A DNA stretch of 64,000 bases. Origin: Puerhibacterium puerhi (lineage in GTDB: Bacteria > Actinomycetota > Actinomycetes > Actinomycetales > Cellulomonadaceae). The notes beneath the pieces are model-generated. The model was given only the letters and a program-made list of their open reading frames with translations, did not search any database and was not told the origin of the DNA. The translations under genes and the position numbers were made by a program. This document shows, piece by piece, positions 1-64,000 of this stretch (positions are counted from its first letter, which is position 1; each line of letters begins with the position of its first letter). The stretch lies in NCBI RefSeq assembly GCF_009846865.1, contig NZ_WUWN01000014.1, forward strand, positions 1 through 64,000, written 5' to 3'.

Positions 1-826
1 GGCGGGGGCGGGCGGCCGCCAGCCCGGCGGCCGGCGTCCGGGCCCGCAGCCGCGCCTCGCGCCGGCCGCGCACCGCGCCGACGCCGGCCACGAGGGGCGC
101 CAGCAGCACCACCCGCGCCAGCTTGGCCACGGTGGCGGTGGCGAGCGCCGTCGTCGACACCGCGCCCGCCGCGGCCACGACCTGGGCGACCTCCTGGACG
201 CTGGCGCCGACCCACAGCCCGGCGCGCTCGTCGCCGAGCCCCAGCAGCCGGGCCAGCGGCGGGAGCACCACGATCGCCAGCGTGCCGTACGCGGTGACCA
301 GCGCGAGGGCGGCGGCGACGGCGTCGCGCAGCCCGCGCTCCCGCTCGGCCCGCTCCTGCGGCGTCTCGCCGGGCCGGGCCCGCTCCAGCACGCCCGTCAT
401 GGCGGACACGGCCGCCGCGCCGCAGACGGCGAAGCCCGTGGCGACGAGCAGGGACTCCTCGCGGGTGGTGCCCACGCGGCGGCCGAGCAGCAGCGTGCCG
501 GCGAAGGTCACCGCCAGCGTCCCGGCGACGACCGCCAGCCCGCGCCAGCCCAGCGCCAGCACGTCCGGCAGGGACAGGCGCAGGCCCAGCAGCACGACGC
601 CCACGCGCAGCACCCGCCTGGCCACGACGGCGGTGCCGGGCGCCGTTGCCGCCCAGCGGCGCCCGGCGGCGGGGGAGCGGCGGGCGGCCGCGCCGGCGAC
701 CGTGCCGACCAGTGCGCCGAGCACCAGGGCGAGCACGAGCGGCGAGACGGTGGGCGTCAGCGGGGCGAGCGCGAGCAGCGCCGCGGTGGCGGCGGCGCAC
801 AGGAGCAGTCCGGGCAGGAGGGGCAC
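1..826 (-). CDS. YeiH-family putative sulfate/anion exporter (partial, C-terminus outside window)
   Basis: Integral membrane protein of the YeiH/UPF0324 family (putative sulfate or other anion exporter). About 275 residues are visible, read from a GTG at 826 down to the window edge, so the C-terminus is missing. The sequence is almost wholly alternating hydrophobic helices, with the family's conserved polar stretch GASVQEVAQVVAAAG in the second half and short Arg/Glu-rich loops between helices. The start was chosen because it opens the hydrophobic reading frame directly upstream; I see no strong ribosome-binding site. It is divergent from a LysR-type gene 69 bp away, the same arrangement as yeiE-yeiH in enterobacteria, so that regulator probably controls it. 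The exact substrate is inference. Confidence 0.8.
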   Translation of the reverse strand, partial: MPLLPGLLLCAAATAALLALAPLTPTVSPLVLALVLGALVGTVAGAAARRSPAAGRRWAATAPGTAVVARRVLRVGVVLLGLRLSLPDVLALGWRGLAVVAGTLAVTFAGTLLLGRRVGTTREESLLVATGFAVCGAAAVSAMTGVLERARPGETPQERAERERGLRDAVAAALALVTAYGTLAIVVLPPLARLLGLGDERAGLWVGASVQEVAQVVAAAGAVSTTALATATVAKLARVVLLAPLVAGVGAVRGRREARLRARTPAAGLAAARPR

Positions 827-880
827 GCCCCCACCCTGCCTCCCGCACCGCCGGCCCAGAACCCCGCCTCGCCGATGGGC

Positions 881-899
881 CCATAGCATCGGGCTATGG
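881..899. promoter_or_regulatory. Palindromic LysR-type operator overlapping -10 box and start codon
   Basis: A perfect 7-bp inverted repeat, CCATAGC-N5-GCTATGG, spans 881-899 between the divergent exporter and LysR genes. Its inner part fits the LysR T-N11-A pattern (ATA-N9-TAT). TAGCAT at 884-889 looks like a -10 box six bases ahead of the ATG at 896, so the regulator mRNA may be leaderless. The repeat would then cover both the -10 box and the start codon, as expected for negative autoregulation. Binding by the adjacent LysR protein is inferred. Confidence 0.55.
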
Positions 900-1837
900 C
901 GACCGAACGGCAGCGCGGGGAGCGCGCGTCCCTGGCGCTGCTGGAGCTGCTGGTGGCGACCCAGGCGCACGGGTCGATCAGCGCCGCCGCGCGGGCGCTC
1001 GGCATCAGCCAGCCCACCGCCTCGAACGGCCTGCGCGCGCTGGAGCGCCGCCTCGGGCTGGCCCTGCTGGCGCGCACGCCGCGCGGCGCCCGGCTCACGG
1101 CGGCGGGTGCCGCGGTCGCCGCGTGGGCCGGCGAGGTGGTCGCCGCGTCCGACCGCTTCGAGGACGCCGTCACCGCCCTGGGGTCCGGCGCGCGCGAGCG
1201 GCTGCGCGTCGCGGCGAGCCTGACCGTGGCGGAGTACCTCGCCCCGCGCTGGCTCGCCGCGCTGGCCGACGACCCCGGCCGCGGCGTGGCCGCCGACGTC
1301 GAGCTCGCCGTGCGCAACTCCCGCGACGTCATGGCGGCGCTGCTGCGCGAGGACGCCGACCTCGGCTTCGTCGAGGGCCCGGGCGTGCGGCGCGGCCTGC
1401 GCAGCCGCGTGCTCGCCGACGACGAGCTCGTCGTCGTGGTGGCGCCGACGCACCCCTGGGCGCGCCGCCGGTCCGTCGGGGCGGCGGCGCTCGTCGACGG
1501 CGGGCTGGTGGTGCGCGAGGAGGGGTCCGGCACGCGCGACGTGCTGGCGCGGGCGCTCGCCGCGGCCGGCGTCGCGCTCCCGGAGCACCTGCCGACGCTC
1601 GGCTCGACGGCCGCCGTCAAGGCGGCGGTCGCGCACGGCGGCGCGGTGGCGGTGGTCTCCGCGCTGGCGGTGGCCGACGACGTCGCGCGGGGCGCGCTGG
1701 TGCGGGTGCCGGTGGTGGGGCTGGACCTGCGGCGGCGGCTGCGGATGGTGTGGCGGGACGGCGCCGCGCTGTCGCCCGCCGCGCGCCGGCTGGCCGACAT
1801 CGCCACGGGCGGGCGCGCGGGCCTCAGCGCCTCGTGA
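896..1837 (+). CDS. LysR-family transcriptional regulator (YeiE/CysB-like context)
   Basis: A 313-aa DNA-binding regulator. Residues about 10-70 form the LysR winged helix-turn-helix (SISAAARALGISQPTASNGLRALERRLGLALL read in two pieces), followed by a linker helix and a periplasmic-binding-protein-like effector domain to the C-terminus, with the usual VVVAPTHPWA element near residue 185. Length is normal for the family. It is divergent from a YeiH-type exporter, so it probably senses a small anion or amino acid and controls that gene; the effector is unknown. A palindrome overlaps its start codon. The 3' end overlaps the convergent methyltransferase gene tail-to-tail by 14 bp. Confidence 0.88.
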   Translation: MATERQRGERASLALLELLVATQAHGSISAAARALGISQPTASNGLRALERRLGLALLARTPRGARLTAAGAAVAAWAGEVVAASDRFEDAVTALGSGARERLRVAASLTVAEYLAPRWLAALADDPGRGVAADVELAVRNSRDVMAALLREDADLGFVEGPGVRRGLRSRVLADDELVVVVAPTHPWARRRSVGAAALVDGGLVVREEGSGTRDVLARALAAAGVALPEHLPTLGSTAAVKAAVAHGGAVAVVSALAVADDVARGALVRVPVVGLDLRRRLRMVWRDGAALSPAARRLADIATGGRAGLSAS

Positions 1838-2567
1838 AGCGCCAGCAGTCCGTGGCGTAGGGCAGCGGCACCTCGGTGCGGCCGGCCAGGTCCGGGTGCG
1901 TGCGGGCGAGGGCGTCGACGCGGTCCAGCAGGGCCGCCCGGTCCGCCTCGGGCAGCGTGAGCACGTGGCTGCGCGACGCCGCCAGCGCGCGCAGGCCGGC
2001 GGGCGTCACGGTGTCGTCCCAGCGGGTGGTGGTCAGCTCCGGCGGGCCGAAGGCGGGCCCCGGCCGCGGCGTGTGCTTGGTGCCGCCCAGCACGTCGCCG
2101 TGGCGGACGATCGCCGCGAACCGCGCGACCCAGTCCACGGACTCGTCCCAGAGGTTCCACACGACACCGAGGACGCCGCCGGGCCGCAGCACGCGCGCGA
2201 TCTCGGCGCCCGCGGCGGGCTCGTCGAACCAGTGCCACGCCTGGGCGACCACGACGGCGTCCACCGACGCCTCGGGCAGCGGCAGCGCCTCGGCGGGCGC
2301 CACGTGCGCCTCGACGCCCGGCAGCGCCGCCGTGAGCCGGTCGAGCATGCCGGGGGAGTGGTCGACGGCCACCACGTCGTGGCCGTGCGCCACCAGCAGC
2401 GCGGTCATCTTCCCGGTCCCGGCGGCGAGGTCGAGCACCCGGCGGGGGGCCGGCAGCAGGGCGGCGACCACCGCGTCCGGGTACGACGGGCGCGCGGCGG
2501 CGTAGAGCTCCGCCTCCTGCCCGAAGGAGGCGGCGCGGTCGGCGTGGGAGGCCGGGTCGGGACGCAT
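1824..2567 (-). CDS. Class I SAM-dependent methyltransferase
   Basis: A 247-aa soluble methyltransferase of the UbiE/Methyltransf_11 type. The SAM-binding glycine motif is VLDLAAGTGKMTALL, followed by the acidic second strand VVAVDHSP and the strand-4 region VDAVVVAQAWHWFDE, typical of small-molecule methylases. The HWF signature and the late RVLRPGGVLGVVWN element are well conserved. I start at the ATG at 2567 (MRPDPASHADRAASFG) because family members begin near this point; an in-frame start 84 bases upstream would add a low-complexity Arg-rich tail. The substrate cannot be told. It converges on the LysR gene with a 14-bp overlap. Confidence 0.85.
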   Translation of the reverse strand: MRPDPASHADRAASFGQEAELYAAARPSYPDAVVAALLPAPRRVLDLAAGTGKMTALLVAHGHDVVAVDHSPGMLDRLTAALPGVEAHVAPAEALPLPEASVDAVVVAQAWHWFDEPAAGAEIARVLRPGGVLGVVWNLWDESVDWVARFAAIVRHGDVLGGTKHTPRPGPAFGPPELTTTRWDDTVTPAGLRALAASRSHVLTLPEADRAALLDRVDALARTHPDLAGRTEVPLPYATDCWRFTRR

Positions 2568-2733
2568 GCGTCGATCATGGCAGCGTCCGCGCAGAGGACG
2601 TGTCGAAGGCCACGCTGCGCTCACCTGCGCGGCTTTGGAACCACGGCCCATCGTCGGGTAATGTTCTCTGCCGTTGGCCCGTTCGGGACGGCGCCCTGAA
2701 AGCGTCGGATTTGTCCCGAAAGGTCCACCACCA

Positions 2734-2805
2734 TGGGGTATGGTGTAATTGGCAGCACGAGTGATTCTGGTTCACTTAGTCTAGGTTCGAGTCCTGGTAC
2801 CCCAG
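2734..2805 (+). tRNA. tRNA-Gln (anticodon CUG)
   Basis: A 72-base cloverleaf folds cleanly. The acceptor stem is TGGGGTA/TACCCCA, the anticodon stem AGTGA/TCACT encloses loop TTCTGGT with anticodon CTG reading CAG, and the T-arm is CTAGG-TTCGAGT-CCTGG. The discriminator base is G at 2805, as expected for glutamine. No CCA is encoded. It is the first of three tRNA genes that share a strand and are probably co-transcribed. Confidence 0.96.
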
Positions 2806-2870
2806 CGCTGAGCACCGGCCGGCATCGGCTAGAGTTCTCACGGCACGGTCCGGCGACGGACCGACGTCAC

Positions 2871-2943
2871 GCCCCTATCGTCTAGTGGCCTAGGACGCCG
2901 CCCTCTCACGGCGGTAACGCGGGTTCAAATCCCGCTGGGGGTA
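2871..2943 (+). tRNA. tRNA-Glu (anticodon CUC), copy 1
   Basis: A 73-base cloverleaf with anticodon stem CCGCC/GGCGG and loop CTCTCAC, giving anticodon CTC (GAG codon, the dominant Glu codon in GC-rich genomes). The T-arm is GCGGG-TTCAAAT-CCCGC, the acceptor stem pairs GCCCCTA with TGGGGGT, and the discriminator is A. It differs from the second copy at one D-loop base (AGTGG against AGCGG). No CCA is encoded. Confidence 0.96.
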
Positions 2944-3002
2944 CGCAGCAGCCGCACCGGCGACGGGCGGCGACGCACCGGCTCTTCGGAGCCACAGTTC
3001 TA

Positions 3003-3075
3003 GCCCCTATCGTCTAGCGGCCTAGGACGCCGCCCTCTCACGGCGGTAACGCGGGTTCAAATCCCGCTGGGGGTA
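3003..3075 (+). tRNA. tRNA-Glu (anticodon CUC), copy 2
   Basis: Near-identical tandem duplicate of the tRNA-Glu gene 59 bp upstream, with the same CTC anticodon loop and T-arm; only one D-loop base differs. The flanking 59-bp spacer is unrelated to the spacer after tRNA-Gln, so the duplication covers little beyond the tRNA body. A strong hairpin terminator follows 9 bp downstream and closes the tRNA transcript. Confidence 0.96.
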
Positions 3076-3084
3076 CAGGCAGGA

Positions 3085-3115
3085 GGCCCGGTCCGAACGG
3101 ACCGGGCCTTCGTCG
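3085..3115 (+). terminator. Rho-independent terminator of the tRNA operon
   Basis: A perfect 10-bp stem, GGCCCGGTCC/GGACCGGGCC with loop GAAC, covers 3085-3108 and is followed by a T-enriched tail (TTCGTCGTT). It starts 9 bases after the last tRNA-Glu. Confidence 0.85.
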
Positions 3116-3174
3116 TTCTCCGGGATGGGTCGGGGCGGCGCGAGGGTGCGCCGAGGGGCCGGCCGGCCCGCCGG

Positions 3175-3339
3175 TCAGCCGAACAGGCCCCCGACGAGGT
3201 CCACCAGGCGCCCGAACGCGGTGGTGATCACGTCCCACGCCGCCTCGAGGATGTCCGCCGCGCGGTCCGGGCTCGTCACCACGGCGTAGATCAGGAAGAT
3301 CACGACGAGCCAGACGACGACGGTCCTGAGCCTGCGCAT
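3175..3339 (-). CDS. Small single-pass membrane protein (54 aa), unknown function
   Basis: A short gene of 54 codons starting MRRLRTVVVWLVVIFLIYAV and ending VDLVGGLFG. A positively charged N-terminus (RRLR) precedes one hydrophobic segment at residues 7-22, followed by an amphipathic helix (PDRAADILEAAWDVITTAFGRL in two pieces) and a second weak hydrophobic end. The ATG at 3339 has a good upstream GAGAGGA ribosome-binding site seven bases away, which supports translation. It lies alone between the tRNA terminator and the IclR gene. I do not recognise a named family; small proteins of this shape are common and uncharacterised in actinobacteria. Confidence 0.6.
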   Translation of the reverse strand: MRRLRTVVVWLVVIFLIYAVVTSPDRAADILEAAWDVITTAFGRLVDLVGGLFG

Positions 3340-3438
3340 CGGGTCCTCTCGAGATCGGCGAGCGGGGTGGTCGAGCCGGGCGCACGGCTGCGGTGCGCCC
3401 GACCCGCACTGTAGTGAGCGACGGGGCGGCGGCCGGGG

Positions 3439-4158
3439 TCATTCCCCGGCGCGGCGCAGGACCTCGGTGAGGCGGTTGGCGGCCGCGACGACGGCCGCGG
3501 AGTGCAGGCGGCCCGGCTGGCGCGTGAGGCGCTCCACCGGCCCGGACACCGACACCGCGGCGACGACCTTGCCCGACGGCCCGCGCACCGGGGCCGACAC
3601 GCTGGCGACGCCGAGCTCGCGCTCGGACACCGACTGCGCCCAGCCGCGGCGTCGGACGCCGGACAGGATCGTGGCGGTGAAGACGGCCTCGCGCAGGCCG
3701 CGGTGCAGGCGGTCCGGCTCCTCCCAGGCGAGCAGCACCTGGGCGGCCGAGCCGGCGTGCATGGTGAGCGTCGCGCCCACCGGGATCGAGTCGCGCAGGC
3801 CGACCGGCCGCTCGGCGGCCGCGACGCAGACGCGGTGGTCGCCCTGGCGGCGGTAGAGCTGAGCGCTCTCGCCGGTGTGGTCGCGCAGCGCGATCAGCAC
3901 CGGGTTGGCCGCCGCGAGCAGGCGGTCCTCGCCCGCCGCCGTGGCGAGCTCGTTGAGGCGCGGTCCGAGGATGAACCGGCCCTGCATGTCGCGCGCGACC
4001 AGGCGGTGGTGCTCGAGCGCCACGGCGAGGCGGTGCGCGGTCGGTCGAGCAAGGCCCGTCGAGGCCACGAGCTGCGCCAGCGTGGCGGGCCCGGCCTCGA
4101 GCGCGCCCAGCACGGACGCGGCCTTGTCCAGCACGCCGACTCCGCTAGTATCGTCCAT
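3439..4158 (-). CDS. ndgR: IclR-family regulator of leucine biosynthesis (NdgR/LtbR type)
   Basis: A 239-aa IclR-family regulator. Residues about 5-70 are the winged helix-turn-helix ([36 protein letters not shown]) and the rest is the effector-binding domain, ending [15 protein letters not shown]. The ATG at 4158 ([16 protein letters not shown]) matches the compact start of NdgR/LtbR proteins, and a CAATAT-like -10 box six bases upstream suggests a leaderless mRNA. It is divergent from leuCD, the conserved actinobacterial position of the regulator that controls leuCD and other amino-acid genes. The assignment rests on family plus context. Confidence 0.85.
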
Positions 4159-4173
4159 AAGTCGATATTGCCG

Positions 4174-4188
4174 TCTCAGGTGCTGAGA
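4174..4188. promoter_or_regulatory. Candidate IclR operator between ndgR and leuC
   Basis: The perfect palindrome TCTCAG-GTG-CTGAGA lies between the divergent ndgR and leuC genes. On the ndgR strand it sits between a TTGCAA (-35-like) and a CAATAT (-10-like) element, so a bound protein would block its own transcription and could act on leuC. The binding protein is inferred to be the adjacent IclR regulator. Confidence 0.55.
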
Positions 4189-4230
4189 TTGCAAGTCGGC
4201 GGCATCGAACCCCGAGAAGGAGACGAGCAC

Positions 4231-5706
4231 ATGGCCGGCACGCTGGCGGAGAAGGTCTGGCAGGCGCACCTGGTGCGCCGTGGTTCCAACGGCGAACCGG
4301 ACCTCCTCTACATCGATCTCCACCTGCTGCACGAGGTCACGAGCCCGCAGGCCTTCGAGGGCCTGCGGCTGGCCGGGCGGCCGGTGCGCCGCCCCGACCT
4401 CACGATCGCGACCGAGGACCACAACACCCCGACGCTCGACATCGACCTGCCGATCGCGGACCTCACGAGCCGTACGCAGATCGACACGCTGCGCGCCAAC
4501 GCCAAGGAGTTCGGCATCCGCCTGCACTCCCTGGGCGACTCCGACCAGGGGATCGTCCACCAGGTGGGACCGCAGCTGGGCCTGACGATGCCCGGTCTCA
4601 CCGTCGTCTGCGGCGACTCGCACACCTCGACCCACGGTGCCTTCGGCGCCCTGGCGTTCGGCATCGGCACCTCCGAGGTGGAGCACGTGCTGGCCACCCA
4701 GACGCTGCCGCTCGCGCCGTTCAAGACGATGGCGATCACCGTCAACGGGCAGCTGCCGCCCGGCACGACGAGCAAGGACATCATCCTGGCGATCATCGCC
4801 AAGATCGGCACCGGCGGCGGGCAGGGCTACGTGCTCGAGTACCGCGGCGAGGCCATCCGCTCCCTGTCGATGGAGGCGCGGATGACGATCTGCAACATGT
4901 CGATCGAGGCCGGCGCGCGCGCCGGCATGATCGCGCCGGACGAGACCACGTTCGAGTACCTCAAGGGCCGCCCGCACGCGCCCGAGGGCGCCGACTGGGA
5001 CGCCGCGGTGGAGTACTGGAAGACGCTGCGCAGCGACGACGACGCCGTGTTCGACGCCGAGGTCGTGCTCGAGGCGGCCGACCTGGAGCCGTTCGTCACG
5101 TGGGGCACCAACCCGGGCCAGGGCCTGCCGCTGTCCGCGAGCGTGCCCGTGCCGGAGCAGATCGCCGACGAGAACGAGCGCACCGCCGCCGAGCGCGCCA
5201 TCGAGTACATGGGCCTGGAGCCGGGCACGCCGTTGCGCGAGATCGCGGTGGACACCGTGTTCATCGGCTCGTGCACCAACGGGCGCATCGAGGACCTGCG
5301 CTCGGTGGCCAAGGTGCTGCAGGGCCGCAGGAAGGCCGAGAACGTCCGCGTGCTCGTCGTGCCGTCGTCGGCCCGCGTGCGCCTGCAGGCCGAGGCCGAG
5401 GGCCTGGACGTGATCTTCAAGGAGTTCGGCGCCGAGTGGCGCAACGCCGGGTGCTCGATGTGCCTGGGCATGAACCCCGACCAGCTCGCGCCGGGAGAGC
5501 GGTCGGCCTCGACGTCGAACCGCAACTTCGAGGGCCGCCAGGGCAAGGGCGGGCGCACCCACCTGGTCTCGCCGCTGGTCGCCGCGGCCACGGCAGTGCG
5601 CGGCACGCTGTCCTCGGTCGCCGACCTGGACCTGCCCGCCGACGTCGACCTCACGACGTTCGACGGCTCGCCGCTGTCGCCGCTGGCCGCCCCGTCGCTC
5701 GTCTGA
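4231..5706 (+). CDS. leuC: 3-isopropylmalate dehydratase large subunit
   Basis: A 491-aa aconitase-family enzyme that isomerises 2-isopropylmalate to 3-isopropylmalate in leucine synthesis, working with LeuD in the cytoplasm. The three [4Fe-4S] ligands are visible: Cys348 in FIGSCTNGR, and Cys408 and Cys411 in [13 protein letters not shown], at the positions usual for LeuC. Conserved [21 protein letters not shown] and GTNPGQ motifs are present. The ATG at 4231 follows GAGAAGGAGACG, a clear ribosome-binding site, and gives the family N-terminus [15 protein letters not shown]. leuD follows 26 bp later. Control by the divergent IclR gene is likely. Confidence 0.97.
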
Positions 5707-5732
5707 CCGCCCCCGCCCGAGGAGTCATCGCC

Positions 5733-6380
5733 ATGGAGAAGTTCATCAGCCACACGGGCGTCGGGGTGCCGCTGCGCCGCAGCAACGTCGACACCGACCA
5801 GATCATCCCCGCCGTCTACCTCAAGCGGATCACCCGCACCGGGTTCGAGGACGCGCTGTTCGCCGCCTGGCGCGGCGACCCGTCGTTCGTGCTCAACCAG
5901 GACGCCTACCGCGCCGGGTCCGTGCTCGTCGCCGGCCCCGACTTCGGCACCGGCTCGTCGCGCGAGCACGCCGTGTGGGCGCTCAAGGACTACGGGTTCA
6001 AGGTCGTGCTCGCCTCCCGGTTCGCGGACATCTTCCGCGGCAACTCGGGCAAGCAGGGCCTCGTGGCCGGCGTCGTCGCCCAGGAGGACATCGAGCTGCT
6101 CTGGAAGATCCTCGAGACCAAGCCGGGCACCGAGGTGACCGTCGACCTCGAGGCGCGCACCGTCCACGCCGACGACGTCACGGTGCCCTTCCAGATCGAC
6201 GACTACACCCGCTGGCGCCTCATGGAGGGCCTGGACGACATCGGCCTCACGCTGCAGCGCGAGGACGAGATCTCCGCCTTCGAGGCGCAGCGCGAGGCGT
6301 GGCGGCCCAGGACGCTGCCCGCCAAGCACCTGCCGTCCGTGCCCGTCGAGCCGGCCCGCCCGGTGGAGCGCACGGCCTGA
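5733..6380 (+). CDS. leuD: 3-isopropylmalate dehydratase small subunit
   Basis: A 215-aa small subunit forming the swivelling domain of isopropylmalate isomerase. It has the family start [20 protein letters not shown] with the [13 protein letters not shown] segment, and the loop [17 protein letters not shown] that contacts substrate. The C-terminal part ([20 protein letters not shown]) is full length for actinobacterial LeuD and carries a short Pro-rich tail. The ATG follows CGAGGAGTCATCGCC, a good ribosome-binding site. It is the second gene of the leuCD operon and ends 43 bp before the convergent flavin-dependent oxidoreductase gene. Confidence 0.96.
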
Positions 6381-6423
6381 GACGTCCCACCGCTGCGAGT
6401 GTCGGGCCCCGGCGCGTCCGGGC

Positions 6424-7287
6424 TCACAGGCGCGGCGGCCCCTGGCGCACCTTCTCCAGCAGCACCTCGGGCGTCACCGTCGTCGGGTCCCACCACGACT
6501 CGAGCCACCACGTGGCCCCGGCGTCGGCGAGCTCGCGCGCCTGCGCCGCGGCCTTCTGCGGGTCCTCGTCCAGGCGGCCCTGGAACGCGATCTCGAACGG
6601 CCCGGCGTCGGGGCCGCGGCGCTCGGCGATCCATGCGGCGAGGTCGCGGATCGCGAGCGCGTCGGCCTCGGCGTCCTCGGGCGACTCGCCGCGCACCTGC
6701 GGGACGATGCCGTCCCAGCGCAGGGCGCGCTCCAGGCTGCGCAGCGGCGGGCGCTCGGCGTCCCACACCCCCACGGGCCACACCGGGACGCGCCCGCGCA
6801 CCGGCGGCACCGGGAACCGGAACGGGCCCGTGGTGACCAGCTCGCCGTCGTAGTCGAACTCCTCGCCCGACCAGGACCGCTCCAGCCAGCCCAGCACCTC
6901 GTCCAGCAGCCGCGCGCGCTCGCGCAGCGCGACCGGCTGGCCGGGCACCGAGGTGAACGCCCGGTCGGTCGGCACGCCCACCCCGACGGGCAGCACGAGC
7001 CGGCCGCCGGACAGGTGGTCGACGGTCAGGACCTGCTGGGCCAGCTCCCACGGTCGGCGCCGCGGGACCGCGAACACCACCGCGCCCAGGGTGATCCGCT
7101 CGGTCACCGCCGCCGCCGCGGCCAGCAGCGCGAACGGGTCCCACGTCGGGTGGGCGTCGAAGCCCCCCTCGTCGAGGCTCACGCCGTCCCAGCTGAAGAA
7201 GCCGTCCCAGCCGTGCTCCTCCGCCTCGCGCGCCAGCCGCACCTGCTGCTCCGGGGTGCCGTAGCTCCCCACGAATCCGAACCGCAT
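6424..7287 (-). CDS. LLM-class (luciferase-like) flavin-dependent oxidoreductase
   Basis: A 287-aa protein with the bacterial luciferase/F420-dependent TIM-barrel fold. It begins MRFGFVGSYGTPEQQVRLAREAEEHGWDG, the typical first strand and helix, and contains the ERITLGAVVF, QQVLTVDHLSGGRLVLPVGVG and WDGIVPQV elements of the LLM family. It may use FMN or F420; the sequence alone does not decide. The substrate is unknown. It is a single gene convergent with leuD, so no operon partner helps. Confidence 0.85.
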   Translation of the reverse strand: MRFGFVGSYGTPEQQVRLAREAEEHGWDGFFSWDGVSLDEGGFDAHPTWDPFALLAAAAAVTERITLGAVVFAVPRRRPWELAQQVLTVDHLSGGRLVLPVGVGVPTDRAFTSVPGQPVALRERARLLDEVLGWLERSWSGEEFDYDGELVTTGPFRFPVPPVRGRVPVWPVGVWDAERPPLRSLERALRWDGIVPQVRGESPEDAEADALAIRDLAAWIAERRGPDAGPFEIAFQGRLDEDPQKAAAQARELADAGATWWLESWWDPTTVTPEVLLEKVRQGPPRL

Positions 7288-7403
7288 CGTCCGTCCCTTC
7301 GTCGTCGGGCCCCACCGACGATACGAGCCGCCGCCGACACGAGTTCCCCCGCTCGTGCCCGAGGGGTTCCGCGGGCACGTGACGTGCGGCGATACTGGCG
7401 CCC

Positions 7404-7892
7404 ATGGAGGCCACCGCCGTCGTCCTGCTCGCCGTCACCGCCCTCGGCGCAGGGGTCGTGAGCGGGGTCTTCTTCGCGTTCTCGGGCTTCGTGATGCAGG
7501 GGCTCGACCTGCTGCCGGCGCCGGAGGCCGCCCGGGCGATGCGGTCGATCAACGTCACCGCGCTGCGGCCGCCGCTGATGGTCGTGCTGTTCGGGACCGC
7601 GGTGCTCGCCGTCGTCGTCGCGGTGGTGACCGTCGTCGACGGCGCGGGCGGCGCGTGGTGGGCGGTGGCCGGCGCGGCCGTCTACCTGGCGAGCGTCGTC
7701 GGCGTGACCTCCGCGGCGAACGTGCCGCGCAACAACGCCCTGGACGCCGCGCCCCGCCAGGACGAGGCGCTCGCGCGGGCGTGGTGGGCGTACCGGCCGG
7801 GGTGGACGGCGTGGAACCACGTGCGCACGGCCGGCGGCGCCGTCTCGGCCGCGCTGTTCGTCGTCGCGCTCGTCGCCACCGTCGGGGGCTGA
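7404..7892 (+). CDS. DUF1772 (anthrone oxygenase-like) membrane protein
   Basis: A 162-aa membrane protein with four predicted transmembrane segments near residues 4-25, 53-75, 82-100 and 143-160. The pattern GVFFAFSGFVMQGLD followed by MRSINVTALRPP and later VPRNNALD is the signature of the DUF1772 family, named for the anthrone-oxygenase domain. Catalysis in bacteria has not been shown broadly, so the role is open. The DUF1697 gene follows after 9 bp, probably in the same transcript. Confidence 0.8.
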   Translation: MEATAVVLLAVTALGAGVVSGVFFAFSGFVMQGLDLLPAPEAARAMRSINVTALRPPLMVVLFGTAVLAVVVAVVTVVDGAGGAWWAVAGAAVYLASVVGVTSAANVPRNNALDAAPRQDEALARAWWAYRPGWTAWNHVRTAGGAVSAALFVVALVATVGG

Positions 7893-7901
7893 GGGGGAGA
7901 C

Positions 7902-8432
7902 GTGACGCGCTACGTCGGCCTGCTGCGCGGCATCGCGCCGTCGAACCCCGCCATGCGCAACGCCAACCTGCGGCGCGTCGCCGAGGGCGTGGGGCTGCGG
8001 GACGTGCGGACGGTGATCTCCAGCGGCAACCTCGTGTTCGACGCCGACGCCGAGGCCGCCGACATCGAGGAGCGGCTCGAGGCAGCGTGGCCCGAGCAGC
8101 TGGGCTTCGCCAGCACGTCGATCGTGCGCAGCCGCGCGGAGGTCGAGCGGCTCGTCGCGGCGGACCCGTTCGCCGGCCTGGAGCACGGGCCGGCGTCGTA
8201 CCTGCTGGTGACGTTCCTCAAGGACCCGTCGCGGGCGGCCGAGCCGCCGGCGGCGGCGCCCGACGGAGCGGCCTTCCGCCTCCTCGGCGCGGCGCACGGC
8301 GCGGTCTTCAGCGTCACCGACACCACGGGCCGGGCGGTCGACGTGATGTCGTGGCTGGAGAAGGTCTACGGGACGGGCATCTCGTCGCGCACCTGGCGCA
8401 CGGTGCTGCGCCTGCGCGACGCGCTGCGCTGA
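7902..8432 (+). CDS. DUF1697 domain protein
   Basis: A 176-aa soluble protein of the DUF1697 family (COG3797). The start MTRYVGLLRGIAPSNPAMRNANLRR and the core TVISSGNLVFDAD match the family's first beta-alpha units, where most members read YVALLRGINVGG...M..L......G......ISSGNVVF. The function of the family is unknown. Translation starts at a GTG preceded by GAGGGGGA. The stop codon is the first TGA of a 13-bp tandem repeat that runs on for almost four units. Confidence 0.85.
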   Translation: MTRYVGLLRGIAPSNPAMRNANLRRVAEGVGLRDVRTVISSGNLVFDADAEAADIEERLEAAWPEQLGFASTSIVRSRAEVERLVAADPFAGLEHGPASYLLVTFLKDPSRAAEPPAAAPDGAAFRLLGAAHGAVFSVTDTTGRAVDVMSWLEKVYGTGISSRTWRTVLRLRDALR

Positions 8433-8470
8433 CCTGCTGCGCTGACCTGCTGCGCTGACCTGCTGCGCTG
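8423..8470. repeat. 13-bp tandem repeat across the DUF1697 stop codon (about 3.7 copies)
   Basis: The unit GCTGCGCTGACCT is repeated at 8423, 8436 and 8449, then partly at 8462. Every full unit contains TGA. Because 13 is not a multiple of 3, the TGAs fall in all three reading frames, so slippage here leaves the protein end intact. Confidence 0.9.
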
Positions 8471-8536
8471 GCGCGCTGTGCTGACGGGCTGACCGCGAGA
8501 GACGCACCTCACGCCACGGCGACCTTGCGATCCGAA

Positions 8537-8549
8537 TAGGCTGGGCGCC
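8537..8549 (+). promoter_or_regulatory. Leaderless promoter of lpdA (-10 box TAGGCT)
   Basis: TAGGCT at 8537-8542 fits the actinobacterial -10 consensus and ends seven bases before the ATG at 8550. No purine-rich ribosome-binding site lies in the gap. Transcription would therefore begin at or beside the A of the start codon, a common arrangement in actinobacteria. Confidence 0.55.
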
Positions 8550-9939
<1,390 letters not shown>

Positions 9940-9953
<14 letters not shown>

Positions 9954-10064
9954 GTTGATGGCTCTGCCGGCACTCGCCGGCAGACCTGGTCAGAGGCCCG
10001 GATCGGCGGAAAACCGCAGGTCCGGGCCTCTTTCTGTCTCGGGGTGCTGAGGACACCTAGGGGC
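9940..10064. repeat. Left copy of the flanking repeat (attL-like), lpdA tail plus terminator
   Basis: This copy begins with TGATCAACTTCT, the last codons of lpdA, and continues through two hairpins to GGGGC at 10064. It aligns with 18097-18220 over its full length at roughly four identical bases in five by eye. Exact blocks include the 12-bp start, CCTGGTCAGAGGCCCGG (9985-10001) and GGTCCGGGCC (10019-10028). Confidence 0.8.
9964..10037 (+). terminator. lpdA terminator (two hairpins)
   Basis: The first hairpin is CTGCCGGC-ACTC-GCCGGCAG (9964-9983). The second pairs AGAGGCCCGGA (9992-10002) with TCCGGGCCTCT (10021-10031) and is followed by TTCTGTCT. Together they form a strong rho-independent terminator directly after the lpdA stop codon. 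Confidence 0.85.
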
Positions 10065-10093
10065 AGGAGGGGCCCGGAGAACCCATCCGCTAT

Positions 10094-10120
10094 GGCACGC
10101 GGGTGGCACGACGGGCACGA
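10094..10120. promoter_or_regulatory. Candidate integrase arm-type site, left end
   Basis: The 18-bp motif GGCACGCGGGTGGCACGA (10094-10111) contains two GGCACG boxes and is followed by a third (GGGCACGA, 10113-10120). The same 18 bases with one change occur inside the other end of the island at 18019-18036. Repeated short sites just inside both ends are typical arm-binding sites of tyrosine integrases. The role is inferred from position and repetition. Confidence 0.5.
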
Positions 10121-10134
10121 CCAGAGGTAGAGAC

Positions 10135-10578
10135 ATGGCTACCGAAAGGGTCTCCACCTGCTGCCAAGATGCTGCCGTGGATGACCCCCGAATCTGGATC
10201 ACTTTCCTTGCAGTTCTCGGCTTCGTTATGCCGGCAGGGGGATTGCTCAGCGCCTTCCGACATGCCCGGACGAGCGCTCGCGAGGTGAATACCCAGCTGT
10301 CCCGAGGCCTTCAACTCATGCGTCAGGAGGAGATGGAGCGCAGTGTTGTGCCTTACAGCGATCAACAGAGCCGGGCAGAGATCCGCCAGCGCTACGCGCG
10401 AATGCGTGCCGACGAGGGGATCCAGATGGATACGTACGGCTCCGTGGCGTTCGCGACCCTCACGGCCAAAGACCAGATCTGGAGCACAGCGCTCTCTGGG
10501 ATCAAGGGCGACCTCGTGTGGGTAGGTGTGGGACTTGTCGCTGGCGGCGTGGCCAGCGTCTGGTCCACCTGGATCTGA
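10135..10578 (+). CDS. Hypothetical membrane protein (147 aa), island cargo
   Basis: I do not recognise the family. The protein has one hydrophobic segment near residues 21-42 (WITFLAVLGFVMPAGGLLSAF), a charged middle of about 75 residues rich in Arg/Glu (ARTSAREVNTQLSRGLQL, RQEEMERSVV), and a C-terminal hydrophobic helix near 125-145 (LVWVGVGLVAGGVASVW). This suggests a hairpin membrane protein with a cytoplasmic helical loop. The ATG at 10135 follows AGAGGTAGAGAC; a GTG at 10177 (MDDPRIWITF) would remove a Cys-rich N-terminus and may be the true start. Codon use is less GC-biased than in the flanks. Confidence 0.5.
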   Translation: MATERVSTCCQDAAVDDPRIWITFLAVLGFVMPAGGLLSAFRHARTSAREVNTQLSRGLQLMRQEEMERSVVPYSDQQSRAEIRQRYARMRADEGIQMDTYGSVAFATLTAKDQIWSTALSGIKGDLVWVGVGLVAGGVASVWSTWI

Positions 10579-11162
10579 CGCCGGACGTCCCGCGCCGGTC
10601 AAGCTGCGGGCGCTCCGGCACACGTCTCCGCGTGGAGGGCGACAGGCCAGCAGACGCGGGGATGCAAGAGACGCCAGCGGCCGCACTTCTCGACCCTCGC
10701 ACCCAGATACCGCCCTGCGCGTGCAGCACGACGCGGTCGGCATGGCCGCTGGTGGTCGCCTGGAGACGCCAACGTCACGTTACCTCCGTTGGCGTTGTAC
10801 CCCACTTGATCTCGTCGACGGGGCCGCAGGCGAGAGCCGTCTGCCGTGGGCAACTTGGCCATCGACTCGGCGTTCCGGGGTCGCGAGCAGAGACGCGGCT
10901 GCTGAGGTCGTCGATCTGCGCTGGTCCTCTCCGGCAGGTTCGTCACTTGGGGCAGCCGTACTGCGCCGCGGACGCCAGCGGGGCGAGGTGCCCACGCTCG
11001 AGCAGCCGTCGGTCTGTGTGGCCCCTCCGATAAGGCGACGTGGTCCCGGTACCAGGACCTAGGCCGTCACGAGACGGCCGCGCGGTCGCCCTGCGAGCAA
11101 GACCGCACGCGCTCGTTTTCGACTGCCGTGCGAGGCTCAGCGGGACGGCACAGGCTCGCTTC
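10579..11162. other. 584-bp stretch without a convincing gene
   Basis: All reading frames here give Arg/Pro/Ser-rich low-complexity translations without recognisable motifs. One notable structure is the inverted repeat ACGCCAACG-N12-CGTTGGCGT at 10766-10795. The stretch may be decayed coding sequence of the island, possibly a lost integrase, but I see no residue pattern (such as R..H-R..Y) to support that. Confidence 0.5.
10766..10795. promoter_or_regulatory. 9-bp inverted repeat, possible operator or hairpin
   Basis: ACGCCAACG (10766-10774) pairs perfectly with CGTTGGCGT (10787-10795) across a 12-base spacer. It lies in an otherwise empty region of the island. The symmetric spacing suits a dimeric repressor site as well as a weak RNA hairpin; no T-run follows. 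Confidence 0.3.
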
Positions 11163-11381
11163 ATGGGTGATGACGTGAAGTTCAGCAAGGGCGACGAGGT
11201 CACGTGGTCCAGCCACGGGCAGACGGTGCACGGCGAGGTGGTCGAAGAGATCACCGAGGACACCGAGGCAGCGGGCCGGACGGTCCGGGCGTCGAAGGAC
11301 GATCCGCAGTACCGCGTGCGCAGCGACAAGAGCGGCAAGGACGCGGTGCACAAGCCGTCCGCGCTGAAGGACGAGAAGTGA
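11163..11381 (+). CDS. DUF2945 / HVA1-type TUDOR-like small protein
   Basis: A 72-aa basic-acidic protein. MGDDVKFSKGDEVTWSSHGQTVHGEVVEEI followed by QYRVRSDKSGKDAVHKPSAL matches the DUF2945 family, also called hypervirulence-associated protein TUDOR domain, a small beta-barrel of about 60-70 residues. The molecular role in bacteria is unknown. The ATG at 11163 gives the family N-terminus. Its stop codon overlaps the GTG of the next gene (GTGA), so the two are translationally coupled. Confidence 0.8.
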   Translation: MGDDVKFSKGDEVTWSSHGQTVHGEVVEEITEDTEAAGRTVRASKDDPQYRVRSDKSGKDAVHKPSALKDEK

Positions 11382-11686
11382 GCGACGAATTCGACGAGGC
11401 CGTCAACATGACGGCGAGCGAGCTGGAGCGGTGGCTGGACGCCGACGAGTCGAAGTCGGTGGGCCAGTCCGACGGCGGCGAGTCGGTCGGCCACGAGTCC
11501 GGCCGGCGGATCGTGGAGCTGCTGCGCAAGAAGAAGGGCGACCTGACCGACGACGACGAAGCGCACATGCGCAAGGTGGTGGGGTACGTCCACCGGCACC
11601 TCGCCCAGCGCCCGGACGGCGACGTTAAGGACACGAGGTGGCGCTACTCCCTGATGAACTGGGGACACGACCCGCTGAAGGACTGA
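11378..11686 (+). CDS. DUF3140 family protein
   Basis: A 102-aa soluble helical protein. The core MTASELERWLDADESKSVG, RRIVELLRKKKGDLTDDD, and VVGYVHRHLAQRP followed by KDTRWRYSLMNWGHDPLK is the conserved DUF3140 sequence, covering nearly the whole protein. It starts at a GTG that overlaps the stop of the DUF2945 gene by 4 bp. The same pair is common in actinobacteria and fungi-like genomes, often near DNA-repair or stress genes, but no activity is established. Confidence 0.85.
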   Translation: MSDEFDEAVNMTASELERWLDADESKSVGQSDGGESVGHESGRRIVELLRKKKGDLTDDDEAHMRKVVGYVHRHLAQRPDGDVKDTRWRYSLMNWGHDPLKD

Positions 11687-11818
11687 GCCGCAAGGCGCTT
11701 GGTTCTTAGCCGCGGTGTGGGGACTGCGTCTGTATCTGCATGCTCTTTACCGTTGGGGTGCGCAGTCTCTGAACTTGGGCTGGGTAGCCCCTAACGTGAG
11801 AGTCGTGTGGCCGCCATT

Positions 11819-12787
11819 TCAGAAATGATATTTGTGCTGGTCCTCCGCTAGGGGGAACAAGCCTAGAGCGATTGCGCTGGCCTCATCGAACGAGTCATGG
11901 TCGATCCATGGCTTCTGCTTGACATGGGTTTCCATCCAACGCCGGTCGGTCCTATCGTGCCTGATCGTGTAGGCGTGTGAAGGCGCAACGAGGTATGTCG
12001 ACGTTATGGCCCATTGCGTAGGAATGTACTCCACAGTGGGCCGGGCTAGGGGATGCTTGAGAGCGAAGAGCAGGGTTTCAGACAGGCGTGTGAGTGCATA
12101 CGCGGGGTCAGGTTTACCCCATACGTTGAGCGGCTCAAGGCACCGTGCGGCGTCTGTGAAGAGCGCGACTAAATCCATACTCTCGTGGGCCCATGACTTG
12201 ATCGGTTTGCCGTCCGCCGATTCGAGTGTGACCACCAGCTTCGTGTTCCACTCGAATCTGAATCTCTCCGAAATTTCGGGTCCCGCTGTTACGCGTACGC
12301 CCGCGGCGTCGATTAAGTTTGAACGTAGGGCCGCTTCGATCGCCGCACTGAGCGTCTCCATGGTCGGTGCGTCAGTTGCGATTGATTCGAACAGTTCCTT
12401 CTTGTCGGCGCGCTCAGAAGCCAGTCTTTCGTCTACCCGGTCGCTCAGATCGCTAAGATCCTTCAAGCCCTCGACCCGTGTATCGAGATCCTCGAATGTG
12501 GTGCGCAATGCCCCAGTGGTGGCCTCCTCCACATCGTCGACCCGTTGCTGCAGCCGGGACGCGACGAATTCGATCGGCGCGACCAGCAGGATCGTCGTGC
12601 CGAGCCCCAGAAGCGCAGATTCGATCCACTCCCCAAGCCACACGGGTGCGGTTCCCGGATGAGACGCGATCCAGGGGGTCAGGAACGAGGCGCCGATGCA
12701 AACGAGGCCCACAACGCATGTGGCGGCAATCGCCTGCTTGCTCGTCACTCGGTCGAGCCACCGGGATCCGCGAACGTTCGAAGTCAC
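11819..12787 (-). CDS. Two-TM, coiled-coil membrane protein of unknown function, island cargo
   Basis: A 322-aa protein I cannot assign to a family. Two transmembrane helices lie near residues 19-38 (AIAATCVVGLVCIGASFLTPW) and 50-70 (ESALLGLGTTILLVAPIEFVA). Residues about 75-135 form a charged heptad-like helix (RLQQRVDDVEEATTGALRTT, DLSDLSDRVDERLASERADK). The rest is a soluble alpha/beta domain of about 180 residues with many aromatic positions near the end (RRWMETHVKQKPWIDHDSFD). Base composition is visibly less GC-rich than the chromosome, consistent with transfer. The architecture suits a membrane-anchored sensor or effector; that is inference. Confidence 0.55.
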   Translation of the reverse strand: MTSNVRGSRWLDRVTSKQAIAATCVVGLVCIGASFLTPWIASHPGTAPVWLGEWIESALLGLGTTILLVAPIEFVASRLQQRVDDVEEATTGALRTTFEDLDTRVEGLKDLSDLSDRVDERLASERADKKELFESIATDAPTMETLSAAIEAALRSNLIDAAGVRVTAGPEISERFRFEWNTKLVVTLESADGKPIKSWAHESMDLVALFTDAARCLEPLNVWGKPDPAYALTRLSETLLFALKHPLARPTVEYIPTQWAITSTYLVAPSHAYTIRHDRTDRRWMETHVKQKPWIDHDSFDEASAIALGLFPLAEDQHKYHF

Positions 12788-13016
12788 CGTCGAATGGTGG
12801 CAGACCTTCCACCGTGCCTCTGGCGCCGGCGAGCCCTCGGCGCAGTGGGGGCGCTCCCGTAATCGACTCGGCCGCTAGGACCGCCCCGTCGTGTTGGGCT
12901 GTGCCTGCCGCCGCGGGAGCGGGCATGGCTTGGTAGTTGCGTATCCCGTACGAGCGGACCTCTGTGATCCCGCCGCGTAGGGCAGGGGCACTGGTGATGC
13001 GGGTCGGTTGAGGCGC

Positions 13017-13110
13017 TCAGTAGTGAGCTCGGGAAGCCGGCTCAGGTACACCGTGGCCGTCGAGTAGCAGGTTGGCGCTGGTCATCGTCATCGCCGGGCC
13101 CGCCGCCGCG
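13017..13110 (-). pseudogene. Possible remnant of a STAS-domain gene (C-terminal tail)
   Basis: On the minus strand the translation AAAAGPAMTMTSANLLLDG and a downstream stop at 13017 resemble the C-terminal part of the intact STAS protein of this window at 36913-37233 (AAAAAPAVTMTSVSLPLGD). The DNA also aligns over about 45 bp (around GCTGGTCATCGTCA). Upstream similarity is lost at about 13110. The match is short and Ala-rich, so this is tentative. Confidence 0.35.
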
Positions 13111-13124
13111 GCTCCGGCCCCGCC

Positions 13125-13310
13125 TACCTCTACGGCACGCCGGAGACCCCCGCCGACGAGGAGAAGTGCGCCCTCCTCTACTGGCTCGCTGACCAGTTCA
13201 AGCGCTATCAGTTGCACGGCCACGGCCTGAGCGAGGACGCGGCCGGCACCCCCGCGCCACGAAGGGCACGGAGTGTCCGACACCGAGCACGACCGACCGA
13301 GGGTGAGTAG
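13125..13310 (+). pseudogene. Orphan coding-like fragment
   Basis: The frame from 13125 reads YLYGTPETPADEEKCALLYW, then LADQFKRYQLHGHGLSEDAA, before a Arg-rich tail and a TAG at 13308. The composition is that of a real helical protein rather than a GC-rich shadow, but there is no start codon or ribosome-binding site and the upstream frame is broken. I do not recognise the family. Confidence 0.35.
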
Positions 13311-13434
13311 CCTCACTCGGCGGGGGGAGCGGCGGCGATGGCCCTCGACGAGCCCCCGGATGCGGCCCTCCGAGTACCGCGACTGGGATGCCACAGAGCC
13401 GTGAATGACCTGTGCGAGGGCGCGCGCGCGTGTG

Positions 13435-13453
13435 CGTCGGGCGGGGCCCGACG
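13435..13453. terminator. Hairpin downstream of the IS110 transposase
   Basis: CGTCGGGC-GGG-GCCCGACG forms a perfect 8-bp stem with a 3-base loop, 20 bp past the transposase stop codon (the gene is on the minus strand). There is no T-run, so it may be an end structure of the insertion sequence rather than a classic terminator. Confidence 0.45.
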
Positions 13454-13472
13454 TGTTGTTGCGGGCGGTGGG

Positions 13473-14705
13473 TTAGGCGGCGGGTTCGAGGTGGACGGTG
13501 TGGCCGAGGTGTTCGAGCTGGGCGACCAGTCGGCGGGTGTGGGCCTCGGTGTTGCGGCGGGTGTGCCAGTCCGGGCCGAGGTCTTGGTAGGGCTCGTCGC
13601 GGGCGAGCATGTAGTAGGCGCTGACCAGGATGGAGTGGGCCACGGCGATCTGGGCGCGGCCGGCCCCGCGGCGGCGGGCGAGGCGGTCGTGCTGGGCGGC
13701 GAGGTGGTTGCGCCCGTGCATGCGGCCGGTGGCGGCGGCGGCCTCGACCAGGGCGGAGGTGAGCCACTTGTTGCCGTGGCGTTTGCCGGTCGGGGCGCGC
13801 CGGCCGGCGGACTCGGAGATCCCCGGGGCCAGGCCGGCCCAGGCGGCCAAGTGGGCGGCCGAGGGGAAGCGGGACATGTCCGCGCCGGTCTCGGCGATGA
13901 TCACCTGGGCGGCCTTGGCGCCCACTCCGGGGATGGTCTGCAGCAACTGAAGCTGGTGGGCCCATGGGGCGCAGGCGGTGGCGATGGCCTGGTCGAGGTC
14001 GGCCAGGGCGTGTTCGACCAGCTCCAGGCGGTCCAGGATCGCGGCGGCCAGGACGGCGTGGTGGGCCTCGAAGTGGCCGTCCAGCGCCTGGGCGAGCTCG
14101 GGGATCTTGGTGCGCATGCGGGTCTTGGCCATCTCGGCCAGCACGAGCGGATCGCGTTGCCCGGCGATCATCGCCCGCAGCATGGCCCGGGCGGAGACGG
14201 TGGTCAGGGACGAGGCGACCGAGGACAGCTTGATCGAGGCATCCTCGAGCATCAGCTCCAGGCGGGTGGCCTCGCGGGTGCGGTCGCCCATCAGCTGCAT
14301 CCGTAGCGGGTCAGCATCCGCAGCTGCCGGATCGGTGGGGGCGGGACGAACGAGGCGGTCAGCAGCCCGTGCTCGCGCAGCTGGGCGATCCACTCCGCGT
14401 CGCGCACGTCGCTCTTGCGCCCCGGCACCGCCTTCATGTGGGCGGAGTTGAGCAGCCAGACCTCCATGACCTCCTCGAGGCAGTAGAACGGCGGCTTCCA
14501 GTAGGTCGAGGTCGACTCCATCGCCGCGATCGTGACCCCGGCCTCGACCAGCCATGCGCGCATGACCCGCAGCGCCCCGGCCGTGGTGCGGAAGGTGCGC
14601 GTCTCGCTGGCCCGCCGGCCTCCGGGGGGCGGGGGTGCGCACGCAGACCGTGACCGTCGCCTTGCCCACGTCCAGCCCGGCGACGCGTTCGAACAGCACT
14701 TCCAT
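13473..14705 (-). pseudogene. IS110-family transposase with two frameshifts
   Basis: Homology runs from MEVLFERVAGLDVGKATVTV (start 14705, ribosome-binding site GGGAGG) to HTVHLEPAA at 13473, about 410 codons, full length for IS110. The DEDD-type catalytic domain (LDVGK, MESTSTYWKP, SDVRDAEWIA) and the C-terminal transposase_20 domain (LQTIPGVGAKAAQVIIAETG) are both recognisable, but in two frames. An extra base in the G6 run at 14624-14629 leaves frame, and a missing base near 14302 (LTRY followed by GCS rather than RMQLMGD) returns it. The catalytic middle is thus out of frame, so the gene is inactive unless these are sequencing errors. It sits inside the island. Confidence 0.85.
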
Positions 14706-15042
14706 GACCGGCCTCCCTTCGGCCGGCCGGCCGCGACCACCGCGGCCGGCGCCGCCCGGAAGGCCCTCTGCCAGGACACAGACCCGCGTGCTCGTAGCGA
14801 CAATCCACCGGCACCCGAGGACCTCGCGCCATACACCGTCTACGGGCTCGCCCGCACCAGTGTGGTCCGGCGTCGCCGGGCGCACCCCGATTCTCAGCGA
14901 CCACCGCGGCGACCGCCAGGCCGCCATCCGTTACACCTCTGGCAAGTCGCGGCAGGTGGGTTTCGTCCGCACGTAACCGCAGGGTCGGAGGTTCGCGTCG
15001 GTTGCATGCACTAGAGTCGGCAGTCGTAGGAGGAGGGTGTCG
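14706..15042. other. IS110 upstream non-coding region (possible bridge RNA) and promoter of the nuclease gene
   Basis: No gene is supported over 337 bp. The part adjoining the transposase start (14706 to about 14960) would be the IS110 5' non-coding end, which in IS110-group elements encodes the bridge RNA that guides recombination. It contains a perfect hairpin at 14726-14750 and further GC-rich inverted sequence. I cannot fix the insertion-sequence boundary. The last 80 bases lead into the plus-strand gene and end with a strong ribosome-binding site. Confidence 0.4.
14726..14750 (-). ncRNA. Perfect hairpin in IS110 leader, candidate bridge-RNA element
   Basis: GCCGGCCGCG-ACCAC-CGCGGCCGGC makes a 10-bp stem with a 5-base loop, 21 bp upstream of the transposase start on its own strand. 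Stable stem-loops in this non-coding region are what bridge RNAs of IS110-group elements contain. Whether guide loops complementary to the flanks exist needs a structural model. Confidence 0.3.
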
Positions 15043-15783
15043 ATGTCACTAGTGGTGCAGATTGAGACATCCTCACCACGCCCTGGACGTCGGTTCGAGC
15101 CGGTTCAAGAGCGCGCACTACACGCAGCAGCCACGGCTGCGTGCCACAGCCTTCCAGGTGCAGCGCGGGGGCTTGTTGTAATCCCGGAGTTCTCGGGTCC
15201 GATAGGTATACCTGACTTCACAGCGTTCATAGGCGACGCAGGGGATCTCATTCGGCGCCAGCGGCTTAGCGTACCCGCGACGACCAATGAAATCGATGCA
15301 GGAATTCTCTCTGTCGCCCACGTGCAGAGGCCGCGAACGGCCGCGAGCATGGCTCAATCCTTGAACTGGCCGCTGAGCACCATCGCAGGCCGGCTTCGCG
15401 GCCTGGTTCTCCGGGGTTCTCTATTGGAGCCGACTCCTGGACGCTTTGTGCGACCAGCCGAACTCTCAGCCCGCGGAAGGCTATACGCTGTCGAAGCGAA
15501 GGTGGACGACTGGCGGTCCGGGCTCCGACAGGTGCGAACGTATCGCGTATGGGCAGATGCGTACGTCCTTGTCATGGCTAAGGTCGCGGAGCGCGCACTT
15601 GGCCAATTGACGGACGAAGTGACGCGCGACCGCGGTGGTCTCGTCGTTGATGGCGAATGGATCCTTCGCCCGCGTATCGGCCGTTTAAGTGCTCACCGGA
15701 AGCTTCAGGCCTGGGAGATGTTCGCCAACGCGTCGCGTTGTGGGTTAGAAGCGCCAGCCCTCGCTCCGGGCGTACATGCGTAG
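15043..15783 (+). CDS. PD-(D/E)XK-like nuclease with internal winged-helix segment, island cargo
   Basis: A 246-aa protein with hallmarks of the restriction-endonuclease fold: Asp58 in GPIGIPDFTAFIGD, then after an insertion Glu151-Ala-Lys153 in YAVEAKVDDWRSGLRQVRTY, followed by WADAYVLVM, the usual strand after the E-x-K motif. Between them residues about 95-140 look like a winged helix-turn-helix (AASMAQSLNWPLSTIAGRLR). The ATG at 15043 has an AGGAGGAGG ribosome-binding site; a GTG six bases earlier is the alternative. It converges on the 387-aa gene with a 39-bp tail overlap. Lower GC and context suggest a transferred defence gene. The family name is unknown to me; the nuclease call is inferred from motifs. 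Confidence 0.55.
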   Translation: MSLVVQIETSSPRPGRRFEPVQERALHAAATAACHSLPGAARGLVVIPEFSGPIGIPDFTAFIGDAGDLIRRQRLSVPATTNEIDAGILSVAHVQRPRTAASMAQSLNWPLSTIAGRLRGLVLRGSLLEPTPGRFVRPAELSARGRLYAVEAKVDDWRSGLRQVRTYRVWADAYVLVMAKVAERALGQLTDEVTRDRGGLVVDGEWILRPRIGRLSAHRKLQAWEMFANASRCGLEAPALAPGVHA

Positions 15784-16908
15784 CCCTTCTTGCAGAGGAT
15801 CGATCCATTCCGCGGACCGATCGCGAATGCCGCTTGATGAAGACACGGCCGCCCACCCCGCGCGGGCATTAGAGTACATCCCATCGAGAATTCGAAATCG
15901 ATCCTCGTAGCTTCGGCCCGACGCAACAGCAAGCACTGCGCCACTTACGGCACTGATGTGGTGGAGGAACGAGGCCCTTGGGCCGGGCGCTGCGGGAAGC
16001 CCGCCGAGACGGGCAGCAAGTGCCGGGTCTTGCTGGCCCAAGAGTTGACCGTCGCGCTTGCTGAGTGTACCGAGTAGGCCAGCGACCGTGGGTCGCTCGT
16101 ACCAACTAGCAATGCCGTTTCCGGTGGTCCGAGCGGCGTAGTCGGCGTAGGCCATCACCCGCTGCCGCTTGTCCCAGCCGCTCCCTACGGATGTCGCTCC
16201 CGCAGCAACTGCCGGCAACGCAGCGAAATCTCCGTGTGATATGTGAACTGGGCTGTATTCGCTCAGTGCGCGCACTGTGCGACAGCGCCCAAATACCTCG
16301 TTTGGTGTGACACTTGGCGGCGGGTCGTTGTCGGGCTGGACAAACGAAATGAGCCAGCCACCCGGAGTCAGCGCGGCGAGCGCTCCGACATGAGCGTCGA
16401 GGTCGGTGCCGTCGCTCCAGAAACTGCCGGTTCCGGCGATGGTCAAAGTGGCCGCGGGGTCGCGTTCCACGGCGAATCGCGCGGTGTCGAGTGCAATTGC
16501 GCTCAGGTTGTTGAGGCCTGACGGAAGCAGCGGGGTAGGCGCTAGGTGGGGTGCACCAATTTCATCTTGGAGCCTATAGACGCGGCGCACATGCTCGTCA
16601 CGATAGGCCGCTTGCGAGAGGTCCCCGACCGGTCCGCCCCAGAGTGGGTACTCGGAGTAGTAGCGAAGGTCTCCGACCCCTGTCATTTGAAGGACATGGG
16701 TAGCGGGGTCGAACCAGTAGGGGATGCCAGCAGACCGGAACTCTTGCGATCGCGGTCCCAGTCCCGGCTTGTTGCCGGAACCGCCGCGATGCCTGTAGGG
16801 CGAGGCCCAGGGAGAGATAACCGCCCCAGCGGCGTAACCCGCCGCGGCGGCATCAGTGATCCAGCCGACCTGGAATGGTCTTGGGCTGTCTTCGACGTAC
16901 GCGGTCAT
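15745..16908 (-). CDS. Unrecognised 387-aa protein coupled to a kinase, island cargo
   Basis: I do not recognise the family. The translation alternates hydrophobic strands and helices over the whole length (AATLTIAGTGSFW, PGGWLISFVQPDND, SPVHISHGDFAALPAVAAGA, TSVGSGWDKRQRVMAYADYA), which suits a TIM-barrel-type enzyme with a conserved-looking SGWDKRQR loop. The C-terminal 120 residues are mostly helical with an HHISAVSGAVLAVASGRSYE segment. The start ATG overlaps the stop of the kinase gene by 4 bp, so the two proteins are made together. It converges with the nuclease-like gene. No signal peptide or membrane helix is visible. An enzyme acting in a kinase-linked pathway is inference only. Confidence 0.5.
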   Translation of the reverse strand: MTAYVEDSPRPFQVGWITDAAAAGYAAGAVISPWASPYRHRGGSGNKPGLGPRSQEFRSAGIPYWFDPATHVLQMTGVGDLRYYSEYPLWGGPVGDLSQAAYRDEHVRRVYRLQDEIGAPHLAPTPLLPSGLNNLSAIALDTARFAVERDPAATLTIAGTGSFWSDGTDLDAHVGALAALTPGGWLISFVQPDNDPPPSVTPNEVFGRCRTVRALSEYSPVHISHGDFAALPAVAAGATSVGSGWDKRQRVMAYADYAARTTGNGIASWYERPTVAGLLGTLSKRDGQLLGQQDPALAARLGGLPAAPGPRASFLHHISAVSGAVLAVASGRSYEDRFRILDGMYSNARAGWAAVSSSSGIRDRSAEWIDPLQEGLRMYARSEGWRF

Positions 16909-17753
16909 GGCGTGGCAAGAAGTGCGTCGCGAAGAGCGGCACCGTTGAGGTACCTGCGCGCTGGCTGGGGGTGGAGCGTGCGCATCACCAGGGAAGCTTG
17001 CTCCTGGGTGAGGTCGGGACGGAGCGTTGCGAGCGGTTGGAGGGAGCCGCTTCGAAGGCGATCGAAGTACTCAAGATCATTTCCGTGGTAGGGATACGGC
17101 GAGGTGCCGGTCAGGGCGGTATACATAAGGATTCCGACCTGGAAGATGTCCGACATGGGCATCGGACCGCCGCTGTAACTATTGAGGTGCTCGGGAGTCA
17201 GATAACCCGGCGTGCCGGGTTGTCCGGCGACTGTGAGGCCAGACCTGAGGGTATGCCGCGCGAATCCGAAATCAAGCACCTTGTACGTGCCGTTTGTGAG
17301 CCTCCGTACGTTGTTGGCGCTCAAGTCCCGATGGATCACTGCCTTTTCGTGACCCGCGGCCAACCCCACGGCGACCTGGCGCGCCATCTCTCGCACATCC
17401 GTCCAGGCCCAAGGAACTCGCCTAGCGAGGATCGCTCCGAGATCTTCGCCGTCGAGGTACTCCTCAAGCCATGCCGCGCCGTGTACAGGGTCGCCGAGCT
17501 CGATCAAGGTCGACTCGACGTGCACGACGTTGGGGCATTCGAGGCTTGCGAGGAGATCCACTTCGCGCTCGGCCCTCTTGAGAGTCTCGTCCGTAGCGAA
17601 GTCGACAGCGACTACCTTGAGGACGCACTCAGTTCCGTCCCGCTCGACCAGGCGCACAGCTTTCTGGCCGCCGACGGCGCCAATGGACCCCTTGTCGACG
17701 AGGTTGAGAGCAACTAGTGCTTCCTTGACGAGAGCGTCGTCGGCCACTGCCAT
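16905..17753 (-). CDS. Serine/threonine protein kinase, island cargo
   Basis: A 282-aa stand-alone Hanks-type kinase. Visible elements are Lys46 in CVLKVV, the alpha-C Glu64 in REVDLLASL, the catalytic loop HRDLSANNV (Asp143, Asn148), the metal motif DFGFAR (Asp161), GTPGYLTPEHL as the activation segment end, and SDIFQVGILMYTALTG in the F-helix. All catalytic residues are present, so it should be active. There is no transmembrane helix or PASTA domain, unlike PknB-type kinases. The downstream 387-aa gene overlaps by 4 bp. Compact soluble kinases coupled to an unknown enzyme are common in phage-defence islands; the role here is inferred. Confidence 0.88.
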   Translation of the reverse strand: MAVADDALVKEALVALNLVDKGSIGAVGGQKAVRLVERDGTECVLKVVAVDFATDETLKRAEREVDLLASLECPNVVHVESTLIELGDPVHGAAWLEEYLDGEDLGAILARRVPWAWTDVREMARQVAVGLAAGHEKAVIHRDLSANNVRRLTNGTYKVLDFGFARHTLRSGLTVAGQPGTPGYLTPEHLNSYSGGPMPMSDIFQVGILMYTALTGTSPYPYHGNDLEYFDRLRSGSLQPLATLRPDLTQEQASLVMRTLHPQPARRYLNGAALRDALLATP

Positions 17754-18096
17754 GCGGGGAGGCTATCGCCACGGACGGTGACTTCGGCGGAAGGACACGT
17801 CTTGCGGGTGAATTCACCCTGCATCGGTCTCGTTCGACGCTGAGACTGCAGCGCAGTAGTGCGGAACGAATTCCCACGGCGTGGGCTCGGTGGCAGCGGG
17901 AGTTGCGGGGAAGTGTCCAGTCTCGTCGGCTGGCGCCGGGCGCTTCCGCGCTGCATCGCAACAGCTACTCGCTAGCCTGTGGAGTGCGGCCCTGGCGAGG
18001 CGTTCTGGCGTCCAGAGCGGCACGCAGGTGGCACGAGGTGAAGCCGAGAGCAGCAGAATCGGCGGAATTCCAACGGTCTTCGGCAACTGGCCTACT
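17754..18096. other. 343-bp island right-end region without genes
   Basis: No supported reading frame is present. The left part should hold the promoter of the leftward kinase operon. The right part contains the GGCACG-type motif (18019-18036) and ends at the attR-like repeat. It corresponds to one arm of an attachment site. Confidence 0.5.
18019..18036. promoter_or_regulatory. Candidate integrase arm-type site, right end
   Basis: GGCACGCAGGTGGCACGA differs at one base from the motif just inside the left end (10094-10111) and has the same orientation. It lies 60 bp inside the right flanking repeat. A match of 17 in 18 bases at both ends is unlikely to be chance, though the binding protein is missing from the window. 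Confidence 0.5.
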
Positions 18097-18220
18097 TGAT
18101 CAACTTCTAGTCGATGGCGTCCGCCGGCACCTGGCGGCAGGCCTGGTCAGAGGCCCGGCTCTGCGGAAGACCGCCGGTCCGGGCCCCTCTCTGTCGCGGG
18201 CCGTCGAGGACTCCTGGGGC
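18097..18220. repeat. Right copy of the flanking repeat (attR-like)
   Basis: This copy begins abruptly at TGATCAACTTCT, where the in-frame reading ATC AAC TTC TAG repeats the LpdA C-terminus Ile-Asn-Phe-stop, and continues through the terminator-like hairpin to GGGGC. Upstream of 18097 there is no similarity to lpdA, so the repeat edge is sharp. The sequence downstream is presumably the original chromosome. Confidence 0.8.
18149..18196 (+). terminator. Second copy of the lpdA terminator
   Basis: GGCCCGG (18152-18158) pairs with CCGGGCC (18179-18185), extended by two further outer pairs around one mismatch, followed by TCTCTGTC. It is the counterpart of the lpdA hairpin at 9992-10031 and has compensatory changes in the inner stem region. 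Confidence 0.65.
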
Positions 18221-18302
18221 GAGTCTGCAAGGAGCGCGAGTCGGGTCGAACGGAACCGCAACCCCCGTCGACGGTCGGCGGGTCCGCTCCTAGCGTTGCC
18301 CC

Positions 18303-19055
18303 ATGGCTGGCTCGCGGCGGGTTCTGATTGTTGCGACGAACGCTCATCGGTTCGAGAGGGTGGGTTTCCGGACGGGGTTGTGGCTCAGTGAGCTCACCCA
18401 CTTCTGGGATGTCGTCGAGGATGCGGGGTTCGCGATGGACATCGCCAGCCCGTCCGGCGGCAAGGTCCCGCTGGACCCGGAGAGTCTGCTGCTCACGGAG
18501 ATGGGCAGTGCCGTGGGAGTGAAGGGCCAGTTGGCCAAGCGATACGAAGACCCGGACTTCATGCGCCTCCTCGACGCGACCACCGCCGTCGCGGATGTGG
18601 ACGCCGCTCAGTACGACGCCATCTATCTGACTGGCGGTCACGGCGTCATGTTCGACTTCCGCGATTCGCCGCTCGCGGAGCTGGTGGCACGGTTCTACGA
18701 CGCGGGCAGGGTCGTCTCCGCGGTGTGTCACGGACCCTGTGGCTTGCTTGACGTGCAGCTGGGCAGCGGCGGGGCGCTCGTGGACGGCAAGCAGGTGACG
18801 GGGTACTCCTGGACCGAGGAGGTCGCCGCCAGGCGCAATGACGCCGTGCCGTTCAGCCTCGAGGAGGAGCTTCAGAGGCGCGGCGGGAGATACAGCAAGT
18901 CCAAGGTGCCGTTCAGGTCGCACGTCGTCGAGGACGGGCGGTTGATCACGGGACAGAATCCGAGGAGCGCGCCTGACGTTGCGGAAGCAGTCGTCAAGAT
19001 GCTGAACGCGACCACCGATCAGTCCCCGTCCCGTTCGACCACCCTCGGGGAGTAG
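18303..19055 (+). CDS. DJ-1/PfpI family protein (Hsp31-like type 1 glutamine amidotransferase domain)
   Basis: A 250-aa soluble protein of the DJ-1/PfpI superfamily, Hsp31-like branch. The nucleophile elbow is Cys142 in VVSAVCHGPCGLL, the acidic partner is Glu30 in GLWLSELTHFW, and YDAIYLTGGHGVMFDFRDS precedes it. Members act as glyoxalase III, chaperones or protein deglycases against reactive aldehydes. Its place beside a formaldehyde-dehydrogenase cluster and a second DJ-1 gene supports a role in aldehyde stress. It lies just outside the island's right edge and has its own promoter region. Confidence 0.88.
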   Translation: MAGSRRVLIVATNAHRFERVGFRTGLWLSELTHFWDVVEDAGFAMDIASPSGGKVPLDPESLLLTEMGSAVGVKGQLAKRYEDPDFMRLLDATTAVADVDAAQYDAIYLTGGHGVMFDFRDSPLAELVARFYDAGRVVSAVCHGPCGLLDVQLGSGGALVDGKQVTGYSWTEEVAARRNDAVPFSLEEELQRRGGRYSKSKVPFRSHVVEDGRLITGQNPRSAPDVAEAVVKMLNATTDQSPSRSTTLGE

Positions 19056-19163
19056 TTGCAGGGCCTCCCGCCGACCGACCGTCGTGCCGGGCGCCGCCTC
19101 GCTCGCCGCGCCCGGCGGCAACCCGATGGACCTGTCGACGCGCACGACGGCGAACCGCGGACG

Positions 19164-20165
19164 CTAGGGCGCCGCAGGCACGTAGCACCCCTCGCGCTCC
19201 GCGCGGACCGCGGCCAACGTCCTCGACGGCGCCTGGAGCTTGTGCAGGATGTGTTCCACGTGCGTGGCCACCGTGCGGCCCGAGACCCCGAGCCGCCTGG
19301 CGATCTGCTGGTTGGAGCGGCCGTCGATCACCAGCCCCAGCACCTGGAGCTCGCGCGGGGTGAGCCCTCGGTGCTCGGCGGCGGGCGCCACCACGACCAG
19401 GCCGAGGACGCAGTCCGGGAGGTCGGCCGCCGCCAGGACGGTCAGGCGGACGTGCTCCGCCGTCGCGTGGCCGTCGTGCGCCGGCCACAGGAAGGACCGG
19501 TAGACCTGGCCGTCACGGAGCGTCGCGCGAGCGATCCGCACGACGGGCGAGTCCCCGGCCAGGAGCGCGTCGCCCGCGAGACCCGGGAGCGGACCGACGG
19601 TCTCGTCGTCCAGCAGGACGGCCCCGGCGGTGGCGCCCCGCACGATCCGTGCGCTGGCGGCCAGCGCACGCATGGGTGACAACGCCCGGGCGATCAGCGA
19701 CGAGAGCCTTCCCAGGCGGTCCCGCAGCCACGCGGGCGGCGGGTCGCCCGCTGTCGACAGCAGGCCCAGGAACCCCACGTACCGGCCTCCGGTGTCGAAG
19801 AGGGCCGTGCCCAAGCCTCCCCTGAGGCCGGCGGGAAGCAGGCACTCCGCCCCGGAGGGCAGCTCCTCCAGCGCGAGCGGGAAGTCCGCGACGCTCATCG
19901 GGGTCGCGCTGCGGTCGAGCCCCACGAGCTCGATCTCCCGGGCGACGGACGGACCGTCCAGGTAGTCGACGACGGATCGATCCAGCCCCGTGCTGGCGAC
20001 GTAGGCGATACGGCTCGTCCCGGGCACGGTGACGGCGACCCACAGGGTGTCGAAGGTCGGCGCCCAGCGGTGCAGCGTCTCCACGACGGCCTGCGCTCGT
20101 TCGGCCAGGGGCGCGCTGGATGCGGCGATCGCAGCCATCTCGGCCATGGGGCGAACCGGGCGCAT
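19164..20165 (-). CDS. GAF-like sensor LuxR-family transcriptional regulator
   Basis: A 333-aa regulator. Residues 1 to about 170 resemble a GAF-type sensor, and the C-terminal 60 residues are a LuxR helix-turn-helix (LTPRELQVLGLVIDGRSNQQ, IARRLGVSGRTVATHVEHIL). There is no receiver domain, so it probably senses a ligand directly. It is divergent from the formaldehyde dehydrogenase gene, with an 18-bp palindrome between them, and so is the likely regulator of that cluster. The ATG at 20165 gives MRPVRPMAEMAAIAAS; an internal Met six residues later is possible. Confidence 0.83.
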   Translation of the reverse strand: MRPVRPMAEMAAIAASSAPLAERAQAVVETLHRWAPTFDTLWVAVTVPGTSRIAYVASTGLDRSVVDYLDGPSVAREIELVGLDRSATPMSVADFPLALEELPSGAECLLPAGLRGGLGTALFDTGGRYVGFLGLLSTAGDPPPAWLRDRLGRLSSLIARALSPMRALAASARIVRGATAGAVLLDDETVGPLPGLAGDALLAGDSPVVRIARATLRDGQVYRSFLWPAHDGHATAEHVRLTVLAAADLPDCVLGLVVVAPAAEHRGLTPRELQVLGLVIDGRSNQQIARRLGVSGRTVATHVEHILHKLQAPSRTLAAVRAEREGCYVPAAP

Positions 20166-20360
20166 CTCGGCACCTTAGGGCGACACCCGACCAGTCGCGT
20201 CCGGGCGACCCGAACGGCCTCACGGGGCCGACCAGCCGCGCCCGCACGCCGACCGGATAACCCGTCAACCGTACCGCCGGAGCCCCGGCCAGGCCCGCTC
20301 GGTGGGGCGCGCGCCGGGGCGCGCGATTCCCGAGGTGCGGAGGAGAGGCACACCGGGGAA

Positions 20361-20378
20361 ATCGGCAGGTCTGCCGAT
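20361..20378. promoter_or_regulatory. 18-bp palindrome, candidate LuxR-type operator
   Basis: ATCGGCAG-GT-CTGCCGAT is perfectly symmetric over 18 bp, the size of a lux-box-like site. It lies about 85 bp upstream of the formaldehyde dehydrogenase start and about 200 bp from the divergent LuxR-family regulator, in the only intergenic space between them. Binding by that regulator is inferred. Confidence 0.5.
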
Positions 20379-20462
20379 ACCGCCCCTGGCGCCGCCCTAC
20401 GTGTAATGAGGTGCCCGCCCGGGACCGGACGGGGGATACCCACTCGCGACCCGGAGGCAGCG

Positions 20463-21622
20463 ATGAAGGCAGTGGTGTACGAGGGCCCGCGGCAGGTCAG
20501 CGTCAAGGACGTGCCGGACGCCCGGATCGAGCGGCCGACCGACGTCCTGGTCCGGGTGACCTCGGCGAACATCTGCGGCTCGGACCTGCACATGTACGAG
20601 GGCCGCACCGACTTCGAGACGGGCCGCTGGTTCGGGCACGAGAACCTGGGTGAGGTGGTGGAGGTCGGCGACGGCGTCGACAAGGTCAAGGTGGGCGACT
20701 GGGTCGTCCTGCCGTTCAACATCGCCTGCGGGCACTGCAAGAACTGCGAGCGGCAGCTGACGAACTACTGTCTGACCGCCCAGCCGGAGCCGCAGATGGC
20801 CGGCGCCGCGTTCGGCTTCGCCGACATGGGCCCTGGCCCGGCGGGCAGGCAGAGCTGCTGCGGGTGCCGTGGGGCGACTTCAACTGCCTGCGGCTGGGCG
20901 AGGACGCGGAAGAGAAGCAGACCGACTACGTGATGCTCGCCGACATCTTCCCCACCGGCTACCACGCCACCGAGATGGCCGGCGTGAAGCCCGGGGACCA
21001 GACCGTGATCTACGGCGCCGGTCCGGTCGGACTGATGGCCGCCCTGTCGGCCACCATCCGCGGGGCCGGCAAGGTGATGGTCGTCGACCGGCAGCCCGAC
21101 CGGCTGCGCCTGGCCGAGTCGATCGGCGCGATCGCCATCGACGACTCGAAGGTGGACCCGGTGCAGGTAGTCCTCGACGAGACGATGGGGCTGGGCGCGG
21201 ACAACGGGTGCGAGTGCGTCGGCTACCAGGCGCACGAGCCTGACGGCCAGGAGCAGGCGAGCCTGACGATGAACCGGTTGGTCGCCTCGGTCCGCTTCAC
21301 CGGGAGCATCGGCGCCGTCGGCGTCTACGTGCCGCAGGACCCGGGCGGCAGCGACGACCTCGCGAAGCAGGGCAAGATCGCCCTCGACTTCGGCATGCTC
21401 TGGTTCAAGGGCCTGCACCTCGGCACCGGCCAGGCGCCGGTCAAGAAGTACAACCGGCAGCTGCGCGACCTGATCGCCGGCGGCAAGGCCGAGCCGTCGT
21501 TCATCGTCAGCCACGAGCTGCCGCTGGAGCAGGCTCCGGAGGCCTACGACCACTTCGACAAGCGCGACGACGGCTGGACGAAGGTCGTGCTGCACCCGGC
21601 GATGGCCGGAGCGGGGGCCTGA
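20463..21622 (+). pseudogene. Glutathione-independent formaldehyde dehydrogenase, single frameshift
   Basis: Zinc-dependent medium-chain dehydrogenase of the glutathione-independent formaldehyde dehydrogenase type, which oxidises formaldehyde with NAD. The N-terminal part has the catalytic zinc site (NICGSDLHMYEGR, GHE) and the structural zinc cysteines in CGHCKNCERQLTNYC. The Rossmann motif TVIYGAGPVGLMAA is in the C-terminal part. The two parts are in different frames: GFADMGP runs into a wrong frame near 20831, where one C seems to be missing, and the correct reading resumes as GQAELLRVPWGDFNCLRL. With one base restored the product is 386 aa. It is either a recent pseudogene or a sequencing error. 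Neighbouring genes overlap tightly and look intact. Confidence 0.8.
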
Positions 21623-21623
21623 C

Positions 21624-22193
21624 GTGGCAGCGCTGGACGGACGACGGGTCGCCATCCTGGCGGCCGACGGCGTGGAGCGGGTGGAGCTGGAGCAGCCGCG
21701 CCAGGCCCTGGACGGCGCGGGCGCCCGCACCGAGGTCGTGTCGATCAAGGACGGCGAGATCCTGGCGCGCGACCACGACCTGGAGGACGCCGGCACGTTC
21801 GCCGTCGACCGCCTGGTCGGCGACGCGTCGGTCGACGACTACGACGCCCTGCTGCTGCCCGGCGGCACGGTGAACCCGGACAAGCTGCGCATGGAGCCGG
21901 CCGCGGTCGCGTTCGTCCGCGACTTCGTCCAGTCGGGCAAGCCGGTCGCCTCGATCTGCCACGGCCCGTGGAACTTCGTCGAGGCCGACGTCGCGCGCGG
22001 GCGCCGGCTGACCTCGTTCCCGAGCGTGCGCACCGACCTGCGCAACGCCGGGGCGGAGGTGGTCGACGAGGAGGTGGTCACCGACGGCAACATCACGACG
22101 AGCCGGTCGCCCGACGACCTGCCCGCGTTCTGCGAGCGGATCGTGCAGGAGTTCGCGGGTGCCTCGGCCGCCGCCGCGGGGGGTGGGACATGA
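21624..22193 (+). CDS. PfpI/DJ-1 family protein
   Basis: A 189-aa single-domain protein of the PfpI type. It has RRVAILAADGVERVELEQPR at the N-terminus with the family Glu, YDALLLPGGTVNPDKLR, and the nucleophile Cys112 in VASICHGPWNFVEA. PfpI-type members are protease, glyoxalase or deglycase-like stress proteins. It starts at a GTG one base after the formaldehyde dehydrogenase stop codon and its stop overlaps the next ATG, so it belongs to the same operon and is probably a second aldehyde-stress protein. Confidence 0.88.
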   Translation: MAALDGRRVAILAADGVERVELEQPRQALDGAGARTEVVSIKDGEILARDHDLEDAGTFAVDRLVGDASVDDYDALLLPGGTVNPDKLRMEPAAVAFVRDFVQSGKPVASICHGPWNFVEADVARGRRLTSFPSVRTDLRNAGAEVVDEEVVTDGNITTSRSPDDLPAFCERIVQEFAGASAAAAGGGT

Positions 22194-22678
22194 CCTTGTC
22201 GGTCGGAGGAGTGGTCTCGTTCGCCGCCGGCGCCGTCGGGAGCGTCGTCCGCCTCGTGCGCCGGCTCGTCAACCCGTCCGCCGCCCGGCCGGCCGGCCGG
22301 GGGTCGCCTGCGTCGGGATGGCTCGCGGTCACCGTGCTGCGCGAGCCGTCCGAGGTGGACATCGCGGCGCTGCCCGCGCCCCTGGCCGAGCTCGGCGGCC
22401 GGGTCGAGGCCCGGACCCGCCCGGCTCCAGGCGGCAAGGGCACCGAGCTGGCGGCGCGCCTGCGCGACCGACCGCCCGGGGGATCCCCCGCCGCCCGCCT
22501 GACCGGGCGCGATCCGCAGGCGGACCTCCGGTCCGCGCTGCGCCAGGCGAAGCAGGTCCTCGAGGCGGGCGAGGTGCTCGCGGTGGACCCCGCGCCGCAC
22601 GGCAAGCGGCCGCCCACCCCCGGCGGCCTGCTCCTGGAGGCGTGGACCAAGGTGGCTCCCAAGGCAGGTGTGCGATGA
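22190..22678 (+). CDS. Hypothetical protein of the formaldehyde cluster (162 aa)
   Basis: I cannot name the family with confidence. Residues 1-25 are mildly hydrophobic (LSVGGVVSFAAGAVGSVVRL), followed by an Arg/Pro-rich linker and a compact domain (GWLAVTVLREPSEVDIAALP). The C-terminal segment ADLRSALRQAKQVLEAGEVL resembles the tail of SRPBCC/cyclase-like proteins (COG5637) that sit in similar dehydrogenase clusters, so it may be a degenerate relative. It overlaps both neighbours by 4 bp (ATGA), so translation is coupled. Confidence 0.6.
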   Translation: MTLSVGGVVSFAAGAVGSVVRLVRRLVNPSAARPAGRGSPASGWLAVTVLREPSEVDIAALPAPLAELGGRVEARTRPAPGGKGTELAARLRDRPPGGSPAARLTGRDPQADLRSALRQAKQVLEAGEVLAVDPAPHGKRPPTPGGLLLEAWTKVAPKAGVR

Positions 22679-23850
22679 AGGCGGTGACCTGGCGCGGGGT
22701 CAACAAGATCGGCGTCGAGGACGTCCCCGAGCCGACGATCCTCAACGACCACGACATCATCCTCGAGGTCGGCCTGAGCACCACCTGCGGCTCGGACCTG
22801 CACCTGCTCGGCGGCTATATCCCGGCCATGCGCGCGGGGGACGTGCTCGGGCACGAGTTCATGGGCACCGTCGTCGAGGTGGGCCACGGCGTGACGAAGC
22901 ACCACGTGGGTGACCGCGTGGTGGTGGTCTCCTTCATCGGCTGCGGCCAGTGCTGGTACTGCCGGCAGGGGCTCTGGTCGCTGTGCGACAACGGCAACCC
23001 CAACCCGGGGATCACCGAGGCGCTGTGGGGCCAGTCCATCGGCGGCTGCTTCGGGTACTCCCACGCGATGGGCGGCTGGGCGGGCAGCCACGCCCCCTAC
23101 ATCCGCGTGCCCTACGCCGACCAGGGGGCCTTCGCGATCCCCGACGGCGTCTCCGACGAGCGGGCGCTGTTCGCCTCCGACGCCGCACCCACCGGCTGGA
23201 CGGGGGCGCACCAGGCCGGGGTGGAGGCCGCCGACGTCGTCGCGGTCTGGGGTGCCGGCGGCGTGGGCCAGATGGCCGCCCGCGCGGCCATGCTCATGGG
23301 CGCCGAGCGCGTCGTGGTCATCGACCGGTACGACAACCGGCTCGAGCAGGTCCGCACGCACATCGGGGCGGAGACCCTCGACTACGAGCAGGTCGACGTC
23401 CCGGGGGAGCTGCGGGAGATGACCGGGGGCCGTGGCCCCGACGTCTGCATCGAGGCGGTGGGGATGGAGGCGCACAGCCCGGGGCCGCAGTACCTCTACG
23501 ACCAGGTGAAGCAGCAGCTGCGGCTGCAGACCGACCGGCCCACCGCGGTCCGCGAGGCGATCTACGCCTGCCGCAAGGGCGGGACGGTGTTCACCCTCGG
23601 CGTCTTCGCCGGTCTGGTGGACAAGTTTCCCCTGGGCGCGGTGATGAACAAGGCGCTGACCCTGCGCGGTGCCCAGCAGCACGGGCAGCGCTACGTCCCG
23701 CAGATCCTCGAGCACATGAGCCGCGACGAGCTGCGGACCGAGCACCTCGCCACCCACGTGATGTCGCTCGACGACGGGCCCAAGGGCTACGAGATGTTCA
23801 AGAACAAGGAGGACGGCTGCGTGCGTGCGGTGTTCCGCCCCGGCGCATGA
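22675..23850 (+). CDS. Zinc-dependent alcohol dehydrogenase (formaldehyde dehydrogenase-like)
   Basis: A 391-aa medium-chain dehydrogenase. Catalytic zinc residues are in STTCGSDLHLLGG and GHEFMG, the four structural zinc cysteines in CGQCWYCRQGLWSLC, and the nucleotide-binding motif is VVAVWGAGGVGQMAARAA. It is the close class of glutathione-independent formaldehyde dehydrogenases or threonine-dehydrogenase-like enzymes, with an insertion around GGCFGYSHAMGGWAG. Being intact, it may cover for the frameshifted paralogue upstream. It overlaps the preceding gene by 4 bp and ends 7 bp before a convergent gene. Confidence 0.88.
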   Translation: MKAVTWRGVNKIGVEDVPEPTILNDHDIILEVGLSTTCGSDLHLLGGYIPAMRAGDVLGHEFMGTVVEVGHGVTKHHVGDRVVVVSFIGCGQCWYCRQGLWSLCDNGNPNPGITEALWGQSIGGCFGYSHAMGGWAGSHAPYIRVPYADQGAFAIPDGVSDERALFASDAAPTGWTGAHQAGVEAADVVAVWGAGGVGQMAARAAMLMGAERVVVIDRYDNRLEQVRTHIGAETLDYEQVDVPGELREMTGGRGPDVCIEAVGMEAHSPGPQYLYDQVKQQLRLQTDRPTAVREAIYACRKGGTVFTLGVFAGLVDKFPLGAVMNKALTLRGAQQHGQRYVPQILEHMSRDELRTEHLATHVMSLDDGPKGYEMFKNKEDGCVRAVFRPGA

Positions 23851-23857
23851 GGCGTGC

Positions 23858-24859
23858 TCAGGCCCGGGCCTGCGCGAGGCGGGTGCGGCGGTCCTCCTCC
23901 CGCTTCGAGTACGCGGCCGCGCGGATCGCCTCGTCCGACTCCAGGCCGCTGCCGAGCCCGCCGCCGACGGTGGCCGCGGACGCGACGAACCAGGCCAGCA
24001 GGAACAGGTCCTTGTAGCCGAGCGACTGCTGGACGGAGCTGCTCATCACGCCGGGGTCGAGGATGAACAGCGCCCAGGCCAGGTTCACCAGGTACAGCGC
24101 GACGTAGCAGATGGTGACCCCTGCGAGCAGGGTCAGCAGCGTCGACGCGTTGTACAGGCGCGACCTGTCCCGCGCCGCGGCCGAGGTCCGGTCGGGGCGC
24201 TCCCACAGGTTGCCGTCGATCGTCAGCCAGGCGACGACCAGCGTGATGGACACGACCGTCGCGAGCGCGAGGCGCCACCCCGCCAAGGAGCTGGCCAGCA
24301 GCCAGACGGTGGAGTTGATGGTGGCGATGGCGCCCGTGGTCAGCGCCGCGACCAGCGCCGACTTGAGCCCCGGGACGAGCAGCCAGGGGCGGTTGGCCAG
24401 CACCATGCCCCGGAGCAGGCGCCACCGCCCGCTGCGCCGGGGAAGGTGCACGCGGTGCTCGCCCTGCGAGGTTTCCGGGTCGGCCATGCCGGCGACCAGC
24501 GTGCGCACCGCCTGCCGGGTGCGCGCGTGCATCCGCAAGCCCCCGAGGGCGGGCAGGGACACCACCGCGGTCCGTCGCCGCGGGTCGGTCTCGACCAGCA
24601 TGTACCGGCCGTCGTCGTCGCGGACCGGAAGCTCGGTGATGCCGACGACCACGTCCCAGTCGTGCTCGCGGGCATGGTCGGTGAGCCGCCCCAGCGCCGT
24701 GGCCACGTCCTCGGACTCGACGGTGAACGGCTCGCTCAGGACCTCGACGTCCCAGGCGCCGGCTCCCCGGGGCCCGTCCGGGCCGAGGCGACCCAGCCGG
24801 CGCGCGATCTCGGAGGGCTTGGCCGGGTCGGCCACCAGGCCGATGCGCAGCGGCCTCAT
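23858..24859 (-). CDS. Polytopic membrane protein with soluble N-terminal domain
   Basis: A 333-aa protein. The first 140 residues form a soluble alpha/beta domain (MRPLRIGLVADPAKPSEIAR, WDVVVGITELPVRDDDGRYM), and residues about 165-300 carry four transmembrane helices. The C-terminus is charged (SKREEDRRTRLAQARA). Similar proteins in actinobacteria are annotated only as hypothetical. It converges on the alcohol dehydrogenase gene with a 7-bp gap, so it is not in that operon, but it may share the stress context. Confidence 0.7.
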   Translation of the reverse strand: MRPLRIGLVADPAKPSEIARRLGRLGPDGPRGAGAWDVEVLSEPFTVESEDVATALGRLTDHAREHDWDVVVGITELPVRDDDGRYMLVETDPRRRTAVVSLPALGGLRMHARTRQAVRTLVAGMADPETSQGEHRVHLPRRSGRWRLLRGMVLANRPWLLVPGLKSALVAALTTGAIATINSTVWLLASSLAGWRLALATVVSITLVVAWLTIDGNLWERPDRTSAAARDRSRLYNASTLLTLLAGVTICYVALYLVNLAWALFILDPGVMSSSVQQSLGYKDLFLLAWFVASAATVGGGLGSGLESDEAIRAAAYSKREEDRRTRLAQARA

Positions 24860-24984
24860 ACCAGCAGGCTAGGGCGCAGCCGGCACGGACGCGCGGCACG
24901 GGCGGCGTGAGCCGGCCGTGCGGCGGCAGGGGTCGAGCGCGGCTCCCGGGAGCAGCTTCTTGACGGGGCCGAACGCGTCGCCTA

Positions 24985-25009
24985 CGGTTGCCGCAACCGG
25001 TTGCGCAAC
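24985..25009. promoter_or_regulatory. Adjacent palindromes, LacI-type operators ahead of the sugar ABC operon
   Basis: CGGTTGC-C-GCAACCG (24985-24999) directly abuts GTTGCGCAAC (25000-25009). The second is a classic LacI-family half-site pair with a central CG, and both share the GTTGC half-site. They lie 27-51 bp ahead of the solute-binding protein start. The operon's own LacI-type regulator (30591-31640) is the probable ligand. Confidence 0.6.
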
Positions 25010-25035
25010 GATGACTAGCGAAGGAGCTAGAAGCG

Positions 25036-26343
25036 ATGACCATGACCCGACGCGCGGCCAGGCCCCTGGCCCTGGCGACCGCCCTCTCCGCCGTCCTGCT
25101 CGGGGCGGCCTGCGCCCCTTCGCCCACGTCGTCCGACGACTCCTCCGCCGGCTCGGGGAAGGGCACCACCATCACCGTCGGCATGGAGGCCGGCTCGCCG
25201 CACGAGGCGTTCTACAAGAAGGCAGCCGCGGACTTCACCGAGGAGACCGGCATCAAGGTCCAGATCCTCGGCGTCCCGCACGACAACATGCACCAGCAGT
25301 TCCTGTCCGACGCGATCGCCGGCGGTACCGCCTACGACGTGCTCATGGTCGACCAGCCGTGGGTGTCCGAGTTCGCGGCGAACGGCTACCTCGAGCCGCT
25401 GGACGACCGGCTGAGCGACGAGGACCGGTCCGACTTCGTCGCCGGCACGCTCGACACCGAGAGTTACGACGGCAAGCTCTACGGCCTGCCCTTCCTCGTG
25501 CACAACCTGGTCACCTACTACCGGCCGAGCATGCTCGAGGCCGCGGGCATCGACGCCCCGCCCACCACCTGGGAGCAGTACCGCGAGGCGGCCCGTCTCA
25601 CCACGGACCCGGGCACGGGGACCTACGGCACGATGATCCCGGGCAACCGCGACGGCGAGGTGGCCACCCGCTTCGAGAGCTACGTCCAGCAGGCCGGCGG
25701 CGACATCGTCGACGCCCAGGGCAAGCCCGACATCGACACCCCGCAGGCCCGCGCCGCCCTGCAGATGATGACCGAGATCCAGTTCGACGACGGCTCCAGC
25801 CCGGCGGGGCTGCACGACTTGTCGGCAATCCAGGGTCAGTTCCTGGAGGGCAAGATCGCGATGGTCTCGGTCTGGCCGTACCTGTGGGCGATGGCCACCG
25901 ACCCGGAGCAGTCCAAGATCGCCGACGACGTCGCGGTGGCGCTCAACCCGGGCAACCCCGACCAGGTCGCCACCACGTTCTCCTGGGGCCTGGGCGTCTC
26001 GGCCGGCTCCGACGCCAAGGACGCCGCGTGGACGTTCGTCTCCTGGGCCACCAGCACGGACGTCCTGACCCGCAAGGGGATCGAGCAGCTCTCGCCGGTG
26101 CCGCGCACGTCCGCGATGGACGCCATCGCGCAGTCCGACGAGCTGTCCGAGGCTGACCGCAAGGCCCTCGCAGTCTTCTCCGACTCGGTGGCGCGCAGCA
26201 CCACGATGCCGATGACGCCGGCCTACTCCGCCTACCAGTCGGCGATGTCGGAGGCGGTGTCGTCGGTCATGTCGCGCCAGGCCACGCCTGACCAGGCGCT
26301 GGCCACCGCGCAGAAGCAGATGGAGCAGGCCGATGAGGGCTGA
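25036..26343 (+). CDS. Sugar ABC transporter solute-binding lipoprotein
   Basis: A 435-aa extracellular solute-binding protein of family 1 (MalE-like). The N-terminus MTMTRRAARPLALATALSAV then LLGAAC is a lipoprotein signal with the lipid-attachment Cys at residue 26, followed by a Ser-rich linker. The mature part has TEETGIKVQILGV and YDVLMVDQPWVSEFAANGYL, typical of sugar binders. An AAGGAG ribosome-binding site lies ahead. It is the first gene of an operon with two permeases. The sugar is unknown. No ATPase gene is present, so the transporter probably shares an MsiK-like ATPase encoded elsewhere. Confidence 0.9.
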   Translation: MTMTRRAARPLALATALSAVLLGAACAPSPTSSDDSSAGSGKGTTITVGMEAGSPHEAFYKKAAADFTEETGIKVQILGVPHDNMHQQFLSDAIAGGTAYDVLMVDQPWVSEFAANGYLEPLDDRLSDEDRSDFVAGTLDTESYDGKLYGLPFLVHNLVTYYRPSMLEAAGIDAPPTTWEQYREAARLTTDPGTGTYGTMIPGNRDGEVATRFESYVQQAGGDIVDAQGKPDIDTPQARAALQMMTEIQFDDGSSPAGLHDLSAIQGQFLEGKIAMVSVWPYLWAMATDPEQSKIADDVAVALNPGNPDQVATTFSWGLGVSAGSDAKDAAWTFVSWATSTDVLTRKGIEQLSPVPRTSAMDAIAQSDELSEADRKALAVFSDSVARSTTMPMTPAYSAYQSAMSEAVSSVMSRQATPDQALATAQKQMEQADEG

Positions 26344-27328
26344 CCACCCCGCCGGAGCGGTCGCCGCCGCCGGCCCGGCGCCCGTCCGTGGACAGCGAGC
26401 ACCCACGGTGGCCGGTGACCGCCCGCACGGCCGGACGCGGGGCCGCACCATCGCCGGCCGGCGCCGGCTGACCGGCATCATGATGACGGCGCCGGCCCTG
26501 GTAGCCCTGGCGGCGACCGCGCTCTTCCCCCTGCTGTGGACCGTGAGCCTGAGCCTGCAGAGCTTCAGCGTCGCGGTCGGCGGTCCGGAGCCGGGCTTCG
26601 TCGGTCTCGCCAACTACGGTCGGGTCCTCGCCAACCCGGCGTTCTGGACCGCGCTGGGGCAGACCCTCGCCTACGTCGTCGTCACGCTCGTCGTCGAGCT
26701 CGCCGTCGGCCTGGCCGTCGCGCTGGCCCTCGCCAAGGAGACCGCGGGGCGCAAGGCGCTCCGGGTCGTCGTGGCGCTGCCGCTCATGATCGCCCCGGTC
26801 GTGGCGGCGATGGCGTGGAAGTTCCTGTTCTCCCCGGGCTACGGGCTCGTCAACGAGGGGCTCGCGCGGCTCGGGATCGAGGGGCCGGCCTGGCTCGCCG
26901 ACCCGTGGCTCGCCCGCGCGACGATCCTGGTCACCAACGCGTGGATCGCGCTGCCGTTCGTCATCCTGGTGCTGCTCGCCGGTCTGGCCAACATCCCCGG
27001 AGAGCTCAACGAGGCCGCGCGGGTGGACGGCGCCGGCCACTGGCGGCGCCTCTGGCACATCACGCTGCCCCTGCTGCGCCCGGCCATCCTCATCATCCTG
27101 GTGATCCGTCTCGCCGACGCCTTCCGGGTCTTCGACGCCGTCTACGTCATCACCGGGGGCGGCCCCGGCGACGCCACCGAGGTGCTGTCGACCTTCCTGT
27201 ACCGACAGATGTTCACGAGCGCCGACTTCGCCGGCGGGGCCGCGACCTCGGTGCTCTTCGTCGTCGTCATCGCCCTGACCGCCGGTGCGGTCTTCGCGGT
27301 GCTGCGCCAGCGGGAGGACCGCCGATGA
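26333..27328 (+). CDS. Sugar ABC transporter permease (MalF/UgpA type)
   Basis: A 331-aa inner-membrane permease with six predicted transmembrane helices after a Pro/Arg-rich cytoplasmic N-terminus of about 45 residues. The ATPase-coupling EAA loop reads ELNEAARVDGAGHWRRLWHI, closely following the EAA...G consensus. The start ATG overlaps the end of the solute-binding gene by 11 bp, and its stop overlaps the next permease start by 4 bp, so the genes are co-translated. Confidence 0.93.
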   Translation: MRADHPAGAVAAAGPAPVRGQRAPTVAGDRPHGRTRGRTIAGRRRLTGIMMTAPALVALAATALFPLLWTVSLSLQSFSVAVGGPEPGFVGLANYGRVLANPAFWTALGQTLAYVVVTLVVELAVGLAVALALAKETAGRKALRVVVALPLMIAPVVAAMAWKFLFSPGYGLVNEGLARLGIEGPAWLADPWLARATILVTNAWIALPFVILVLLAGLANIPGELNEAARVDGAGHWRRLWHITLPLLRPAILIILVIRLADAFRVFDAVYVITGGGPGDATEVLSTFLYRQMFTSADFAGGAATSVLFVVVIALTAGAVFAVLRQREDRR

Positions 27329-28179
27329 ACCGCACCCAGTCGCGCCACCCGGTGCGCACCCTGTCCCGCGCGACCGCGTTCGGCGTGCTCGCCGTCGTCG
27401 CGGCCTTCCTGTTCGTGGTGCCCGTCGTGTGGGTCGTCGCGACGTCGCTCAAGCCGGACGGCGAGATCTTCGCCATCCCGCCCACCCTGCTGCCGAAGGA
27501 ACCCACGCTCGCCCACTTCGTGTCCGTCCTGGGTGACGAGTCGATCCTGCGGTTCTTCCGCAACAGCCTCGTGGCCGCGGGCCTGGCCACCGGCGTCAGC
27601 CTGCTGCTCGGGGTGCCCGCCGCCTTCGGCTTCGCGCGGTTCCGCTACCGGGCCTCCGGGCTGCTGCTGGGTGCGGTGCTGGTCACGCGCATGTTCCCGC
27701 CGGTCGCGCTGGCGCTGCCCTTCTTCCTGCAGTTCCGCCAGCTGGGCCTCCTGGACTCGCCGGTCGGTCTGGCCGTGGCCTACCTCCCGGTCGTGCTGCC
27801 CCTCGTGATCTGGATGCTGGAGGGCTTCTTCCGCGAGCTGCCGGAGGAGGTGCTGGAGGCGGCGCGCCTCGACGGCATGGGCTCGCTCGGCTCGCTGCTG
27901 CGCATCGTCGTGCCGATCTCCCGGCCGTCGATCGCCGTCGCCACGATGTTCGGGTTCCTCGCCGCGTGGAACGAGTTCGTCATCGCGCTGTCGCTGACGC
28001 GCACCCCCGCCGGGCAGACGATGCCCGTCGGCATCGGCGGCTACATCACCCAGTTCCAGACGCTCTGGGGCGACATGACGGCGGCGTCGGTGCTCTACCT
28101 GGCGCCGGTGCTCGTGATCACCGCCCTCGCGCAGCGCGGGATCATCTCCGGCCTCACCGCCGGCGCCACCAAGGGCTGA
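27325..28179 (+). CDS. Sugar ABC transporter permease (MalG/UgpE type)
   Basis: A 284-aa permease and partner of the preceding gene. It has six transmembrane helices, a periplasmic loop beginning ATSLKPDGEIFAIPPTLLP, and the EAA motif EEVLEAARLDGMGSLGSLLR. The C-terminal helix ends QRGIISGLTAGATKG, the usual end of MalG-type subunits. It overlaps the previous gene by 4 bp (ATGA). The downstream 773-aa gene begins 65 bp later with its own ribosome-binding site. Confidence 0.93.
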   Translation: MNRTQSRHPVRTLSRATAFGVLAVVAAFLFVVPVVWVVATSLKPDGEIFAIPPTLLPKEPTLAHFVSVLGDESILRFFRNSLVAAGLATGVSLLLGVPAAFGFARFRYRASGLLLGAVLVTRMFPPVALALPFFLQFRQLGLLDSPVGLAVAYLPVVLPLVIWMLEGFFRELPEEVLEAARLDGMGSLGSLLRIVVPISRPSIAVATMFGFLAAWNEFVIALSLTRTPAGQTMPVGIGGYITQFQTLWGDMTAASVLYLAPVLVITALAQRGIISGLTAGATKG

Positions 28180-28244
28180 GACGCCCCCGGGCGCCCCGCG
28201 CCCCACCACCTGCTTCCTACTTCAGCTTCAGGAGAGATCACGTG

Positions 28245-30566
28245 ATGCAGATCCACACCACCGGCGGCCCCGACCGGCACGGCATCGAGCTGCGGCTCGA
28301 CCGCGAGCCCGTGGCCGCGGCCGAGCACCCGGTGCTGGTCGAGGCGTTCGACGGAACGCCCGGCGGCTGGCAGGGTCGGCCGGTGGCGTCCGGCTATGCC
28401 GAGGTGCGTCAGGACGGCGGCATGGTCGTCGGGATCGCGCGCGTCGAGGTCGCGCAGGCCCGGCTCGAGGTCACCGACACCTGGCGCGTGGCCGAGGGCG
28501 GGGGTGTGCGGCTCGAGCGGCGGATGCGGTGCCTGGCCGCCGAGCCGGGCGCGGCCGTGCGCCTCGTGCTGGGCCTCGACGTCGTGGCGGAGGGCTTCGA
28601 CGCGGGCTCGCAGGTCTTCGCGCCGCCCGCCCTGTACGACCTCAATGACGTCGACGGCGACGGCGTGGAGGACTACCTCGACACCCGCGAGCTCGTCTTC
28701 CGGGACGACCGGCTCACCGGCCTCGCCGTGCTGGCCTACGAGCCGCGACGCGGCCTCGGGCTGGCGCTGACCCGCGACGACCTGCCGGAGCACGACGACG
28801 TCCCCGACCGGGCGCGAGGCCAGCAGGCGGTCGTGCAGCGCACCGACGTCGGCAGCCTCGGGCTGGTGCCCACCGGCGCGGGCTGGCTGCTCACCGCGGC
28901 GTACCCCTTCGTCGAGCGTGGGCGCAGCCACGCCCTCACGGCGCAGGGGCGCGAGCCCTGGGGCGCCTTCCTGCCGGTCACCGCCGGGCTGGAGGTCACC
29001 GTCGACTACGGCGTGCGCGCGGTCGGGGGCGCCTCGGCCCCCGAGGCGCTGTGGCGGCTGTGGACGCAGCGCATGGCGACCCTCGCACCGCGCCGGGTGG
29101 AGCTCGCCGAGCCGCTCGAGGAGCTCACGCGCCTGCGCCTCGACGCCCTCATGCCGTACTACCGCGAGGACGCGACGACCGCCGGCTTCGTGACCAACTG
29201 CCACCCGCAGGACGGCGTACAGCTCGGCGACGTGCTCCAGTACGGGTTCACCGGGCAGACCGTGCTCAACGCGCTGCACGTGCTGCGGCACGCCGACGAG
29301 ATGCCCGACCCCGAGGCCCGCGCCAAGGGCCTGCGGGTCGTCGACAGCTTCGTACGTCGTGCCGAGCGCTCCCCGCTGGGGCTGGTCCACACGCTGTACG
29401 ACTTCGCCACCCAGCGCGACGCGAGCTGGTGGAGCGGCCTGCTCCTGCCGCTCGCCTACGCCGACGAGGACAGCGGCATCGAGCAGCTGATGGGCCCCGT
29501 GCGCGAGCACATGGCCTACGCCATCGACGCGCTGTCGGGCGCGCCCGACGGCACCTACCTGCGGTGCGTCGCCGAGGAGCACCACGCCCTGCTGCGCGCC
29601 TACCGCAGCGAGCTCGAGGCCGGCGTCGAGCACGACGACTGGCTGGCCGTGGCCCGTTCGTTCGGCGAGTTCCTCCTGGGCGCGCAGGAGGACGACGGGT
29701 CGTGGCGCCGGGCGTACGCCTTCGACGGCACACCGCTCGTGGAGCCGCGGGCCTGGTTCGGACGCGCCGAGCTCAACCAGAAGTCGTCCACGGCGACCGC
29801 GGTGCCGTTCCTGCACGAGCTGTACCGCGTGACCGGGGAGGCGCGCTGGCGCGACGCGGCGGTCGCTGCGGCCCAGTTCGTCGCCGAGCACTTCGTGCGC
29901 CGGATGAAGTTCAACGGCGGCATCCACGACTCCATCTACGCCCGGGCGCAGCTCGTGGACTCCGAGAGCATCCTGTTCTCCCTGCGCGCCTGCCTGGCGG
30001 CGAGCGAGATGATCGACGACGCGGACTTGCGCGCGGCGGCGGTCGACGCCGCACGGGTCCTCGCCACCTGGGTCTACCTGTGGGACGTGCCGTTGCCGCC
30101 GTCGAGCACGATGGCGCGGTTCGGCTTCCGCAGCACCGGCTGGAGCGCGTGCGACACGGCGGGTGCCGGCTACATCCACCCGTACGAGCTGCACGCCGTG
30201 CCCGACCTGCTCGAGGCTGCCGTGCTCGGCGGCGACGAGCACCTCGCCGTCGTGGCCGACCTCGTGCTGCACGGGTCCAACGAGACGGTCGCGACCGTGG
30301 GGCGCGACTGGGGCTACGCACGTCCCGGCCTGCAGGAGGAGGGGCTCCTCGTGAGCTGGTGGCTGGTCGACGACCCGATGTTCGTCGACACCGGCTTCGG
30401 GGGCCGCGGCAAGGGCGAGGGCAACAAGACGTGCCTGCCCTGGATCTCGGCCGTCGGCATCGACGCGACCGACGAGGTGCTGCTGCGGCACGGGACCACC
30501 GAGCTGCGCGCCGCGTGGCGCCGTGCCGTCGCCCCGGTCGCCGCGGACACTATGGTCGAGGCGTGA
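28245..30566 (+). CDS. Large probable glycan-active enzyme of unassigned family (773 aa)
   Basis: A 773-aa protein without signal peptide. Residues 1 to about 270 look like a beta-sandwich, and residues about 285-760 like an (alpha/alpha)6 toroid of repeated helix pairs (GFTGQTVLNALHVLRHADEM, ARWRDAAVAAAQFVAEHFV, YIHPYELHAVPDLLEAAVLG), the layout of many glycoside hydrolases and lyases. Residues about 135-147 contain DVDGDGVEDYLD, a calcium-loop-like Asp repeat. The ATG follows AGGAGAGATCACGTG. Its place between sugar permeases and a LacI regulator supports intracellular cleavage of the imported saccharide. I cannot assign a GH or PL family; catalytic residues are not evident. Confidence 0.6.
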   Translation: MQIHTTGGPDRHGIELRLDREPVAAAEHPVLVEAFDGTPGGWQGRPVASGYAEVRQDGGMVVGIARVEVAQARLEVTDTWRVAEGGGVRLERRMRCLAAEPGAAVRLVLGLDVVAEGFDAGSQVFAPPALYDLNDVDGDGVEDYLDTRELVFRDDRLTGLAVLAYEPRRGLGLALTRDDLPEHDDVPDRARGQQAVVQRTDVGSLGLVPTGAGWLLTAAYPFVERGRSHALTAQGREPWGAFLPVTAGLEVTVDYGVRAVGGASAPEALWRLWTQRMATLAPRRVELAEPLEELTRLRLDALMPYYREDATTAGFVTNCHPQDGVQLGDVLQYGFTGQTVLNALHVLRHADEMPDPEARAKGLRVVDSFVRRAERSPLGLVHTLYDFATQRDASWWSGLLLPLAYADEDSGIEQLMGPVREHMAYAIDALSGAPDGTYLRCVAEEHHALLRAYRSELEAGVEHDDWLAVARSFGEFLLGAQEDDGSWRRAYAFDGTPLVEPRAWFGRAELNQKSSTATAVPFLHELYRVTGEARWRDAAVAAAQFVAEHFVRRMKFNGGIHDSIYARAQLVDSESILFSLRACLAASEMIDDADLRAAAVDAARVLATWVYLWDVPLPPSSTMARFGFRSTGWSACDTAGAGYIHPYELHAVPDLLEAAVLGGDEHLAVVADLVLHGSNETVATVGRDWGYARPGLQEEGLLVSWWLVDDPMFVDTGFGGRGKGEGNKTCLPWISAVGIDATDEVLLRHGTTELRAAWRRAVAPVAADTMVEA

Positions 30567-30590
30567 CGGCGGCAGGGGCAGGAGGGGCGC

Positions 30591-31640
30591 GTGGGTAGCG
30601 TCGACAGCCGCGACGCGGTGCGGGCGAGGCCACGCCGGACGACCCTCGCCGACGTGGCGCGCCTCGCCGGTGTGTCCAAGGCGACCGCTTCGCGCGCCCT
30701 CAACGGCCGCGGGGAGATGAGCGCGGAGACGCGCGACCGGGTGGTGGCCGCGGCCGCCGAGCTGGCGTTCACTCCGTCGGCCATGGCGCGGAACCTGGCG
30801 AACGGGCGCACCGGGACCGTGGGGATCCTGACGAACGACCTCGAGGGCCGCTTCGTGATCCCGATCCTCATGGGGGCCGAGGACGCGCTCGGCGCCGGGC
30901 GGACGTCCGTGATCCTCACCGACGCGCGAGGCGACGCCGTGCGCGAGCGTCAGCAGCTGCGGACGCTGCTGGAGCGGCAGATCGACGGGCTGATCGTCGT
31001 GGGCGGCCCGCGCACCGACCCGCGCCCGTCGCTCGGCCGGGACCTCCCGGTGCCCGTCGTCTACGCCTACGCGCCGTCGGAGGACCCGGACGACCTGTCG
31101 CTGGTGGTGGACAACGTCCGGGCGGGGAGGATCGCTGCCGAGCACCTGTGGGAGCTCGGCCGGCGCCGCGTCGGCTTCGTGGGGGGCGACCCGACGTACT
31201 GCGCGTCCCGCGAGCGCGAGGCCGGCGCAGCCGCGGCGCTCGCGGAGCACGGAGCCGAGCTCCTGGGTACGGGCCTGCGGTCCGGCGACTGGACCGAGCG
31301 CTGGGGGAGGGCCGCGGCCGGCCGGCTGCTCGAGCTGCACCCCGACCTCGACGCGGTGATCGCGGCCTCGGACCAGCTCGCGCGTGCCGCGATCGAGGTC
31401 CTGCGCGAGACGGGGCGGGCGGTGCCGGAGGATGTCGCAGTCGTCGGCCACGACAACTGGTCGGTCGTCGTCGCGAACACCCGGCCGGAGCTCACGAGCG
31501 TCGACGGACGGCTCGAGACGATGGGGCGGACGGCCGCCGGCCGGATCTTCGACGCGCTCGCCGGGCAGGAGCTGGGCCACGGCGTCGAGCTGACCGGGGT
31601 GGACCTGGTGATCCGCGGTTCCACCGTGCCGGACGAGTAG
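30591..31640 (+). CDS. LacI-family regulator of the sugar ABC operon
   Basis: A 349-aa repressor. Residues about 18-75 are the LacI helix-turn-helix and hinge (TLADVARLAGVSKATASRAL, NGRGEMSAETRDRVVAAAAE), and the rest is the periplasmic-binding-like core with GILTNDLEGRFVIPILMGAE and the dimer-contact region near the end. The GTG start has an AGGAGG ribosome-binding site. It is the last gene of the transport operon, 24 bp after the 773-aa enzyme. It presumably binds the TTGCGCAA-containing palindromes at 24985-25009. Confidence 0.9.
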   Translation: MGSVDSRDAVRARPRRTTLADVARLAGVSKATASRALNGRGEMSAETRDRVVAAAAELAFTPSAMARNLANGRTGTVGILTNDLEGRFVIPILMGAEDALGAGRTSVILTDARGDAVRERQQLRTLLERQIDGLIVVGGPRTDPRPSLGRDLPVPVVYAYAPSEDPDDLSLVVDNVRAGRIAAEHLWELGRRRVGFVGGDPTYCASREREAGAAAALAEHGAELLGTGLRSGDWTERWGRAAAGRLLELHPDLDAVIAASDQLARAAIEVLRETGRAVPEDVAVVGHDNWSVVVANTRPELTSVDGRLETMGRTAAGRIFDALAGQELGHGVELTGVDLVIRGSTVPDE

Positions 31641-31682
31641 GCGACCCCGGCACGGAGGCTCGGCGGTCCCGGCTGCGGGAGC

Positions 31683-32492
31683 TCAGCCTGCGACCGCCCG
31701 CGCCGCGCGGTGCCCCAGGCCTGCCGAGATCCTCCGCGCCGCCTCCAGCACCACGGGCTCGAGCGCCTCGAGCCGCTCGGGCGGCATGTACGGGCGGGTC
31801 GCCGAGACGCTGACGGCCGCGACGATCGCGCCGGAGATGTCGCGCACCGGCGCGGCGACGCACAGGATGCCGGGCTCGTTCTCCTCGAGGTCGAAGGTGG
31901 TGCCGCGCGCCACCGACGCCTCCATGACGCGCACGAACGCGTCGGCAGTCAGGACGTCGCGCTCGAGCCCCTGCCCGGCGCCCGCCGGCCGGTCGGCGAG
32001 GAACTGCTCGCGCCAGCGGTCGGGGGAGTCCAGCAGCAGCGACTTGCCGATCCCGGTGCGGGTCAGCGGCATGCGGTGCCCGATCCGCGACCGCATCTCC
32101 GCGCCGCGGGTCCCGGGGATCTTGTCCAGGTAGAGCACCTGGCCGCGGTCCTCGATCGCCAGGTGGACGGTGTCGCGCACCTGGCCGGCCAGCGCGCGCA
32201 GCACCGGCCCCGCCACGGTGGTGACCGGGTTCTCCTGCAGCGCCTGGTAGCCGAGCTCGATGAGCGCGGGCCCGAGCGCGTAGTCGCCGCCGTCGAGCTG
32301 GCGCAGGTACCCGGTGGCCAGCAGCAGCTGCAGCAGCCGGTGCGTGGTGCTGCGCCCGACGCCGGTCTCCTGCGAGATGTCCCGCAGCCGCGCGTGCCCG
32401 CGCGCGACGGCGTTCACGATCGCGATGCCGCGAGCGAGCGTCTGGGTTCCCGGGGGAGCGGCGGGCTGCTCGGGCGTCGTGGGGGCGGTCAT
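31683..32492 (-). CDS. IclR-family regulator of galactonate catabolism
   Basis: A 269-aa IclR protein. Residues about 18-80 are the winged helix-turn-helix (TLARGIAIVNAVARGHARLR, RDISQETGVGRSTTHRLLQL), followed by the effector domain with VLYLDKIPGTRG and GILCVAAPVRDISGAIVAAV. It is divergent from dgoK and separated by a perfect 10-bp inverted repeat. A TACGAT box six bases before the ATG suggests leaderless transcription. Control of the dgo operon in response to a sugar acid is inferred from context, paralleling KdgR/PobR-type regulators. Confidence 0.88.
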   Translation of the reverse strand: MTAPTTPEQPAAPPGTQTLARGIAIVNAVARGHARLRDISQETGVGRSTTHRLLQLLLATGYLRQLDGGDYALGPALIELGYQALQENPVTTVAGPVLRALAGQVRDTVHLAIEDRGQVLYLDKIPGTRGAEMRSRIGHRMPLTRTGIGKSLLLDSPDRWREQFLADRPAGAGQGLERDVLTADAFVRVMEASVARGTTFDLEENEPGILCVAAPVRDISGAIVAAVSVSATRPYMPPERLEALEPVVLEAARRISAGLGHRAARAVAG

Positions 32493-32504
32493 GTCGACAT
32501 CGTA

Positions 32505-32539
32505 TCCCGATAATAGGGAAGCCGTTGAGATTATCGGGA
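32505..32539. promoter_or_regulatory. IclR operator of the dgo divergon (perfect 10-bp inverted repeat)
   Basis: TCCCGATAAT (32505-32514) and ATTATCGGGA (32530-32539) are exact reverse complements separated by 15 bases. Each arm abuts a candidate -10 box: TACGAT (32504-32499, minus strand) for the regulator and TAGCGT (32549-32554) for dgoK. A dimer or dimer pair bound here would cover both promoters. Confidence 0.75.
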
Positions 32540-32561
32540 CGGCGGTCCTAGCGTGCGCCGC

Positions 32562-33569
32562 ATGGTCGACGACGCATCGAGGCGCACGGCGGGGCTCATC
32601 GCCCTGGACTGGGGGACGACGTCGTTCCGGGGCTGGCTCCTGGACGACGCCGGAACCGTGGTCGACCGCGTCCGCTCCGCCGACGGGACCCTGCAGGTCT
32701 CCGAGCGGGCCGACTCCTCGGGTGAACGCGCCGCCGCCTTCGACGCCGCTTTCGCCCGGCTGTGCGGCCACTGGCTCCAGCAGCGTGCCGACCTCCCGGT
32801 GATCGCCGCGGGGATGGTCGGCTCCAACCACGGGTGGGCCGAGGCCGGCTACCTCGACGTGCCGGCCGACCTGGCCGACCTCGCCGACCACCTGACCCGC
32901 GTCCCGGGCACGCGCGTGCACATCGTGCCGGGGCTGCGCGTCCCGGGCCCCGACCCGGACGTCATGCGCGGCGAGGAGGTGCAGCTCGTGGGCGCGCTCG
33001 CCGAGACCGAGCGGCCCTCGACCGTCGTCCTGCCCGGCACCCACTCCAAGTGGGTAGACCTCGCCGGCGCCCGCGTCACCACCTTCACCACCGCCATGAC
33101 CGGCGAGCTGTACGGGCTGCTGCTGCGCGACAGCATCCTCGCCCGGCTCGCCACCGAGCCCGCCGGGCCCGCCGGGCCCGCCGGGGACGAGGTCTCCGCC
33201 GCCTTCTCGCGCGGCCTGGACGTCGAGGCCGCGCGCGGCGACGAGCGAGGCCTGGCCGCCCTGCTCTTCACCGCCCGGACCTTCGTCATGGCCGGCCGGC
33301 TCGACGGGGCCGACGTCGCGGACTACGTCTCCGGGCTGCTCGTCGGCGACGAGGTGCGCCACGCCGTGCGCGGCATCCCCGCCGACGTCGTCGCCGTCTG
33401 CGGCTCGCGCCCGGTCGCGTCCCGCTACCGCATCGCGCTCGAGCGCCACGGCGCCACCGTGCGCCTCGTCGACGAGGACGCCGCCGCCCGCGGGCTGTGG
33501 CAGGTCGCGCTCGACGCCGCGCTCGTCCCCGCCCCCGCCACCCGCACCACCGAGGAGCTGCTGCCATGA
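32562..33569 (+). CDS. dgoK: 2-dehydro-3-deoxygalactonokinase
   Basis: A 335-aa kinase that phosphorylates 2-keto-3-deoxygalactonate in the De Ley-Doudoroff pathway. It has the DgoK start GLIALDWGTTSFRGWLLDD (phosphate-binding loop), AAGMVGSNHGWAEAGYLDVP, VMRGEEVQLVG and VVLPGTHSKWVDL, all family hallmarks. The ATG at 32562 follows TAGCGT by seven bases, fitting a leaderless start; a GTG nine bases upstream is possible. A short GPAGPAG repeat is inserted near residue 200. It overlaps dgoA by 4 bp. Confidence 0.93.
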   Translation: MVDDASRRTAGLIALDWGTTSFRGWLLDDAGTVVDRVRSADGTLQVSERADSSGERAAAFDAAFARLCGHWLQQRADLPVIAAGMVGSNHGWAEAGYLDVPADLADLADHLTRVPGTRVHIVPGLRVPGPDPDVMRGEEVQLVGALAETERPSTVVLPGTHSKWVDLAGARVTTFTTAMTGELYGLLLRDSILARLATEPAGPAGPAGDEVSAAFSRGLDVEAARGDERGLAALLFTARTFVMAGRLDGADVADYVSGLLVGDEVRHAVRGIPADVVAVCGSRPVASRYRIALERHGATVRLVDEDAAARGLWQVALDAALVPAPATRTTEELLP

Positions 33570-34174
33570 CCGCCACCGTCGGGCTCGTCGCCATCCTGCG
33601 CGGCGTCACCCCCGCCGAGTCCGTCGACGTCGCCTCCGCCGTCCTGACGGCAGGCTTCGACGCCGTCGAGATCCCCCTCAACTCGCCCGAGCCGCTGGAG
33701 TCGGTGGCCCACGTGCGCGCGGCCTTCCCCGACCGGCGCGTCGGCGCGGGCACCGTGCTCACGCCCGACGACGTGCGCCGCGCCGCGGAGGCCGGCGCCT
33801 CGCTGATCGTGTCGCCCAACACCCGCGCGGACGTCGTCGCGGAGACCGTCCGCCTGGGGCTGGAGAGCTGTCCCGGCGCCGCGACGCCGTCGGAGGCGTT
33901 CGTCGCCGTCGAGGCCGGCGCCCGCGCCGTCAAGCTCTTCCCGAGCCCCAGCATCGGCATCGGCGGCATGCGCGCCTGGGCGAGCGTCCTGCCGGCCGGC
34001 GTCGGCCTGGTGCCGGTCGGTGGCGTCGACGCCACCAACCTCGGCGACTGGGCCGCCGCGGGCGCGGCGGGGGCCGGCATCGGCACCTCGCTGTACCGAC
34101 CGGGGGACGGCGCCGACGTCGTCGGCGAGCGCGCCGCCGAGCTCGTCGGGATCTGGGCGCGGCACGCCGCCTGA
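33566..34174 (+). CDS. dgoA: 2-dehydro-3-deoxy-6-phosphogalactonate aldolase
   Basis: A 202-aa class I aldolase that splits 2-keto-3-deoxy-6-phosphogalactonate to pyruvate and glyceraldehyde 3-phosphate. The KDPG/KDPGal features are [30 protein letters not shown] with the catalytic Glu, [27 protein letters not shown] and the Schiff-base lysine in [26 protein letters not shown] binds phosphate. The start overlaps the dgoK stop (ATGA), so the two are coupled. A 15-bp tandem repeat separates it from dgoD. Confidence 0.94.
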
Positions 34175-34208
34175 GCCGCCCCCCGGACACCACTCGCACC
34201 ACCCGCAC

Positions 34209-34260
34209 GACCGCACCACCACCGACCGCACCACCACCGACCGCACCACCACCGACCGCA
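34209..34260. repeat. 15-bp tandem repeat between dgoA and dgoD (about 3.5 copies)
   Basis: GACCGCACCACCACC is repeated exactly at 34209, 34224 and 34239 and begins again at 34254. It lies in the 121-bp gap between dgoA and dgoD, with no coding role evident. C-rich, unstructured RNA of this kind could also serve as a rut-like rho loading stretch. Confidence 0.9.
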
Positions 34261-34295
34261 ATGACGCACAGAGCACAGAAGCCGGAAGGGTTGCC

Positions 34296-35444
34296 GTGAA
34301 GATCACGTCGATGACGACATTCGTCGTCCCGCCACGCTGGGTGTTCCTCAAGATCGAGACCGACGAGGGGATCGTCGGCTGGGGCGAACCTGTGCTCGAA
34401 GGGCGGGCGGCCAGCGTCGTCGCCGCCGTCGAGGAGCTGTCCGAGTACCTGATCGGGCAGGACCCGCGGCGCATCGAGGAGCACTGGACGGTGCTGTACC
34501 GCTCCGGGTTCTACCGCGGCGGCGGGATCCACATGAGCGCGCTGGCCGGGATCGACCAGGCGCTGTGGGACATCAAGGGCAAGGCGCTCGGCGTGCCCGT
34601 GCACGACCTGCTCGGCGGGCGGCTGCGCGACAGCATTAAGGTCTACTCGTGGATCGGCGGCGACCGGCCGTCCGACACCGCCGCCGCGGCCAAGGACGCC
34701 GTCGACCGCGGCTTCACCGCCGTGAAGATGAACGGCCCGGAGGAGCTGCAGTACATCGACACGCGGGCCAAGGTCGAGAAGGTCGTCGACAACGTGCAGG
34801 CGGTGCGCGACGCCGTCGGGCCGAACATCGGCATCGGCGTCGACTTCCACGGCCGGGTGCACCGCCCGATGGCGCGCGTGCTGCTCGACGCGCTCGCGCC
34901 CTACCACCTGATGTTCGTCGAGGAGCCCGTGCTCTCGGAGCACGTCGACGGCATCGCCGAGGTGCTGCGCACCTCCGCGGTACCGATCGCCCTCGGCGAG
35001 CGCCTGTTCTCGCGCTGGGACTTCAAGAACGTCATCACGCAGGGCCTGGTGGACATCATCCAGCCCGACCTGTCGCACGCCGGCGGCATCACCGAGGTCC
35101 GCAAGATCGCCGCGATGGCCGAGGCCTACGACATCGCCGTCGCCCCGCACTGCCCGCTGGGGCCGATCGCGCTCGCGGCCTGCCTGCAGCTCGACGCCGT
35201 GGCGTACAACGCGGTCATCCAGGAGCAGAGCCTCGGCATCCACTACAACACGAGCAACGACCTGCTCGACTACCTCGTCGACCCGTCGGTGTTCGCCTAC
35301 TCCGACGGGTCCGTGGCCATCCCGCGCGGCCCGGGTCTCGGCATCGAGGTGAACGAGGAGTACGTGCGCGAGCGCGCGGTCGAGGGGCACCGGTGGCGCA
35401 ACCCCGTGTGGCGCCACAGCGACGGCTCGTTCGCGGAGTGGTGA
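34296..35444 (+). CDS. dgoD: D-galactonate dehydratase
   Basis: A 382-aa enolase-superfamily enzyme, the same length as E. coli DgoD. It converts D-galactonate to 2-keto-3-deoxygalactonate. Metal ligands and catalytic residues are seen in [36 protein letters not shown] and [16 protein letters not shown]. The N-terminal capping domain begins [20 protein letters not shown]. The GTG at 34296 follows GAAGGG. It is the third enzyme gene of the operon, completing dgoK-dgoA-dgoD. Confidence 0.95.
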
Positions 35445-35449
35445 GCGCC

Positions 35450-36859
35450 ATGACCCCGACCTCCGCTGCGTCCTCTGCGCCGTCCGCTGCGACGTCCGCC
35501 ACCGGTGCCGCCACCGGTGCCGCCCACGGCGCGGACCCCCGCGCCGGCCTGCGCCGCCAGGCGTCCCGTGCCCGCCTGCTCATCGCGGTGCTGCTCTTCG
35601 TCACCGTGGTGATCAACTACCTCGACCGCGCCAACCTGTCCGTCGCCATGCCGGCCATCGCGTCCGAGCTCGAGCTGTCCACGGGCCAGCAGGGCATCCT
35701 GCTCAGCGCGTTCGGATGGACCTACGCCGCCCTGCAGATCCCGGGTGGCTGGCTCATCGACCGCGTCTCGCCGCGCATCCTGTACCCCGCGTGCCTGGTG
35801 CTGTGGTCGCTGGCCACCGCGTTCATGGGGCTCGCGGGCGGGTTCGTCGCGCTGATCTGCCTGCGCCTGCTGGTGGGCATGCTCGAGGCACCGGCCTACC
35901 CGATCAACAACCGCGTGGCCACCACCTGGTTCCCGGACAAGGAGCGCGCCACCGTCATCGGGTTCTACACCTCCGGCCAGTTCATCGGCCTGGCGCTCCT
36001 GACCCCCGTGCTCACCTGGCTGCAGGCCGCGTTCAGCTGGCACTGGATCTTCATCGTCACCGGCGGTGTCGGCGTGCTCTGGGGCGTGGTCTGGTACCTG
36101 GTGTACCGGGAGCCGCGGGCCTCCAGGGCCGACGAGCTCGAGATCGAGCACATCCGCTCGGGCGGCGGGCTCGTCGACCTGGACACCGAGATCCGCGCGG
36201 CCGAGCGCAAGAAGAAGCTCGACGCCCGCGACTTCGCGCACGTGCTGCGGTCGCGCAAGCTGTGGGGCATCTACATCGGCCAGTTCTGCCTGACCTCGAC
36301 CCTGTGGTTCTTCCTCACCTGGTTCCCGACCTACCTGGTCGACTACCGCGGGATGGACTACATCAAGTCCGGCTTCCTGGTCTCCCTGCCGTACGTCGCC
36401 GCGCTGATCGGCGTGCTGCTGTCCGGCGTCGTGTCCGACGGGCTGCTGCGGCGGGGGCGGTCGCTGGGCCTGGCCCGCAAGGGTCCGATCATCACCGGGC
36501 TGCTGCTGTCGACCGCCGTCCTCGGCGCCAACTTCACCGACGACACCACGTGGGTCATCGTGTTCCTGTCCGTGGCGTTCTTCGGCAACGGCCTCGCGTC
36601 GATCACCTGGTCGCTGGTCTCGGCCCTGGCCCCGGAGCGGCTGCTCGGGACCACCGGCGGCATGTTCAACTTCATCGGGAACCTCTCGTCGATCGCGACC
36701 CCGATCGTCATCGGGTTCCTGGTCAGCTCGACGAGCTTCGCGCCCGGCTTCGTGTACATCACCGCGGTCACGCTGCTGGGCATCGCGTCGTACGTCTTCC
36801 TGGTGGGCAAGGTCGAGCGGGTCGCGGACCGGCCCGGCACGGCGGCAGCCACCGCGTAG
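35450..36859 (+). CDS. MFS transporter, anion:cation symporter family (probable galactonate permease)
   Basis: A 469-aa transporter with 12 predicted transmembrane helices after a Thr/Ala-rich N-terminus of about 45 residues. The signature VVINYLDRANLSVAMPAI, then GWTYAALQIPGGWLIDRV, is that of the ACS family, to which DgoT and GudP belong. Its place 5 bp after dgoD makes D-galactonate the probable substrate, imported with protons. The ATG at 35450 is used; a GTG at 35441 is an alternative. A strong hairpin follows the stop codon. Confidence 0.9.
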   Translation: MTPTSAASSAPSAATSATGAATGAAHGADPRAGLRRQASRARLLIAVLLFVTVVINYLDRANLSVAMPAIASELELSTGQQGILLSAFGWTYAALQIPGGWLIDRVSPRILYPACLVLWSLATAFMGLAGGFVALICLRLLVGMLEAPAYPINNRVATTWFPDKERATVIGFYTSGQFIGLALLTPVLTWLQAAFSWHWIFIVTGGVGVLWGVVWYLVYREPRASRADELEIEHIRSGGGLVDLDTEIRAAERKKKLDARDFAHVLRSRKLWGIYIGQFCLTSTLWFFLTWFPTYLVDYRGMDYIKSGFLVSLPYVAALIGVLLSGVVSDGLLRRGRSLGLARKGPIITGLLLSTAVLGANFTDDTTWVIVFLSVAFFGNGLASITWSLVSALAPERLLGTTGGMFNFIGNLSSIATPIVIGFLVSSTSFAPGFVYITAVTLLGIASYVFLVGKVERVADRPGTAAATA

Positions 36860-36867
36860 GGGCGGGC

Positions 36868-36906
36868 GCGCCCGCGGTCCTGCCCGTGCGGCAGGCCCGC
36901 GGGCGC
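36868..36906. terminator. Bidirectional terminator hairpin after the dgo operon
   Basis: GCGCCCGCGG (36868-36877) pairs with CCGCGGGCGC (36897-36906), with an inner CCTGCC/GGCAGG stem and loop CGTGC. It lies between the convergent transporter and STAS genes and can stop both transcripts, although neither side has a long T-run. Confidence 0.75.
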
Positions 36907-36912
36907 GGCGTG

Positions 36913-37233
36913 TCAGCTGAGGCGCTCGGCCGCGAGCTCGGGACGCCAGCCGAGCTGGACCATGTCGCCGAGCGGCAGGCTCACGCTGGTCATCGTCACC
37001 GCCGGCGCGGCGGCCGCGGCTCGGGCGAGCAGGCGTACTCCCGCCACGTTCATGAAGGACACCCGGGAGGTGTCGATCTGGAGCGGGCCGTCGAGCGCGT
37101 CGAGGTGGGCGGAGGCCTCCGCCTCGACGCGGTCGAACACGGACTGGTCGATCTCGCCCCACATGGACCAGGCGCCGTCGCCGAAGTCGACGCCTCCTGC
37201 GGGATCGGAACCACGGGCTCGGTCAGAAGTCAC
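36913..37233 (-). CDS. STAS-domain protein without the canonical phosphorylation serine
   Basis: A 106-aa protein with a single STAS domain, related to anti-sigma-factor antagonists (SpoIIAA/RsbV). Canonical family members have a D-S-S-G motif carrying the phosphorylated serine; here residues 58-66 read VSFMNVAGV, with Asn62-Val63-Ala64 in that position. The rest (PLQIDTSRV, VRLLARAAAAA) fits the fold. Regulation by serine phosphorylation therefore looks lost. It is a single gene facing the dgo operon. Binding partners are unknown. Confidence 0.75.
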   Translation of the reverse strand: MTSDRARGSDPAGGVDFGDGAWSMWGEIDQSVFDRVEAEASAHLDALDGPLQIDTSRVSFMNVAGVRLLARAAAAAPAVTMTSVSLPLGDMVQLGWRPELAAERLS

Positions 37234-37488
37234 GACGGATCAGCCTCGTCGGGCGCACCACGATGATCACCGACGCGGCGCGCGCCCACGGGCCTGGGTC
37301 GGCTCGGCCACCGAGAGGCGCTGGCGGCCCCTCGGCGAGAGTCCTCCGTCACCCTTTTCGGGGGACCTTGGTCACGCTACGCCGAACGGTGGTGCGACGA
37401 CACCCGCGGGGCTAGCCCGGTCCCGGGGAGGGACGCGTGGGGAGCGAGGTGGAGCGGGCGGCGCCTGTCGTGCTGGCAGGATGACCAC

Positions 37489-38112
37489 GTGCCCGCGACC
37501 CGACCCGATCCCGCCGCCCCGCTCGACGGGGCACTCGTGCGCCTGCGCGCCCTGACCGAGGCCGACCTGCCGGCGCTGTTCGACGCCGTCGGGCACCCCG
37601 AGGTGTTCGCCGGCGGCTGGGGCGGCGGCGCGGCTGCCTACCGCGAGGACTACGCCGCCTGGGCCGACTTCGCGCGCGGGTACCTGCCGTGGGCCACGGG
37701 CAACGTCTACGCCGTCTCCGTGCGCGAGGCGGCCGACGCCGTCGTGGGCACGACGACGCTCGGCGACTTCGACCTGCGCAACGAGGCCACGCACATCGGC
37801 TGGACCGCGTACGCGCCGCGGGTGTGGGGCACCGGCGTCAACGCCGACGCCAAGCTCCTGCTGCTGTCGACGGCGTTCGCGCACGGGTTCGAGCGCGTGC
37901 GGCTGCAGGCCGACGTGCTCAACACTCGCTCGCGCGCCGCGATCGAGCGCCTCGGCGCCCACCCCGAGGGGGTGCTGCGGCACGTGCAGCGGCGCGCCGA
38001 CGGGTCGTGGCGCGACACCGCGGTGTACTCGGTGCTGCGCGAGGAGTGGCCGCGGGTCGAGGCCGGGCTGCGGGCGCGGCTCGACGCCGCCCGGGCGACG
38101 CCAGTGCGCTGA
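37489..38112 (+). CDS. GNAT-family N-acetyltransferase (RimJ/RimL-like)
   Basis: A 207-aa acetyltransferase. It begins GALVRLRALTEADLPALFDA, the RimJ-type N-terminus, and carries VVGTTTLGDFDLRNEATHIGW and VWGTGVNADAKLLLLSTAFA, the acetyl-CoA-binding motif A in slightly diverged form. The ending segment RVRLQADVLNTRSRAAIERLGA is typical of the family. The GTG start lies six bases after CAGGAT, a -10-like box, so it may be leaderless. The substrate is unknown. It converges on the hydrolase gene with a 15-bp gap. Confidence 0.87.
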   Translation: MPATRPDPAAPLDGALVRLRALTEADLPALFDAVGHPEVFAGGWGGGAAAYREDYAAWADFARGYLPWATGNVYAVSVREAADAVVGTTTLGDFDLRNEATHIGWTAYAPRVWGTGVNADAKLLLLSTAFAHGFERVRLQADVLNTRSRAAIERLGAHPEGVLRHVQRRADGSWRDTAVYSVLREEWPRVEAGLRARLDAARATPVR

Positions 38113-38127
38113 CCGACGCCGCGCCCG

Positions 38128-39036
38128 TCAGGCGGCGCGCGCGAACCAGTCGAGCGCGAGGTCGGCGACGGCGGCGGGGGCGTCGTCGGTGACGAAGTGC
38201 GCCGCGTCGTCGACGTAGGCGAGCTCGAGCCTGTCGGCGTACCGCTCCGGGTCGGGGCAGATGCGCCCCATGAGCTCCTCGGTGGTGGGGTGGTCGCGGC
38301 GGCCGAACACGACGAGGGTCGGCACGACGAGCCGCCGGCGGCGGTAGACCCCGCGCATCATGCGCGCGGCCTCGGCCAGGACCATGCGACGCACGAGCGG
38401 CCGCACCGCGGCGTCCACCTCGGCCCGGCGCATCGGCGCGAGGTGGGCGTCGACGGTCGCCGCCGACATCGGGCGGGCGGCGTACCGCGGGGAGAAGGTG
38501 CCGCGCAGCGAGGCGCCCGGGCGGTGCCAGATCAGCGGCGGCAGGTGCTGGAAGGCCGGGAAGAGCCTCGGGCTGAACGTGAAGAAGGCCGGCCACACGG
38601 ACAGCTGCACGGCCGTGCGGACCCGCTCGGGGTGGTCGTAGCTCAGCTGGACCGCGGTGATGACACCCATGTCGTGGGAGACGAGGTGGGCGCGCTCGAT
38701 CCCGAGGGCGTCGAGGAGCGCGAGCACGTCGTGCAGCCGCGTCTCGCGCCCGATGCGGGGGTCGTCGGCCACGGTCCAGCCGGCGCCGCGCAGGTCGGGG
38801 CACAGGGCGCGGTAACCCGCCGCCGCGACGGTGGGCGCGATGTCGTGCCACTGCCACCAGTGCTCGGGGAACCCGTGCAGCAGCACCACCGGCTCGCCGT
38901 CGCCCACGGCGGCGACGTGCGTGCGCAGGCCGGGCGTCTCGACGACGAGGTGCTCGAAGCCTGGTGCCTCGGGGAGGGGTGGCGTCCACTCCAGCACCTC
39001 GTGGGGGCCGGTGAGCCGGGGCTGTGACGCGTCCAT
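38128..39036 (-). CDS. Alpha/beta hydrolase (epoxide hydrolase-like)
   Basis: A 302-aa hydrolase. The oxyanion motif is VVLLHGFPEHWWQWHD, as in epoxide hydrolases and haloalkane dehalogenases, and the nucleophile elbow is Asp122 in HLVSHDMGVITA. The late acid and histidine are in VVFGRRDHPTT and VDDAAHFVTDDAP. An Asp nucleophile supports epoxide or C-halogen hydrolysis rather than esterase activity; the substrate is unknown. The ATG at 39036 gives MDASQPRLTG. A 6-bp inverted repeat lies 24 bp upstream and may be an operator. Confidence 0.87.
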   Translation of the reverse strand: MDASQPRLTGPHEVLEWTPPLPEAPGFEHLVVETPGLRTHVAAVGDGEPVVLLHGFPEHWWQWHDIAPTVAAAGYRALCPDLRGAGWTVADDPRIGRETRLHDVLALLDALGIERAHLVSHDMGVITAVQLSYDHPERVRTAVQLSVWPAFFTFSPRLFPAFQHLPPLIWHRPGASLRGTFSPRYAARPMSAATVDAHLAPMRRAEVDAAVRPLVRRMVLAEAARMMRGVYRRRRLVVPTLVVFGRRDHPTTEELMGRICPDPERYADRLELAYVDDAAHFVTDDAPAAVADLALDWFARAA

Positions 39037-39059
39037 GGCGAACCCCCTCGTGGCGTGGC

Positions 39060-39077
39060 CTACTACGTTCATAGTAG
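39060..39077. promoter_or_regulatory. Inverted repeat upstream of the hydrolase gene
   Basis: CTACTA-CGTTCA-TAGTAG is a perfect 6-bp inverted repeat 24-41 bp upstream of the alpha/beta hydrolase start. It is AT-richer than its surroundings and overlaps the probable promoter. No regulator gene adjoins it, so the ligand is unknown. Confidence 0.4.
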
Positions 39078-39318
39078 AACCATGGGGGAGCGAGGTCCAT
39101 GCCCGACGGCGACCGGGAACGGGAGTGCGGGCGGGAGAAATGGCGGGTGCACCTGGTGGACCCGGTGCTAGCGTCGTGGCGATCGTGACCCGTCGGCCGG
39201 GGGAGGTGAGTCCCATCAACGCAGTCATCGAGGTGGGCGCTCCCCAGGAGCCCACGGTCGCGCGGCTGAGGTAGCCGCTGCGGGGAGCGCTCGCGGCACT
39301 TCGCGAGAGGCGACTCCC

Positions 39319-40308
39319 ATGAACGCACCATTCCCCTCCGCCGCGCCCTCGGCCGCCGAGGCGGCGCGGCCCCACCAGGACCAGTCGCAGGTCGACGCCG
39401 CGAGAGGAACGGACGCCGCGCGCGAGCGAGCGCTGGTCCTCGGCGGCGGCGGGTCGGCCGGCAACGCCTGGCTGATCGGCGTGCTCGCCGGCCTGTCCGA
39501 CGGCGGTCTGGACGTCACCCAGGCCGACCTGGTCGTCGGGACGTCGGCCGGAGCGACAGCGGCGGCCCAGATCGCCGGCGCCGCCCCGAGCGAGCTGCTC
39601 GCCGCCATCCTGTCCGAGCCCCGGCAGCAGCCACGTCCGGCTGCAGCCCAGCAGCCACGTCCGGCTGCAGCCACCGGCGGACGGGGGCCGGCGTCGGCGA
39701 ACCACATGGAGCGGACCGGCCGGATCATCGCCGCGGCAGGCGACGTGGCCGACATGCGCCGTCGGCTCGGCGCGTCGGCGCTCGAGCTCGACGCGGACGA
39801 CTCCTGGTCGCAGCGCTGGCGCGCCACCGTCGCCGCCCGCCTGCCCGGCCCCGACTGGCCGCAGCGACCGCTGCTCATCACGGCGGTCGACGCCCGCACC
39901 GGTGAACCGGTCGTCTTCGACCGCCACAGCGGCGTCGACCTCGTCGACGCCGTCGCCGCCAGTACCTCCAGCGGCCTGCCCTACGCGGTCGGCGACGACC
40001 GGTACCTCGACGGGGCGTACCGGCGCAACGAGAACGCCGACCTGGCTGCCGGGTACGAGCGGGTGCTGGTGCTGTCGCCGCTCGGCGGCCGGACACGCAT
40101 GCCGCTGGACTGGGGCATGCAGCTGGCGGTGCAGGCCGACGAGCTCCGCGCGTCCGGCAGCCAGGTCGAGACCGTCCTGCCGGACAGCGCCTCGCTCAGC
40201 GCGTTCGGCAGCAACCTGATGGACCTGTCGACGCGACCGTCGTCTGCTCGGGCCGGTTACGACCAAGGTCAGGAGCTGGCCGAGCAGCTCGCCGGACTCT
40301 GGCGCTGA
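39319..40308 (+). CDS. Patatin-like phospholipase
   Basis: A 329-aa lipid acyl hydrolase of the patatin family. The oxyanion loop is LGGGGSAGNAW (residues 41-51), the nucleophile is Ser76 in VVGTSAGAT, and the dyad Asp231 is in RYLDGAYRRNENA. No signal peptide is seen, so it acts inside the cell or is exported otherwise. A 24-bp exact duplication inserts QQPRPAAA twice near residues 103-118, between nucleophile and dyad Asp. The ATG at 39319 follows GAGAGGCGACTCCC. Confidence 0.9.
   Translation: MNAPFPSAAPSAAEAARPHQDQSQVDAARGTDAARERALVLGGGGSAGNAWLIGVLAGLSDGGLDVTQADLVVGTSAGATAAAQIAGAAPSELLAAILSEPRQQPRPAAAQQPRPAAATGGRGPASANHMERTGRIIAAAGDVADMRRRLGASALELDADDSWSQRWRATVAARLPGPDWPQRPLLITAVDARTGEPVVFDRHSGVDLVDAVAASTSSGLPYAVGDDRYLDGAYRRNENADLAAGYERVLVLSPLGGRTRMPLDWGMQLAVQADELRASGSQVETVLPDSASLSAFGSNLMDLSTRPSSARAGYDQGQELAEQLAGLWR
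39625..39672. repeat. 24-bp in-frame tandem duplication inside the patatin gene
   Basis: The 24-base unit beginning CAGCAGCCACGTCCGG occurs twice without mismatch (39625-39648 and 39649-39672). It encodes QQPRPAAA twice and keeps the reading frame. Exact identity implies recent duplication. Confidence 0.95.
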
Positions 40309-40461
40309 CACCGACACGCGAGCGCTCCGGAGGCGGAGCGGAAGGCGGTTAGCCTGCGTGCAGGAGTGGCGCGGACCCACGCGGTCCGCGCTCCTCCTGC
40401 ACGTTGCGCGCCTGGAGACGTTGGAGGCGAACATGTCGCACTGGACCGAGGTGGCGCGCTG

Positions 40462-41088
40462 ATGCGGCACACGCCCCGCTACCTGATGACCGACCCGGAC
40501 GAGGTCAAGCGCCTCATCCGTGCCAACCCCTGGGCCACGTTCGTCTCGTCGGTCGACGGCGAGCTGGTCGCCTCCCACTACCCGGTGCTCCTCGACGAGG
40601 ACGCGGGGCCGGGCATCGTCATCCTCAGCCACTTCGGCCGGCCCGACGACCAGCTGCACCAGCTGGGGCAGCATCGGGTGCTGGTGATCATCCAGGGGCC
40701 GCACGACTACGTCTCGCCGAGCTGGTACGCCCCCGGCGACGTCATCCCGACCTGGAACCACGTCACCGCGCACCTGTACGGCACGCCGGAGATCCTCACG
40801 GAGGAGGAGAACTACGCGGTGCTGTCACGGCTCACCGACCACTTCGAGAGCCACCAGCCGCACGGCCGCAGCCTGAGCGAGGACGAGGCCGGAACCCGCC
40901 GTGCCGCGAAGGGCACCGTGGGCCTACGGATGCGCGTCGACCGGTTCGACGCCCGCGCCAAGCTCAGCCAGAACAAGGCGCCCGAGGTCGTCCAGAACAT
41001 CACCGCGCACCTCGCGGTCGGTAACCCCGCCCTGGCCGAGGAGATGCGCCGCACGCACCGAGAGGCGGGACCGGGCGCCGGCGAGTGA
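40462..41088 (+). CDS. FMN-binding negative transcriptional regulator (PaiB-like)
   Basis: A 208-aa protein of the PaiB/FMN_bind_2 family. The sequence MRHTPRYLMTDPDEVKRLIR, ANPWATFVSSVDGELVASHY, and VIIQGPHDYVSPSWYAPGDV followed by TWNHVTAHLYG is highly characteristic. PaiB of Bacillus subtilis is a negative regulator of sporulation and protease genes, but most members are uncharacterised split-barrel flavoproteins. The ATG at 40462 follows GAGGTGG. It stands alone, with a gene-free stretch downstream. Confidence 0.9.
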   Translation: MRHTPRYLMTDPDEVKRLIRANPWATFVSSVDGELVASHYPVLLDEDAGPGIVILSHFGRPDDQLHQLGQHRVLVIIQGPHDYVSPSWYAPGDVIPTWNHVTAHLYGTPEILTEEENYAVLSRLTDHFESHQPHGRSLSEDEAGTRRAAKGTVGLRMRVDRFDARAKLSQNKAPEVVQNITAHLAVGNPALAEEMRRTHREAGPGAGE

Positions 41089-41446
41089 CCGGAGCGGCTC
41101 GGCAGAGCGGTGACAGGGACCTTCCTTGCACCACTCGACGGCGGCTGCTCCGCGCCCGGCGACGGCGATGCCACACCTCTGGCTACCCGCGCCGAGCAGT
41201 CCGTCCGTAAGACGACCGTCGGGCTGTCGCGAGGTGCTCCGCTGGAGGTGCTCCGCGGCCCTGGGAGTACCGCGGATGGCGTATGGCGGCCACGGCGGAA
41301 GGCGGATGCGGCAGCAGTGCGTCCTCCGCGATCCTCACATCTCGAAAAGACCTCGCCACGTGACAGGAGGGAGACCGTGAGCTTTGGGCGGCCACAAGGC
41401 AAGCGAGCGGCGAACCGAGACTGCGGATCTGCGGCCGGGAGGCGCG
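41089..41446. other. 358-bp stretch without a supported gene
   Basis: The open frames here translate to Arg/Pro/Ser-rich sequence without motifs, and I find no tRNA, hairpin terminator or repeat of note. It presumably contains the promoter of the GtrA-kinase-regulator operon that follows; a good ribosome-binding site (GGGAGG) sits at its right end. Confidence 0.5.
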
Positions 41447-41917
41447 ATGCGCCCCGGGTCGGCCGACAGGGGCTCACGAGGAGCTGGCCGGCGGTTCCTG
41501 CTGACCGGTGTGGCCTCGAGCGGCGTCTACGGGGCTGTGGCCACAGCCCTCGGGGCCGCCGCCGGCATATCCCTCCAGGCGGCGCACCTGATCGCGACCG
41601 CAATCTCGACTGCAGTCGCCAGCGCCCTGCATCGCGGATTCACCTTCCACGCAGCGCGGTCCGCCACCTGGCAACGGAGCCAGGTGGCGGGCGCCGGCGC
41701 GGCGCTCGTCGGCTTCGCCGCAACCTCGGGCGCTCTGGCGGTGTGGCAGGACTTGGCCCCGCACGCCGGCAGGACCTCGAGCGTGCTGCTGGTCTATGCG
41801 GTTCAAGGGCTCGTCGGTGTGCTGAACTTCCTCGTGATGCGTCGCGCGCTGCGCGCACAACCCCAGACCCCGGCAGGTGGGGTTGCAGGAATGAGGCCCG
41901 ACGGGCTCGGGGGATGA
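41447..41917 (+). CDS. GtrA-family membrane protein
   Basis: A 156-aa protein with four transmembrane helices and the GtrA pattern RRFLLTGVASSGVYGAVATA at the first helix and ALHRGFTFH between helices 2 and 3 (family consensus N-x-x-x-F). GtrA proteins are thought to help flip lipid-linked sugars. The ATG at 41447 is preferred to upstream starts because GGGAGG lies seven bases before it. The histidine kinase gene begins 58 bp later. Confidence 0.82.
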   Translation: MRPGSADRGSRGAGRRFLLTGVASSGVYGAVATALGAAAGISLQAAHLIATAISTAVASALHRGFTFHAARSATWQRSQVAGAGAALVGFAATSGALAVWQDLAPHAGRTSSVLLVYAVQGLVGVLNFLVMRRALRAQPQTPAGGVAGMRPDGLGG

Positions 41918-41975
41918 CCCGGAACGCGGTTGGAGGCGGCAGATCGTCCGGCGTAGGTACGGACGGGGAGGTGTG

Positions 41976-43274
41976 ATGACGAACGGCAGTACCGTGCGGC
42001 TCGGCGCCCGCGTCGACGCGTTGACCCGCGTGGGGCGCGTCGGCCGTCCTGCACCGGCTGCCTGGTTCCTGACTTTCGGGGCCCTGCTGGTGATGCTGGT
42101 GACGACCTCGGTCCGCACCGGTGCGTACGTGCCCGACGTCTCGCGGCTCGTGGCCGTCGTCGTGCTGTGGTTGCCCCTGCTGTTGCGCACCTGGCGACCG
42201 CTGCTCGCGCTGGCGGGCACGGTCATGGCCGAGTCGGCCTACCTGGCGCTGTACACGGACATCCACGCCACGGCTACAGGCGCCGACTTCGGAGCATTCC
42301 AGCCGGTGCCGCTCGCGACCATGGTCGCTGCCTGGACGGTGGCCTCGCGCGCCCGGCGCCTCATCGGGTGGAGCGCCGGCCTCGTCGCGGGCGCGGTGCT
42401 GTTCTTCGTCAGCATGGCCACCCACGAGTCCGGCCTCCTGCTTCCCGACCTGGTGATGTTCAACCTGGTCGCGCTCGCCACGGGCATCGGAGCGGTCGTG
42501 GCCGCCCGGCGCGAGGCCATCGAGGCCGCGGCCCGTGCCCGTGAGGAGGACACGCGGCAGGCCGTCCTGGACGAGCGGCTGCGGATCGCGCGCGAGCTGC
42601 ACGACGTGCTCGCGCACAACCTGACGCTGGTCAACGCCCAGGCCGCCGTCGCGGACTTCCTCATACGCACCGACCCGGACGCCGCCTCGGGCGCCTTGAA
42701 GGACATCACCCGGCACACGAGCCGCGCGATCGACGAGCTGCGCGCCACGGTAGGCCTGCTGCGCCATGGTGACGACGGCACCGCCGACGACCGCGGTGCA
42801 GAGACCGGACTGCGTCCCGTGCCGGGGCTGAACGACCTGGACCGCCTGATCGAAGAGTTCCGAGCCACCGGTCACCGTGTCGACCTGGCCGTCACCGGCG
42901 AGCCGGCGTGGCTCGGCCAGCAAGGTGATCTGGCGGCCTACCGCCTCCTGCAGGAAGCCCTGACCAATGCCGCCAAGCACGGACCGGACGAACCCGTCAC
43001 CGTCCGGCTGCAGTGGTCCCACGAGTCACTGAGCCTGTGGGTGTCCAACCGTGTCCCTGCGATGCCGGACCGCACGGACCGGGCGCCCGGCACCGGACAC
43101 GGGATCATCGGCATGGCCGAGCGGGCTGCGAGTGCGGGCGGCAGCCTGACGGCTGGACCGACCCCGGACGGCCGCTTCGAGGTCACCGCGACCCTGCCCC
43201 TCCCGCCCGCTCATGCGTCCGACAGCCCGACCCCGGCCACCGCGGTCGATACCCAGGAGGAAACGCCCCGATGA
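41976..43274 (+). CDS. Sensor histidine kinase (DesK/NarX-like, HisKA_3)
   Basis: A 432-aa membrane kinase. About five transmembrane helices lie in residues 28-178, followed by a short helical linker and the dimerisation domain with the phospho-accepting His209 in RIARELHDVLAHNLTLV. The ATPase domain has the N-box LLQEALTNAAKHG and the G-box GTGHGIIGMAERA. The sensor part has no extracellular domain, so it may detect membrane state. It overlaps the downstream response regulator gene by 4 bp, and they form a two-component system. The signal is unknown. Confidence 0.92.
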   Translation: MTNGSTVRLGARVDALTRVGRVGRPAPAAWFLTFGALLVMLVTTSVRTGAYVPDVSRLVAVVVLWLPLLLRTWRPLLALAGTVMAESAYLALYTDIHATATGADFGAFQPVPLATMVAAWTVASRARRLIGWSAGLVAGAVLFFVSMATHESGLLLPDLVMFNLVALATGIGAVVAARREAIEAAARAREEDTRQAVLDERLRIARELHDVLAHNLTLVNAQAAVADFLIRTDPDAASGALKDITRHTSRAIDELRATVGLLRHGDDGTADDRGAETGLRPVPGLNDLDRLIEEFRATGHRVDLAVTGEPAWLGQQGDLAAYRLLQEALTNAAKHGPDEPVTVRLQWSHESLSLWVSNRVPAMPDRTDRAPGTGHGIIGMAERAASAGGSLTAGPTPDGRFEVTATLPLPPAHASDSPTPATAVDTQEETPR

Positions 43275-43930
43275 CCGTGCGCGTCCTGCTCGCCGATGAC
43301 CAAGCCCTGCTGCGCTCCACCTTCCGGCTCCTGCTCGACTCGGTCGCGGACATGGAGGTGGTCGGGGAGGCCGCCACCGGCGCCGAGGCGGTGCGCAAGG
43401 CCCGGACCAACCCGCCCGACGTCGTGCTCATGGACATCCGGATGCCTGACATGGACGGCATCGAGGCGACCCGCCGCATCAGCGCCGACCCCGTCCTGGC
43501 CGACGCCAAGGTGCTCATCCTGACGACGTTCGAGACCGACGACCTCGTCGTCGGCGCGCTGCGCGCCGGCGCATCCGGCTTCCTCGGCAAGGGCGTGGCG
43601 CCCGAGGCCCTGCTGGACGCGATCCGCACGGTCGCATCCGGCGAGCGACTGCTGTCGCCGACGGCCACGCGCGCGCTGATCGAACGGGTCCTGACTCAGC
43701 CCCTCGCACGCACGGTGCCCGGGATGGACGAGCTGACGGAGCGGGAACGCGAGATCACCTTGCTCGTGGCGGCCGGGCTGTCGAACACCGAGATCGCCGA
43801 GCGCCTGGTCATCAGCCCTGCCACCGCCAAGACGCACGTCAACCGCGCGATGATGAAGACCGGCGCCCGCGACCGGGCCCAGCTGGTCGTGTTCGCCTAC
43901 GAGTCGGGGCTCGTCGCCGCCGGCTCCTGA
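43271..43930 (+). CDS. NarL/FixJ-family response regulator
   Basis: A 219-aa response regulator. The receiver domain begins VRVLLADDQALLR, with phosphorylated Asp55 in VVLMDIRMPDMDG and the conserved Thr/Lys pair in ILTTF and GKGVAPEALLDAI. The C-terminal LuxR helix-turn-helix is LTEREREITLLVAAGLSNTE, then IAERLVISPATAKTHVNRAM. It overlaps the kinase gene by 4 bp. Targets may include the MMPL transporter gene downstream; that is inference from position. Confidence 0.94.
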   Translation: MTVRVLLADDQALLRSTFRLLLDSVADMEVVGEAATGAEAVRKARTNPPDVVLMDIRMPDMDGIEATRRISADPVLADAKVLILTTFETDDLVVGALRAGASGFLGKGVAPEALLDAIRTVASGERLLSPTATRALIERVLTQPLARTVPGMDELTEREREITLLVAAGLSNTEIAERLVISPATAKTHVNRAMMKTGARDRAQLVVFAYESGLVAAGS

Positions 43931-44039
43931 CACGCATCCGCGAGCCACTGCAGGGTGCCCGGAGGTACCGCGGCCGCGGTAGGCCGGACGCACCGGTGAG
44001 GCGACGACGCTGCCGAGCACGGCGGCGAGCCTGGATGGC

Positions 44040-44861
44040 ATGACGACGTCGACGACCCCGCCATGGTTGGAGCTGGACTCACGCGCCGAAGACGGCTCCG
44101 TGGCGGTCCGCCGCCGGGACAAGAGGCAGCCCGACGTGACGTGGCGGTTGCTGGCCTGCCGGACACGGCAGCTCGCGGGCGTCCTGCACCACGCGGGAGT
44201 TCGACGCGGGCACCGCGTCGCAGTCATGACCGGGCCCGGACCGATGCGTACCGCCACGCTCTACGCCGTGTGGCGGCTGGGCGGGATCGTCGTCGCCGCG
44301 AGCGACACGCTGAGCCGTCGCGAGCGTCTGACCGCGATTGCCTCCGCGCGACCCGTCGCCGTCATCGGTGACCGTCGCTCCCTGGCCGGCACGCGACAGC
44401 TGGCGTCGGTCCACCTGCGCCTGGCCACCGAGCCGCTGAGCCCGCTGGACATGCTCACGACCGGTACGCGCCTGCACGTGGCCGCCCTCGTCGCGCGGCG
44501 CCCGCACGTGATCTTGCCGTCCCCGCCCGCGCCGGACGACGACGCGGCGCTGTTGTTCCCTCGTCCTGGTGGTGCCGCCGATCCCGTCGGCGTCTTCTAC
44601 ACGCAGGCCGAGCTCGCCGACGTCTACGCCCGCATCCACCCCGACGCGAGCCCGCGGCCCCGCACCGGCGCGCCTGGTGCACCCGGGCTGGTGGCGCGCT
44701 CGTCCCGGGCCGGGGCCGCCGGGCTGGCCGCCGCCCTCGTCACGCCGGGGTTCCCCGCCGCCGAGCTTCATCTGCCCGCCCACCTGCTCGTCGCGGACGA
44801 AGCACCTGCCTGCCGCTCGTGTGCGTCGCCAGGCGTGCGGCGCGTACCGCAGACGGCGTAG
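44040..44861 (+). pseudogene. Truncated/degenerate AMP-ligase (acyl-CoA synthetase-like, N-terminal part only)
   Basis: The 273-aa reading frame matches only the first half of an AMP-forming ligase: TWRLLACRTRQLAGVLHHAG, VRRGHRVAVMTGPGPMRTAT and LYAVWRLGGIVVAASDTLSR. Where the adenylation P-loop (consensus TSGTTGxPK) should be, it reads LLFPRPGGAADPVGVFYTQ, without the catalytic Thr/Ser and Lys. The C-terminal subdomain is absent, and the tail is Ala/Pro-rich. It cannot be an active ligase as it stands. It may be a remnant of an OleC-like or fatty-acyl ligase, or a non-catalytic protein. Confidence 0.65.
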
Positions 44862-44948
44862 GCCACAGCCTGCAGCGGGCCGACGACCGAGGCCGCCCTC
44901 CGCCGGAAGCCTTGGGGATGTTCAGCCTCGACCTCGAAAGGCACTCTC

Positions 44949-47160
44949 GTGAGCGCACTCGCCCAGTTCTGCTACCGACGGCGCAGGCTCGTCCTGATCG
45001 CCTGGCTCGTGGCCGTGATCGGCCTCGCCACCGCCGCGCTGAGCGCCGGCACCGCTTTCAACACCGCGACCGACCTGCCCGACCGCGAGTCCTCCCGCGC
45101 GTACGCCCTGCTCGCCCAGGCGGGCCCAGGGAGCGACACCTCCGACGGCACCGTGGTCTGGAAGACCGACGGCGCGCCGATCGACGACCCGGCAGTCCGG
45201 GCCGAGATCGACGCCCTGCTCGACGACCTCTCCGCCGTGCCCGGCGTCGAGGGCGTCGTCAGCCCGTACACGCCCGAGGGTGCGGCCCAGGTCAACGCCG
45301 CCGAGCACACCGCGTTCGCCACCGTCGCCGCCACCGACGACGTCGTCGTGGACGACGTGCGGGCGGTGGCCGAGGCGCACACCGGTCACGGGCTGGAGAT
45401 CGGCGTCGGCGGACAGGCGTTCGCCGAGAACCCGGCCCCGTCCCACGGCACCGAGGCCATCGGCATCCTCGCCGCCCTGGTCATCCTGCTGCTGGTCTTC
45501 CGCTCCGGCTGGGCCGCCGCGCTGCCCATCCTCACCGGCGTCACCGGCGTCGCCACCTCGCTGCTGACGGTCATGCTGCTGGCCCACCTGATCGACCTGG
45601 ACGCCACGTCCCTGACGATGGGCGCCCTGATCGGCCTGGGCGTCGGCATCGACTACGCCCTGTTCATCGTCAACCGCTACCGCAAGGCGCTGAGCGCCGG
45701 CGCGAGCGTGCCGCAGGCGATCAGCCAGGCCGTGACCACCTCCGGGCGCGCCGTCGTGTTCGCCGGCCTGACCGTCGTCGTCGCCCTGCTGGGGATGTTC
45801 GTCGTCGGCATGGGCGTGCTGACCGGCATGGGCCAGGGCGGCCGCGGTCACCGTCGTGTTCACCGTCCTGGCCGCGATCACGCTGCTGCCTGCCCTGCTC
45901 GGCATGCTCGGCGACAAGGTGCTGTCCAAGAAGCAGCGCCGCCAGCGGGCCATGGGCCTGATCCTGCCGGAAACCACCGCCGGATCCCTGTGGGCCCGCT
46001 GGGCGCAGCTGCCGCTCAAGGCACCACGCACCACCGCCGTGGTGGCGCTGGCCCTGCTGGCCGCCCTCGCGGCGCCCGCGCTGAGCATGCGGGTCGGCAA
46101 CTCCGACGCCAGCTCCGACCCCGCCGGGTCCCCGACCCGCGAGTACTACGACCTGATGGCACCCGCGTTCGGTGAGGGCGTCGACGCCGGTCTGGTCCTG
46201 GTGGCCGAGGTGCCCGACGCCGCGGCCGCCACGGCGTTCAACCACCTGGCCGCGCAGCTGCCCGACGTCGCCGGCGTCGCGTCGGTGCAGGCGGCGCCGG
46301 CCGAGGCCGGCCAGCCCGTGGCGATCGCCGCGGTCGTCCCCACCACCAGCGCGCAGACCGCCGAGACGCAGGACCTGGTGGACGCCCTGCGCACCGACGT
46401 CATCCCGGCCGCGGAGTCCGGGACCGGACTGCAGGTCTACGTCGGCGGCGAGACCGCCACCAACGTCGACATCGCCGAGGCGCTGATGGGCAAGCTGCCG
46501 CTCTACCTCGGGCTGGTGGCGCTGCTGGGGTTCGTCCTGCTGGTCGTCGCGTTCCGCAGCATCCTGGTCCCGCTGGTCGGGGCGCTGACCAACCTGCTGA
46601 CCCTGGCCGTCGGGCTGGGCGCGATCACCGCGATCTTCCAGCTCGGGTGGGGCAGCGGGCTGCTGGGCGTCGGGTCCGGCGCGCCGATCATGTACATCGT
46701 CCCCGTGATCATCGTCGGCGTGATGTTCGGCCTGTCGATGGACTACCAGGTCTTCCTGGTCAGCCGCATGCACGAGGAATGGGTCCACACCCGCGACAAC
46801 GCCCGTGCCGTGCGCGTCGGGGTCGCCGAGACCGGCCGCGTCATCGCCACCGCCGCGACCATCATGCTCGCGGTGTTCGCCTCCTTCGGCTTCAGCGGCG
46901 AGCGGATCGTCTCGGCCATCGGCATCGGCCTGGCGATCGCCGTCCTGGTCGACGCGTTCCTGGTGCGCCTGACCCTGGTCCCCGCCCTCATGCGCCTGCT
47001 CGGCAAGCGCAACTGGAGCTATCCCCGCTGGGCCGACCGCATCACCCCGCACCTGTCCGTCGAGGGGGCCATGGAGACGACCGCAGGCACCGCTGGTGCG
47101 GACGAGCACGCGCGGCTCGTGGGAGCCGGCGCCGGACCCGGTGACCGGTACCTGGACTGA
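44949..47160 (+). pseudogene. MMPL/RND-type transporter with one frameshift
   Basis: An actinobacterial MMPL-family transporter of about 736 residues, with two halves of one helix, a soluble domain and five or six helices each. The first part (SALAQFCYRRRRLVLIAWLV to VVALLGMFVVGMGVLTGMGQ) and the second part (VFTVLAAITLLPALLGMLGD onward) are in different frames. The break is at 45836-45838, where one extra G turns the expected GQAAAVTVVFTVLA into GQGGRGHRRVH. Motifs LIGLGVGIDYALFIVNRY and VGVMFGLSMDYQVFLVSRMH are intact. It is non-functional if the base is real; a sequencing error is possible. The start is GTG 44949. Confidence 0.85.
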
Positions 47161-47185
47161 CCTCACGGGGAGGGCCGCGGGCCCA

Positions 47186-47230
47186 ACGCATCGGCCCGGG
47201 CGGCACCCAGTGCCGCCCGGGCCGATGCGT
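47186..47230 (+). terminator. Perfect 21-bp hairpin terminator
   Basis: Bases 47186-47206 and 47210-47230 are exact reverse complements around a 3-base CCA loop, with core CGGCCCGGGCGGC. It lies 25 bp after the MMPL stop and is exceptionally stable. There is no T-run. It isolates the LytTR regulator operon from upstream transcription. Confidence 0.85.
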
Positions 47231-47403
47231 CCCGCCGAGCCCACCGCGATGCCGGTGCCGTGCGATGGCTTCGGGTGCGTCCCCTAGCATGTGCGCGGCG
47301 TGGTGATCCGCCGGACCGAGGCGACGTGCCCGTGTGGGCCGGCTCCGTGACCTCGGTCCGCGCCGGGAGCCGCGCCCTTCTGCGCACACCAGGGGGCTGC
47401 AAC

Positions 47404-48117
47404 GTGATCAGGATCGGCATCGTCGAGGACGACGCTGCGAGCGCTGCGCTGCTCACCGGGTACCTGCGCCGCTTCGAGGAGGAGAGCGGCGAGGAGCTCG
47501 TCGTCACCCGGTACACCGACGGCAGCGCGTTGGTCGCCGGCTACCGCCCCGACTTCGACATCCTGCTGCTGGACATCGAGATGCCCGGGCTCGACGGGTT
47601 CGCCGCGGCCGAGCAGATCCGGCAGGTCGACCGCGACGTGGTGATCGTCTTCGTCACCAACACGCCGCAGTACGCCGTGCGCGGCTACGAGGTGGACGCG
47701 CTGAGCTACGTCCTCAAGCCCGTGTCCTACTTCGCGCTGGTGCGAGAGCTCAAGCGCTCGATCGCCCGGCTGCGGCAGCGGCCCGCGCACTACCTCGTGC
47801 TCACCGTCGACGGCGGCCTGGTGCGGGTGAACACCGACGACGTCGTGTACCTCGAGAGCGCCAAGCACCGCACGATGGTGCACACCGTCGACGGGAAGCA
47901 CTCGGTGGTCGGCCCGCTCAAGGGCCTGGAGGCGCAGGTCGACGGCATGGGCTTCTGCCGGATCAACAGCGGGTACGTGGTGAACCTGCGCCACGTCGTG
48001 GCGGTCCAGCAGAGCAGCTGCCTCGTCGTCGGCGGCCAGACCCTGCCGATCAGCCGGCCGCGCAAGAAGCCCTTCCTCGCGACCCTGACCGACTACCTCG
48101 GGGCGTCGCGCGCATGA
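47404..48117 (+). CDS. LytTR-family response regulator
   Basis: A 237-aa response regulator. The receiver domain starts MIRIGIVEDDAASAALL with the phospho-acceptor Asp57 in ILLLDIEMPGLDG, and VFVTNTPQYAVRGYEVDALS precedes the C-terminal LytTR DNA-binding domain (DVVYLESAKHRTMVHTVDGK, FCRINSGYVVNLRHV). The GTG at 47404 is chosen because it gives the exact receiver start. The GHKL kinase gene overlaps by 4 bp. A LytTR-consensus direct repeat lies downstream of the kinase at 49524-49553, so the target is probably the GH3/GT2 gene cluster. Confidence 0.93.
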   Translation: MIRIGIVEDDAASAALLTGYLRRFEEESGEELVVTRYTDGSALVAGYRPDFDILLLDIEMPGLDGFAAAEQIRQVDRDVVIVFVTNTPQYAVRGYEVDALSYVLKPVSYFALVRELKRSIARLRQRPAHYLVLTVDGGLVRVNTDDVVYLESAKHRTMVHTVDGKHSVVGPLKGLEAQVDGMGFCRINSGYVVNLRHVVAVQQSSCLVVGGQTLPISRPRKKPFLATLTDYLGASRA

Positions 48118-49466
48118 TCCTGGACGCCCTGCCGGACATCCCGCGCAGCCTCACCGGCCTGGCGGAGTGGGCGGCCTGCCTCATCTACGTGCTGCTGCGC
48201 CCCCACCGGGTGCGGCCGCTGCGGCTCGGGCTGCTCGCGGCGGGCGCGCTGGGCGTGCTGGTGGGCGTCCAGCTGCTGGCGGGCACGCTGCCGCACCTGC
48301 TGTGGCCGGCCGGGATGCTCGCCGCGGCGGCGGGCATGTTCGGGTTCATCGTCGCGGCGGTGAAGGCGCCGCTGCGCGACGCCGGCTACCTGTGCGCACG
48401 CGCCCTCGTGCTGGCGGAGCTGGTCGCGGCGCTGCACTGGCAGGTGCACTCCTTCTTCTTCCTCGAGGCGGGCCGCCTCGACCCCGGGTGGCGGGTCCCG
48501 TTCTTCTTCGTCGTCTATCCGCTCGCCCTGGTCGCCGCCTACCTGATCGAGGCGCGGCACTTCCGGCGGGCCGAGGCGCTCGCCGTCACGCCGCGCGAGC
48601 TGGCCTCCGCGCTCGCCATCGCGATGGTGACGTTCTGCATGAGCAACCTCAGCTTCCTCAACGCCAACACACCGTTCAGCGGGCGCCTCGGGCTGGAGAT
48701 CTTCTACATCCGCACGCTCGTGGACCTGTGCGGGTTCGTGGCGCTGTGGGCGCAGCAGGGCCAGCGGCTGCAGCAGCGGGCCAAGGCCGAGGTCCGGGCG
48801 ATCGACGGCATCCTGCGCAGCCAGCACGAGCAGTACCTGCAGTCCAAGCAGAGCATCGACGCCGTCAACCGCCGGTACCACGACCTCAAGCACCAGATCG
48901 ACGTCATCCGGGCGGAGCGGGACCCGGACCGCAAGGCGTCGTACCTGGACGACCTCGAGGCGAGCATCAGCGACTACGCGGCGCGGGCGGACACGGGCAG
49001 CGGCGTGCTGGACGTCATCCTGACGGCCAAGAGCCAGCAGTGCGCCGCGCGGGGCATCAAGCTCACCCACGTGGTGGACGGGGCGCTGCTGGACTTCCTG
49101 CCCGCGATGGACATCGCCGCGGTGTTCGGCAACGCCCTCGACAACGCGATCGAGGGGGCCGCGCGGGTGCCGGACCCCGAGCAGCGGCTGATCACCATGG
49201 CGGTGTTCGCCAAGGACCGCCTGGCCATGGTGACGATCGAGAACTCCTTCACCGGCGAGCTGCGGATGGAGAACGGGCAGATCGTCACGCGGCGGGCCGA
49301 CCGGGAGCGCCACGGGTTCGGCCTCAAGAGCATCCGGTACACCGCCGAGAAGTACGGCGGGTCGGTCACGGTCAACGCCGAGGACCAGTGGTTCGTGCTG
49401 CGGATCCTGCTGCCGATGCCGCGGGCCGCGGCCGCCCGCGCCGGGAGCGCGGAAGCCCGCCGCTGA
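48114..49466 (+). CDS. GHKL-type sensor histidine kinase (AgrC/VirS-like)
   Basis: A 450-aa membrane kinase with about six transmembrane helices in residues 12-212, a coiled-coil linker (QRLQQRAKAEVRAIDGILRS) and the phospho-accepting His255 in NRRYHDLKHQIDVI. The ATPase domain has AAVFGNALDNAIEGAARV and RHGFGLKSIRYTAEKYGGSV. This AgrC-like architecture often detects peptides or cell-envelope stress through the membrane domain. It overlaps the LytTR regulator gene by 4 bp and forms a two-component pair with it. Confidence 0.92.
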   Translation: MILDALPDIPRSLTGLAEWAACLIYVLLRPHRVRPLRLGLLAAGALGVLVGVQLLAGTLPHLLWPAGMLAAAAGMFGFIVAAVKAPLRDAGYLCARALVLAELVAALHWQVHSFFFLEAGRLDPGWRVPFFFVVYPLALVAAYLIEARHFRRAEALAVTPRELASALAIAMVTFCMSNLSFLNANTPFSGRLGLEIFYIRTLVDLCGFVALWAQQGQRLQQRAKAEVRAIDGILRSQHEQYLQSKQSIDAVNRRYHDLKHQIDVIRAERDPDRKASYLDDLEASISDYAARADTGSGVLDVILTAKSQQCAARGIKLTHVVDGALLDFLPAMDIAAVFGNALDNAIEGAARVPDPEQRLITMAVFAKDRLAMVTIENSFTGELRMENGQIVTRRADRERHGFGLKSIRYTAEKYGGSVTVNAEDQWFVLRILLPMPRAAAARAGSAEARR

Positions 49467-49523
49467 CCGCACCCGCTGACCGCGCCGCCTGACCCACCCG
49501 CGGCCGTGCGGTGGCGCAAGACG

Positions 49524-49553
49524 ACAGTTTGTGCTCCGCAACGCGCAATTCAT
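49524..49553 (+). promoter_or_regulatory. LytTR direct-repeat binding site upstream of the GH3 cluster
   Basis: ACAGTTTGT (49524-49532) fits all nine positions of the published LytTR consensus [TA][AC][CA]GTTN[AG][TG], and GCAATTCAT (49545-49553) fits seven of nine. They are separated by 12 bp, the known spacing. The site lies in an unusually AT-rich patch between the kinase gene and the domain-swapped GH3 gene. Binding is predicted, not shown. Confidence 0.65.
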
Positions 49554-49764
49554 GCATGCGCCGTTCTGCGGCCTCCCGCGGTCTGCTTCGATCACCGCGT
49601 CCGGGTCGGTGCGCGACCCGGGCCTGGATGTCGACGACGACCAGCCGCTGACGCGCCCGTCCACCCCCGGTCGCACCGCAGCCCGAGGCCGCGAGCGCGC
49701 ACCAGCACTGCACGGACCGCACGTCGTCGCGCGGCCCGCCACCCCTCACCGAGAGAGGCTCAGC

Positions 49765-52662
49765 ATGTCCCAGCGAAAGAAGAACCGGCGGCTGTCGATG
49801 CCGATCGCCGTCGGTACCTACGCCCTGTGCGCGGCACTGGGCGTGGGGCTCGTGGTCGGCAACGTGTACGCCGGCAAGTACTCCGACCTCGTGTCGGTCT
49901 ACCTCGACCAGCCGACGCAGAAGGTCGTCTCCGCCGACGGCGAGAAGGCCGAGTACTTCACGAGCGACTTCACCAGCGACGAGGAGCGCCAGGAGCACCT
50001 CGCGTCCGTCGGGACGCGGATCTCCCAGGAGGGCATCACCCTCGTGCAGAACGACGGCGGGCTGCCGCTCGCCGCGGGCGCCAAGATCAGCGTGTTCGGG
50101 CAGGACGCCGTCGACCCGGTCTACGGCGGCGGGGGCGCCGGGTCGGTCGACCCGGCCAAGGCGGTCAGCCTCGAGTCGTCCTTCGCCGACGCGGGCCTCG
50201 AGGTCAACCCGACGCTGTGGGACTTCTACGCGTCCGGCCCGGGCAAGGACTACCGCAAGACCACCCCCGACGTGTACGGCGAGGGCGAGTTCAACGTCAA
50301 CGAGGTGCCGCAGAGCGCCTACACCGACGAGGTGAAGGCGAGCTACGGCGAGTACGGCGACGGGGCCGTCGTGGTCCTCGGCCGCTCCGGCGGCGAGAGC
50401 GGCGACCTGGCCCACACCCCGGACGCGGCGGGCAGCACCTACCTGCAGCTCACCGGCGACGAGCGCGACCTGCTGCAGTCCGTCACGGACAGCTTCTCGA
50501 CCGTCGTGGTCCTGCTCAACACGCAGAACCCGCTCGAGCTGGGCTTCCTCGAGGAGTACGACGTCGACGCCACCCTGTGGATCGGCGCCCTCGGCCAGAC
50601 CGGCGCCGCCGCCGTCGGCCAGGTGCTCACCGGCGAGGTCAACCCGTCGGGCGCGCTGGTGGACACCTACGCCTACGACTCCCTGAGCGCCCCGAGCATC
50701 GCGAACCTGGGCAGCTACTCCATCACCAACAGCTCGATCGACCGCGGCAACCAGTACATGGTCTACGCCGAGGGCATCTACGTCGGCTACCGCTACTACG
50801 AGACCCGCTACGAGGACGTCGTCCTCGGCAACGAGCAGGCGTCCGCGTTCGACTACGCCACGCAGGTCCAGTACCCGTTCGGGCACGGCGAGTCGTACAC
50901 GACGTTCGAGTGGTCGGACTACGGGGTGACCGAGAGCGACGACGAGTTCGCGGTGCAGGTCACCGTGACCAACACCGGCGACGTCGCCGGCAAGGACGTC
51001 GTCCAGGTCTACCTGCAGTCGCCGTACACCGACTACGACCGCGAGCACGGCATCGAGAAGTCCGCGGTCGAGCTGGCCGGCTACGCCAAGACCTCCGCGC
51101 TGGACGCCGGCGCCTCGGAGACGGTCACCGTGACCGTCCCCAAGGAGCTGATGAAGGCGTACGACGCCGACGGCGCGGGCACCTACGTCGTCGACGCCGG
51201 CGACTACTACCTGGCCGCCGGGACGGACGCGCACACCGCGCTGAACAACATCCTCGCCGCCAAGGGCAAGACCACGGCGGACGGCATGGACGCCGACGGC
51301 GACGCCGGCTTCGCCCACCAGGTCACCGTCGGCGACCTGGACGCCACGACCTACGCCGTCTCCCAGGCCACCGGCGAGCCGATCACCAACCAGTTCGCCG
51401 ACGTCGACCTGCGCCACTACGACGAGGGCTTCACCTACCTCAGCCGCTCCGACTGGGCCGGCACGTGGCCTGCGACCTACCAGGACGGCGAGTGGACGGC
51501 GCCCGAGCAGCTGCTCGCCGACCTGGAGATCCCGTCGGTCGAGGACCCGGAGGCCACCAGCCCCGCGTTCGACACGGTCAGCGACGAGTACGGCGAGCTG
51601 AACACCGCCACCCTCGTCGGCGAGGACTACGACGCCCCGTCCTGGGACGCGCTGCTCGACCAGATGACCGTCGAGGAGACGGACGAGCTCGTGCGCGTGG
51701 GCGGCTACGCCACCAAGCGCGTCGACTCGATCGGCCTGCCCGGCACCACCGACAAGGACGGCCCCGCCGGCATCTCCGACACCCTCGTGGGCGGCAAGAG
51801 CGGCATGGGCTACCCGCCGGCCATCGTGCTCGCCTCGACGTGGAACGACGCGCTCGCCGAGGAGTTCGGCGCCGCCATCGGCGAGGACAGCCTCGCCCTC
51901 GGCGTCGCCGGCTGGTACGGCCCGGCGATGAACATCCACCGCTCCCCGTACAGCGGCCGCAACTTCGAGTACTACGCCGAGGACTCGGTGCTGTCCGGGA
52001 AGATGGGCGCCGCCGTCGTCGACGGGGCGCAGTCCAAGGGCGTCCTGGTGTTCATGAAGCACTTCGCGCTCAACGACCAGGAGACCAACCGCATCGGCCT
52101 GGCGACGTTCGCCGACGAGCAGGCCGTCCGCGAGCTGTACCTGACGCCGTTCGAGCTCACGGTGCGCGAGGGCGGCGCCCGCGGCGCGATGGCGTCGATG
52201 AACCGCCTCGGCGCCCGGTGGTCCGGCGCCCACGCGGGGCTGATGACCGCGACCCTGCGCGACGAGTGGGGCTTCCGGGGCGTGGTCGTCACCGACCAGG
52301 CGTCCTTCGACGTGTTCGCCTACGAGGACCTGCGCGCCGGCCTCGCCGCCGGGACGGACCTGTGGCTCAACACCGACGCGAGCCTGTGGAAGCTGTCCGA
52401 CGAGCAGATGACGCCGACCGTGCTGGCGAACATGCGCCAGGCCGCGCACAACGTCGCCTACGCCGTGGCGCAGAGCAACGCGATGAACGGCCTGTCCTCC
52501 GACAGCCGCATCGTGCCGGTCACCCCGCTGTGGCAGAAGGCGCTGATCGGGGCGGACGTCGTCATCGGCCTGCTGCTGGCGGGGACCGTCTTCCTCGTCA
52601 CGCGGAAGCTGGTGCGCCAGCGGCGCGTCGAGGCGCGCCCCGGCGCGGGCGCCGGCGCCTGA
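49765..52662 (+). CDS. Membrane-anchored GH3-family protein with swapped domain order
   Basis: A 965-aa protein. A transmembrane helix (residues about 12-35) is followed by a GH3 C-terminal-type domain (RISQEGITLVQNDGGLPLAA, TGAAAVGQVLTGEVNPSGAL), then an FnIII-like domain (VQVTVTNTGDVAGKDVVQVY, about 390-475), and only then the GH3 catalytic barrel (about 630-890; DGPAGISDTLVGG, VFMKHFALNDQETNR). The predicted nucleophile is Asp844 in VVVTDQASF. A second transmembrane helix follows at about 925-948 with a basic C-terminus. Domains are thus in the reverse of the normal GH3 order. The ATG at 49765 follows GAGAGAGGCTCAGC. It opens a cluster with a second GH3, GtrA and GT2 genes. Confidence 0.85.
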   Translation: MSQRKKNRRLSMPIAVGTYALCAALGVGLVVGNVYAGKYSDLVSVYLDQPTQKVVSADGEKAEYFTSDFTSDEERQEHLASVGTRISQEGITLVQNDGGLPLAAGAKISVFGQDAVDPVYGGGGAGSVDPAKAVSLESSFADAGLEVNPTLWDFYASGPGKDYRKTTPDVYGEGEFNVNEVPQSAYTDEVKASYGEYGDGAVVVLGRSGGESGDLAHTPDAAGSTYLQLTGDERDLLQSVTDSFSTVVVLLNTQNPLELGFLEEYDVDATLWIGALGQTGAAAVGQVLTGEVNPSGALVDTYAYDSLSAPSIANLGSYSITNSSIDRGNQYMVYAEGIYVGYRYYETRYEDVVLGNEQASAFDYATQVQYPFGHGESYTTFEWSDYGVTESDDEFAVQVTVTNTGDVAGKDVVQVYLQSPYTDYDREHGIEKSAVELAGYAKTSALDAGASETVTVTVPKELMKAYDADGAGTYVVDAGDYYLAAGTDAHTALNNILAAKGKTTADGMDADGDAGFAHQVTVGDLDATTYAVSQATGEPITNQFADVDLRHYDEGFTYLSRSDWAGTWPATYQDGEWTAPEQLLADLEIPSVEDPEATSPAFDTVSDEYGELNTATLVGEDYDAPSWDALLDQMTVEETDELVRVGGYATKRVDSIGLPGTTDKDGPAGISDTLVGGKSGMGYPPAIVLASTWNDALAEEFGAAIGEDSLALGVAGWYGPAMNIHRSPYSGRNFEYYAEDSVLSGKMGAAVVDGAQSKGVLVFMKHFALNDQETNRIGLATFADEQAVRELYLTPFELTVREGGARGAMASMNRLGARWSGAHAGLMTATLRDEWGFRGVVVTDQASFDVFAYEDLRAGLAAGTDLWLNTDASLWKLSDEQMTPTVLANMRQAAHNVAYAVAQSNAMNGLSSDSRIVPVTPLWQKALIGADVVIGLLLAGTVFLVTRKLVRQRRVEARPGAGAGA

Positions 52663-52810
52663 CGGCGGCGCCCGGTGGCCCGGTGACGGCACCGGGCCGA
52701 CGGGCGCGGCCGGGCCGCCTCCTCCCGATGCGGAGCGAGCGCGGCCCGGCCCGCCCGGGCGCGAGCGGACGCGCCAGACCCAGCAACAGCGTGCGAAGGG
52801 AAGGCTCCGC

Positions 52811-55237
52811 GTGAGCGAAGCGACGAGGGCGGCCGGGCAGGTCGAGAACCTGACCCTGCTGGAGAAGGCCGCCCTGCTGACCGGCAAGACCGTCTGGGAG
52901 ACCCACGACCTGCCGCGGCACGGCGTGCGGTCGCTGTGGCTGGCCGACGGCCCGCACGGCGTGCGCAAGCAGACCGGGGCGGCCGACCACCTGGGCATCG
53001 CGGAGTCGCAGCCGGCGACCTGCTTCCCGACGGCGGCCGCCGTGGCCAACACCTGGGACCCGGAGCTGGCCGAGGAGGTCGGGCGGGCGCTCGGCGCCGA
53101 GGCCGCGGCGCAAGACGTCGACGTGCTGCTGGGCCCGGGCCTGAACATCAAGCGCTCGCCGCTGGGCGGGCGCAACTTCGAGTACTTCTCCGAGGACCCG
53201 CTGCTGGCCGGGAGGCTGGCCGCCGGGTACGTGCGGGGCATCCAGTCGGCGGGCGTCGCTGCCTGCCCCAAGCACTTCGCCGCCAACTCCCAGGAGCTGC
53301 GCCGGATGGCGTCCGACTCCGTCGTCGACGAGCGGACGCTGCGCGAGGTGTACCTCTCGGCGTTCGGGACCGTCGTCACCGAGGCCCGGCCGCGCACGAT
53401 CATGTCGGCCTACAACCGGGTCAACGGCACCTACGCCCACGAGAACCCGTTCCTGCTGCGGCAGGTGCTGCGCGAGGAGTGGGGCTTCGACGGGGCGGTG
53501 GTGTCCGACTGGGGCGGCTCCAACGACGTCGTGGCCGCGGCCGCCGCCGGCGGCACGCTCGAGATGCCCGCCGCGGGCCTGGACTCCGCACGCCAGCTCG
53601 TGGCGGCCGTCCACGACCGCCGGCTCGCCGAGGCCGACCTGGACGCCCGGGCCGCCGAGGTGCTGCGGCTCGTGGCGGACGCCCGCGAGCCCGGCACGGC
53701 GCCCGCCGTCGACGCCGCCGCGCACCACGCGCTCGCCCGCCGCGTCGCCGCCCGCTCCGCCGTCCTGCTCAAGAACGACGACGCCGTCCTGCCGCTCGCA
53801 GCCGGTACCCGCGTGGCCGTGATCGGCGACTTCGCGCGCACGCCGCGCTACCAGGGCGCCGGCTCCTCGGCCGTGAACCCGACCCGCCTGGACTCCGTCC
53901 TCGACCTGATCGGCTCGTCCGGCCTGACGATGACCGCGTTCGCCGCCGGCTTCCGGCGCGACGGCACGCCCGACGCCGCGCTGCACGCCGAGGCGGTCGA
54001 GGCGGCCCGCGGCGCCGACGTCGCGCTGCTGTTCCTCGGCCTGGACGAGATCGCCGAGTCCGAGGGCCTGGACCGCTCCACGCTGGAGCTGCACGCGGCC
54101 CAGACCGAGCTGCTCGCGGCCGTCGCCGCCGTCAACCCGAACACCGTCGTGGTGCTGTCCGCCGGCGGGGTCGTCGAGATGCCGTGGCTCGCCTCCGCCA
54201 AGGCCCTGGTGCACGGCTACCTGGCCGGCCAGGCCGGCGCCGGCGGGCTGCTCGACGTCCTGACCGGTGCGGTCAACCCCGCCGGCCGCCTGGCCGAGAC
54301 GGTCCCGGTGCGGCTGGCCGACACCCCGACCGCCACCACGTTCCCGGGCCGGCAGCGCACCGCCGAGTACCGCGAGGGCCTGTACGTCGGCTACCGGTAC
54401 TACACGACGGCGGGCGTCGCGGTGACGTTCCCGTTCGGCTTCGGCCTGTCGTACACGACGTTCGCCTACTCCGACCTGAGCGCCACGGCCGACGCCGCGA
54501 CCGTGACCGTGACCAACACCGGCGCCGTCGCGGGCGCCGACGTCGTGCAGGTGTACGTGTCCCGCACGACGCCCGGCGTGCACCGGCCGGTGCGCACGCT
54601 CGCCGGGTTCGCCCGCGTCGAGCTCGGGCCGGGGGAGTCCCGCGCCGTGACGGTCCCGCTCGGCGACGCCGCGTTCCGCCACTGGGACGCCGCGACCGGG
54701 GCGTGGCAGGTCGAGCAGGGCGCCTGGCGCGTGCTGGCGGGCGCGCACGTCGACGACCTGCCGCTCGCGGTCGACGTCGAGCTCGTCGGCACCGTCCCCG
54801 CCCGCACGGAGGACGTGCCGAAGCGGTACATGACCGGCGACGTGCAGCACGTGCCGGACGAGGACTTCGCCGCGCTGCTCGGCCGACCCGTGCCCGACGC
54901 GGCGTGGACGGGGCCGCTCGGCGCGAACGATGCGCTGGGCCGGATGCAGACCGCGCCGAGCCCCCTGGCGCGGCTCGCGTACCGCATCCTCGCGGCCCTG
55001 CGCGACCGCGCCGAGCGCCGGGGCAAGCCCGACCTCAACATCCTGTTCCTGCTCAACATGCCGTTCCGCGCCATCGCGAAGATGACGAACGGCATGGTCA
55101 GCGCCGAGATGGTCGACGGCATCGTCCGCATCGTCAACGGCCACTTCTTCAGCGGCGCGGGCGCCACGGTCCGCGGGTTCGTCCGCACCCGCCGCGCCGA
55201 CCGTGCCACCGCCCGCCGGCTGCGCGGCGACGCCTGA
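52811..55237 (+). CDS. Glycoside hydrolase family 3 (beta-glucosidase-like)
   Basis: An 808-aa enzyme in normal GH3 order: barrel, alpha/beta sandwich, FnIII. The substrate-binding pairs are visible (WLADGPHGVRKQ, KRSPLGGRNFEYFSEDPLLA, CPKHFAANSQE), and the nucleophile is Asp233 in VVSDWGGSND. The acid/base region reads LGLDEIAESEGLDRSTLELH. There is no signal peptide, so it is cytoplasmic or non-classically exported. After the FnIII domain a helical C-terminal extension of about 130 residues (PFRAIAKMTNGMVSAEMVDG) is unusual. It starts at GTG 52811 after GAAGGGAAGG, 148 bp after the first GH3 gene. Confidence 0.93.
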   Translation: MSEATRAAGQVENLTLLEKAALLTGKTVWETHDLPRHGVRSLWLADGPHGVRKQTGAADHLGIAESQPATCFPTAAAVANTWDPELAEEVGRALGAEAAAQDVDVLLGPGLNIKRSPLGGRNFEYFSEDPLLAGRLAAGYVRGIQSAGVAACPKHFAANSQELRRMASDSVVDERTLREVYLSAFGTVVTEARPRTIMSAYNRVNGTYAHENPFLLRQVLREEWGFDGAVVSDWGGSNDVVAAAAAGGTLEMPAAGLDSARQLVAAVHDRRLAEADLDARAAEVLRLVADAREPGTAPAVDAAAHHALARRVAARSAVLLKNDDAVLPLAAGTRVAVIGDFARTPRYQGAGSSAVNPTRLDSVLDLIGSSGLTMTAFAAGFRRDGTPDAALHAEAVEAARGADVALLFLGLDEIAESEGLDRSTLELHAAQTELLAAVAAVNPNTVVVLSAGGVVEMPWLASAKALVHGYLAGQAGAGGLLDVLTGAVNPAGRLAETVPVRLADTPTATTFPGRQRTAEYREGLYVGYRYYTTAGVAVTFPFGFGLSYTTFAYSDLSATADAATVTVTNTGAVAGADVVQVYVSRTTPGVHRPVRTLAGFARVELGPGESRAVTVPLGDAAFRHWDAATGAWQVEQGAWRVLAGAHVDDLPLAVDVELVGTVPARTEDVPKRYMTGDVQHVPDEDFAALLGRPVPDAAWTGPLGANDALGRMQTAPSPLARLAYRILAALRDRAERRGKPDLNILFLLNMPFRAIAKMTNGMVSAEMVDGIVRIVNGHFFSGAGATVRGFVRTRRADRATARRLRGDA

Positions 55238-55260
55238 CCTCCGAAAGAGAGCTCTCTCGC

Positions 55261-55899
55261 ATGTTCACCCGACTCAAGGACGCCTGGCGGCGGTTCGCCG
55301 AGCAGCGTCCCGGGATCGCCCAGTTCGTCGTGTTCCTCGTGCTGAGCAACGGCATCACCGTGCTGCAGCTCGCGCTGATGCCGCTCATCAAGTGGCTGTT
55401 CGGGATGACGTCCCTGGTCGACACGGCGTTCCAGGTGTGGCCGATCGGGTCCAACCCCGACGGGTCGCAGTACTTCGTCTTCGACTACGCCGCCGGGCCG
55501 CTGCCGGGCGGCGGGGGCGGTTTGGCATACTTCCTGGCCGTGCAGATCACCCTGCTGATCGCGCAGGTGATCAACTTCTTCGCCCAGCGCAACATCACGT
55601 TCAAGTCGAGCTCGTCCGTCGCCAAGGCCGCCACCTGGTACGCCGTGGCGTACGTCGTCATCACGCTCGTCGCCGCCGCGCTGCAGGGGCTGTACAAGAC
55701 GCCGATCTACGACCTGTTCATCGACACGTGGGGCCTCGGCGGCACGGGGGAGACGCTCGCCGACGTCGTCACGATGATCATCAACGCGGCGATCTCGTTC
55801 TGGGTCTTCTTCCCGATCTTCAAGGTCATCTTCCGCAGCGGGCCGAGCGCCGACCCGGCGCCCGCCGCGGCGGTGCCCGCCGAGAGGCCGGCGGCGTGA
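55261..55899 (+). CDS. GtrA-like membrane protein of the GH3/GT2 cluster
   Basis: A 212-aa protein with four transmembrane helices near residues 19-42, 95-115, 125-147 and 165-190. QFVVFLVLSNGITVLQLALM at the first helix and NFFAQRNITFKSSSSVAK between helices 2 and 3 match the GtrA family. A 40-residue periplasmic loop (VWPIGSNPDGSQYFVFDYAA) enlarges the protein beyond the usual 130-150 residues. A probable role is moving a lipid-linked sugar made or used by the adjacent GT2. It starts 23 bp after the GH3 stop, with GAAAGAGAG ahead, and overlaps the GT2 gene by 4 bp. Confidence 0.8.
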   Translation: MFTRLKDAWRRFAEQRPGIAQFVVFLVLSNGITVLQLALMPLIKWLFGMTSLVDTAFQVWPIGSNPDGSQYFVFDYAAGPLPGGGGGLAYFLAVQITLLIAQVINFFAQRNITFKSSSSVAKAATWYAVAYVVITLVAAALQGLYKTPIYDLFIDTWGLGGTGETLADVVTMIINAAISFWVFFPIFKVIFRSGPSADPAPAAAVPAERPAA

Positions 55900-56978
55900 G
55901 CGCCGTGCTCGAGGCGCCGGCCGGCGCCCGCCGCCCCGCCGCGACGACGCAGGCGCCGGTCGCCGAGCCGGTCCTGTCGGTCATCGTGCCCGCCTACAAC
56001 GCCGAGGCGTACCTCGAGCGCTGCCTCGACTCGCTCGTCGGGGCGGGCCCGGACGTCGAGGTGCTGGTCGTCGACGACGGGTCCACGGACGGCACCGCCG
56101 CGCTCGCCGAGCGCTACGCCGAGGCGCACCCCGGCGCTGTCGAGGTCGTCCGCAAGGCCAACGGCGGGCACGGCTCGGCCATCAACGCGGGGCTGGCCCG
56201 GGCCCGCGGCCGGTACGTCAAGGTCGTCGACAGCGACGACTGGCTCGACCGGGACGCCTTCGCCCGGGTGCTGGAGACCCTGCGCGGCTTCGTCACCGGC
56301 GGCGACGTCGACCTGCTGGTCAGCAACTACGTGTACGAGAAGGCCGGCAAGCGCCGCAAGACCGCCGTGCGGTACCGCAACGCGCTGCCGCGCGAGCGGG
56401 TGTTCACCTGGAGCGACACCCGCCGCTTCCGCAAGCGCCAGTACCTGCTGATGCACTCGATGATCTACCGCACCGAGCTGCTGCGGGAGTGCGGACTGCG
56501 GCTGCCTGAGCACACGTTCTACGTCGACAACCTGTACGCCTTCGAGCCGCTGGCGCGCGTCCGCACCGCCTACTACCTCGACGTCGACCTGTACCGGTAC
56601 TTCATCGGCCGCGAGGACCAGTCGGTGCACGAGGCGGTGATGCTGCGCCGGCTCGACCAGCAGCTGCGGGTCAACTGGCTCATGCTGCGCCACCTGCAGA
56701 CCACGCCGGTCACTGACCGGCGGCTGCACGCCTACCGGCTGCACTACGCCCGGATCATCTGCGCCGTCTCCTCGATCCTGCTGATCCGGTCCGGGACCCG
56801 CGCGGCGCTGGCGGAGAAGGACCAGCTCTGGCGCGAGCTGCGGCGCGAGGACCCCACCCTGTACCGCCGGCTGCGCTGGAGCACGCTCGGGCACCTGAGC
56901 AACCTGCCCGGCGCCGCGGGGCGCCGGGTCTCGGTGCTGGCCTACCGCGTCGCCCAGCGCGTGGTCGGGTTCAGCTGA
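55896..56978 (+). CDS. Family 2 glycosyltransferase
   Basis: A 360-aa GT-A fold transferase. The nucleotide-sugar site shows LSVIVPAYNAEAYLERCLDS, VLVVDDGSTDGTAALAERYA, and the metal-binding YVKVVDSDDWLDRDAF. The C-terminal third is helical with an Arg-rich surface (RRFRKRQYLLMHSMIYRTEL). The GTG start overlaps the GtrA stop (GTGA), so the two are co-translated. Together with GtrA this suggests glycosylation of a lipid-linked acceptor at the membrane; the sugar is unknown. Confidence 0.92.
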   Translation: MSAVLEAPAGARRPAATTQAPVAEPVLSVIVPAYNAEAYLERCLDSLVGAGPDVEVLVVDDGSTDGTAALAERYAEAHPGAVEVVRKANGGHGSAINAGLARARGRYVKVVDSDDWLDRDAFARVLETLRGFVTGGDVDLLVSNYVYEKAGKRRKTAVRYRNALPRERVFTWSDTRRFRKRQYLLMHSMIYRTELLRECGLRLPEHTFYVDNLYAFEPLARVRTAYYLDVDLYRYFIGREDQSVHEAVMLRRLDQQLRVNWLMLRHLQTTPVTDRRLHAYRLHYARIICAVSSILLIRSGTRAALAEKDQLWRELRREDPTLYRRLRWSTLGHLSNLPGAAGRRVSVLAYRVAQRVVGFS

Positions 56979-57019
56979 CGCACGCCCTCCCCACCCACCC
57001 CTACGAGCGAAGGACCGCC

Positions 57020-57985
57020 ATGGCAACCGCCCTCGGGCTCGACGTCGGAGGCACGAAGATCGCGGCCGGTGTCGTGGACGACGCCGGCCGCGTCCTGGCC
57101 TCGGTCCGCCGCCCCAGCCCGACGCACGACTTCGCGGCGGCCCTGGCGGTGATCGACGAGATCGTCGAGTCCCTGGGACGCGAGCACGAGGTGAGCGCGA
57201 TCGGGATCGGCGCGCCCGGGTTCGTCGACAACGACATGTCGACCATCTCGCTGGCGCCCAACCTGGGGTGGCGCAACGTCAACCTCGGCGCCGCCGTCGC
57301 CGACCGCACGGGCCTGCCGACGGTCGTGGAGAACGACGCCAACGCCGCGGCCTGGGCCGAGTACCGCTTCGGCGCCGCGCAGGGGCTGGGCTCGGCGGTC
57401 ATCCTGACCATCGGCACCGGCATCGGCGGCGGCATCCTCGAGGGCGGCCGCCTGGTGCGGGGCCGCTACGGCTTCGCCGCCGAGGTGGGGCACATCGAGA
57501 TCAAGGCCGACGGGCGGCGCTGCAGCTGCGGGCTGCGCGGGTGCTGGGAGCGGTACGGCTCGGGCACCGCGCTGGTGCACGAGGCGCGCGAGCTGGCGAC
57601 CGTCGCCCCGGCCAACGCCCGGCGCCTGCTGGAGCTGGCCGGCGGTGACGTCCAGCGCATCGACGGGCCCGTCGTCACCGAGGCGGCGCTGCAGCTGGAC
57701 CCCACGGCGCTGGAGATCTTCGCGATCGTCGGCACGTGGATCGGCCGCGGCATGGCCCAGCTGGCCGCCGTCCTCGACCCTGCCGCGTTCGTCCTCGCCG
57801 GCGGCGTCGCCGAGGCGGGCGAGATCCTGCGCGCCCCCGCGGTCGCGGCCCTCGAGCAGCGCCTGACCGCCCGGTCGTTCCGCACGGCCCCGCAGGTGCT
57901 GCTCACCGGCCTGTCCGGGCAGGCGGGCATCGTCGGGGCCGCCGACCTGGCCCGGGCCGGGAGCGCCGCACCCGCGGGGGTCTGA
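57020..57985 (+). CDS. ROK-family sugar kinase (glucokinase-like)
   Basis: A 321-aa kinase. The N-terminal phosphate loop is LGLDVGGTKIAAGVVDD, the catalytic Asp is in VVENDANAAAWAE, GTGIGGGILEGGRLVRG follows, and the ROK zinc site is CSCGLRGCWERYGSG with upstream His in AEVGHIEI. Both kinase and zinc motifs are complete, so it should phosphorylate glucose or a similar hexose with ATP or polyphosphate. It has no repressor helix-turn-helix. It lies 41 bp after the GT2 gene and may be its own unit or the last of that operon, feeding glucose freed by the GH3 enzymes. Confidence 0.92.
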   Translation: MATALGLDVGGTKIAAGVVDDAGRVLASVRRPSPTHDFAAALAVIDEIVESLGREHEVSAIGIGAPGFVDNDMSTISLAPNLGWRNVNLGAAVADRTGLPTVVENDANAAAWAEYRFGAAQGLGSAVILTIGTGIGGGILEGGRLVRGRYGFAAEVGHIEIKADGRRCSCGLRGCWERYGSGTALVHEARELATVAPANARRLLELAGGDVQRIDGPVVTEAALQLDPTALEIFAIVGTWIGRGMAQLAAVLDPAAFVLAGGVAEAGEILRAPAVAALEQRLTARSFRTAPQVLLTGLSGQAGIVGAADLARAGSAAPAGV

Positions 57986-58020
57986 GGGTCGCCGCCGGCG
58001 ACGGGCCGCCGTGCCGCAAT

Positions 58021-58050
58021 CTTGCGCAAGGGTTGACAGGCTTGCGCAAA
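58021..58050. promoter_or_regulatory. Tandem LacI-type operators around a -35 box
   Basis: CTTGCGCAAG (58021-58030) and CTTGCGCAAA (58041-58050) are 20 bp apart, two turns of the helix. TTGACA (58033-58038) lies between them and looks like a -35 box for the LacI gene that starts at 58095. Binding would block transcription, so autoregulation is likely. Confidence 0.75.
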
Positions 58051-58094
58051 AGACGGCAAGGTGTGTCGGTCGTCACTGGAGACCGGAGGACACC

Positions 58095-59117
58095 GTGGTT
58101 CCCACCCTCACCGAGGTCGCTCAGCGCGCGGGCGTCTCGCTCTCGACCGCGTCGCGCGCCTTCAGCGAACCGGACCGCATCTCGCGCGAGGCGCTCGACC
58201 GCGTCGTGCAGGCCGCTGACGAGCTCGGCTACGTCGCCTCCAGCCCGCGCCGCGGGCGCGGGGGCAACCGGCCCACCCGCTCGACGACCGTCGCGATGGT
58301 GGTGCCCGACCTCGCCAACCCCGTGATCGCCCAGTTCGTCAAGGCGGCGCAGGCCCACGGGTGGTACCGGCGCCAGACGCTGGTGCTCGCCGACACCGAC
58401 GGCAGCCCGGACCGGGAGCGCGAGGTGATCGGCGAGCTGCAGGGCCGCGTGGACGGGTTCATCGCCTGCGCCCCGCGCCTGCCGGCGCACGACATCCGCG
58501 AGCTGTGCGGCGCGGTCCCCCTGGTGCTGTTCAACCGGGACTCCGACGAGGTCCCCAGCGTGCTGACCGACGCCGAGCACGGGCTGCGGCAGGCGCTGGA
58601 GTACCTGCGGGTCCTCGGCCACGAGCACGTGGCCTACGTGCAGGGCAGCCAGTACTCGTGGTCGAACACCCAGCGCGTGGCCGCGATGCGGCGGCTGTGC
58701 GAGGAGAACGACCTCGCGCTCACGCTCGTGCCGTGGCAGGCGGAGTCGATCGCGGGCGGCAACGCCGCCGCCGCGAGCGTCGTGGCCAGCGGCGCCACGG
58801 CGGTCATCGGGCACAACGACCTCGTCGCGGTGGGCCTCGTCCAGGGGGCCGCGCAGCTCGGCCTCGCCGTGCCGGACGACCTGAGCGTCGTGGGCATCGA
58901 CGACACGTCGATGGCCCAGGTCGCCACGCCCGCGCTGACCAGCATCCAGGTCCCGGCGTCTCGCGCCGGCGTGCTGAGCATCGACATGCTGCACCGCGCC
59001 ATGTCCGGCGAGGAGCCGGACGAGACGGCCCCCGCCACCGTCCACCTGCCCACCCAGCTGGTGGTCCGCCGGTCGACCGGGCCGGTCTCGGGCTGGACGC
59101 CCGGAGGCGGGCGATGA
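58095..59117 (+). CDS. LacI-family regulator of the hexuronate-type operon
   Basis: A 340-aa repressor. The helix-turn-helix is [20 protein letters not shown], the hinge is rich in Arg/Gly, and the ligand domain runs from [20 protein letters not shown] to the C-terminus with [20 protein letters not shown]. The GTG at 58095 follows GGAGGACACC and gives the canonical N-terminus; upstream frames lack a site. It overlaps the dehydrogenase gene by 4 bp (ATGA), so the repressor is the first gene of the operon it controls, with twin operators ahead of it. Confidence 0.92.
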
Positions 59118-60121
59118 GCGCGCTCACGGTCGTGGTCACCGACGCCAACCTCGTGCCCCTGCGCGACGAGCTCGAGCGCCTGCTGCCGGCCGGCACCGAC
59201 GTCGTCTGGGCGCCCGGCCGGAGCGGCGCCGAGCTGGCCCCGCTCCTGCGCGGTGCCGACGTGCTCGTCGGCCCGGAGCTGACGCCCGAGGCCGCCGCGG
59301 GCGCCGACGCGCTGCGGCTCGTGCACGTGGCCGGCATGGGCGTCGACCGGGTGGACCCCGCGGCGGTGCCGCCGGGAGCCGCGGTCGCCACGACCGCCCA
59401 CCACGAGCGCTCGATCGCCGAGTACGTCGTCTGGGCGGTGGCCGGGCTGCGCCGCGAGCTGCCGCAGGCGGACGCAGCGCTGCGCCGGGGGCGGTGGCGC
59501 TCGTCGGTGTACGACGCCGCGATGCCGCAGGCCGAGACCCTGGGCACCGCGCAGGTGGGGTTCCTCGGCTTCGGCAACATCGGGACCGCCGCGTGGGAGT
59601 ACCTGCGCGTGTTCGGCGCCCAGGGGCGCGCCGTCACCGGCAGCGGGCGCGTCGACGCCCGGGCGGCCGGCCTGGCGTGGGCCGGCGGGCCCGACGACCT
59701 GCTGCGCCTCGCCGAGGAGTCCGACGTGCTCGTCGTCAGCGTGCCGCTCGACCGGCGCACCCGCGGTCTCGTCGGCGAGCGCGAGCTCGCGGCGCTCGGG
59801 CCGCGCGGCGTGCTGGTCAACGTGGCCCGCGGGCCCGTCGTCGACGAGAGGGCGCTGTTCCGGGCCCTCGCGGAGCACACCATCCAGGGCGCGGCGATCG
59901 ACGTCTGGTACTCGTACCCCGGGCCGGACGGGCGGGCGGCCCCCGCGAGCGAGCCGTTCCACACGCTCGACAACGTCCTCATGACGCCGCACCTGTCCGG
60001 CGTCACCCGGCAGACCTTCCTCGGCCGCGTGCGCGACGTCGCGGCCAACGTCGACGCGCTCGCCCAGGGGCGGCCGCTGGAGCGGACGGTCCCGATCGAG
60101 ACCCAGGAGCCCGTGGCATGA
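59114..60121 (+). CDS. D-2-hydroxyacid dehydrogenase (NAD-dependent)
   Basis: A 335-aa oxidoreductase. The nucleotide site is [17 protein letters not shown], the substrate-binding Arg is in [14 protein letters not shown], and the catalytic His is in [12 protein letters not shown]. This is the phosphoglycerate/glyoxylate-reductase superfamily. Its position between the LacI repressor and the mannonate dehydratase gene, with 4-bp overlaps on both sides, points to a hydroxy- or keto-acid step of sugar-acid use, but the exact substrate is not decided by sequence. Confidence 0.87.
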
Positions 60122-61335
60122 CCGACACGATCGTCGGGGCGGAGGTCTTCCTCACCAGCCCCGGCCGCAACTACGTGACCCTGCGGATCACCACCGCGGA
60201 CGGCGTCGTCGGGCACGGCGACGCCACGGTCAACGGCCGCGAGCTGGCGGTCGCCTCCTACCTGCGCGACCACGTGGCGCCCCTGCTCGTGGGCCGCGAC
60301 CCGGCCCGCATCGAGGACACGTGGCAGTACCTGTACCGCGGTGCCTACTGGCGGCGCGGCCCGATCACGATGGCGGCGATCGGCGCCGTCGACGTGGCCC
60401 TGTGGGACATCCTCGCCAAGCGTGCCGGCCAGCCCCTCTACCAGCTGCTCGGCGGCGCCGTGCGCGACCGGGTCCTGACCTACACCCACGCGTCCGCGTG
60501 GGACACGTCGGCGCTGCTCGACGCCGTCGACGCCCGGCGCGAGCAGGGCTTCCGGGCGGTGCGCGCGCAGTTCGGCGTCCCCGGGCTGCCCACCGTCTAC
60601 GGCGTGCACAAGGACGTCGCGGCGTACGAGCCCGCCGCCCGCGGGGCCGCGCCCGCGGAGGAGCGCTGGGACACCTCGGCCTACCTGCGGCACGCCCCCG
60701 CCGCGCTGGCGGCCGTGCGCGACCACGTCGGGCACGAGCTCGAGCTGCTGCACGACGCCCACCACCGCCTCACGCCGCAGCAGGCGGCGCGGCTGGGCAA
60801 GGCGCTGGAGCCGGTCGACCTGTACTGGCTGGAGGACGTCACGCCCGCCGAGAACCAGGAGGCGCTGCGCCTGGTGCGCCAGCACACCACCACCCCGCTG
60901 GCGATCGGCGAGGTGTTCAACACCGTCTTCGACCTGCACCACCTGGTCACCGAGCAGCTCGTCGACTTCGTCCGCGTCGCCGTCGTGCACGCCGGCGGGG
61001 TCAGCCACCTGCGCAAGATCTTCGCGCTCGCGGAGGCCTTCCAGGTCCGGGGCGCCCCCCACGGGCCCTCGGACGTGTCGCCCGTGTCCTTCGGCGCGAG
61101 CGTCCACCTGGGGATGTCCACGCACAACTTCGCCATCCAGGAGTACATGGGCTACGCCGACCTCGTCCACGAGGTGTTCCCGCACGCCTGGAGCTACGCC
61201 GACGGCTACCTGCACCCCGGGCAGGAGCCCGGCGTCGGCGTCGGGTTCGACGAGCGGCTCGCCGCGCGGTACCCCTACGACCCCGCCTACCTGCCGGTCG
61301 CCCGCCGGCTCGACGGCACCCTGACGGACTGGTGA
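60118..61335 (+). CDS. manD: Mannonate dehydratase-like enolase-superfamily enzyme (ManD/RspA type)
   Basis: A 405-aa protein, the usual ManD length. Metal ligands lie in [37 protein letters not shown] and [17 protein letters not shown], and the catalytic-site His is in [16 protein letters not shown]. The N-terminal lid contains [20 protein letters not shown]. ManD enzymes dehydrate D-mannonate (some also D-gluconate, at low rate) to 2-keto-3-deoxygluconate. The fructuronate reductase gene 5 bp downstream makes mannonate the likely substrate. It overlaps the preceding gene by 4 bp. Confidence 0.9.
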
Positions 61336-61339
61336 CCCG

Positions 61340-62857
61340 ATGACGACGACGACCGCCGCCACCCGGCCCCTCGGCCGCGCCGCGCTCGCGGGCAGCGCCG
61401 ACCTGCTGACCGGCCCGCCGCCCGGGCGCACGGGCATCGTGCACCTCGGGCTGGGCAACTTCCACCGCGCCCACCAGGCCGTGTACACGGCCGTGGCCCA
61501 GGGCGCCGAGCCCGGCGACTGGGGCATCCTCGGCGTGGCCAACCGCTCGCGCACGGTGGTGGACGCGCTGCGCGCGCAGGACCACCTCTACTCGGTGCTG
61601 CAGCTGTCGCCGGAGGGCTCCCGGGTCAGCGTCCCCGGGGTCCACACCGGGACGCTCGTCGCGGCCGAGGACCCGCACGCGGTGGTCGCCGCGATCGCCG
61701 ACCCCGCGGTGCGCGTGGTGACGCTGACCGTCACCGAGCACGGCTACCGGATCGCGCCCCGCACGGGGCGCCTCGACCTCGACGCCGACGACGTGCGCCA
61801 CGACGTGCGCGGCGGGGCGCCGCGCACGACGGTCGGCCAGGTCGCGCGGGCCCTCGAGCGGCGCGCGCTGTCCCACGCGGCGCCGCTGACGGTGCTGTCG
61901 TGCGACAACGTGCAGGCCAACGGCGCCACCACCCGCGGCCTGGTGCTCGACTTCCTCGCGGCCGCCGGTGCCCACCCCGACGTCGTCGACTGGGTCGAGC
62001 GGACGGTGACCTTCCCCAACACGATGGTCGACCGCATCGTCCCCGCGAGCGCGCCGCGGTACGCGGCCGAGGTGCGGCGCCTGACCGGCCTGGACGACCG
62101 CGCTCCGGTGCCCGCCGAGCCCTTCAGCATGTGGGTGGTCGAGGACCGCTTCGCCGCCGGACGCCCGGCGTGGGAGCGCGCCGGAGCCGTCTTCAGCGAC
62201 GAGGTGGACGCGTACGAGCTGGTCAAGCTGCGCCTGCTGAACGGCACGCACTCGCTCATCGCCTACCTGGGCGCCCTGGACGGCCGCGCGACGATCCCGG
62301 ACTCGCGGGCCCAGGACTTCGTCGAGCAGGCGGCGCGCGCCGTGATCGCCGACGAGTACCTGCCCAGCATCGAGCTGCCGTCCGGCTTCGACCCCGAGGC
62401 CTACGTCGACGAGCTCTTCGCGCGCTGGTCGAACTCCGCGCTCGGGCACCGGACGAGCCAGGTCGGCTCCGACGGCTCCGTCAAGCTGCCCCAGCGCGTC
62501 CCCGAGCCGGCGACCCGGCTGCTCGACCGCGGCGTCGTCCCGCAGCACCTGGCGCTCACGGTCGCTGCGTGGCTCTGCTGCGTCGCGCCGCCCGACGGCT
62601 TCGACCCCGGCCCGCACGCGCGGGCCATGGCCGACCCGGCGGCGCCGCGGCTCGCCGCGCTGGCGCGCGAGGCCGGCACGGCCCGCGATCTCGTCGAGGC
62701 GGTGTTCCGCCACGGCGGCGTCTTCGGCGCCGACCTGGCCGAGCGCCCGGACCTGCTGGCCCGGGTCGCCGAGTACGTCGACCTGATCACCACCCACGGC
62801 CCGCGGGAGGCCGCGGCGGAGGCCGCACGCTCCCGCGCCGCCGCCCGCGAGGCCTGA
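61340..62857 (+). CDS. uxuB: Mannitol dehydrogenase family, probable fructuronate reductase (UxuB-like)
   Basis: A 505-aa long-chain polyol dehydrogenase. The nucleotide loop is TGIVHLGLGNFHRAHQAVYT, the family middle signature is VTFPNTMVDRIVPASAP, and the catalytic Lys with substrate residues lies in YELVKLRLLNGTHSLIAYLG. It reduces D-fructuronate to D-mannonate, or acts on a related hexitol. The pairing with ManD supports fructuronate. No uronate isomerase gene is seen in the window. It starts 5 bp after manD in the same operon. Confidence 0.9.
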   Translation: MTTTTAATRPLGRAALAGSADLLTGPPPGRTGIVHLGLGNFHRAHQAVYTAVAQGAEPGDWGILGVANRSRTVVDALRAQDHLYSVLQLSPEGSRVSVPGVHTGTLVAAEDPHAVVAAIADPAVRVVTLTVTEHGYRIAPRTGRLDLDADDVRHDVRGGAPRTTVGQVARALERRALSHAAPLTVLSCDNVQANGATTRGLVLDFLAAAGAHPDVVDWVERTVTFPNTMVDRIVPASAPRYAAEVRRLTGLDDRAPVPAEPFSMWVVEDRFAAGRPAWERAGAVFSDEVDAYELVKLRLLNGTHSLIAYLGALDGRATIPDSRAQDFVEQAARAVIADEYLPSIELPSGFDPEAYVDELFARWSNSALGHRTSQVGSDGSVKLPQRVPEPATRLLDRGVVPQHLALTVAAWLCCVAPPDGFDPGPHARAMADPAAPRLAALAREAGTARDLVEAVFRHGGVFGADLAERPDLLARVAEYVDLITTHGPREAAAEAARSRAAAREA

Positions 62858-62880
62858 CCGCCGACCGGACGCACGCGCAC

Positions 62881-62899
62881 GGCCGGCCGACCGCCGGCC
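62881..62899. terminator. GC hairpin after uxuB
   Basis: GGCCGGC-CGACC-GCCGGCC forms a 7-bp perfect stem 24 bp after the uxuB stop codon. No T-run follows, so it could attenuate rather than fully stop transcription into the transporter gene. Confidence 0.45.
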
Positions 62900-62950
62900 C
62901 GGGCGACGACGCCCGCACGACCCGCAGTGGTCGTCACGACGAAGTGACCC

Positions 62951-62968
62951 GCTCCCGGCGACGGGAGC
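62951..62968 (+). promoter_or_regulatory. Leader hairpin ahead of the transporter gene
   Basis: GCTCCCG-GCGA-CGGGAGC is a perfect 7-bp stem with a GNRA tetraloop. It ends 6 bp before the GGAGGA ribosome-binding site of the transporter gene, where it may protect the mRNA or affect translation. Confidence 0.35.
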
Positions 62969-62988
62969 CTGACCGGAGGAGCCAGCAC

Positions 62989-64000
62989 ATGGACCCCGCA
63001 ACCACCGCGACGCCCACCGAGGCGCGCACCCGCGCCCCACGCCCCGACGCGCAGCCCGAGCCCCGGGAGGTCCGGCGCGCCGCCATGGCCGGCCTCGTCG
63101 GGACGGCGCTGGAGAACTACGACTTCGTGCTCTACGGCACGGCCTCGGCGCTCGTGTTCAGCGAGCTGTTCTTCCCGAACATCTCGCCGGCGGCCGGCAT
63201 CCTGGCCAGCTTCAGCGCCTACGCCGTCGGGTTCTGCGCCCGACCGCTCGGCGGCTTCTTCTTCTCGCGCTACGGCGACCGCATCGGACGCAAGTGGGTC
63301 CTCGTGGCGACCCTGTTCCTCATGGGCGTCTCCACGCTGGCGATCGGCCTGCTGCCCACGTACCACCAGGCCGGCCTGCTGGCACCGGCGCTGCTGGTGC
63401 TGTGCCGCTTCGGCCAGGGCTTCGGCGCCGGCGCCGAGCAGTCGGGCGGTGCCACGCTGCTGACCGAGACGGCGCCGCGGGGCAAGCGCGGACGCCTCGC
63501 GTCGTTCGTCATGGTCGGGGCCGCCCTCGGCACGGTGCTCGGCGCCGGCGCCTGGGCGCTCGTGCAGCTGCTGCCCGAGGACGACCTCATGAGCTGGGGC
63601 TGGCGCGTCGTGTTCCTGTCCAGCATCCTCGTCACCGCCTCGGCGTACGTGTTCCGGCGCAAGCTCACCGACACGCCGGTCTTCCGCGAGGCCAAGGAGC
63701 AGCGCCACACCTCCAGCGCGCCGGTGCGCGAGGTCTTCCGCAACGGCCGCAGGCCGCTGCTGATGGTCACGTTCATGACCGTGGGGCTGAGCGTGCAGTC
63801 GTACACCTACCAGGTGTTCATGGCCTCCTACCTCAAGGAGGACGTGGCGATCGACGCCTCCGCGGTGCCCCAGATCCTGCTCGTCGGCGCGATCTTCGGC
63901 GGCATCGGCGCGTTCCTCTTCGGCCGCCTGTCCGACCGGTTCGGGCGCAGGCCGGTGTTCATCGCCATCGCCGCCGTCCTGCTGGTGCTGCCGTACCCGA
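62989..64000 (+). CDS. MFS transporter, metabolite:H+ symporter family (partial, cut by window end)
   Basis: The first 337 residues of a transporter of the MHS branch of the major facilitator superfamily. After a 30-residue Thr/Pro-rich tail come AAMAGLVGTALENYDFVLYG, FCARPLGGFFFSRYGDRIGR with the MFS loop GDRIGRKWVL, and GRFGQGFGAGAEQSGGATLL in diverged form. Eight or nine helices are visible. The family carries organic acids and related compounds with protons. It lies 131 bp after uxuB with a GGAGGA ribosome-binding site, so it is probably the uptake system of the mannonate/fructuronate operon. Confidence 0.9.
   Translation, partial: MDPATTATPTEARTRAPRPDAQPEPREVRRAAMAGLVGTALENYDFVLYGTASALVFSELFFPNISPAAGILASFSAYAVGFCARPLGGFFFSRYGDRIGRKWVLVATLFLMGVSTLAIGLLPTYHQAGLLAPALLVLCRFGQGFGAGAEQSGGATLLTETAPRGKRGRLASFVMVGAALGTVLGAGAWALVQLLPEDDLMSWGWRVVFLSSILVTASAYVFRRKLTDTPVFREAKEQRHTSSAPVREVFRNGRRPLLMVTFMTVGLSVQSYTYQVFMASYLKEDVAIDASAVPQILLVGAIFGGIGAFLFGRLSDRFGRRPVFIAIAAVLLVLPYP

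What the first reader, a model, noticed from the sequence alone, without database searches (positions are those of the whole stretch)
15043..17753. Kinase + unknown 387-aa enzyme + PD-(D/E)XK-like nuclease: candidate undescribed defence module
Seen: an active-looking soluble Ser/Thr kinase overlaps by 4 bp a 387-aa protein of no family known to me, and both converge (39-bp overlap) on a protein with Asp58 and Glu151-x-Lys153 nuclease motifs wrapped around a winged helix. GC is lower than in the flanks and the set sits in an island. Known: kinases and PD-(D/E)XK nucleases are recurrent parts of anti-phage systems. Inference: the three genes form one system in which phosphorylation controls an enzyme or nuclease.
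Basis: partly seen in the sequence, partly recalled or inferred. Interest (0 to 1): 0.7.

Follow-up and report, generated by a model that had tools for sequence, protein, structure and literature searches.

The report
Mobile kinase, TGT-like and nuclease module
Three adjoining genes (a protein kinase, a barrel-shaped protein that resembles enzymes which swap bases in transfer RNA, and a probable DNA-cutting enzyme) travel together between distantly related bacteria, often near virus-defence genes, and look like an undescribed immune system against viruses.

Summary
In detail: kinase (16905-17753 -), 387-aa protein (15745-16908 -) and 246-aa nuclease-like protein (15043-15783 +) overlap by 4 and 39 bp. 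It is a conserved module: 16 loci found in all, on actinomycete chromosomes, plasmids and two viral-collection contigs; 16 of 16 carry the three genes in the same order and orientation, as type A (12, window included) or type B (4). Haloactinopolyspora shares with Brachybacterium and with Actinokineospora about 2.9 kb, just the three genes, at 90-91% DNA identity; dN/dS is 0.06-0.13 in each gene. Several copies adjoin known defence genes. Models give a PD-(D/E)XK fold interrupted by a winged helix, and a TIM barrel whose 50 listed VIA-align entries are all tRNA-guanine transglycosylases (Z 18.3-19.3). Type B middle proteins bear a TGT-like CxCxxC...H motif. Against this, profile comparison does not detect TGT, and the TGT nucleophile seems lost. 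Best reading: a kinase-gated restriction module with a TGT-fold base-recognition part. Defence and mechanism are inferred. My literature searches found no description of it.

The parts
16905..17753 (-). Ser/Thr protein kinase, 282 aa, catalytic domain only
   Evidence: Pfam Pkinase 6.3e-30; HRDLSxxN and DFG-type motifs; E64, D143, D161 invariant in 16 of 16, K46 in 15 of 16
15745..16908 (-). TGT-fold TIM-barrel protein, 387 aa (type A middle protein), proposed base-recognition part
   Evidence: Model pLDDT 76.5, pTM 0.82; all 50 listed VIA-align entries are TGTs, Z 18.3-19.3; D67, G237, A238, G244 invariant in the 16-row alignment; no profile-level match to TGT
15043..15783 (+). PD-(D/E)XK nuclease-fold protein, 246 aa, winged helix inserted between the D58 strand and the ExK strand
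   Evidence: Model pLDDT 85.5, pTM 0.81; VIA-align 3dnx Z 9.4 and NucS 2vld Z 8.9, then winged helices; E49, D58, E151, K153, Q163 invariant in 16 of 16
9963..10062 (+). Left copy of the direct repeat that bounds the island, directly after lpd
   Evidence: 95% identical copy in same-genus genome G396
18120..18219 (+). Right copy of the direct repeat
   Evidence: 82% identity over 100 nt to the left copy, 88% over 66 nt
13473..14633 (-). IS110-family transposase in the same island (context, not part of the module)
   Evidence: Pfam Transposase_20 6.7e-20

Best explanation
The three genes are a complete, horizontally mobile module, most likely an anti-phage or anti-mobile-element system of actinobacteria. 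Proposed working: the TGT-fold protein is the recognition part. It binds or flips out a guanine-type base in foreign nucleic acid (possibly a 7-deazaguanine), without the base exchange of true TGTs because the nucleophile aspartate is missing. The PD-(D/E)XK protein, which carries its own winged helix, is the effector that cuts DNA. The kinase, made together with the recognition protein, switches the pair from silent to active by phosphorylating one of them. Shown: one conserved unit, purifying selection on all three genes in the pairs tested, kinase and nuclease motifs, predicted folds, mobility. Inferred: defence role, DNA as substrate, recognition role of the barrel, kinase as switch.
For: 16 of 16 loci keep all three genes in one layout. 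The reverse test with the nuclease as query gave 11 distinct strong loci, all with the three genes; 4 of these (G147, G814, L084, L085) were new, the others were already known or in the profile. Haloactinopolyspora shares just the three-gene segment with each of two other genera (2,914 and 2,906 bp at 90-91%). dN/dS 0.06-0.13 in nine gene-pair tests. Type IIG enzyme and PLD-SNF2 helicase, AbiD and AbiV, or PIN and CHAT genes nearby; copies on plasmids and, in L085, beside terminase genes. Nuclease fold and residues. TGT fold and a CxCxxC...H motif in type B. The window's genome lacks QueC and TGT; 10 of 12 host genomes lack QueC and 8 of 10 lack TGT.
Against: No defence assay exists. Profile comparison does not support TGT ancestry: type A against TGT scores like other TIM barrels (HisF scored higher), and type A against type B middle proteins is not significant (15 of 100 shuffles reach the score; a smaller test was barely above 40 shuffles). 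Foldseek alone ranks generic barrels first at E 3e-3; VIA-align lists 50 entries, so the best non-TGT Z is unknown. The Leifsonia kinase has Glu at K46. Brachybacterium, Serinicoccus and Haloactinopolyspora copies showed no defence gene among the neighbours scanned. Two hosts have QueC and two have TGT.
Confidence: 0.38

Rival explanations
1. Abortive-infection system aimed at tRNA: the TGT-fold protein binds tRNA, as true TGTs do, and senses or alters it on infection; the kinase and nuclease then arrest or kill the cell.
For: TGT fold; AbiD and AbiV adjoin one copy and PIN genes two others.
Against: The effector is a PD-(D/E)XK protein with a winged helix, a DNA-type arrangement. No antitoxin-like partner is conserved: the shared segment holds only the three genes.
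Confidence: 0.2
2. Selfish or housekeeping role on mobile elements: an addiction, transfer-control or gene-regulation module rather than an anti-phage system. The winged-helix protein would act mainly as a regulator under kinase control.
For: Copies lie on plasmids and next to relaxase, integrase or transposase genes; one type B copy is annotated as an Rrf2-type regulator.
Against: E49, D58, E151, K153 and Q163 are kept in 16 of 16, which a pure regulator would not need; several chromosomal copies lie beside restriction or Abi genes.
Confidence: 0.17
3. Dpd-like modification-restriction: the TGT-like protein puts a 7-deazaguanine into host DNA as a self mark and the nuclease cuts unmarked DNA.
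For: DpdA is a TGT homologue in such a system (PMC12839542, passages); TGT fold here.
Against: The position of the TGT nucleophile appears to be Gly; no DpdB or DpdC gene in the shared segment; 10 of 12 hosts, the window's included, lack QueC.
Confidence: 0.05
4. The middle protein is some other TIM-barrel enzyme (for instance a hydrolase or aldolase-like barrel) whose TGT likeness is superficial.
For: hhalign shows no TGT signal; Foldseek alone lists KDO8P synthase, DERA and other barrels first.
Against: All 50 VIA-align entries are TGTs from an archaeon, a bacterium and human, with 274-298 residues aligned; type B proteins have a TGT-like zinc motif.
Confidence: 0.2

Closest known systems
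tRNA-guanine transglycosylase superfamily (TGT, archaeosine TGT, DpdA)
   Same: Predicted fold: VIA-align Z 18.3-19.3 over 274-298 residues for the 50 listed entries; an Asp (D67) at the strand where TGT has its general base (my strand matching); type B has CxCxxC followed by His 17-21 residues on.
   Different: No profile-level similarity; nucleophile position appears to be Gly; type A has no conserved Cys; sits in a kinase-nuclease module.
Dpd system (DpdA and partners)
   Same: A TGT-type protein and restriction-type functions in one gene cluster.
   Different: No preQ0-inserting partners in the shared segment; most hosts lack QueC (10 of 12); three genes only.
BREX-related capture systems with TGT (PMC12839542, passages)
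   Same: A TGT homologue in a predicted defence cluster.
   Different: Those have PglZ, BrxC-like ATPase, HerA/FtsK and others; none of these is in the shared three-gene segment.
PD-T4-6 and other kinase defence genes (PADLOC)
   Same: Kinase domain: best PADLOC hit PD-T4-6, 5.8e-38.
   Different: The kinase here is a bare catalytic domain tied to two other genes; the PADLOC hits spread over many kinase models and reflect the shared kinase domain.
PD-(D/E)XK nucleases such as NucS and protein 3dnx
   Same: Core fold (Z 8.9 over 95 residues; Z 9.4 over 134 residues) and E-D-ExK-Q residues.
   Different: A winged helix splits the core between the D58 strand and the ExK strand; no family match for the window protein.

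Membership tests
TGT superfamily (387-aa protein) | TGT-type (beta/alpha)8 barrel with helical C-terminal part | tested here: met
   By predicted model only: all 50 listed VIA-align entries are TGTs, Z 18.3-19.3, rmsd 3.2-3.6
TGT superfamily (387-aa protein) | Sequence or profile match to TGT (PF01702) | tested here: not met
   No Pfam match; hhalign at the level of controls
TGT superfamily (387-aa protein) | Zinc site CxCxxC...H (recalled) | tested here: not met
   Type A: no column with Cys in 6 or more of 12. Type B, 4 of 4, has such a motif
TGT superfamily (387-aa protein) | Catalytic Asp pair: general base and nucleophile (recalled) | tested here: inconclusive
   D67 invariant at the general-base strand, G242 at the nucleophile position, by strand order only; no residue-level superposition available
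Dpd system | Partner genes and a source of preQ0 | tested here: not met
   The shared segment holds three genes; QueC in 2 of 12 hosts, not in the window's genome. DpdB/DpdC were not searched for genome-wide
PD-(D/E)XK nuclease (246-aa protein) | Core alpha-beta fold with acidic-acidic-xK residues | tested here: met
   Model, NucS match, E49, D58, E151, K153, Q163 in 16 of 16
PD-(D/E)XK nuclease (246-aa protein) | Nuclease activity | not testable with these tools
   Needs an assay
Ser/Thr protein kinase | Protein kinase domain with catalytic Lys, HRD Asp and DFG Asp | tested here: met
   Pfam 6.3e-30; D143 and D161 in 16 of 16, K46 in 15 of 16
PD-T4-6 (kinase defence gene) | Single-gene kinase system of that family | tested here: inconclusive
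   Kinase-domain match 5.8e-38 among at least 25 kinase models; here tied to two partner genes
Anti-phage defence system | Lies with known defence genes in several genomes | tested here: met
   Clear in L009 and L012; PIN, CHAT or TnsA-like genes in L011 and L015; weaker in L002; only selected neighbours of 8 loci scanned
Anti-phage defence system | Reduces phage infection | not testable with these tools
   Needs an experiment

The most novel reading that the evidence does not exclude
A TGT-fold protein turned from making 7-deazaguanine bases into detecting, or hydrolytically removing, them in phage DNA, coupled to a nuclease and licensed by a kinase: an immune system against phages that shield their DNA with 7-deazaguanines, in hosts most of which cannot make that base.
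Probability: 0.12. Interest if true: 0.9.

Novelty: new variant of a known kind. Interest (0 to 1): 0.68.

Why it matters
It adds a clearly delimited three-gene unit to the candidate immune systems of actinobacteria, with two protein families that the libraries searched do not name. If the TGT-fold part senses modified bases, it would show how bacteria counter phages that hide behind 7-deazaguanine, which mycobacteriophage Rosebush carries at about 28% of its G (PMC6884629, passages). The winged helix inside a nuclease core and the kinase gate are directly testable.

Tried and rejected
Chance or artefact: rejected, since 15 further loci keep the layout. Hit G216 (L005/L008) was a chance match: no module gene by tblastn at E<=1. 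The single-sequence scan of genome contigs and two viral scans with the middle proteins found nothing. The class search with the nuclease profile gave 62 of 394 genomes at E<=1e-3; 4 were strong (E<=2e-15) and kept; the other 58 were dropped without fetching their neighbourhoods. Most of these match the winged-helix part only; one, G069, is E 1.4e-8 over 46 residues. That search missed the type B nuclease of G313, found later, so absence there is weak.

Proof of TGT ancestry by hhalign failed: type A against TGT scores 20-22 and HisF 22.3; type B against TGT is within its shuffles; type A against type B is reached by 15 of 100 shuffles, although a smaller alignment scored 22.0 against a maximum of 20.8 in 40 shuffles. 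Six E. coli TIM barrels served as single-sequence controls, which is a weaker control than profiles. VIA-align lists 50 entries only, so the best non-TGT Z is unknown.

The Dpd-like self-mark was weakened by QueC in 2 of 12 and TGT in 2 of 10 hosts; 12 of 79 class genomes have TGT, so lack of TGT alone says little. Rfam gave nothing at 9500-18700. No integrase was recognised among the three non-module island proteins scanned. An empty site could not be shown.

Literature: searches listed no paper that I recognised as describing this gene set. Passages of PMC12839542, PMC10853773, PMC6884629 and PMC13092281 were read; all others were seen as listings. This does not prove it unpublished.
Full report
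WHAT IS THERE. The kinase (16905-17753, minus) overlaps the 387-aa gene (15745-16908, minus) by 4 bp; the 246-aa gene (15043-15783, plus) meets it tail to tail with 39 bp shared. Of the three only the kinase matches a family at E<=1 in Pfam, PADLOC, NCBIfam or PHROGs. GC is 0.630 against 0.678 and 0.719 beside it.

THE ISLAND. A direct repeat, 82% identical over 100 nt, lies at 9963-10062 and 18120-18219. The left copy follows the stop of lpd; by eye the likeness runs back into the last codons of lpd (sequences printed). Both copies fold into hairpins (z -6.1 and -2.0). A same-genus genome (G396) is collinear with the window up to 10140 and has one copy of the repeat, 95% identical to the left one, in the 40 kb I fetched. 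The window's right flank (18303-20165) was not found in G396 beyond short weak matches, so no empty site is shown. The segment also holds an IS110-family transposase.

A CONSERVED UNIT. A search with the 387-aa protein found a Dietzia plasmid; 3 true hits of 394 class genomes including the window, plus one chance match; only the window's own genome of 200 in its family; and, with a four-row profile, seven loci: Leifsonia, Serinicoccus, Nocardioides, Actinokineospora, Brachybacterium, Haloactinopolyspora and Microbacterium. Kinase and nuclease lie beside each. The reverse test, with the nuclease, gave 4 strong genomes of 394 in the class, 6 of 396 in the order and 2 viral-collection contigs. 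Four of the 11 were new (G147, G814, L084, L085); the others were already known or in the query profile, so they are no independent test. G147 revealed a second type, B; its middle protein then found plasmids of Arthrobacter FB24 and Kineococcus and genome G313. Types A and B have related nucleases (hhalign probability 99.1, E 1e-18) and kinases (99.9, E 7e-36). In all there are 16 loci, 12 of type A and 4 of type B. In 16 of 16 the kinase and middle gene share a strand and the nuclease is opposed; in 13 the kinase and middle genes overlap, in 15 the middle and nuclease genes do.

MOBILITY AND SELECTION. Brachybacterium and Haloactinopolyspora share 2,914 bp at 90.7% identity, Actinokineospora and Haloactinopolyspora 2,906 bp at 90.3%: the three genes plus short flanks. 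Actinokineospora and Brachybacterium share 4,001 bp at 89.5%, which adds a ychF gene, and a further 314 bp. dN/dS is 0.06-0.13 in each of nine tests (three genes, three pairs); the more distant pairs mostly had saturated dS. All three proteins are thus maintained in these lineages.

NEIGHBOURS. Selected neighbours of 8 loci (L002 and L009-L015) were scanned. Leifsonia: MmeI-like type IIG enzyme (PADLOC 1.9e-251) and PLD-SNF2 helicase, also an integrase and a relaxase. Actinokineospora: AbiD (2.5e-58) and AbiV (3.2e-30). Nocardioides: PIN and CHAT. Microbacterium: TnsA-like and PIN-TPR-GreABC. Dietzia: Eco57I-type methylase pieces around an IS (weaker). Serinicoccus: transposases. Haloactinopolyspora: relaxase and Prim-Pol. 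Brachybacterium: ychF. The viral-collection contig L085 carries terminase matches about 1 and 3 kb from the module.

THE NUCLEASE. The model (pLDDT 85.5) has the second strand (59-63) and the ExK strand (146-153) separated by a winged helix (83-136). E49, G55, D58, E151, K153, W157, Q163 and D172 are invariant in 16 of 16. Profile searches see the winged helix only. VIA-align adds 3dnx (Z 9.4, 134 residues, rmsd 5.1) and the NucS nuclease (Z 8.9, 95 residues, rmsd 2.7); the other listed rows are mostly winged helices.

THE MIDDLE PROTEIN. The model (pLDDT 76.5, pTM 0.82) is a TIM barrel with a helical tail. VIA-align lists tRNA-guanine transglycosylases from an archaeon, a bacterium and human in all 50 entries shown (Z 18.3-19.3, 274-298 residues). 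In the viral structure library the first match is a queuine tRNA-ribosyltransferase, weakly (E 6e-3). Against this, Foldseek alone puts generic barrels first, and hhalign does not detect TGT; HisF scored slightly higher than the TGT profile, and type A against type B is not significant. Type B proteins carry an invariant CxCxxC with a His 17-21 residues on, like the TGT zinc site as I recall it; type A has no conserved Cys. Matching the eight strands in order (my inference), D67, invariant in the 16-row alignment, falls where TGT has its general base, and the nucleophile position falls on G242 of a GxGW motif (12 of 12 in type A). Because the A-B alignment is weak, identity across types is tentative. 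Recognition or hydrolysis fits better than base exchange.

HOW IT MAY WORK. Of the host genomes searched, 10 of 12 lack QueC and 8 of 10 lack TGT; the window's lacks both. A 7-deazaguanine self mark is thus unlikely in most, and such a base in DNA would be foreign. Mycobacteriophages do carry it (PMC6884629, passages). I propose that the barrel recognises a base, the nuclease cuts and the kinase licenses. The order of steps and every substrate are inferred.

NOVELTY. TGT homologues are known in Dpd and BREX-related capture systems (PMC12839542, passages), and kinases in BREX type 2. The searches named under Tried and rejected gave no account of this three-gene set. I rate it a new variant of a known kind: kinase- and nuclease-bearing defence modules.

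Noticed in passing
window 9963-10062 and 18120-18219: Imperfect direct repeat of terminator-like hairpins at the 3' end of lpd; it looks like the footprint of integration at a gene end.
   Followed up: partly
window 10140-64000: Apart from one distant reversed match near 63.1 kb (G402), no stretch of 250 bp or more right of 10140 matched the 40 kb fetched from each of G396 and G402; the variable region may be far longer than the island.
   Followed up: no
window 11819-12787 (-): 322-aa protein with no family match above chance in four libraries, in the same island.
   Followed up: no
L009 7156-8004: The Leifsonia kinase has Glu at the catalytic Lys position (K46) while its partners look intact.
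   Followed up: no
L072 11051-13328: Beside a type B module: by eye a 5'-nucleotidase-like protein, an ImmA-like metallopeptidase and an HTH protein.
   Followed up: no
L084 2465-3793: A second Ser/Thr kinase gene (PHROG 2361, 6e-31) about 4 kb from the module kinase on the same viral-collection contig.
   Followed up: no
L076 8216-9100: A gene annotated as nuclease-related (NERD) domain protein adjoins the Kineococcus type B module.
   Followed up: no
L012 and L013: In two genera the module sits next to ychF, and the shared DNA runs into that gene.
   Followed up: no
G069:C42:9194-9331: Nuclease-profile hit of E 1.4e-8 over 46 residues within a 1121-aa open frame.
   Followed up: no
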